A stretch of DNA of 20,817 nucleotides, taken from a virus. The translations under genes were made by a program, and so were the position numbers. Position 1 is the first letter of the stretch. Each line of letters begins with the position of its first letter. Location: positions 1 through 20,817 of IMG/VR virus record IMGVR_UViG_3300037852_000049, one strand, 5' to 3'. Positions 1-20,817 of this stretch are shown piece after piece. The notes beneath the pieces were generated by a model, which was not told the origin of the DNA, searched no databases, and saw only the letters and a program-made list of their open reading frames with translations.

Positions 1-2299
1 GCGACAGGTTCATGGAGGCACCCAGAAGCCCAGCAATCGCTGCGATGCTGGCACCAATGATGCTCACGGTGAGAACAGCGCCCCTCAGGAAACCGATAAG
101 ACCCTTGCTACTACCACCAGTTGCCGCCCCTTCTGCCCCTCCAGCCGCGCTGGTCCCACTGAACTTGGCTACTGCGTCGGCGAATATCTTGACGGAGGTG
201 CTGAACTGAGTGTTAGCCCCACCCTTGCCGGTCAAGACGGACCAGGCCCCTCCGAGGGTAGTGACCTTTCCTGTTAGCACCTCAAAGATGAGCTTCAAAG
301 CGTTCCTGAGAATCGTGATCCGCGTCGCGAGAAGAGCGATACCACCAGCGGTCGCGACGACCTCACCGAGCTTCAACCCAAAGCCGACCGGTATTTTTGA
401 GTGCAGTAGCGCGGTAAAGGCCTTCACGACAGCGGTGATGACATTGACCACACTCGGGGAGATGGCGAGCTCGAGCTGACCAAAGGCACCGATCAGCGAT
501 CCCAGCAATTTCAGGATGGCGTCCAACTGCTGCTTGTGGGCCGTCATCAGGGTACTGAGTTCCGCATGACCCGTCTTGGAGTTAGCCCACTTCGTAAAGC
601 TGTCCAGCATTGAGGTCAGGGTGGTGAAGATGGACTTCCCGGTCCCAGCCGACGCTTTGCTGATGGCCAGGCCGGCATCCAAAACGGCCTTGGCGAAGGA
701 GACAAGAACGTGCCAATCTGCGATCCACTTGTTGATGTGCGAGAGCGCACTGTTCGACAGGCCGTACTGGTCGTTCGCTACTTCTGTCTGCCATACCTTT
801 ATGGCGTTGGCATAGGCCTTCAACGACTCGCCTGGGTGCATCGTGGGCATGGGCGGTGGGGTCGGGGTGCCGATCGCGGTGAAGAACTTCGCCAGGTCTG
901 CGGTTATCTTCCCGGTCAGAGGGGCCAGGTAAGCGATGACATTGGCCAGATCCTCGAACCCCGCGGTGAGGGCTTTCATGGAGTTCGGGAGGTTCCTGGT
1001 AAAAACGTCCTCGATCTTCGTCAGGACTGCAATCCCCCCACCCGGCTTGACGCTATCGAGCCAGGTGAAGAAGGGTTGCAGAGCCTTCTGAATGATCTTC
1101 ATGTTCGCGAGAGCCGCTTTGCCGATCTCAGGGAGCAAGGGCTCAAGAGCTTTGACGAACTGGGTGATAATCTGCGCGCCGACGTTCTCGGCAGGACCAG
1201 TCGCGATGTCGAACTTGACCTTGAACCCTTCGATGGCAGCGACGGCCCCTTGGATGCTCTTGCGGGCAACGGCGGGCATGAGTGAGAGGTCGTAGTTGTA
1301 TTGCTTCTGAGCGGCGGCCGCTTGAGCGCTCTTGGGGCCGTAGAGGCCGATCGCGGTGTTGAGGGCCGTCTGGTCGGCGTAGAGACCTTTGATGTCCGAG
1401 GCGGCTTGGCCGATGCCAGCCATGTCGGTAGCCATGCCGACGCCCGCGACTCCTAGGACGGCTGTCCCTATGAGCGCAGCGCCAGCACCAGCAGCGGCAA
1501 TGAAGCCCGCTAGGCCAGCAAGGGTCGTCAGGACGCGCTCAGGGCCGAACCCAGCAAGACCGCCGAGGGTGCCAACGCCGGCAAGACCGAAGAGGCCACC
1601 AAAGCCCAATGCTGACGCGAGAGTGAGACCCGCGCCAGCTCTACCACCGCCAGATACCGCGGCGTTCATCGCAGCAATCGCCGCGTCAAGAGCAGCGACC
1701 TTCGCCGCGGCACCAGCGGTGTCCGCACCGACCGTGATGTCGGCCTTCATCTTGTCGATCGCCGTTTGGGCAGCCGCCGCGGAAGCCAGGGCTGCCTTGG
1801 TATCGGCGGTGACCGGGAGCTTCGTTACCTTGGACGCGAGGGCGGTGAGCTTGGCCTGGGCACTGGCGAGCTGCCCAATGAGGAGCTTCTGGTCGGCGCT
1901 CAACTGCGTCGAAGTGACCTTGCTGCCCCACTTGGCCAACTGAGCATTGATCTTGATGAGATCCTTTTGGAGGACCGCGGAGTTGGCCCCGAGCTGGGTG
2001 TCGGTGACCTTGCTGGCGAACTTCGCTAGTTCACCATTGGCAAGGAGAAGTCCTGATTGCAGCGGCTGAGTGTTGAGCCCGGCCCTCGTGTCAAAGATCT
2101 GAGAAGCGAAGGCTTTGAGTTCAGCGTCGGCCCCAGCGATGGCCTTGGTGACGAGCTTGTAGTCGGCAGAGAGGTGGGCGGTGTAAGTGTCCTTGGCGAA
2201 GTCCTCTAGGGCCTTCTTGGCCTCCTCCAACTTGGCGAGCAGGTCTTTGATCGAGCCTTGGACCTCGACCACCACAGGGGGAAGATAGGAATCAGACAC
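1..2299 (-). CDS. Tape measure protein (partial, C-terminus outside window)
   Basis: An uninterrupted minus-strand frame runs from a GTG at 2299 past the left edge, giving 766 residues with no stop. The GTG has a purine-rich GGGGGTGAG just upstream and lies 10 bases after the preceding stop. Tape measure proteins set tail length and are ejected with the DNA. Features that fit: great length, Ala/Gly/Lys/Leu-rich helical composition, position after the tail chaperones, an N-terminal helical region (residues 10-215) carrying a 30-residue repeat, and two hydrophobic Gly/Ala-rich stretches (about 224-252 and 257-290) that could be membrane-active during ejection. More hydrophobic helix occurs near 676-690 and 740-766. 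No lysin or peptidase motif appears in the visible part; such domains are often C-terminal and would lie off-window. Identification rests on context and composition, and is very likely. Confidence 0.93.
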   Translation of the reverse strand, partial: MSDSYLPPVVVEVQGSIKDLLAKLEEAKKALEDFAKDTYTAHLSADYKLVTKAIAGADAELKAFASQIFDTRAGLNTQPLQSGLLLANGELAKFASKVTDTQLGANSAVLQKDLIKINAQLAKWGSKVTSTQLSADQKLLIGQLASAQAKLTALASKVTKLPVTADTKAALASAAAAQTAIDKMKADITVGADTAGAAAKVAALDAAIAAMNAAVSGGGRAGAGLTLASALGFGGLFGLAGVGTLGGLAGFGPERVLTTLAGLAGFIAAAGAGAALIGTAVLGVAGVGMATDMAGIGQAASDIKGLYADQTALNTAIGLYGPKSAQAAAAQKQYNYDLSLMPAVARKSIQGAVAAIEGFKVKFDIATGPAENVGAQIITQFVKALEPLLPEIGKAALANMKIIQKALQPFFTWLDSVKPGGGIAVLTKIEDVFTRNLPNSMKALTAGFEDLANVIAYLAPLTGKITADLAKFFTAIGTPTPPPMPTMHPGESLKAYANAIKVWQTEVANDQYGLSNSALSHINKWIADWHVLVSFAKAVLDAGLAISKASAGTGKSIFTTLTSMLDSFTKWANSKTGHAELSTLMTAHKQQLDAILKLLGSLIGAFGQLELAISPSVVNVITAVVKAFTALLHSKIPVGFGLKLGEVVATAGGIALLATRITILRNALKLIFEVLTGKVTTLGGAWSVLTGKGGANTQFSTSVKIFADAVAKFSGTSAAGGAEGAATGGSSKGLIGFLRGAVLTVSIIGASIAAIAGLLGASMNLS
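1763..2212 (-). repeat. Five 30-residue (90-bp) tandem repeats in the tape measure protein
   Basis: Protein residues 30-179 form five units of exactly 30 residues. The cores start at residues 30, 60, 90, 120 and 150: ALEDFAKDTYTAHLSAD, ELKAFASQIFDTRAGLN, ELAKFASKVTDTQLGAN, QLAKWGSKVTSTQLSAD and KLTALASKVTKLPVTAD. A weaker sixth (AIDKMKADITVGAD) starts at residue 180. The shared pattern is L--F/W-S-KVT-T-L-AD, followed by a more variable helical half. The DNA copies have diverged, so this is an old protein-level repeat rather than a recent duplication. Confidence 0.85.
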
Positions 2300-2309
2300 T
2301 GCTCACCCC

Positions 2310-2759
2310 CTAACCGCTCTTGATCGCTACCGCGATGGTGTCGATGGTCTTCTTCTCGATCCACGGAATGGCAGTGGCACGCCCGCGCTTTGTGTAGAAC
2401 TGGCCCCGTTGGTAAACGTGGCGGGTGTAGACGACCTCCCCGAACTTCACGAACCGTAGGTACTTGGCGCGCTTGGGGTAGATGTGCCCACCTAGTTCCC
2501 GCTGCCGGGCATATATCGTCGTCGGCCCGACTCTGCCCACATACAAACCATGACCCCCCACGGGAGCCTCAATGTCAAACGAGCGCTTGAGGTCCCCAGG
2601 GGGGTTTGTCGTGTTACCGGGAGTCCCCACAGGAGCGTAGAAGGCAGCCCAGAGCCGGACCTCCTTCAAGGCGTCGGTGGTTATGTCGTGCATCGCGTGG
2701 TCCATGCGCTCTGAAAGGGCGTCGATGCCGGCGATGCAGGCCTTAACGTCGGCCGTCAC
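2310..2759 (-). CDS. HK97 gp10-like tail/neck protein
   Basis: 149 residues. GTG at 2759 is chosen because the upstream extension to 2831 is Arg/Trp-rich read-through of the chaperone gene in another frame; a GAAGG lies 8-9 bases upstream. The first 40 residues are helical. Residues 43-66 (APVGTPGNTTNPPGDLKRSF) and 78-103 (GPTTIYARQRELGGHIYPKR then AKYLRF) match the HK97 gp10 family pattern: a loop with 'PxDTGxLKxSf' character, then 'YAxxxExGGxIxPKxAKxLxF'. Such proteins act at the head-tail joining or tail completion step. The start overlaps the end of the frameshifted chaperone product (stop 2743-2745) by 17 bases, suggesting coupled translation. In many siphophages this family lies before the major tail protein, but here it sits between chaperones and tape measure. 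Confidence 0.72.
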   Translation of the reverse strand: MTADVKACIAGIDALSERMDHAMHDITTDALKEVRLWAAFYAPVGTPGNTTNPPGDLKRSFDIEAPVGGHGLYVGRVGPTTIYARQRELGGHIYPKRAKYLRFVKFGEVVYTRHVYQRGQFYTKRGRATAIPWIEKKTIDTIAVAIKSG

Positions 2760-3380
2760 TCTTTGATGCCTTCTTGATCGCGTCAGCCTCCATCTTCGCC
2801 TCCATGCCTGCAAACGCCAGCGCCCAGTCAACGGTGTCGGACGGTTCGTTCAGATAGTCCTCGTGGGTCAGGCCGGGATAGAGCTTTCGGAAACTGTGCT
2901 CTCTGTACCGTTCGAAGAGGTCGTGGTCGATGGGAGCGTCGGGGTGGGCTCGTCCTTCGAGGTGCCAGCGTAAAAGGGCGAGCCGAGCATAGGGGATTGC
3001 TTGTCCCTACTGGGTGAGGTGTCCACCCCAGCCAGAGCGCTGTTCTTCTCGATCGCAGCAGTGATCGCGTCGTACACGTCGCCGTCCATCTCGTCGATGG
3101 TGCCGGGGAATACCTTGCCCGTCTCGTCGATGGTGTCCAACGTGGGGAGCGGCTTGTCAAGCGTCCACGACTGGAGGTAGGCGACCAAGGTGGCGTCGGC
3201 CATCTTGTCCTGCGTGTCCATCAACAGGCCGGCGTCAGCAGCGTTCATGGCTACTGAGTCGCCAGTGATCTGGTTGGCGAGTGACATCGCGCCGAGGGCG
3301 ATGCGTTGGATCTCGCGGCGCTCTCGGATGGTGAGGGTGTCGCGCAGGGTGGCAGTGCCACCCGGGATCTGAATCTCCAT
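2743..3380 (-). CDS. Tail assembly chaperone G-T fusion made by -1 frameshift
   Basis: The -1 frame relative to the upstream chaperone is open from 3006 to a TAA at 2743-2745 and has no useful start of its own. It encodes protein-like sequence: ARLALLRWHLEGRAHPDAP, then FERYREHSFRKLYPG, then THEDYLNEPSDTVDWALAFA, then a Lys/Glu/Ala helix ending KKASKSDGRR. A 'YLxEPxxxxDW' segment is typical of the T half of siphophage tail chaperones. The product of about 211 residues would share its N-terminus with the 170-residue G protein; G and G-T assist tube assembly around the tape measure. No perfect in-phase X-XXY-YYZ heptamer is present in the overlap. The best candidate is CCCTTTT at 2978-2972, read in frame as CCC-TTT-T (Pro135-Phe136). 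The frameshift is family knowledge plus visible frames; the slip site is unproven. Confidence 0.75.
2868..3380 (-). CDS. Tail assembly chaperone, short (G) form
   Basis: 170 residues from ATG at 3380, preceded by GAAAGGGAACA. It follows the major tail protein after a 62-base gap and precedes the tape measure by two genes, the classic place for the chaperone pair. The N-terminus is a short beta segment (MEIQIPGGTATLRD), followed by helices (LTIRERREIQRIALGAMS and DAGLLMDTQDKMADATLVAYL) and a 'SWTLDKPLPTLDTIDE...DVYDAITAAIEKN' region. The last 50 residues are low-complexity (Ser/Thr/Pro-rich, ending TESTVSESSIPA), which fits a region whose DNA is also constrained by the overlapping -1 frame. 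The protein guides tube subunits and tape measure during tail assembly and is absent from mature virions in known phages. Confidence 0.78.
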   Translation of the reverse strand: MEIQIPGGTATLRDTLTIRERREIQRIALGAMSLANQITGDSVAMNAADAGLLMDTQDKMADATLVAYLQSWTLDKPLPTLDTIDETGKVFPGTIDEMDGDVYDAITAAIEKNSALAGVDTSPSRDKQSPMLGSPFYAGTSKDEPTPTLPSTTTSSNGTESTVSESSIPA

Positions 3381-3381
3381 T

Positions 3382-3394
3382 GTTCCCTTTCGTT
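3382..3394 (-). promoter_or_regulatory. Conserved leader/ribosome-binding motif before chaperone gene
   Basis: The minus-strand 13-mer AACGAAAGGGAAC ends 1 base before the ATG at 3380. The identical 13-mer precedes the gene starting at 9846, and an 11/13 match precedes the capsid gene. It contains the Shine-Dalgarno-like AAAGGG. Confidence 0.5.
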
Positions 3395-3442
3395 CCCTAT
3401 GTGCTTTGGATTACGAATATAGCCTCTGACCAGCTCTTTTGC

Positions 3443-4633
3443 TCAATGGTAGGCTGCGGTCTGGGAATTACCAAATGAAACTATTATCGGTGAAACCCCA
3501 CCCGCCGTCGCGTCCGTCGCTGTCGGCAGGAAGTCGAAGGTTAGTTCCGTCTCGACATACTCCTTGGACCTCACGAGCTCACCAGTGCGGTAGATGACCG
3601 AGGACGAGTGGATCTCCATGATGTCGCCAGTGGTCACGTCGTTGATGAGGAAGTCGAAGGTATTGTCCGTGCCGTTCTGGTACTGCGTCAGTTCGGGAGC
3701 ACCCGAGGTGTCAACAACGGTGAGCTTCCCGTTGACGGTGAGCGGGCCGGCGAAGTACTCAAAGTACTCAAGCGTCCCAGTGACCGCAGGGATCGGTTTG
3801 GTCCCTCGGCTCATGTCAATGGTCCATTCCTCCACGTCCGTGTACTGCGCGCCGGAGATGACCAAGGCGGTCGTCCAAGTAGGCACCGCAGGGACGGTGG
3901 AATACGAGACCGTTGGGGACGAGGGCGTGATCGACGGGTTGCAATACCAATCGGTCGTGTAGTTGATGAGAGCAGTCGCGTTGCCCACGATGCTGAGCTT
4001 GTCCATCTGAGAAGCCGTGAGTTGCCGCCACTGGTCGCCGTCGTAGTCCGTCAGGGTTAGTGACGGAGGCTGGTTACCGGAGCCGGCGTTGTTGAGCAGG
4101 CTGAAGACGTGCTTGGTGAGACCTGTGACCGCGGTACCGGACGGGTGGGCGAACACGACATTGGTGGTCAGGGTGACGGTGTAGGAGCCTGTCACCGACA
4201 AGACCTTGTGCGACTCAACCGTGCCTGCTGAGGCAGAACCGAAGGTGATGAAGCTCCCTGCGGCAATGGATGCGGCGGTGGTGATGGTCGATGACCCCAC
4301 AGTCGCCGCAGCAGAGAGGGTTGTGTTCGCGGGAGCAGCCGTCACCGTATCGGAACTGCCGAGCTCGGCGCACACCAGCACAGGGAACGTGTCCAAGTAC
4401 GGGTACGACTCCCAACCGTGGGCGTCGTAGCGCATACCGGGGATCAGGTTGTAGACCGTGACCATTGAGCCTTGAAGGGTCTCGTCAGGCAGGAACATGC
4501 GGGTCGGGGTGTACTTGGGCGCGCGGTAAGGGATGTAGTAAACAGGGGGTGCGGCAGTTCCCTTGACGGTCTCAATCGCAAGGCCCATCTGAGATTGTGC
4601 GACGGCAAACGCCGCGCCATACGGGTTTGGCAT
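3443..4633 (-). CDS. Major tail (tail tube) protein with inserted beta domain
   Basis: 396 residues, ATG at 4633, 3 bases after the preceding stop. The N-terminus (MGLAIETVKGTAAPPVYYIP) matches the tube-protein pattern of actinophages, in which a short strand plus 'ExxxGTAxxPxxxxP' opens the fold. The C-terminal half carries repeated strands ending with a tube-like region (RTGELVRSKEYVETELTFDF). Residues about 98-171 form a Ser/Thr/Ala/Val-rich beta segment beginning TTLSAAATVGSSTITT, which interrupts the tube fold and probably decorates the tail surface. A similar module is inserted in the head-tail adaptor (5547-6542). The protein would polymerise as stacked hexameric rings around the tape measure. 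Position just before the chaperones and overall composition support the call; exact family membership needs a profile search. Confidence 0.88.
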   Translation of the reverse strand: MPNPYGAAFAVAQSQMGLAIETVKGTAAPPVYYIPYRAPKYTPTRMFLPDETLQGSMVTVYNLIPGMRYDAHGWESYPYLDTFPVLVCAELGSSDTVTAAPANTTLSAAATVGSSTITTAASIAAGSFITFGSASAGTVESHKVLSVTGSYTVTLTTNVVFAHPSGTAVTGLTKHVFSLLNNAGSGNQPPSLTLTDYDGDQWRQLTASQMDKLSIVGNATALINYTTDWYCNPSITPSSPTVSYSTVPAVPTWTTALVISGAQYTDVEEWTIDMSRGTKPIPAVTGTLEYFEYFAGPLTVNGKLTVVDTSGAPELTQYQNGTDNTFDFLINDVTTGDIMEIHSSSVIYRTGELVRSKEYVETELTFDFLPTATDATAGGVSPIIVSFGNSQTAAYH

Positions 4634-4636
4634 AAC

Positions 4637-4960
4637 TCAGCCCTCCTCTGAGGGTTCGGCCGGGGAGTCCTCGGCGGGGGGTGGGTTGGGATCAAAGGTC
4701 GGTACTTCGTCAGGGGCTTGCTCCCCGACAGGCTGGACCGAGAGCGGCTTCAAGAAGGCGTCCTTGAACCCCCAAGGGACGAACAGGTTCTCCACGGTCT
4801 CGCCGGGTTCAAGCCGCAACGTCGTGAGAGTCTCTGGATGGGTGAGCGTCGGCCAGGTCAGCGTGCGGCTGTCCGAGTTGTAGTAGTTCCCTTTGGTCAT
4901 TCGGTTCCTTTCAGACTGAGCCGGCCGGGTCCGCGTGCTCGATTTGTAGCGGGTTGGCAT
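4637..4960 (-). CDS. Small unknown protein between tail terminator and tube genes
   Basis: 107 residues from ATG at 4960 (GAGGGGACGGTT upstream) or 87 residues from ATG at 4900 (GAAAGGAACCGA upstream). Both ribosome-binding sites look usable, and the second is closer to the conserved leader seen before other genes here. The first 20 residues are basic (MPTRYKSSTRTRPAQSERNR). The core (residues 21-75) has 'TLRLEPGETVENLFVPWGFK', and the C-terminus is acidic and Pro-rich (PNPPPAEDSPAEPSEEG). No known family is recognised. The location suggests a neck or tail component, but this is only positional. Confidence 0.7.
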   Translation of the reverse strand: MPTRYKSSTRTRPAQSERNRMTKGNYYNSDSRTLTWPTLTHPETLTTLRLEPGETVENLFVPWGFKDAFLKPLSVQPVGEQAPDEVPTFDPNPPPAEDSPAEPSEEG

Positions 4961-4985
4961 AACCGTCCCCTCTTGGTGATTCCCA

Positions 4986-5005
4986 CGCCTAGGAGGAGCT
5001 AGGCG
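4986..5005 (-). other. Perfect 7-bp stem-loop in the gap before the small tail gene
   Basis: CGCCTAG (4986-4992) and CTAGGCG (4999-5005) are exact inverted repeats around a 6-base loop in the 65-base gap between the tail terminator stop and ATG 4960. No U-run follows on the minus strand, so it is not a standard intrinsic terminator. It may be an mRNA processing or stability element. Confidence 0.45.
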
Positions 5006-5025
5006 GTGCTTGATCTGTAAACGAG

Positions 5026-5550
5026 CTAGACGGAACCGGCAACTCCTGCCAACCATTGCCACACCTGGAAGCGGACGACACCCGTGATGAAGATCGTTGT
5101 GCCATCTTCCTCCGTCCAAGGTTCGGACTGCGTATGGTCGACCCCATAGTCGAACTCGCCCGCCGACCAGACCGCTATCGAGTTGCCCAGGAGAGGGTTG
5201 CCCCGGACCTGGAGGATGATCTGGTCGATGATGGAGTCGTAGTTGGTCTGCGCTTCACTCGGAGCACCCGCGGAGTTGGCGAGGTATATCTCAAGGGCGA
5301 TGTCGTAGATGCAGGAGTCGTTCACTCCCCCGCGCCCGGTCATTGCCCGCCGTTGGCGCTTCTCGTGAGGGATGTTCACGACGAGCACCGCACCGGAGCC
5401 ATCGACGGAGACCGAGTATTGGTTGGCCGCGGTCAGTTCGTAGTCCTCGCCGTGGACATAGGCGCGTTCGGCGAAGACGGTCCCGACATAGGGGATGTTG
5501 AGGCCCTGGAAGAAGCTCTGCACCGCAGAGCGCACCGCGGCTCTGGTCAA
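5026..5550 (-). CDS. Probable tail terminator / neck protein
   Basis: 174 residues from a TTG at 5550 that overlaps the adaptor stop as TTGA, so translational coupling probably replaces a clear ribosome-binding site; none is visible. An N-terminal helix (AAVRSAVQSFFQGLNIPYVG) is followed by strands including QYSVSVDGSGAVLVVNIP and CIYDIALEIYL, then a helix (TNYDSIIDQIILQVRGNP) and C-terminal strands with FITGVVRFQVWQWL. This helix-plus-sheet order and size resemble tail terminator or minor-tail-U-like proteins, which cap the tail tube and join it to the head. Position between the adaptor and tube protein fits that role. Family membership is inferred from architecture and context, not from a diagnostic motif. 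Confidence 0.6.
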   Translation of the reverse strand: MTRAAVRSAVQSFFQGLNIPYVGTVFAERAYVHGEDYELTAANQYSVSVDGSGAVLVVNIPHEKRQRRAMTGRGGVNDSCIYDIALEIYLANSAGAPSEAQTNYDSIIDQIILQVRGNPLLGNSIAVWSAGEFDYGVDHTQSEPWTEEDGTTIFITGVVRFQVWQWLAGVAGSV

Positions 5551-6542
5551 GAGTGAAGGAAGGTAGAGCGGTACGGGTGCAGGAGGCGGCAGGCGACGTC
5601 AAAATCTGCCAGCGCACCCGCTCGAGCAAGACCTTGGCGGGACGCGGGGGTGGGCGAACCAATGCTCGCGGGCATCTGCGCCCTCATGCCCTGCGCCTTG
5701 AGCAAGACGTTGACCAGATGGATGCAGGCCCGCTCTAGGTCACCCGGTAGAGCGGTGACGTTGATGGCGTCGGGGAAGTTCGGGACCATGTGGGTGTTCA
5801 CCAGAGGGCTCAGGAGGTTCACTGCGAGCCCTGTGGGGGCCGAAGCGGCCACGATGGTCTCTGTCCTAACGCCGTCCTTGATCCTGAGCGCTGTGCCGGC
5901 GTAGATGCCATAGAGAGCCGTTCCACCGGGGGTGGGAGGGCGCAACGTGATCGAGGTGGCACCTGCCGAGGCACTGACAGCCAGAGTCGTGTGCGGGTAG
6001 CCGGCGATGTAGTCGTAGACCGCGAGCATCCCGCCGTTGTACGAAGGGGAGCCATTGAACAGAACGGTGTTCCCGATGGTGGTAGTCCCTGAGACGAAGA
6101 CGCCGGGAAGGGTGATGGTGTTCTCGCCGATCACCAGTAGCGCAGCGGTGTTCGCGCTGATGTTCTGGAGCTGCGTCGGGGCCGGTCCAAGGGCAAGCCC
6201 GACCACTTGGAGGATCGGCTTGAAGTTGCAGATCAGGACCGCTGATTGATTGGGTTTGACCTTCACCCACATCTGTTCGTTGGTGATCGTCGCAACGAAG
6301 TTGCCGTCACTTCGGTGGAAGCAGTGCGTGTCCATCCAAGCAGAAGCCTCGGCGATCACCATTGCCAGCGACCCGGCAGAGTCCACCTGGGGTTGGTCCG
6401 ACTTCGGGACGAGGCCCATAGTGCCCACCGAGGTCGGGGCGAAGCGGTACTGGGAGACGGAGATGTACGAGTAGGCCCGAGCCTGAGTGGCAGTGCGCGG
6501 TGCGATGACCGGCGTAGCGAAGGGGGTGGGGACGAAGGTCAC
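5547..6542 (-). CDS. Head-tail adaptor with inserted beta domain
   Basis: 331 residues from GTG at 6542, overlapping the previous stop as GTGA. Residues 53-75 (SAGSLAMVIAEASAWMDTHC) followed by ATITNEQMWVKVKPNQ are the usual signature of connector proteins that dock on the portal: helices with 'ASxWIDxxC' and then strands. Residues about 140-250 form a beta-rich insertion with TTLAVSASAGATSITL, 'GTALRIKDG' and 'RTETIVAAS'. The helical core resumes at LPGDLERACIHLVNVLLKAQ (265-284). At 331 residues it is far longer than a minimal gp6-like connector of about 100 residues, the extra length being the insertion and C-terminal tail. It is translated just after a 46-residue basic protein and before the tail terminator. 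Confidence 0.75.
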   Translation of the reverse strand: MTFVPTPFATPVIAPRTATQARAYSYISVSQYRFAPTSVGTMGLVPKSDQPQVDSAGSLAMVIAEASAWMDTHCFHRSDGNFVATITNEQMWVKVKPNQSAVLICNFKPILQVVGLALGPAPTQLQNISANTAALLVIGENTITLPGVFVSGTTTIGNTVLFNGSPSYNGGMLAVYDYIAGYPHTTLAVSASAGATSITLRPPTPGGTALYGIYAGTALRIKDGVRTETIVAASAPTGLAVNLLSPLVNTHMVPNFPDAINVTALPGDLERACIHLVNVLLKAQGMRAQMPASIGSPTPASRQGLARAGALADFDVACRLLHPYRSTFLHS

Positions 6543-6679
6543 TTCAACCCCATCGCGCGCGCGCGGACAGCCTGGCGAAAGGCCTCCTGCACCTCGGGCC
6601 GTACAGGCCGGCGGCGCTTCATCTTCTTGCTGGGCACCCCCAGCTCGCGCAGGAGACGACGGCGCTCGGAGCGGGTCAT
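6539..6679 (-). CDS. 46-residue basic protein
   Basis: ATG at 6679 shares a base with the stop of the fibre gene (TGATG), and the stop overlaps the adaptor start (GTGA). This interlocking makes it a real gene despite its size. The sequence is strongly basic (MTRSERRRLLRELG, then KKMKRRRPVRPEVQEAFRQA) and probably all helical. No family is recognised. A highly charged peptide between head and neck genes could bind DNA or a structural partner, but function is unknown. Confidence 0.72.
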   Translation of the reverse strand: MTRSERRRLLRELGVPSKKMKRRRPVRPEVQEAFRQAVRARAMGLK

Positions 6680-8289
6680 CAGACGGTCTCGGACACGGCC
6701 AACTGGGTCGCGATGGCGGTTGTGGTGCCTGCCCATTTGAGGTACCAGCCGGCGGGCAGCCTCACGGCGTAAACGTCGCCCAGGGTGGCCACAGAGCTGG
6801 CCTTGATGACGTTGGCTACCCCTGAGGTCGGGCCGATGGCCAAGGTTGTTGCTGTGCCTGCCGTCGTCACGTTTAGGTAGACCATGTAGACCTTGGTGGT
6901 GTCCGACAATTGAGCTGCTGCGCCATTGGCAAAGGTCGGCACCAGTACGGCGGCACCCGCGTAGTCGGTATGGCCGCTGGTGCTGGAAGTGCCGGCCCAA
7001 TGCGAATAGTCGAAAAAGGCGACGCCGTTTGTGTAGACGTCGTAGTTGGTGGTGTTGGTGACACCGAAGGCAAGCCCGGCGAAATAGCACCCTGGCGTCA
7101 GCGTGAAGTTGATGCCTGCTGCCGAGATGTCGATATGAGGCGAGCCGCTGGTGCCCTTTGAGTTGGAGGTGAAGCGGGCCGACACCGACACATTCGCCGA
7201 GGCGGTGTCCACGATGAGGCCCTGGGCGGTGTTCTGGTCGAAGCTGGACTCGCCGTTTATCGTCTGCTGAGAAATGCTGATCTTGCCGCCCACTTGGTTC
7301 AGGTAATTATCCATTGCGTGGATGCGGGTCATCGATCCAAGCAACTCGAAACCGTAGCTCGTGTTGAAGCCGAAGGTGGGGTGGTACCACACGCTGTCGG
7401 AGCCAGTGATAACAGCCCCGATCGTGTTGGAGTTGAACACGCAATGATAGGTGGTCAAACTGCCTCGATTGGCACCGTAGACGATGCCTGGCCCCGCCGA
7501 ATTGTTGAGCACCCACACGTCGAAAAGTTCGCCCCAATCGGTGGTGAAGCTCCCGAGTGTGGAGAACACGATCCCACCTGCGGTGTAGGGGTGGGTCGAC
7601 CCGTTGGTGCAGTTGACGGTGAAGCCCTGCAACTTGATCCCGCCGAGGGCTGTGATGTTCAGCATCGACGTGGCGACGGTACCGACCGCCACTTGCAGCG
7701 TCGTCTGCCGCGACCCCTCGCCGGTCAGGGTGCAGCCGCCGCTCAGGTTGAGCTGGGTTATGTAGAAGGTGCCCGCGGCGAGATGGATGGGATAGCCGGC
7801 CGTGAGAGCAACTTGGATCGCAGCGGTGTCGGTGACACCGGTCGTGTCCCCTGATGGGCCGAGGTAACTGAGCGGTGCGCCGTTGACCGTCGGCAGGCCG
7901 GTAAAGGCGGGGGCGGCGAGGGGGGCGGCTCCCAGATTAGTCCGTGCGGCAGCGGCAGTGCGCGCTCCGGTACCGCCGTTAGCGATGGAAGTAATGACCC
8001 CAGAGCTATAGGTGGTCGTCAGGATAGGGGTTACCCCAGCCGAGAGGTTGACGATCTGAGGGGTGGCGGCAGATGTGCCGTACTCCACTCCACCGATCTG
8101 CATGGAGACGCCGTAGACGCCAGCGGCAGCCAGATAAAAGGTGACGGGGGTCGTGATCGCCACTGAGGCGGGAGTAGCGACCGTCGCGGCTTCGTCGTAG
8201 TACATCTGGACCGCAGCTTGAGAACTCGCGCCGACAACCGAGACCGTGACCGTCTGTCCTGAAGGGGGGTTCACCTGGAAGCCGATCAT
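6679..8289 (-). CDS. Beta-helix fibre / spike or decoration protein
   Basis: 536 residues, ATG at 8289 preceded by AGGAGCGGCC. An N-terminal beta domain (residues 1-100) is followed by IANGGTGARTAAAARTNLGA (102-121), a motif common in phage tail fibres near collar or trimer regions. Residues about 144-430 look like a right-handed beta-helix of the pectate-lyase superfamily: GDTTGVTDTAAIQVAL, then HLAAGTFYIT, CTLTGEG and repeated short strands with Asn/Gly/Ser turns. A C-terminal beta domain (440-536) follows. Such proteins bind or cleave surface polysaccharides. No catalytic residues can be assigned. It lies between capsid and neck genes rather than after the tape measure, so a head fibre is as possible as a tail spike. 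Confidence 0.78.
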   Translation of the reverse strand: MIGFQVNPPSGQTVTVSVVGASSQAAVQMYYDEAATVATPASVAITTPVTFYLAAAGVYGVSMQIGGVEYGTSAATPQIVNLSAGVTPILTTTYSSGVITSIANGGTGARTAAAARTNLGAAPLAAPAFTGLPTVNGAPLSYLGPSGDTTGVTDTAAIQVALTAGYPIHLAAGTFYITQLNLSGGCTLTGEGSRQTTLQVAVGTVATSMLNITALGGIKLQGFTVNCTNGSTHPYTAGGIVFSTLGSFTTDWGELFDVWVLNNSAGPGIVYGANRGSLTTYHCVFNSNTIGAVITGSDSVWYHPTFGFNTSYGFELLGSMTRIHAMDNYLNQVGGKISISQQTINGESSFDQNTAQGLIVDTASANVSVSARFTSNSKGTSGSPHIDISAAGINFTLTPGCYFAGLAFGVTNTTNYDVYTNGVAFFDYSHWAGTSSTSGHTDYAGAAVLVPTFANGAAAQLSDTTKVYMVYLNVTTAGTATTLAIGPTSGVANVIKASSVATLGDVYAVRLPAGWYLKWAGTTTAIATQLAVSETV

Positions 8290-8297
8290 GGCCGCTC

Positions 8298-8789
8298 CTA
8301 GTGCTCTGTGGCCCCGCAGTCACACAGTCGCCTCTCGGGACGGTAGTGGTGGTGGGGGACCGGGGGTTCGTGGATGTGCGGGGAGTAACCGAGCTTGGTA
8401 AGAGCGGGGAGGATCTCGGAGTCGAGGCGCTTCCAGTCTCGTACAGGGAGTTTGGCCATCAGGTCGGGGTGAGCGGCTAACAGTTCGGTGGAGAACCGAG
8501 TACAACCGAGGGAGCCGCGGAGGAGGGCTCCCCCGGCACCTGGGAACGGCCATATGCACCAGGGTTCAGGACAAGCCTCCGTCTCTGGGATGACCGTGGC
8601 GTGGACCTCGATGTCTTGCTCGATTACCAGAAAGCCCCCGCCCTCTTCCCAGAGCTGGGCAAGGAAGAGGTAGTAGGCGTCCCACGCTTTGCCGAGGTCC
8701 ACTAAGTCAGCGTCAGGGGCGTGTTCCTTGAGCGCCGCGAGGGTGAGGGGGTGGAGCAGGCCCTCAACGTAGCAGCAGACGACCCGCAT
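8298..8789 (-). CDS. Glycosyltransferase-like protein, copy A
   Basis: 163 residues from ATG at 8789, overlapping the upstream stop by one base (TGATG). The order is an N-terminal strand (MRVVCCYVEG), helices to residue 50, the acidic strand FLVIEQDIEVH, CPEPWCIWPFPGAGGALL, LGCTRFSTELL, DWKRLDSEILPAL, a His-rich segment PHIHEPPVPHHH, and a C-terminal CDCG. An acidic 'EQDI' following a hydrophobic strand, plus 'LGCTRFS' and late histidines, resembles GT-A-type transferases with a nucleotide-sugar/metal site, and similar phage proteins are commonly called glycosyltransferases. It is short for that fold, so the call is tentative. A clear paralogue lies at 9059-9562. Confidence 0.6.
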   Translation of the reverse strand: MRVVCCYVEGLLHPLTLAALKEHAPDADLVDLGKAWDAYYLFLAQLWEEGGGFLVIEQDIEVHATVIPETEACPEPWCIWPFPGAGGALLRGSLGCTRFSTELLAAHPDLMAKLPVRDWKRLDSEILPALTKLGYSPHIHEPPVPHHHYRPERRLCDCGATEH

Positions 8790-9055
8790 CAGACTGTGAC
8801 GAGGAACTCCCGCAAGGCATCAGGGTAGAGCGTCACGTCAGGGTCGGAGATGTTGCACCCAGGGAAGGGCAACATGGAGGGGCTACCGGTAGAGGGCTGG
8901 TGGCGACACGAGGCTAGGACTTTCCACCCCGGCCGCTGTTCACCGACCTCCTCGGGACCCCAAGGCAAGTCCCTCTCCTCTTCAATGATCATCACGGGAG
9001 GCTCCCCATCGCCCTTGAAGCCCAGAAGGTACCACCAGCCATATTCGTCAGCCAT
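8789..9055 (-). CDS. Unknown 88-residue protein between two GT-like paralogues
   Basis: ATG at 9055 follows the upstream paralogue's stop by 3 bases, and its own stop overlaps the next start (TGATG), so it is a coupled operon member. The sequence is acidic and aromatic (MADEYGWWYLLGFKGDGEPP, then VMIIEEERDLPWGPEEVG), with two cysteines (one in SCRHQ, one in FPGCNISDPD) and a C-terminal helix (PDALREFLVTV). No family is recognised. Its place between two sugar-transfer-like genes suggests a shared process, without proof. Confidence 0.65.
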   Translation of the reverse strand: MADEYGWWYLLGFKGDGEPPVMIIEEERDLPWGPEEVGEQRPGWKVLASCRHQPSTGSPSMLPFPGCNISDPDVTLYPDALREFLVTV

Positions 9056-9058
9056 GGT

Positions 9059-9562
9059 TCATGGTAGCAATTCCCCACAGTCACAGCGCCTCTGTAGAAG
9101 CCACGGCCTGACATGGTGGTGGTTCACCGGAGGGCTGTGCCAGTGAGGGGCACCGGCAGCTTCGCGGAGGGCGGGGAGCATGTCGGCGTCCAACCTTCGC
9201 CAGTCGTGGGAGGGGAGGTCGGTCATCAAGGTAGGGGCCTTGGCTAGCAGTTCGGCGGAGAACTTCGTACAACCGAGGGAGTAGTAGGTGAGGGGGTCCC
9301 CGTAAGCACCTGCCGGGCCGGGGTACGGATAAGCGCACCAGGCTTCGGGGCAGGCTTCCAGGTGTGGCACCACGTCCGCGTGGACCTCGATGTCCTGTTC
9401 AATTACGAGGAACCCCTCGCCAGCTTCCCATAAGTCGGCGAGCACCTTGTAGTAGGCGTCGTCGACCCGGCTGAGTTCGATGAGCTCGGCGGTGGGGGCG
9501 TAGAGGGCGACCGACTCCCGTGTCTTGGGGTGGAGGTCGACGAAGGGTACGACTACCCGCGT
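9059..9562 (-). CDS. Glycosyltransferase-like protein, copy B, without a canonical start codon
   Basis: The frame ending at 9059 encodes a paralogue of the 8298-8789 protein along its whole length: RVVVPFVDLHPKT at the N-terminus, then DDAYYKVLADLWEAGEGFL, VIEQDIEVHADV, LGCTKFSAELL, DWRRLDADMLPALR, HSPPVNHHHVRP and a final RRCDCGELLP. Homology reaches codon 9559-9557 (Arg), so the position matching copy A's ATG is an ACG at 9562-9560. No ATG, GTG or TTG exists further upstream in frame. The first GTG (9445) falls inside the conserved region and would remove about 39 residues. AAAGG lies 7 bases before the ACG. The gene may start at ACG, be reached by reinitiation from the overlapping upstream gene (stop 9553-9555), or be a decaying copy. 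The body is intact, with no internal stop. Confidence 0.6.
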   Translation of the reverse strand, partial: TRVVVPFVDLHPKTRESVALYAPTAELIELSRVDDAYYKVLADLWEAGEGFLVIEQDIEVHADVVPHLEACPEAWCAYPYPGPAGAYGDPLTYYSLGCTKFSAELLAKAPTLMTDLPSHDWRRLDADMLPALREAAGAPHWHSPPVNHHHVRPWLLQRRCDCGELLP

Positions 9563-9846
9563 GCGCCGGCCTTTGAGAGCTTCGGTGGCCTCGCGGGCTC
9601 GATCTCGACGTCGGCGTAGAAGGGGTTGTCACCTTCGTGCCAACCGGGACGCGAGAGAAGGAACTGGGCGGTCTCATTGTCGACCTCGAAAGTGCCGTCG
9701 GGGCGCAGTTCGTACTTCTTGCCACCGCGCTCGATCGTCTCGACGGAGGACGCTTTCATAACCATCTCGCGGCGCATTACTTGGCCGAGGTCGGGGTCCA
9801 GTACAAACCGATTGTGAGGCTTTTCCTCCACATGGTAAATCTGCAT
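9553..9846 (-). CDS. Unknown 97-residue protein after the capsid/HNH genes
   Basis: ATG at 9846 is preferred over an in-frame upstream start at 9876 because it is preceded by the conserved leader AACGAAAGGGAACGCA, identical for 13 bases to the leader at 3382-3394. The protein begins MQIYHVEEKPHNRFVLDPDL, continues with GGKKYELRPDGTFEVDNETA and QFLLSRPGWHEGDNPFY, and ends with a Lys/Arg/Pro-rich tail. The 'FEV...A-FLL-RPGWHEG-NPF' segment is of a type often found in small proteins beside phage capsid genes. A capsid-associated or connector role is likely from position but cannot be shown. The end overlaps the following paralogue by 10 bases. Confidence 0.78.
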   Translation of the reverse strand: MQIYHVEEKPHNRFVLDPDLGQVMRREMVMKASSVETIERGGKKYELRPDGTFEVDNETAQFLLSRPGWHEGDNPFYADVEIEPARPPKLSKAGARG

Positions 9847-9849
9847 TGC

Positions 9850-9862
9850 GTTCCCTTTCGTT
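9850..9862 (-). promoter_or_regulatory. Conserved leader/ribosome-binding motif (second copy)
   Basis: The minus-strand AACGAAAGGGAAC, identical to 3382-3394, ends 3 bases before the ATG at 9846. It supports that start and suggests a shared leader for well-expressed structural genes. Confidence 0.5.
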
Positions 9863-9881
9863 GGGCCTCCCCCCACCGCAC

Positions 9882-10691
9882 CTAGGGAACGGAGGGGGTG
9901 GGAGGAGGCTGCTTCTTCTGCTGCTTTCTAGTCGCCTGATAAACGGCACGGGCCGCTCGGCAAGCGTCGCACGGGGGCTCTTTCCGGTTGTAGTGGGCGG
10001 TATAGCCACTACTCGTGCCGCACTCGGCCACCTTCCGATGTTTTAGGTCTTCTGGGGCCTTGCGACGTTCCCAGTTCTTATTGGAATTGTACATGGACCA
10101 GGCTGCGCGACAAGCGTCGCACTTCTCTTCGCCCTGCCGGCGGTGTCGGATATAGCCACTGATGGTGCCGCACTGCGCCCTGACCTTCGGGGAACCCGGT
10201 TTCACAACCAGAGGTTCCCGACTGGCGGTCAAGTAACGGACGGCTGAACGCAGCCGAACAGGATCATCGAAAAAATCCCCGAGCCCCCGGTTACACATGA
10301 AACACAGCAGCCCTCGGATCTGACCTGTGTCGTGGTCATGGTCGAGATGGAACCCGCCCTGCCCCGTCGCATCTTTGGGAGAGCAGAGGCAGATGGCGCA
10401 AGTTCCCCCTTGGCGGTCTAAGAGTACCTGGACAACTTCCGGTGACACTCCATAAACCGACTTACGGCGGTGACCCCTTAATCTGTCTCGGAACTCAGGG
10501 TCGGACGCGTAGCGCTTCTTGAAGATGTCGCTCTGTCGCTGGCGACGCTCTTCGGGGGTGAGGTGGGCCAGCGACTCCCGACGACCACGCAGACAGTCCT
10601 TGCAGATGTAAGTGCGGCCGTCGGGTGAAGCTGCATGACGCTTGAAAGCTTCAAGCGGTTTGGGTGTATGGCACTCGGCACATGTCTTCAT
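9882..10691 (-). CDS. HNH endonuclease VII-like protein with duplicated zinc modules
   Basis: 269 residues. An N-terminal zinc knuckle (Cys4, Cys7, Cys30, Cys33; CAECHTP...CKDC) is followed by basic helices. Next comes an endonuclease VII-type HNH core at residues 98-154: CAIC, HLDHDHDTGQIRGLLC, FMCNRGLGDF. Cys98/101/130/133 would bind zinc, the D-H pairs at 117-120 would be catalytic, and Asn134 follows the last Cys. Two copies of a module CGTxSGYxxH...CDACRAA start at residues 174 and 224, exactly 50 apart; this module is common in actinobacterial and actinophage proteins. The gene is probably a free-standing homing endonuclease inserted after the capsid gene. It has no ribosome-binding site, but a promoter-like sequence lies just upstream. 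Confidence 0.9.
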   Translation of the reverse strand: MKTCAECHTPKPLEAFKRHAASPDGRTYICKDCLRGRRESLAHLTPEERRQRQSDIFKKRYASDPEFRDRLRGHRRKSVYGVSPEVVQVLLDRQGGTCAICLCSPKDATGQGGFHLDHDHDTGQIRGLLCFMCNRGLGDFFDDPVRLRSAVRYLTASREPLVVKPGSPKVRAQCGTISGYIRHRRQGEEKCDACRAAWSMYNSNKNWERRKAPEDLKHRKVAECGTSSGYTAHYNRKEPPCDACRAARAVYQATRKQQKKQPPPTPSVP

Positions 10692-10698
10692 GTACCAG

Positions 10699-10727
10699 AG
10701 TTTATAACAGTATCACTGACTCCGCAA
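10699..10727 (-). promoter_or_regulatory. Candidate promoter for the HNH gene (leaderless transcript)
   Basis: In the 41-base gap after the capsid stop, TTGCGG (10727-10722) is followed after 17 bases by TAAACT (10704-10699). The overlapping TATAAA (10706-10701) is an alternative -10 with a 15-base spacer. The -10 is 7-9 bases before the ATG at 10691, so transcription would start at or next to the start codon. This matches the lack of a Shine-Dalgarno sequence. The -35 match is weak. Confidence 0.35.
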
Positions 10728-10732
10728 GTGGG

Positions 10733-12232
10733 TCAGGCGATGTTCGCGGCAACCGCCTGAGCGACAGGAGCCCTGTTGACCAGCACCTCATTCGACCTGA
10801 TCTCGAAGTCGTAACGGGGGCCACCACCCAGAGTGTTCTGGGACATCGACGCAGAGTAGTCGAACCTCATGGTATCGTATTGCGCCCTGACCTCGAAGAC
10901 GCTCCCGATATTGCTCCCCGGGAACGGCACCCGATCGCACCTTGCGAAGATCGTGCCCGGTGCCATCCTCGGATGGATCTCGATCGCCACGGGAACACCA
11001 CCGGCTGCCCGGTTGATGTACCGCCCGATGTAGCCACCACCAGCCAAGTTCGTCCTTGCGTCCGCATCCGTGGGAGGCAGGAATGTGGTGGCCGAGCTTG
11101 ACGCCAAGATGGCCTTGGAGATTTCGTCGCCCTGGAGCGAGTTCATCATGTAGGCCGTGGGGCTGAGCTGGACGCTCGCCCAGATCTTGTCGTTGATCGT
11201 GTCCAAGATGTCGATGCCACCACCAGACAGGTTCGGGACGTTCCCGCCGTTGTCGATGAAGATCGCACCCGTGGCTGTTCCTGTACCAGGAGTAACAGGG
11301 CCGAGCGTGCCGTAGTCGCCCAACGTCGAGGCGATGATGCCGTTGTACCAGTTGGCCGCGTTGTAGCTCGTGTCGGCCGTAGGAGCCGTTGACGGGGGAG
11401 TGGCCAGGGTGGTGAACAGGGGCAGGGTGGTCGGCGGGGCTTGAGCAGCCGTATACACGTTGGTGAAGGTCGCTGAGGCGACGGTCGTGGTCGTGTAGTA
11501 GTACTGCGCTGCTGACGTTCCGACGTACCAGTCGTAAGCCACCGCACCCTTGACGGCAGGGATGGAGGCCGTGACGGTGTTGGTGGAGGTCGTCGTACCG
11601 GCTGTCGTGTGCCCTACCAGGGCCGGCGAGTTGCCGTTGCTCACGAAGTAGTTCGCACCCGACTTGGCCGCGACCGCCACGTAGACGACGGTGCCAGTGG
11701 TGATCGATCCGCCGGTCGTCGCTGTAGTGAAGGTCAACGGACCCGCGGGAGTACCCAGCGCCCAGTTCTGCCCGTTGATGATGTAGCAGTCCTGAGCGAT
11801 GAACAGTTGGTTCAACGTCTGGAGCTCGGCGACCGCCAGAGCATCGGCGTAGTTGCGGGCGAACGCCACAGCGTCGAGGGTGACGCGGTTGGCCTTGGCC
11901 AGAACCTTGTAAGTCGCGAAGCAGTCCTGCTCGTCGAGGATCGTCAGCGAGCCTGCGTAGTCCACGCCTACCGCGGCGTCGGTCTGTTGGCTGTTGACGT
12001 TGAGCAGCGAGCGCCAGGTGGCGGTCTGGGAGCCCTCACCAGCGATGACACGCGGGAAGGCGGAAGTGTTATTACGGGCCGGGACGTTGACCGGGACAAG
12101 GCTGACTAGCCCTGAGAGGTCTACACCCTGGATGCCCGTAGAGGCGTAGAGGCCCGTCGTTTGGGCCTTCTTGAGGATCTCAAGCGTGTCCTTGGTCAGG
12201 AGCTCGAGGTCTTGAGTCATACCCGCAGGCAT
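10733..12232 (-). CDS. Major capsid protein (HK97 fold) with Ig/FnIII-like insertion
   Basis: 499 residues, ATG at 12232 with AAGGAG five bases upstream. The N-terminal arm (TQDLELLTKDTLEILKKAQ) and middle region (PARNNTSAFPRVIAGEGS, then ATYKVLAKANRVTLDAVAFA) are followed by helices. The fold resumes after the insertion with DILDTINDKIWASVQLSPTA, a spine-like helix, and a C-terminal domain (GGVPVAIEIHPRMAPGTIFA, RYDFEIRSNEVLVNRAPVAQ). Residues about 160-290 (11363-11755) form a Thr/Ser/Ala/Tyr-rich beta domain with YVAVAAKSGANYFVSNG, AVAYDWYVGTS and ATFTNVYTAAQAPP, of FnIII/Ig character. It would project from the shell and could bind host or glycan, or be a glycosylation target. The protein follows scaffold and protease genes, as expected. 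Confidence 0.92.
   Translation of the reverse strand: MPAGMTQDLELLTKDTLEILKKAQTTGLYASTGIQGVDLSGLVSLVPVNVPARNNTSAFPRVIAGEGSQTATWRSLLNVNSQQTDAAVGVDYAGSLTILDEQDCFATYKVLAKANRVTLDAVAFARNYADALAVAELQTLNQLFIAQDCYIINGQNWALGTPAGPLTFTTATTGGSITTGTVVYVAVAAKSGANYFVSNGNSPALVGHTTAGTTTSTNTVTASIPAVKGAVAYDWYVGTSAAQYYYTTTTVASATFTNVYTAAQAPPTTLPLFTTLATPPSTAPTADTSYNAANWYNGIIASTLGDYGTLGPVTPGTGTATGAIFIDNGGNVPNLSGGGIDILDTINDKIWASVQLSPTAYMMNSLQGDEISKAILASSSATTFLPPTDADARTNLAGGGYIGRYINRAAGGVPVAIEIHPRMAPGTIFARCDRVPFPGSNIGSVFEVRAQYDTMRFDYSASMSQNTLGGGPRYDFEIRSNEVLVNRAPVAQAVAANIA
11363..11755 (-). other. Region encoding Thr/Ser-rich Ig/FnIII-like insertion of the capsid protein
   Basis: Capsid residues 160-290. The segment has alternating hydrophobic strands, runs of Thr (TTAGTTTSTNT, YYYTTTTVASATFTN) and a Pro/Thr linker (PPTTLPLFTTLATPPSTAP) before the capsid fold resumes at about residue 290. 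The composition differs sharply from the flanking capsid sequence. Boundaries are approximate. Confidence 0.65.
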
Positions 12233-12234
12233 GG

Positions 12235-12247
12235 GTTCTCCTTCGTT
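12235..12247 (-). promoter_or_regulatory. Leader/ribosome-binding motif before the capsid gene
   Basis: The minus-strand AACGAAGGAGAAC ends 2 bases before the capsid ATG and differs at 2 of 13 positions from the leaders at 3382 and 9850. It contains a strong AAGGAG. Confidence 0.6.
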
Positions 12248-12252
12248 CTGGG

Positions 12253-12277
12253 GCGCGACGGGCTAAGCAGGTCGCGC
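12253..12277 (-). other. Perfect 7-bp stem-loop in the capsid gene leader
   Basis: GCGCGAC (12253-12259) and GTCGCGC (12271-12277) pair across an 11-base loop, in the 67-base gap between scaffold stop and capsid start. No U-run follows. Its place just before the most highly expressed structural gene suggests an RNase-resistant or processing hairpin rather than a terminator. Confidence 0.4.
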
Positions 12278-12299
12278 TAAGGCTGATTTTGCGAACGGT

Positions 12300-12929
12300 T
12301 CAGATGACGTTGTTGAGACGAGCGTTGCGAAGCCGGATACGAGTGGCTTCCTGCTGGAGGTCGGCGTACCGCTGGGCGTTGTCCCACCCCGGCTTGCCTC
12401 CCATCTGCTCGATCTCTTTCAGGACAGGCTCGAGTTCGGCATCCTCTGCACTCTTGGCCACGCTCTCGCTGAGTCGCCCTTCGGCGGCCGGGAAGGCCCC
12501 GCTAGCGGCTGCTCCGAGGAACGGGCCCCCAGAACGGGGACGCTTCGCCATCTTCTCAAGCAACCCTTTGACCTCGCCGAGTTCTGCGGCCTGGGCCTCC
12601 ACGAGCTGCTTGATCGCCTTGTCTTTCTTACCGCTCTTTTCTTTGTTGACGTACTGGCTGTCCACGGGACCCCCAACTGAGTCCACGTTGTTGGCCTCGT
12701 TCTTGCCCTTGACGCCAGCGTTCTCTTGCTCGGCCGTGATGTCCCCGCCGTTGTTGGCGTTCTTCTCGGCCTGCATGAAGGGTGGTTTCTTGCCCTTCAT
12801 CTTCGCCTTCATCTTGGCCTTCTCGGCCTTGCGCTCCGCCTTGAGAGCGGCCTTGACAGCTACGACGGCAGCAGCGCCAGAGGACTCGTTGATGAAGCTA
12901 GCGAGATCCTCCTTGGTGACGGTGGTCAT
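12300..12929 (-). CDS. Nested in-frame scaffold protein (internal start)
   Basis: Met385 of the long protein is preceded by GAGGAGGAGAACATT, one of the strongest ribosome-binding sequences in the window, which would yield a 209-residue protein starting MTTVTKEDLASFINESSG. It contains the Ala/Lys/Glu-rich coiled-coil and C-terminal helix, the parts expected of a scaffold. In-frame nested scaffold genes are established in lambda (C/Nu3). The purine run here could partly reflect the coded Glu-Glu-Glu, so the internal start is probable but not proven. Confidence 0.6.
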   Translation of the reverse strand: MTTVTKEDLASFINESSGAAAVVAVKAALKAERKAEKAKMKAKMKGKKPPFMQAEKNANNGGDITAEQENAGVKGKNEANNVDSVGGPVDSQYVNKEKSGKKDKAIKQLVEAQAAELGEVKGLLEKMAKRPRSGGPFLGAAASGAFPAAEGRLSESVAKSAEDAELEPVLKEIEQMGGKPGWDNAQRYADLQQEATRIRLRNARLNNVI

Positions 12930-14081
12930 AATGTTCTCCTCCTCGGAGGTTCGGGCGCCGTTGCCGGCGGGTGTGTCGGCCCCACCAAGTTTGGTGAGGA
13001 GGTTCTCGGCCTTGAGCATCGCGGCGTCTATGCCAACGCTGTCCAAGGCTTGGTCAATGAGAGCGTTCTTCAGGGTGGCGCAGACATCTTCTAGGTGCGC
13101 CCACACCTGAGCGTCAAGGGGATCGGTCATCCCATCGGGGTCTGCCTTCTGTGCCGCCATCGCCTCTTTGAGGGCCATGTAGGCGCAGACGATGCGGTCG
13201 AGGACCGTGGTGTTCGCAGTCTCTACCGAAGGCTCCTGGGGCGTCTGAGAGGCCCCTCCGACAGCGTTGTCGAGGCTCATCCAGTTCTGCTTGGCCACGA
13301 CCTCGAAGTCCCACGACTTACCTACGTCGCCGGGTATGGCTTCTTGGCGCGGACGCTTCTCAAAGGGTGGGTTGTCGGTGACCTTGGCCTCGTCAGGGAT
13401 GATGTAGGGCGTCTGCCCGCCGACGCTGTAGGAGGGGCTCGTCTCGGGGCGAACGTGGCCCGCGGTGACGGGACCTGCAAGACCTGAGCGGCCGGTGTCA
13501 AGGTGGCCCTTCTCCTTGGGCGTCTGGACGGACTCGGCGGGGACACCGGGGGACTTCTGGAGCAGTTCCAGTTCCTTGGCGACGTCGATGTCAGGGAACT
13601 CGCTACGGACCTTGGCCTTGACGCGCTTCTGCTCAGCGGGAGAGGCGTTGTGAAGGAGCCTGAGAGCAGCGACGGCATGTTTCCGATCCGTAACGGGGTA
13701 GGAACCGGACCCTGGTGCCTTCTCGGGAATCGCGAAGTTCCCCTTGGGGATCGCTCGCCGGTCGGCAGCACTGAGCCGACGTTTGAGCAACTCGCCGTGA
13801 AGCTCCCCGAACCTGTCCTTGCAGACCTCGCACTCGTCCCACCCGCAAAAGCCCGCGCTCTCAGCCTTAGTCAAGAGCGCCTCGATCTCATCGGCCTCCG
13901 CTTTGGTCATCTCCGCTTCCTGGGCGTCAGCCTCGGGGGAGTCGACGTGGGGAGAGTTCGGGTCGGCCTCTACGTCGGTGCTCTTGAGCAGGAGCCAAGG
14001 CGTGCCATTGGCAGGGCTCCCCACTCCGCTGACCTTCTCGGCGCCCAGCTCATCGAGCTCGGTGATATCAACAGTTGACAT
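12300..14081 (-). CDS. Capsid assembly/scaffold-like protein (long form)
   Basis: 593 residues, ATG at 14081 with GAGGAG 6 bases upstream and one base after the protease stop. Residues 1-33 (ITELDELGAEKVSGVGSPAN then GTPWLLLK) resemble the segment that ends XkdF-type protease domains in related phages. A Cys cluster (Cys79, 84, 87) follows. Residues 101-163 look like a DUF6582-type domain (RRAIPKGNFAIPEK, then YPVTDRKHAVAALRLLHNAS and AEQKRVKAKVRSEFP). The middle is low-complexity, and the last 209 residues are a charged Lys/Glu/Ala coiled-coil region typical of scaffolds, with VEAQAAELGEVKGLLEKMAK and a C-terminal helix DLQQEATRIRLRNARLN. The latter could contact the capsid. It guides shell assembly and is probably cleaved by the adjacent protease. 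Confidence 0.8.
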   Translation of the reverse strand: MSTVDITELDELGAEKVSGVGSPANGTPWLLLKSTDVEADPNSPHVDSPEADAQEAEMTKAEADEIEALLTKAESAGFCGWDECEVCKDRFGELHGELLKRRLSAADRRAIPKGNFAIPEKAPGSGSYPVTDRKHAVAALRLLHNASPAEQKRVKAKVRSEFPDIDVAKELELLQKSPGVPAESVQTPKEKGHLDTGRSGLAGPVTAGHVRPETSPSYSVGGQTPYIIPDEAKVTDNPPFEKRPRQEAIPGDVGKSWDFEVVAKQNWMSLDNAVGGASQTPQEPSVETANTTVLDRIVCAYMALKEAMAAQKADPDGMTDPLDAQVWAHLEDVCATLKNALIDQALDSVGIDAAMLKAENLLTKLGGADTPAGNGARTSEEENIMTTVTKEDLASFINESSGAAAVVAVKAALKAERKAEKAKMKAKMKGKKPPFMQAEKNANNGGDITAEQENAGVKGKNEANNVDSVGGPVDSQYVNKEKSGKKDKAIKQLVEAQAAELGEVKGLLEKMAKRPRSGGPFLGAAASGAFPAAEGRLSESVAKSAEDAELEPVLKEIEQMGGKPGWDNAQRYADLQQEATRIRLRNARLNNVI

Positions 14082-14082
14082 A

Positions 14083-14622
14083 TCAGCTCCTCAATAGGGC
14101 TAGGCGTTCGGGGCTAGGCTTGGAGCGCCGGGCAGTACCTTCGGGGGACCAGCCGTTGACTAGACCGGCTTTCACGAGTGCCCAGCCGAACTCATCCCAA
14201 ACACACGCGAGGCACCAGTCCCCCGCCTTGACGACGTAGGGCTTCCCATCAACGGGGCTGTCTTGCACCCAGTCGGGCCCACGGTAGATGTAACTCTCAA
14301 CAACGGTCCCATGACCGCCAGCAGCTTCATCGCTGCGGTGGAACAGGTTGATGTCGCGGTGCTTGGCCATCCAGTTCCATGCGGTCTTTTCAAGCACCTC
14401 GGGCGAAACAAAGTCTCTCTTCCCGTCCGCGGCACGACCGATATCTGCCTTCATGGCGGGATAAGCAACGCCGAGAGTGTAACGGCGCTCATCGGAGGCT
14501 TTGATGACCCGACAAGCAGCGAGGTTCGTCTGGACTGCCTCGGCCTTAGCGACAGGCGACTCGCAATGGGCAAGGGTCGCCACGAGGCTCTCAGCGGCTT
14601 GGTAGACACAGTTCACGCACAC
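14083..14622 (-). CDS. Capsid maturation protease, XkdF / peptidase S78-2 type
   Basis: 179 residues from GTG at 14622, chosen because GGAAGGGAGGT ends 4 bases upstream and the GTG lies 2 bases after the preceding stop. An in-frame ATG at 14643 would overlap the previous gene. The fold signature matches phage putative serine protease XkdF (Peptidase_S78_2): RYTLGVAYPAMKAD, then DFVSPEVLEKTAWNWM, then INLFHRS (His95), then TVVESYIYRG (Ser110) and GDWCLACVWDEFGWALVKAG with GLVNGWSPEGTARR. His95 and Ser110 are the likely catalytic pair. It cleaves scaffold and possibly capsid arms during prohead maturation. In related phages the protease continues into the segment that here opens the next gene. 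Confidence 0.85.
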   Translation of the reverse strand: MCVNCVYQAAESLVATLAHCESPVAKAEAVQTNLAACRVIKASDERRYTLGVAYPAMKADIGRAADGKRDFVSPEVLEKTAWNWMAKHRDINLFHRSDEAAGGHGTVVESYIYRGPDWVQDSPVDGKPYVVKAGDWCLACVWDEFGWALVKAGLVNGWSPEGTARRSKPSPERLALLRS

Positions 14623-14624
14623 GG

Positions 14625-15488
14625 CTACCTCCCTTCCACACACATTCGGACACCCTCAACGAGCGATACCTTCGGCTCGTAGAAAGTCCTCAACAGGGTC
14701 GTATCGGCAAAGCGGTGGTCCGGTCCTACCGAGCGGCCGAGCACCTTGATCTCCGGTTTGTAGCCCACCGTGGTCGCTGCCAAGGCTGCGAGCTCAGTCA
14801 TCTTGGTCGGGACACCTGAGCCGACGTTCACCGGACCAGGGATGCCCTTGTCCACCATCGTCAGGCACGCGTCCACCACATCATCAATGTGGATGAAGTC
14901 CCGCTCGACATCACTCCACACCGTCAGAGGATCTTCGCGAGCCTTGGCCCGCTTCAGGATCGCAGGGAAGGGGTAGTCCAACGACTGATCTGCACCATAC
15001 CCAGAGAAGGGGCGGGCGACGTAGACCTTCCCTCCTACCCTCTTGAGGTCTCGGCACTGCCGCTCCCCGGCCATCTTTATGAACCCATACGCGGCATCGG
15101 GGCAGTGGAACATATTCGGGTGCAGGTCCGCTTCCCTGAACGGCCCGCTGGTGTCTGTCGGGTAGGCCGCCGAGGACGAGAAGTACAAGAGGGGCGTCTC
15201 CGTCTCGGCGCACCAGGCGATGGCCTGTTGGTCAAGAGAGAGGTCTTCGTAAACAGCCAGCGGGTTGTCGTCGCGCTCCTGCCGGCTACCGATGATCGCC
15301 GCGCAGTGGACCAGAAGGTCGTAGCCCCCAGCCACGGCGAAGATGTCGCGACAGTCAGCTTGGATCGATGTCTCAAAGTCGCTGGACCGGATGTCAACGC
15401 CTGTGACATCCCACCCGTCCTTGACCAGCCGCTCGGCTATGTGTCGGCCTACGAACCCCGCGTGCCCCGAAACTAATGCTCGCGCCAC
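14625..15488 (-). CDS. NAD(P)-dependent nucleotide-sugar epimerase/dehydratase (extended SDR)
   Basis: 287 residues. GTG at 15488 is preferred: it has AAGGGCGAT just upstream and puts the Rossmann motif at the N-terminus. An ATG at 15512 would add 8 residues. SGHAGFVG (residues 7-14) is the GxxGxxG dinucleotide site, D32 ends strand 2, HCAA follows strand 4, YFSSSAAYP holds the catalytic Ser, and YGFIK (134-138) is the YxxxK pair. RDFIHIDDVVDA and 'GPVNVGSG' are typical of sugar-nucleotide SDRs such as UDP-glucose epimerases and GDP-sugar reductases. It would supply an activated sugar for the neighbouring transferases. The exact substrate cannot be read. It overlaps the upstream glycosyltransferase end by 16 bases and directly precedes the capsid protease gene. 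Confidence 0.9.
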   Translation of the reverse strand: MARALVSGHAGFVGRHIAERLVKDGWDVTGVDIRSSDFETSIQADCRDIFAVAGGYDLLVHCAAIIGSRQERDDNPLAVYEDLSLDQQAIAWCAETETPLLYFSSSAAYPTDTSGPFREADLHPNMFHCPDAAYGFIKMAGERQCRDLKRVGGKVYVARPFSGYGADQSLDYPFPAILKRAKAREDPLTVWSDVERDFIHIDDVVDACLTMVDKGIPGPVNVGSGVPTKMTELAALAATTVGYKPEIKVLGRSVGPDHRFADTTLLRTFYEPKVSLVEGVRMCVEGR

Positions 15489-16117
15489 ATCGCCCTTACG
15501 TGCGGCATCCAAGTCGAAGCCCCCGAGGCTCTCGCGAAGTAGTGAGCATCTTCTTCGGAAGGCTCTGAGCGGCGGTACCAGGGCATGTGGCGCACCTCAT
15601 AGGGGAACCCGGAGCGGACTGCCACGAGGCACCGCGGGGAGCTGGGGCGGTACAGGGCGAAGGTTGTGTCGACCGGAGCCTCGAAACAGTCCCCGAGCCA
15701 TCGGTTCTCACCATGTAGCTGCCACTCCCAGCGCAGGTATATGTGCGGTTCAACGTCAAGGACGTGGAGCCCTAGACCTGCTTTGGGAACGTCGTGGTTG
15801 TCCAGCAGCCAGCGGAGATGATCTACCGCGTCCAAAGGACATTCCTCGTGGGGCACTACGTCGGGGTCGGTGTAGATGAACCACTCATCGGGGACGTCCC
15901 ACTCCCACAGACAATGCGGGCCGAGGTTCCTGCCGAAGTAGATGACCTTGTGCGGCGTCTTCTCCAGGTACTCAAGCAAGGGGGGCCAGGTCGAGTCGTT
16001 GTCCAAGAAGATGATGCGGTCGTGTCCCGCCTTCTCAAGCCACTCCACGAGGGCCTTGAGATCTGTAAGCCGGTCACGGCAGATGATGTGGACGGGGACG
16101 GTTAGGGTTGAGGGCAT
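15473..16117 (-). CDS. GT-A-like glycosyltransferase
   Basis: 214 residues from ATG at 16117, whose start codon overlaps that of the divergent GNAT gene (CATG). VPVHIICRDRLTDLKALVEW resembles a GT2 opening strand and helix. RIIFLDNDSTWPPLLEYL gives the nucleotide-sugar acidic site (DNDST, residues 39-43), and WFIYTDPDVVP (79-89) gives the DxD-type metal site. RHMPWYRR and HYFARASGA follow near the C-terminus, as in sugar transferases with a late His. It lacks membrane helices and is probably cytosolic. No ribosome-binding site lies at ideal spacing (GAGAGG is 15 bases upstream). Acceptor and sugar are unknown. Confidence 0.78.
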   Translation of the reverse strand: MPSTLTVPVHIICRDRLTDLKALVEWLEKAGHDRIIFLDNDSTWPPLLEYLEKTPHKVIYFGRNLGPHCLWEWDVPDEWFIYTDPDVVPHEECPLDAVDHLRWLLDNHDVPKAGLGLHVLDVEPHIYLRWEWQLHGENRWLGDCFEAPVDTTFALYRPSSPRCLVAVRSGFPYEVRHMPWYRRSEPSEEDAHYFARASGASTWMPHVRAMWREH

Positions 16118-16523
16118 GATTGATCTGTATGTCCTCTCAGATCTTCCAGCGCTGCTCCAAGTCGAACCGTTGGCTGACCATGAGCGTTGGCTCTTGCCGT
16201 ACCTGCGGGAAGACCCAGCACGAGCCCTGGTGTGTAGGGTCGATGATGAGGCCGTTGCCTACGTCGTCGGCTCAGCCAATTCACCAGAGGCACCCCCTGC
16301 GGTGCGGGAGCGTTGGCCGGTTCACATCCACTGTCAAGTCCGAGAGGACCACCGTGACCACGGGATTGGGACCGCCCTCGTCTTTGCATTCATCACGACA
16401 TTCGGGCCCTGCCACGCTGCCGTAGCTAATGGCAACCTAGGAGCCATGAGGTTCTGGCCGCGCTTGCTCCCCATAGTGGCCGACGCAACCTCAGACACAA
16501 CGTGGTTCGCCACCAACGGTTGA
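16116..16523 (+). CDS. GNAT-family N-acetyltransferase on the opposite strand
   Basis: 135 residues, the only plausible plus-strand gene in the window. Motif A is clear: HIHCQVREDHRDHGIGTALV, with the acetyl-CoA loop R80-x-x-G83-x-G85. It is followed by a helix, AAVANGNLGAMRFWPRLLPI (an 'N--A--FW---GF'-like motif B), and a C-terminal strand. The N-terminus (LADHERWLLPYLREDPARAL then VCRVDDEAVAYVVG) fits the usual GNAT opening. ATG at 16116 overlaps the opposite gene's ATG (CATG), and its stop lies 7 bases from the convergent stop at 16531. GAGGG lies immediately before the start, at very short spacing. It may acetylate an amino sugar made by the neighbouring genes, but no substrate can be assigned. 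The complementary frames are Arg/Ser-rich and not protein-like. Confidence 0.75.
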   Translation: MIDLYVLSDLPALLQVEPLADHERWLLPYLREDPARALVCRVDDEAVAYVVGSANSPEAPPAVRERWPVHIHCQVREDHRDHGIGTALVFAFITTFGPCHAAVANGNLGAMRFWPRLLPIVADATSDTTWFATNG

Positions 16524-16530
16524 ACGGCAC

Positions 16531-17163
16531 TCACATCCAGAGCGGATGGCGGGAGAAGAACAGGTTCACGTCGGCCTGCAAGTGCTTGTCCCCGAGCGCG
16601 TACACCTCGTCAAAGGGAGCCTTCCCGTTGTCGTGATGCATGTGCTCGACGACGGAGTGCTCGCAGTAGATGAACCTCCCACGGTGCTCCGCTGTCTGAC
16701 GTAGTTCGGTGTCGCACCAGTTGTGGTGGTAACCGGGGTGGATCACAGGACCGGAGCGGTCCATCGTTCCCCCGTAGACGTCGACGTACTCCCGAGAGAT
16801 GAGCGACAGGGTGCCGTAGGGGTTGTTGAGGTCGTTCACTGAGACAACGCCAACGCCTTCGACCTTCTCCATGCAGTCGAAGGCCTTCTCTAGCCACTCA
16901 GGATGGAACACCACATCGTCTGCGCCGAGGAAGATGTAGGGCTCGGTGCTGACCTTGAACAGGGCGTTGATCCGAACCGGCCAGGAACCTCCGTCATCAG
17001 GGAAGCACTTCTGCCCTTCCAGAGCCTTCTCGCAGTCGCTCTCGCGGGTACAGGCCCAGTAAACGGAGTGCTCCGACGGGGTGGTCGCCTCGATGTTCCT
17101 GATGAGCGCCGGGATCAGGTGGGCCCGCATCGTGGGGATCAAGATGGCGACCGGACCTGGCAT
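16531..17163 (-). CDS. GT2-like glycosyltransferase
   Basis: 210 residues, ATG at 17163 directly after the upstream stop (TAAATG), with GGAGA upstream. VAILIPTMRAHLIPALIRNI is the first strand and helix of a GT-A fold. YIFLGADDVVFHPEWLEKA (76-94) carries the ADD metal site. GVVSVNDLNNPYGTL and ISREYVDVYGG follow, then HPGYHHNWCDTEL and VEHMHHDNGKAP, with acidic and His residues expected for the acceptor side. It is soluble, with no membrane segment, and belongs to the glycan operon. The short length (usual GT2 catalytic domain about 220-250 residues) suggests a minimal catalytic domain. Confidence 0.82.
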   Translation of the reverse strand: MPGPVAILIPTMRAHLIPALIRNIEATTPSEHSVYWACTRESDCEKALEGQKCFPDDGGSWPVRINALFKVSTEPYIFLGADDVVFHPEWLEKAFDCMEKVEGVGVVSVNDLNNPYGTLSLISREYVDVYGGTMDRSGPVIHPGYHHNWCDTELRQTAEHRGRFIYCEHSVVEHMHHDNGKAPFDEVYALGDKHLQADVNLFFSRHPLWM

Positions 17164-17784
17164 TTACGTCTCCGTGGATAGGCGGGACCAAGGCCCGACA
17201 CCGTAACGCCAGAGCTCTTCGGGTATGCACAGGAACCGAGCGCCGGCCTTAGCCATGAGGTAGAACACCGTCTGGTCGTCGTAGCCGCTTTGGAAGCCCG
17301 CGAAGTGGCCGCCTTGGAACAGCCCAGCTCCCTCCCATTCGGTGGGCCAGCCACCGAAGGACTTGAGGATCTCTGTACGCATCAGGACCGCCGAGCCATC
17401 TATCCAGTTGGAACTCTCAAGAGTTGAGAGTACGCGCGAGTGGCCCCAGTCGTTGCAGTTCACCCGAGGTCGGCTGCCGTTGGCGTCCCACGCGTAGATC
17501 ACATCGCCCTCGTCCAAGTGGGGCAGCATGGCCTCGACGTAGTGCGGGAGCAACTGGTCGTCGTCGGCGAGGCGCATCGTGAACTCGGTGCGAACCGCAG
17601 ACAGGAGGTAGGACTGCTGGATGGCGCAGTGCTGAGGGCCAGGCATCCCCGGCGTGATGGTCTGGGCCATGACGAGATGTGCTTCGACCGGAACGCTCTG
17701 GCTATAGACGCTCACAAGGGTCGCACCGAGGAGTTCCTCACGACCGGGGATGGAGGCCGTTACCACGCTAATCGGAGCCCGCAT
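17164..17784 (-). CDS. GT2-like glycosyltransferase
   Basis: 206 residues, ATG at 17784 overlapping the previous stop by one base (TAATG). ISVVTASIPGREELLGATLV plus SVYSQ is the classic GT2 opening. FTMRLADDDQLLPHYVEAML (69-88) contains the DDD metal-binding triad, and DGSAVLMRTEILKSFGGWP is the usual 'SxlmrrelleeiGGf' element. GYDDQTVFYLMAKAGARFL is the late acidic motif, in which Asp or Glu is the likely catalytic base. The fold looks complete, and the enzyme is probably inverting and cytosolic. It differs in sequence from the adjacent transferase at 16531, so the two probably make different linkages. Confidence 0.85.
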   Translation of the reverse strand: MRAPISVVTASIPGREELLGATLVSVYSQSVPVEAHLVMAQTITPGMPGPQHCAIQQSYLLSAVRTEFTMRLADDDQLLPHYVEAMLPHLDEGDVIYAWDANGSRPRVNCNDWGHSRVLSTLESSNWIDGSAVLMRTEILKSFGGWPTEWEGAGLFQGGHFAGFQSGYDDQTVFYLMAKAGARFLCIPEELWRYGVGPWSRLSTET

Positions 17785-18095
17785 TAGGCAGGCTGGAGCG
17801 TCTTCAGAAGTCGTGTCAGGGTGACCTCGTAGTCGACGGTGCGGATTAGGGTCTCACCGATGACCACGGGGCAGGAGATGATGATGCTGCGTCGATTGTT
17901 CCACGGCTCAAAGGATTGGAGCAGCAACGTGGCCATGCTCATAACAAGGTAGAGGCCATCAGCAGCTGGGGTTGGGTCGACGCCCAGTTCCATCCAATCC
18001 GACCAGGCACCCGTGGGTTGGGGCGTCGGCAAGTTCTCGGTGTCCCGGCTTCGAAAGGCGACGTCGGTCGGCACATCCATGGCGAAGATTTTCAC
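17784..18095 (-). CDS. Unknown 103-residue protein in the glycan cluster
   Basis: GTG at 18095 has an excellent GGAGGT 5 bases upstream and follows the previous stop by 2 bases; the stop overlaps the next start (TAATG). Sequence opens MKIFAMDVPTDVAFRSRDTE, has TGAWSDWMELG, DGLYLVMSMATLLLQSF and RSIIISCPVVIGETLIRTVD, and ends with a helix VTLTRLLKTLQPA. No family is recognised. It is soluble and mixed alpha/beta, with no evident zinc site. The strong ribosome-binding site and tight packing show that it is expressed with the sugar genes. Confidence 0.72.
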   Translation of the reverse strand: MKIFAMDVPTDVAFRSRDTENLPTPQPTGAWSDWMELGVDPTPAADGLYLVMSMATLLLQSFEPWNNRRSIIISCPVVIGETLIRTVDYEVTLTRLLKTLQPA

Positions 18096-18097
18096 GT

Positions 18098-18910
18098 CTA
18101 CCTCCGATAGCTCAGGATCGTGTCGTCAAGTTCAGTGAGGTCAAACACTGGATGCCACCCGAGCTGGTCCCAGCCCATGCCAAATGCCTTCAGACGGGTG
18201 TGGGGGCGCTCCCCCTCGCGCATCGGGTAGTGGACGACCTCCGAGGACGAGCCGGTCACTTTCAAGACGTACTTGGCGACCTCATTGACGGTCCACTCTC
18301 CCCCCGTGCCGGCGTCGAAGACCTCATCGCCGCCGAAGTCGAGAGCGGCCACTAACACCTTGGCAACCTCTGCTGCGGAGATAAGGTCCACCGTCTGTGT
18401 GCCGTCCCCCCAAATGGTGATCGGCTCCCCGGCCCATGCTCTTGAGGCGAAGGTGGGGATGATCTTCTGAGGGTGTCCTGGGCCGTGCTTCTGGCCGATG
18501 CCGAAGGCGTTGAAGGCGCAGACGTGGCTCACAGGGACTTTGTAGGACTCGTGCCACGCCGTAGCGAGGATGCGGGCGCACCTCTTAGTCGCCTGGTACA
18601 CGTTGGCCCATACCTCGGGCATCGTGATACCGACATAGCCTGCTCCGACGTGCCGGCAGAAGTCGAGGACGCGCTGGGTGCCCTTGATGTTCACGTCAAC
18701 GGCTTGGTCGAAACCGCTGAAGAGTTCCGCGGTGCCCAGTCTTCCGGCGAGGTGGATAACGGCATCTACGGGCCCGACGTCCATGAGGTCAACCGAGCTG
18801 CGGACATCGTTGGGCCGGTCAAAGATGATGGGTTCGTGTCCTTGGTCTTTGAGGGCCTTGACCACATAGGTCCCTAGGAACCCCCCGCCCCCTGTCGTGA
18901 GAACAATCAT
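18098..18910 (-). CDS. NAD(P)-dependent epimerase/dehydratase (extended SDR)
   Basis: 270 residues from ATG at 18910, overlapping the upstream stop as ATGA; the open frame upstream to 19132 is a shadow of that gene. TTGGGGFLGTYVVKALKDQG holds the GxxGxxG site (G7, G10, G13), VIHLAG lies after strand 4, and VYQATK (104-109) is the catalytic YxxxK. ITIWGDGTQTVDLISAAEVA and EVFDAGTGGEWTVNEVAKYV are the usual extended-SDR segments for sugar-nucleotide enzymes. The second active-site residue is Thr or Ser in the region GITMPEVW rather than the common 'SS', which is slightly unusual. At 270 residues it is a compact member (usual length about 300-340). It probably makes an activated sugar for the flanking transferases. 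Confidence 0.88.
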   Translation of the reverse strand: MIVLTTGGGGFLGTYVVKALKDQGHEPIIFDRPNDVRSSVDLMDVGPVDAVIHLAGRLGTAELFSGFDQAVDVNIKGTQRVLDFCRHVGAGYVGITMPEVWANVYQATKRCARILATAWHESYKVPVSHVCAFNAFGIGQKHGPGHPQKIIPTFASRAWAGEPITIWGDGTQTVDLISAAEVAKVLVAALDFGGDEVFDAGTGGEWTVNEVAKYVLKVTGSSSEVVHYPMREGERPHTRLKAFGMGWDQLGWHPVFDLTELDDTILSYRR

Positions 18911-19575
18911 GCGACCAAAGCGTGGGGGTTGTGGGGCAGCAGTTGGAACCACGGGCAGTCGATCGCCGTCCACTGTGGAGGTAGAGGGTCGGGGACTACC
19001 CCGGTCTTCCACACCGCGTAGGGGAAGCTGATCTGGTCCTGGTAGGTCCAGCGGTGGTTCTCCGACAGCCACAACTCCATGAGGCGTCGGACTTCGGGGT
19101 TGCTGGTCTTGCGGGCTATGACGCCGGTACACCAGAGGCCGAAGTGCTCAGGGAAGCCCTCGGAGGCGTAGTGGGCGACCTGCTGGGGGATCTGTGTGCC
19201 CAGGTACTTGGGCTGCCACATGGAGGCGTCGCGCTCGGCCCCGATGTCGTCGCGGTGGGTGTGCCGCCACATCGCTATCCCTGTGGGCCCGATGCAGTTC
19301 AGGGACTCAAGGAGGCTCTCCGAGGTCACCTGGAAGTCCGCGTCGAGCCAGATGTTGTACTCGTACTCGGGGAGGTAGATGTGCGGGAGGCACTTGTACG
19401 CCTTCGCCACTAACCGCGGGTGTTCGCTGTAGGGCGGGATCGGGCGAACGTCCCAGCCGTCGTGGTCCTCGGGTTCGTCCATGAAGGCTACGAAGTCCAC
19501 TCCTGGGATGTCGACGTGGGGCTTGAGGGAGTCGTACCGGGCGGTGATGGCTGTACAGACCACTACGGGGTTCAT
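18907..19575 (-). CDS. DUF616-type glycosyltransferase
   Basis: 222 residues, ATG at 19575 overlapping the previous stop (ATGA). The opening VVVCTAITARYDSLKPHVDI and FVAFMDEPEDHDGWDVRP, then HPRLVAKAYKCLPHIYLPEY, YNIWLDADFQVTS (74-86) and WTYQDQISFPYAVWK (176-190), are the family's hallmark order. WLDAD is the DxD-type site, and the DQ-x-SF-YA motif is diagnostic. DUF616 members are found in bacteria and plants as putative glycosyltransferases. The fold is GT-A-like and the protein is probably cytosolic. Substrate is unknown. It belongs to the same overlapping gene string as the GT2-type transferase before it and the SDR after it. Confidence 0.85.
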   Translation of the reverse strand: MNPVVVCTAITARYDSLKPHVDIPGVDFVAFMDEPEDHDGWDVRPIPPYSEHPRLVAKAYKCLPHIYLPEYEYNIWLDADFQVTSESLLESLNCIGPTGIAMWRHTHRDDIGAERDASMWQPKYLGTQIPQQVAHYASEGFPEHFGLWCTGVIARKTSNPEVRRLMELWLSENHRWTYQDQISFPYAVWKTGVVPDPLPPQWTAIDCPWFQLLPHNPHALVA

Positions 19576-20279
19576 GGAACCGGCACGCGGAGGGGGATGG
19601 GGATTACCGCGGTCTCAACAGCACACAAGGCGTCCCACTCGGCAACGAGGTCTTCGTCGGTGAGATTGAGCCAGGGAGGAGGGCCCTGGACAGCAAAGAG
19701 GGGCCAGTACGCGTCCAGCCCTCTGACCTTGCGGATGAACTGGTCAAAGCTCCGGTACTGGTAGTGGGCGACCTCCAGCGCAGGCTCCAATGGCCCCTCG
19801 GGTTCAGGGAGAGTGACATCATGGTTGCCCGCTACAAGCCGTGCCTCAGGAGACGCCCGGAACACGACCTTGGCGCGCTGGGGCAGGATGGCGCGGCGCT
19901 TAAAGTCGAGGTACCTCCACGCGGGGCAGTACATCTTCTGCACCCCGCCAGGCACTAGGGCCAGTTCTGCGGCCACTGTGCGCCCGCTGGGGGCATAGAA
20001 GAACTCATCCGCGTCAAAAGGGACCACCCACTCTGCGCCGACCACGTAGACCGATTGAGCGAGCGCGGTCATCTTCTCAGGTTGGTAGAACACCGGGGTC
20101 TCATCGCGCAGCAGGACGATCGGCAGTTCAAGCGCTAGCTCTTGGAGCAGTTCCCACGTCCCGTCCGTACTCATGTGGTCCTCTACCCACAGTTGGTCGA
20201 CCCCTTCCGCGACGGTGTGAAGCAGCACCCGTTCAAGGATGTCGATCTCGTCCTTGACGTGGCAGATGCCGGCGATCAT
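19572..20279 (-). CDS. GT2-family (Glyco_tranf_2_4-type) glycosyltransferase
   Basis: 235 residues, ATG at 20279 overlapping the previous stop (ATGA). MIAGICHVKDEIDILERVLL is the opening strand with the KDE motif. VDQLWVEDHMSTDGTWELLQ (27-46) is the 'vdxxxvxDnxSxDGT' nucleotide-binding element. VPFDADEFF (86-94) is the DADEF metal-site motif typical of this subgroup. It continues with MYCPAWRYLDFKRRAILPQR, VAGNHDVTLPEPEG and a late helix ALEVAHYQYRSFDQFIRKV. The His residues in GNHD and AHYQYRS are usual in this family. The catalytic domain appears complete. It is the first clear sugar gene of the cluster in transcription order. Confidence 0.88.
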   Translation of the reverse strand: MIAGICHVKDEIDILERVLLHTVAEGVDQLWVEDHMSTDGTWELLQELALELPIVLLRDETPVFYQPEKMTALAQSVYVVGAEWVVPFDADEFFYAPSGRTVAAELALVPGGVQKMYCPAWRYLDFKRRAILPQRAKVVFRASPEARLVAGNHDVTLPEPEGPLEPALEVAHYQYRSFDQFIRKVRGLDAYWPLFAVQGPPPWLNLTDEDLVAEWDALCAVETAVIPIPLRVPVP

Positions 20280-20479
20280 TCGATGACTCGGACGTGGAAA
20301 TGGACCCGATACTCGGTGCCATCTACGATGAGCGAGCCGTACCCGCCGTTGTCGTCATAACGCCAGTGGACATCAGAGCCGAGGCCAGACGCGAGCAGAT
20401 TGCCGATCGCCTGAGCTACCTTCCCCGTCGTACCAGCCCAAGGCGGGCGACGCTTGGCCATCTCTACGGAGCCTTTCAC
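20276..20479 (-). CDS. Small unknown protein at the head of the glycan cluster
   Basis: 67 residues from GTG at 20479, overlapping the upstream stop as GTGA and with GGAAGG 9 bases upstream. ATG at 20461 would give 61 residues. The stop overlaps the glycosyltransferase start (ATGA). The sequence has a basic N-terminus (MAKRRPPWAGTTGKVAQAIG), an amphipathic helix, and a beta hairpin (GGYGSLIVDGTEYRVHFHVR). No family is recognised. Translation coupled on both sides supports it as a real gene. Confidence 0.68.
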   Translation of the reverse strand: MKGSVEMAKRRPPWAGTTGKVAQAIGNLLASGLGSDVHWRYDDNGGYGSLIVDGTEYRVHFHVRVIE

Positions 20480-20817
20480 GGCAGCCAGCCTTCCATACGG
20501 CGCTCCCCGATGTGGTGGACGCGGGGAGGGTCGGTCGTTTGGCCGAGGTAGCCAAAGCGGTAGCCCTTCGCCAGACAGGAGGAGGTGACGTTCGGCTCAG
20601 TCCGGGGGGACGGATCGGCCAGGGCTACCGCTATGACATCTTTGGGGATCAGGCAGGGGTTGAAGGTGAAGATCAGGTCCGTGTCACAGAAGCCCTCGTG
20701 GTCCTCCCAACGGTCCAGTTCGACCGCCATGAGGTCACCTACCGCGAGTTCGACGGGGCCGTGGGGCTGGCGCTTGAGGGCTAGCTGGGCGAGGTAAGGG
20801 TTCTCCTCAAGGATCGC
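20476..20817 (-). CDS. Unknown protein, N-terminus outside window (partial)
   Basis: The frame is open from 20476 to the right edge, giving 113 residues with no start required inside. An internal ATG at 20730 exists, but the preceding 29 codons read as good protein (ENPYLAQLALKRQPHGPVEL), so the true start is probably off-window. It continues AVELDRWEDHEGFCDTDLIF, FNPCLIPKDVIAVALADPSP and RTEPNVTSSCLAKGYRFGYL, with four cysteines. No family is recognised. Standard gene order would put portal or terminase upstream, but nothing here identifies either. Confidence 0.65.
   Translation of the reverse strand, partial: AILEENPYLAQLALKRQPHGPVELAVGDLMAVELDRWEDHEGFCDTDLIFTFNPCLIPKDVIAVALADPSPRTEPNVTSSCLAKGYRFGYLGQTTDPPRVHHIGERRMEGWLP

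Follow-up and report, generated by a model that had tools for sequence, protein, structure and literature searches.

Virion glycosylation systems of phages and other viruses

The closest described counterparts of the locus reported here are found in mycobacteriophages. In the cluster O operon (Corndog type; Wildflower, Schuy), several glycosyltransferases (GTs) and a gene for a sugar- or glycan-modifying enzyme are placed between the portal and the capsid protease; the order in Wildflower is portal, O-methyltransferase, three GTs and protease, and other cluster O phages share this arrangement. The last GT of Wildflower is nearly unchanged (about 99% identity) in Schuy, FoulBall and Idergollasper, and shares 47% identity with Che8 gp110. 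According to PMC11600133 and PMC12363180, which cite Freeman 2023, the cluster O enzymes reportedly modify the capsid and the tail tube, and PMC12363180 names Che8 gp110 and Corndog gp38 as the essential capsid-glycosylation GTs. The cluster F1 phage Che8 contains a multi-GT set, gp108-110, and has a capsid glycan (PMC11256854, PMC12363180), but its GTs are located at the right genome end and not beside the capsid gene, and no SDR is annotated among gp101-112. Outside the bacterial viruses, capsid glycosylation by a soluble virus-encoded GT is found in the chlorovirus PBCV-1 (A64R), which infects eukaryotes. The nearest isolates of the lineage studied here, the Arthrobacter phages Sonali and Mufasa8, are related to it in capsid, protease and gene order.

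A glycosyltransferase island in the late head operon

The window, i.e., the whole stretch of DNA that was analysed, is a 20.8-kb viral contig from a soil bacterial virus. A search of genome contigs for prophages with its capsid, intended for host assignment, gave no match. Its minus strand contains, at 14625-20817 and within the late head operon, five GT2/GT-A glycosyltransferases, one TOD1/MUCI70 transferase and two extended SDRs. These are followed by an XkdF-type capsid protease, a scaffold-like protein and the major capsid gene, and nearly all genes overlap head-to-tail. In the order of the minus strand, the features are:

20476..20817, minus strand: further GT2, C-terminal part, incomplete and crossing the window end; 94% identity over 113 aa to the orthologue L056:4191-4841; PHROG galactosyl transferase 0.01
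20276..20479, minus strand: small protein of 67 aa with no assigned family, an ORF overlapping each neighbour by 1-4 nt
19572..20279, minus strand: GT2, Glyco_tranf_2_4 (Pfam 2e-13), DADEF motif; 74% aa identity and dN/dS 0.23 against its orthologue
18907..19575, minus strand: TOD1/MUCI70 (formerly DUF616) glycosyltransferase-like protein, LDAD motif; PF04765 2.5e-13; dN/dS 0.32
18098..18910, minus strand, start revised to 18910: extended SDR, nucleotide-sugar epimerase/dehydratase; PF01370 2.5e-28; phrog_540 2.5e-40; dN/dS 0.085
17784..18095, minus strand: protein of 103 aa without family match (Pfam, PHROG), single-gene insertion
17164..17784, minus strand: GT2-like, LADDDQ motif; phrog_14775 6.6e-7
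16531..17163, minus strand: GT2-like, GADD motif; phrog_14945 1.7e-7; 53% identical relative in the capsid-adaptor island of L069
16116..16523, plus strand: GNAT acetyltransferase, PF00583 (Acetyltransf_1) 2e-7, single-gene insertion
15473..16117, minus strand: GT-A-like, TDPD motif; PF00535 0.0015, below cut-off; AF2 model
14625..15512, minus strand: extended SDR, by sequence nearest GDP-L-fucose synthase; PF01370 1.5e-35; PDB phmmer 5e-22; NF047922 3e-23
14083..14643, minus strand: capsid maturation protease, XkdF-type, Peptidase_S78_2 (Pfam 8.6e-13)
12300..14081, minus strand: scaffold-like protein of 593 aa, so called from its position between protease and capsid; 82% in the closest relative
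10733..12232, minus strand: major capsid protein, 37% to the annotated one of Arthrobacter phage Mufasa8
9059..9592, minus strand, start approximate: GT-A-like family member, 56% to 8298
8298..8789, minus strand: GT-A-like glycosyltransferase family member

The junctions of the island range from -40 to +2 nt, and the sole exception is a 413-nt interval occupied by the GNAT insertion. A preliminary description of this DNA had proposed a glycan-biosynthesis island coupled by overlaps to the structural operon, and its coordinates, most of its family calls and most of the overlaps hold. It had closed the island at 20279, short of the further GT2 at 20476-20817, and had counted the GNAT as an operon member. 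This gene belongs to the assigned family, but it is divergent from the island, has a CATG start in common with 15473 and lies outside the coupled operon. Both the GNAT and 17784 are missing in the closest relative, G001, where the junction corresponding to 17784 is without a gene; each appears to be a clean insertion of one gene at a junction. The idea of a custom, possibly acetylated sugar is weakened, because the GNAT is encoded opposite to the island and absent from the closest relative. The presence of enzymes that would alter a nucleotide sugar is supported.

Family assignment of the island enzymes

DxD-type motifs are readable in the GTs and the YxxxK motif in both SDRs. Profile searches and structure prediction placed the proteins in GT and SDR families, including the former DUF616 transferase, although three of the GT assignments draw on weak or structural evidence. 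Among the four GT-type genes originally listed, 19572 is assigned by Pfam, whereas 17164, 16531 and 15473 show sub-threshold Glycos_transf_2 matches only (Pfam, E 0.0015-0.018). PHROG glycosyltransferase families back 17164 and 16531, and the AlphaFold model of 15473, with a moderate pLDDT of 70, matches GT-A enzymes, with SunS as the best match (1.5e-4). A phmmer search of 15473 against the PDB returned chance nanobody matches only, which were discarded. The full-length orthologue of the incomplete GT2 at 20476 matches PF00535 at 1.4e-12. Neither 17164 nor 15473 has a relative among 50,697 phage records, and a simple hydropathy scan detected no clear transmembrane segment in the island proteins.

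Both genes are extended SDRs, as had been claimed, and match the Epimerase family, with the start of 18098 now moved to 18910. SDR14625 does not reach the cut-off of the GDP-L-fucose synthase equivalog (82.7 vs 500 bits). Naming the sugar from the SDRs was given up, as no SDR reaches an NCBIfam equivalog cut-off.

Two small GT-A proteins downstream of the capsid gene

Two GT-like genes had also been suggested to follow the capsid gene, and structure prediction agrees. The products of 8298 and 9059 gave no sequence family match, but the model of 8298 (AF2, pLDDT 93) has the PBCV-1 GT 2p72, whose described target is the major capsid, as its best PDB match in Foldseek (6e-4). This likeness is at the fold level only, with a TM of about 0.5 and 11% identity. 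Viral GTs in BFVD match with a TM of up to 0.69, and nucleotidyltransferases match as well, at weaker E than GT-A. The E57 and D59 of an ExD motif, together with a number of Cys, His and Trp residues, do not vary among 16 homologues of 8298, which has no relative among the 50,697 phage records. The 9059 gene has no ATG, GTG or TTG start at the expected place, which is occupied by ACG where the relative has TTG. On the basis of the model, 8298 and 9059 are assigned to a GT-A family. If this is correct, this small family, for which the isolated phages searched gave no match, marks loci of this kind and could supply compact glycosylating enzymes.

Conservation in the closest relative

A search with the capsid yielded 51 viral loci. 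The closest relative, G001, with a 94% identical capsid, is available as two assemblies of 65 and 51 kb from different metagenomes, possibly of the same virus, and both reproduce the order and content of the island. Its genes run from terminase, portal, MuF, a HAD-like gene and GT2 through the island, without GNAT and 17784, to protease and capsid, so that the island occupies the interval from portal/MuF and the HAD-like gene to the protease. Pairwise dN/dS values against G001 are 0.085-0.32 for island genes and 0.08-0.21 for structural genes. The island values correspond to purifying selection and therefore indicate that its genes are maintained and not decaying. Together with the reproduced gene order, they mark the island as something other than a chance assembly.

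Distribution and possible exchange of sugar genes within and beyond the capsid lineage

GT, SDR and methyltransferase genes occur in two intervals of the lineage, portal-protease and capsid-adaptor. The former is used by the window, G001, L027 and L048, the latter by G001, G003, L023, L029, L044, L048 and others, and by L069-L074 in a more distant branch. Such genes were present in 2/37 complete portal-protease and 14/41 complete capsid-adaptor intervals, counts that include several near-duplicate records and a query set partly derived from the two intervals themselves. This query bias does not affect a six-frame search with PF00535 and PF01370, in which all matches of G001, G003, L044, L048, L069, L070 and L078 fell into head-flanking intervals after conversion of the coordinates by hand. 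The same search gave no match in G004, Sonali and several others. Sonali and Mufasa8 run from portal to protease without a GT and, unlike the window, contain neither GT nor SDR genes in the two intervals. An island was not detected in many phages whose capsid is related, indicating that it is not needed for assembly. Methyltransferases are present in the islands of L027, L048 and L069.

Parts of the island also occur elsewhere. In L078, relatives of GT17164 (59%), TOD1 (41%) and SDR14625 (64%) are located between a Phage_capsid gene (PF05065, 7e-29) and a head-tail connector, and the capsid is of the HK97 type and unrelated to that of the window. L092 and L096, for which no capsid neighbour is established, contain GT17164, SDR18098 (64-65%), TOD1 and SDR14625 together, in L092 with additional UDP-GlcNAc 2-epimerase-like and PseB/FnlA-like genes and in L096 downstream of a terminase-like gene. 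In view of these three occurrences, the gene set acts like a sugar cassette capable of transfer. Matches of 17164 in L094 and L095 were set aside, as their capsid association is not clear. Tentatively, and with somewhat more doubt than conviction, the lineage may keep two exchangeable "glyco-serotype" slots flanking the head genes, in which whole pathways including sugar-nucleotide enzymes are swapped, such that related capsids would bear different multi-residue glycans.

Proposed function of the island

The island is probably a late-operon virion-glycosylation locus, in which SDRs alter a nucleotide sugar and GTs build a short oligosaccharide on a structural protein; the capsid or a head-bound protein would be the likeliest acceptor. 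Two SDRs point to a host nucleotide sugar that is altered by phage enzymes, and the GT count points to a short oligosaccharide. In the scheme that we infer, including the order of transfer, the sugar and the acceptor, the two SDRs, together with host enzymes, would first modify a nucleotide-activated sugar. The chain would then be assembled in the cytoplasm by about six soluble GTs and the two small post-capsid GT-A proteins, with the major capsid protein or one bound to the head as acceptor, during head formation. A transfer to a virion protein within the cytoplasm is the most economical reading, because the proteins appear soluble, no GtrA flippase was found in eight records and no C5-methyltransferase or thymidylate-synthase homologue was found in G001.

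The preliminary description had implied that such a locus is rare, but cluster O mycobacteriophages have one O-methyltransferase and three GTs at exactly the same position (PMC11600133). The cluster O operon comprises only these genes, without SDR or TOD1, whereas the window island has both and, by Pfam, no O-methyltransferase. The protease-proximal GT of cluster O belongs to the Che8 gp110 family, but no window GT is significantly similar in sequence to Che8 gp108-110. The shared position combined with the lack of detectable Che8 kinship points to a separate, larger assembly that would work like the known system. The best reading is thus a larger, modular and sequence-unrelated counterpart with its own sugar-nucleotide enzymes. 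If so, environmental relatives of Arthrobacter phages glycosylate their virions more widely and in more elaborate ways than the few cases from mycobacteriophages would lead one to expect, with sugar synthesis encoded by the phage and a modular exchange comparable to that of bacterial capsule loci.

Virion glycosylation could alternatively target a receptor-binding tail or head fibre, the glycan serving attachment. Fibre-like proteins, read from sequence only, are encoded in the same two intervals of relatives, and a pre-neck-appendage-like protein is encoded at 6679 of the window. However, the latter was not found in the closest relative, which has the island, and the islands flank head genes and not tail genes, which makes a fibre acceptor unlikely. 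Remodelling of host envelope glycans (teichoic acid, capsule, arabinogalactan) for a superinfection block or a surface change, possibly as a lysogen, is decidedly improbable. Phage GTs can cause host serotype conversion (PMC4691112), and the tyrosine integrase of G001 makes lysogenic conversion conceivable, but the island lies between portal and protease within the late operon, GtrA flippase was not found in eight records, and no clear transmembrane protein of the kind expected for a Gtr-type membrane GT is encoded in the island. Glycosylation of phage DNA bases as an anti-restriction hypermodification is very improbable: phage GTs are known to modify DNA (PMC4691112; PMC12619734), and distant SDR14625 homologues (38-42%) in L083-L085 adjoin DNA C5-methyltransferase and GT4-like genes, a counter-indication to a virion acceptor, but a head-operon position is atypical for DNA modification, and the 65-kb G001 assembly, used as the window's own genome is a fragment, gave no match for a DNA C5-methyltransferase (PF00145) or a thymidylate-synthase-type gene (PF00303), while positive controls were detected. 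A Tet_JBP search of G001 gave no match, but its control was equally silent and the result was disregarded.

For glycosylation of the capsid itself, threonine content was considered as an acceptor signal and demoted to a lead, given several measures, uncorrected p values and confounding by relatedness. With these qualifications, phages with a heavy island have more threonine in an approximate insertion-domain stretch of the capsid (Mann-Whitney p about 0.002-0.005).

The capsid gene and its downstream neighbours

Threonine makes up 24% of a central stretch of the capsid protein (gene 10733-12232, minus strand), and its content there is higher in phages with a large glycan island than in others, a comparison confounded by relatedness. 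Among the genes downstream are:

9882-10691 (-), recombination endonuclease VII gene (PF02945), directly after the capsid gene
6679-8289 (-), pre-neck-appendage-like protein, between the capsid and adaptor genes

The former is common to several relatives; for the latter, no counterpart was found in G001, the closest relative.

The GT-A-family gene at 9059-9592 (-) has no ATG, GTG or TTG at the expected start position, where both the window and the viral locus L089 carry ACG at the site of the TTG in G001. Its reading frame stays open further upstream, across the end of gene 9553, and the anomaly may reflect a non-canonical start, a frameshift fusion or decay.

Related loci

In the viral loci L083-L085, a DNA C5-methyltransferase gene and large GT4-like genes lie near a gene resembling the extended SDR gene at 14625..15512 (-), a grouping that looks like a DNA hypermodification cluster.

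A small HAD-like gene in the portal-protease interval is kept across the lineage, with or without glycosyltransferases there:

L056:3802-4158, with a DxDGT motif identified by visual inspection

Counterparts occur in L004, L007, L009, L010, L018, L027, L033 and G003.
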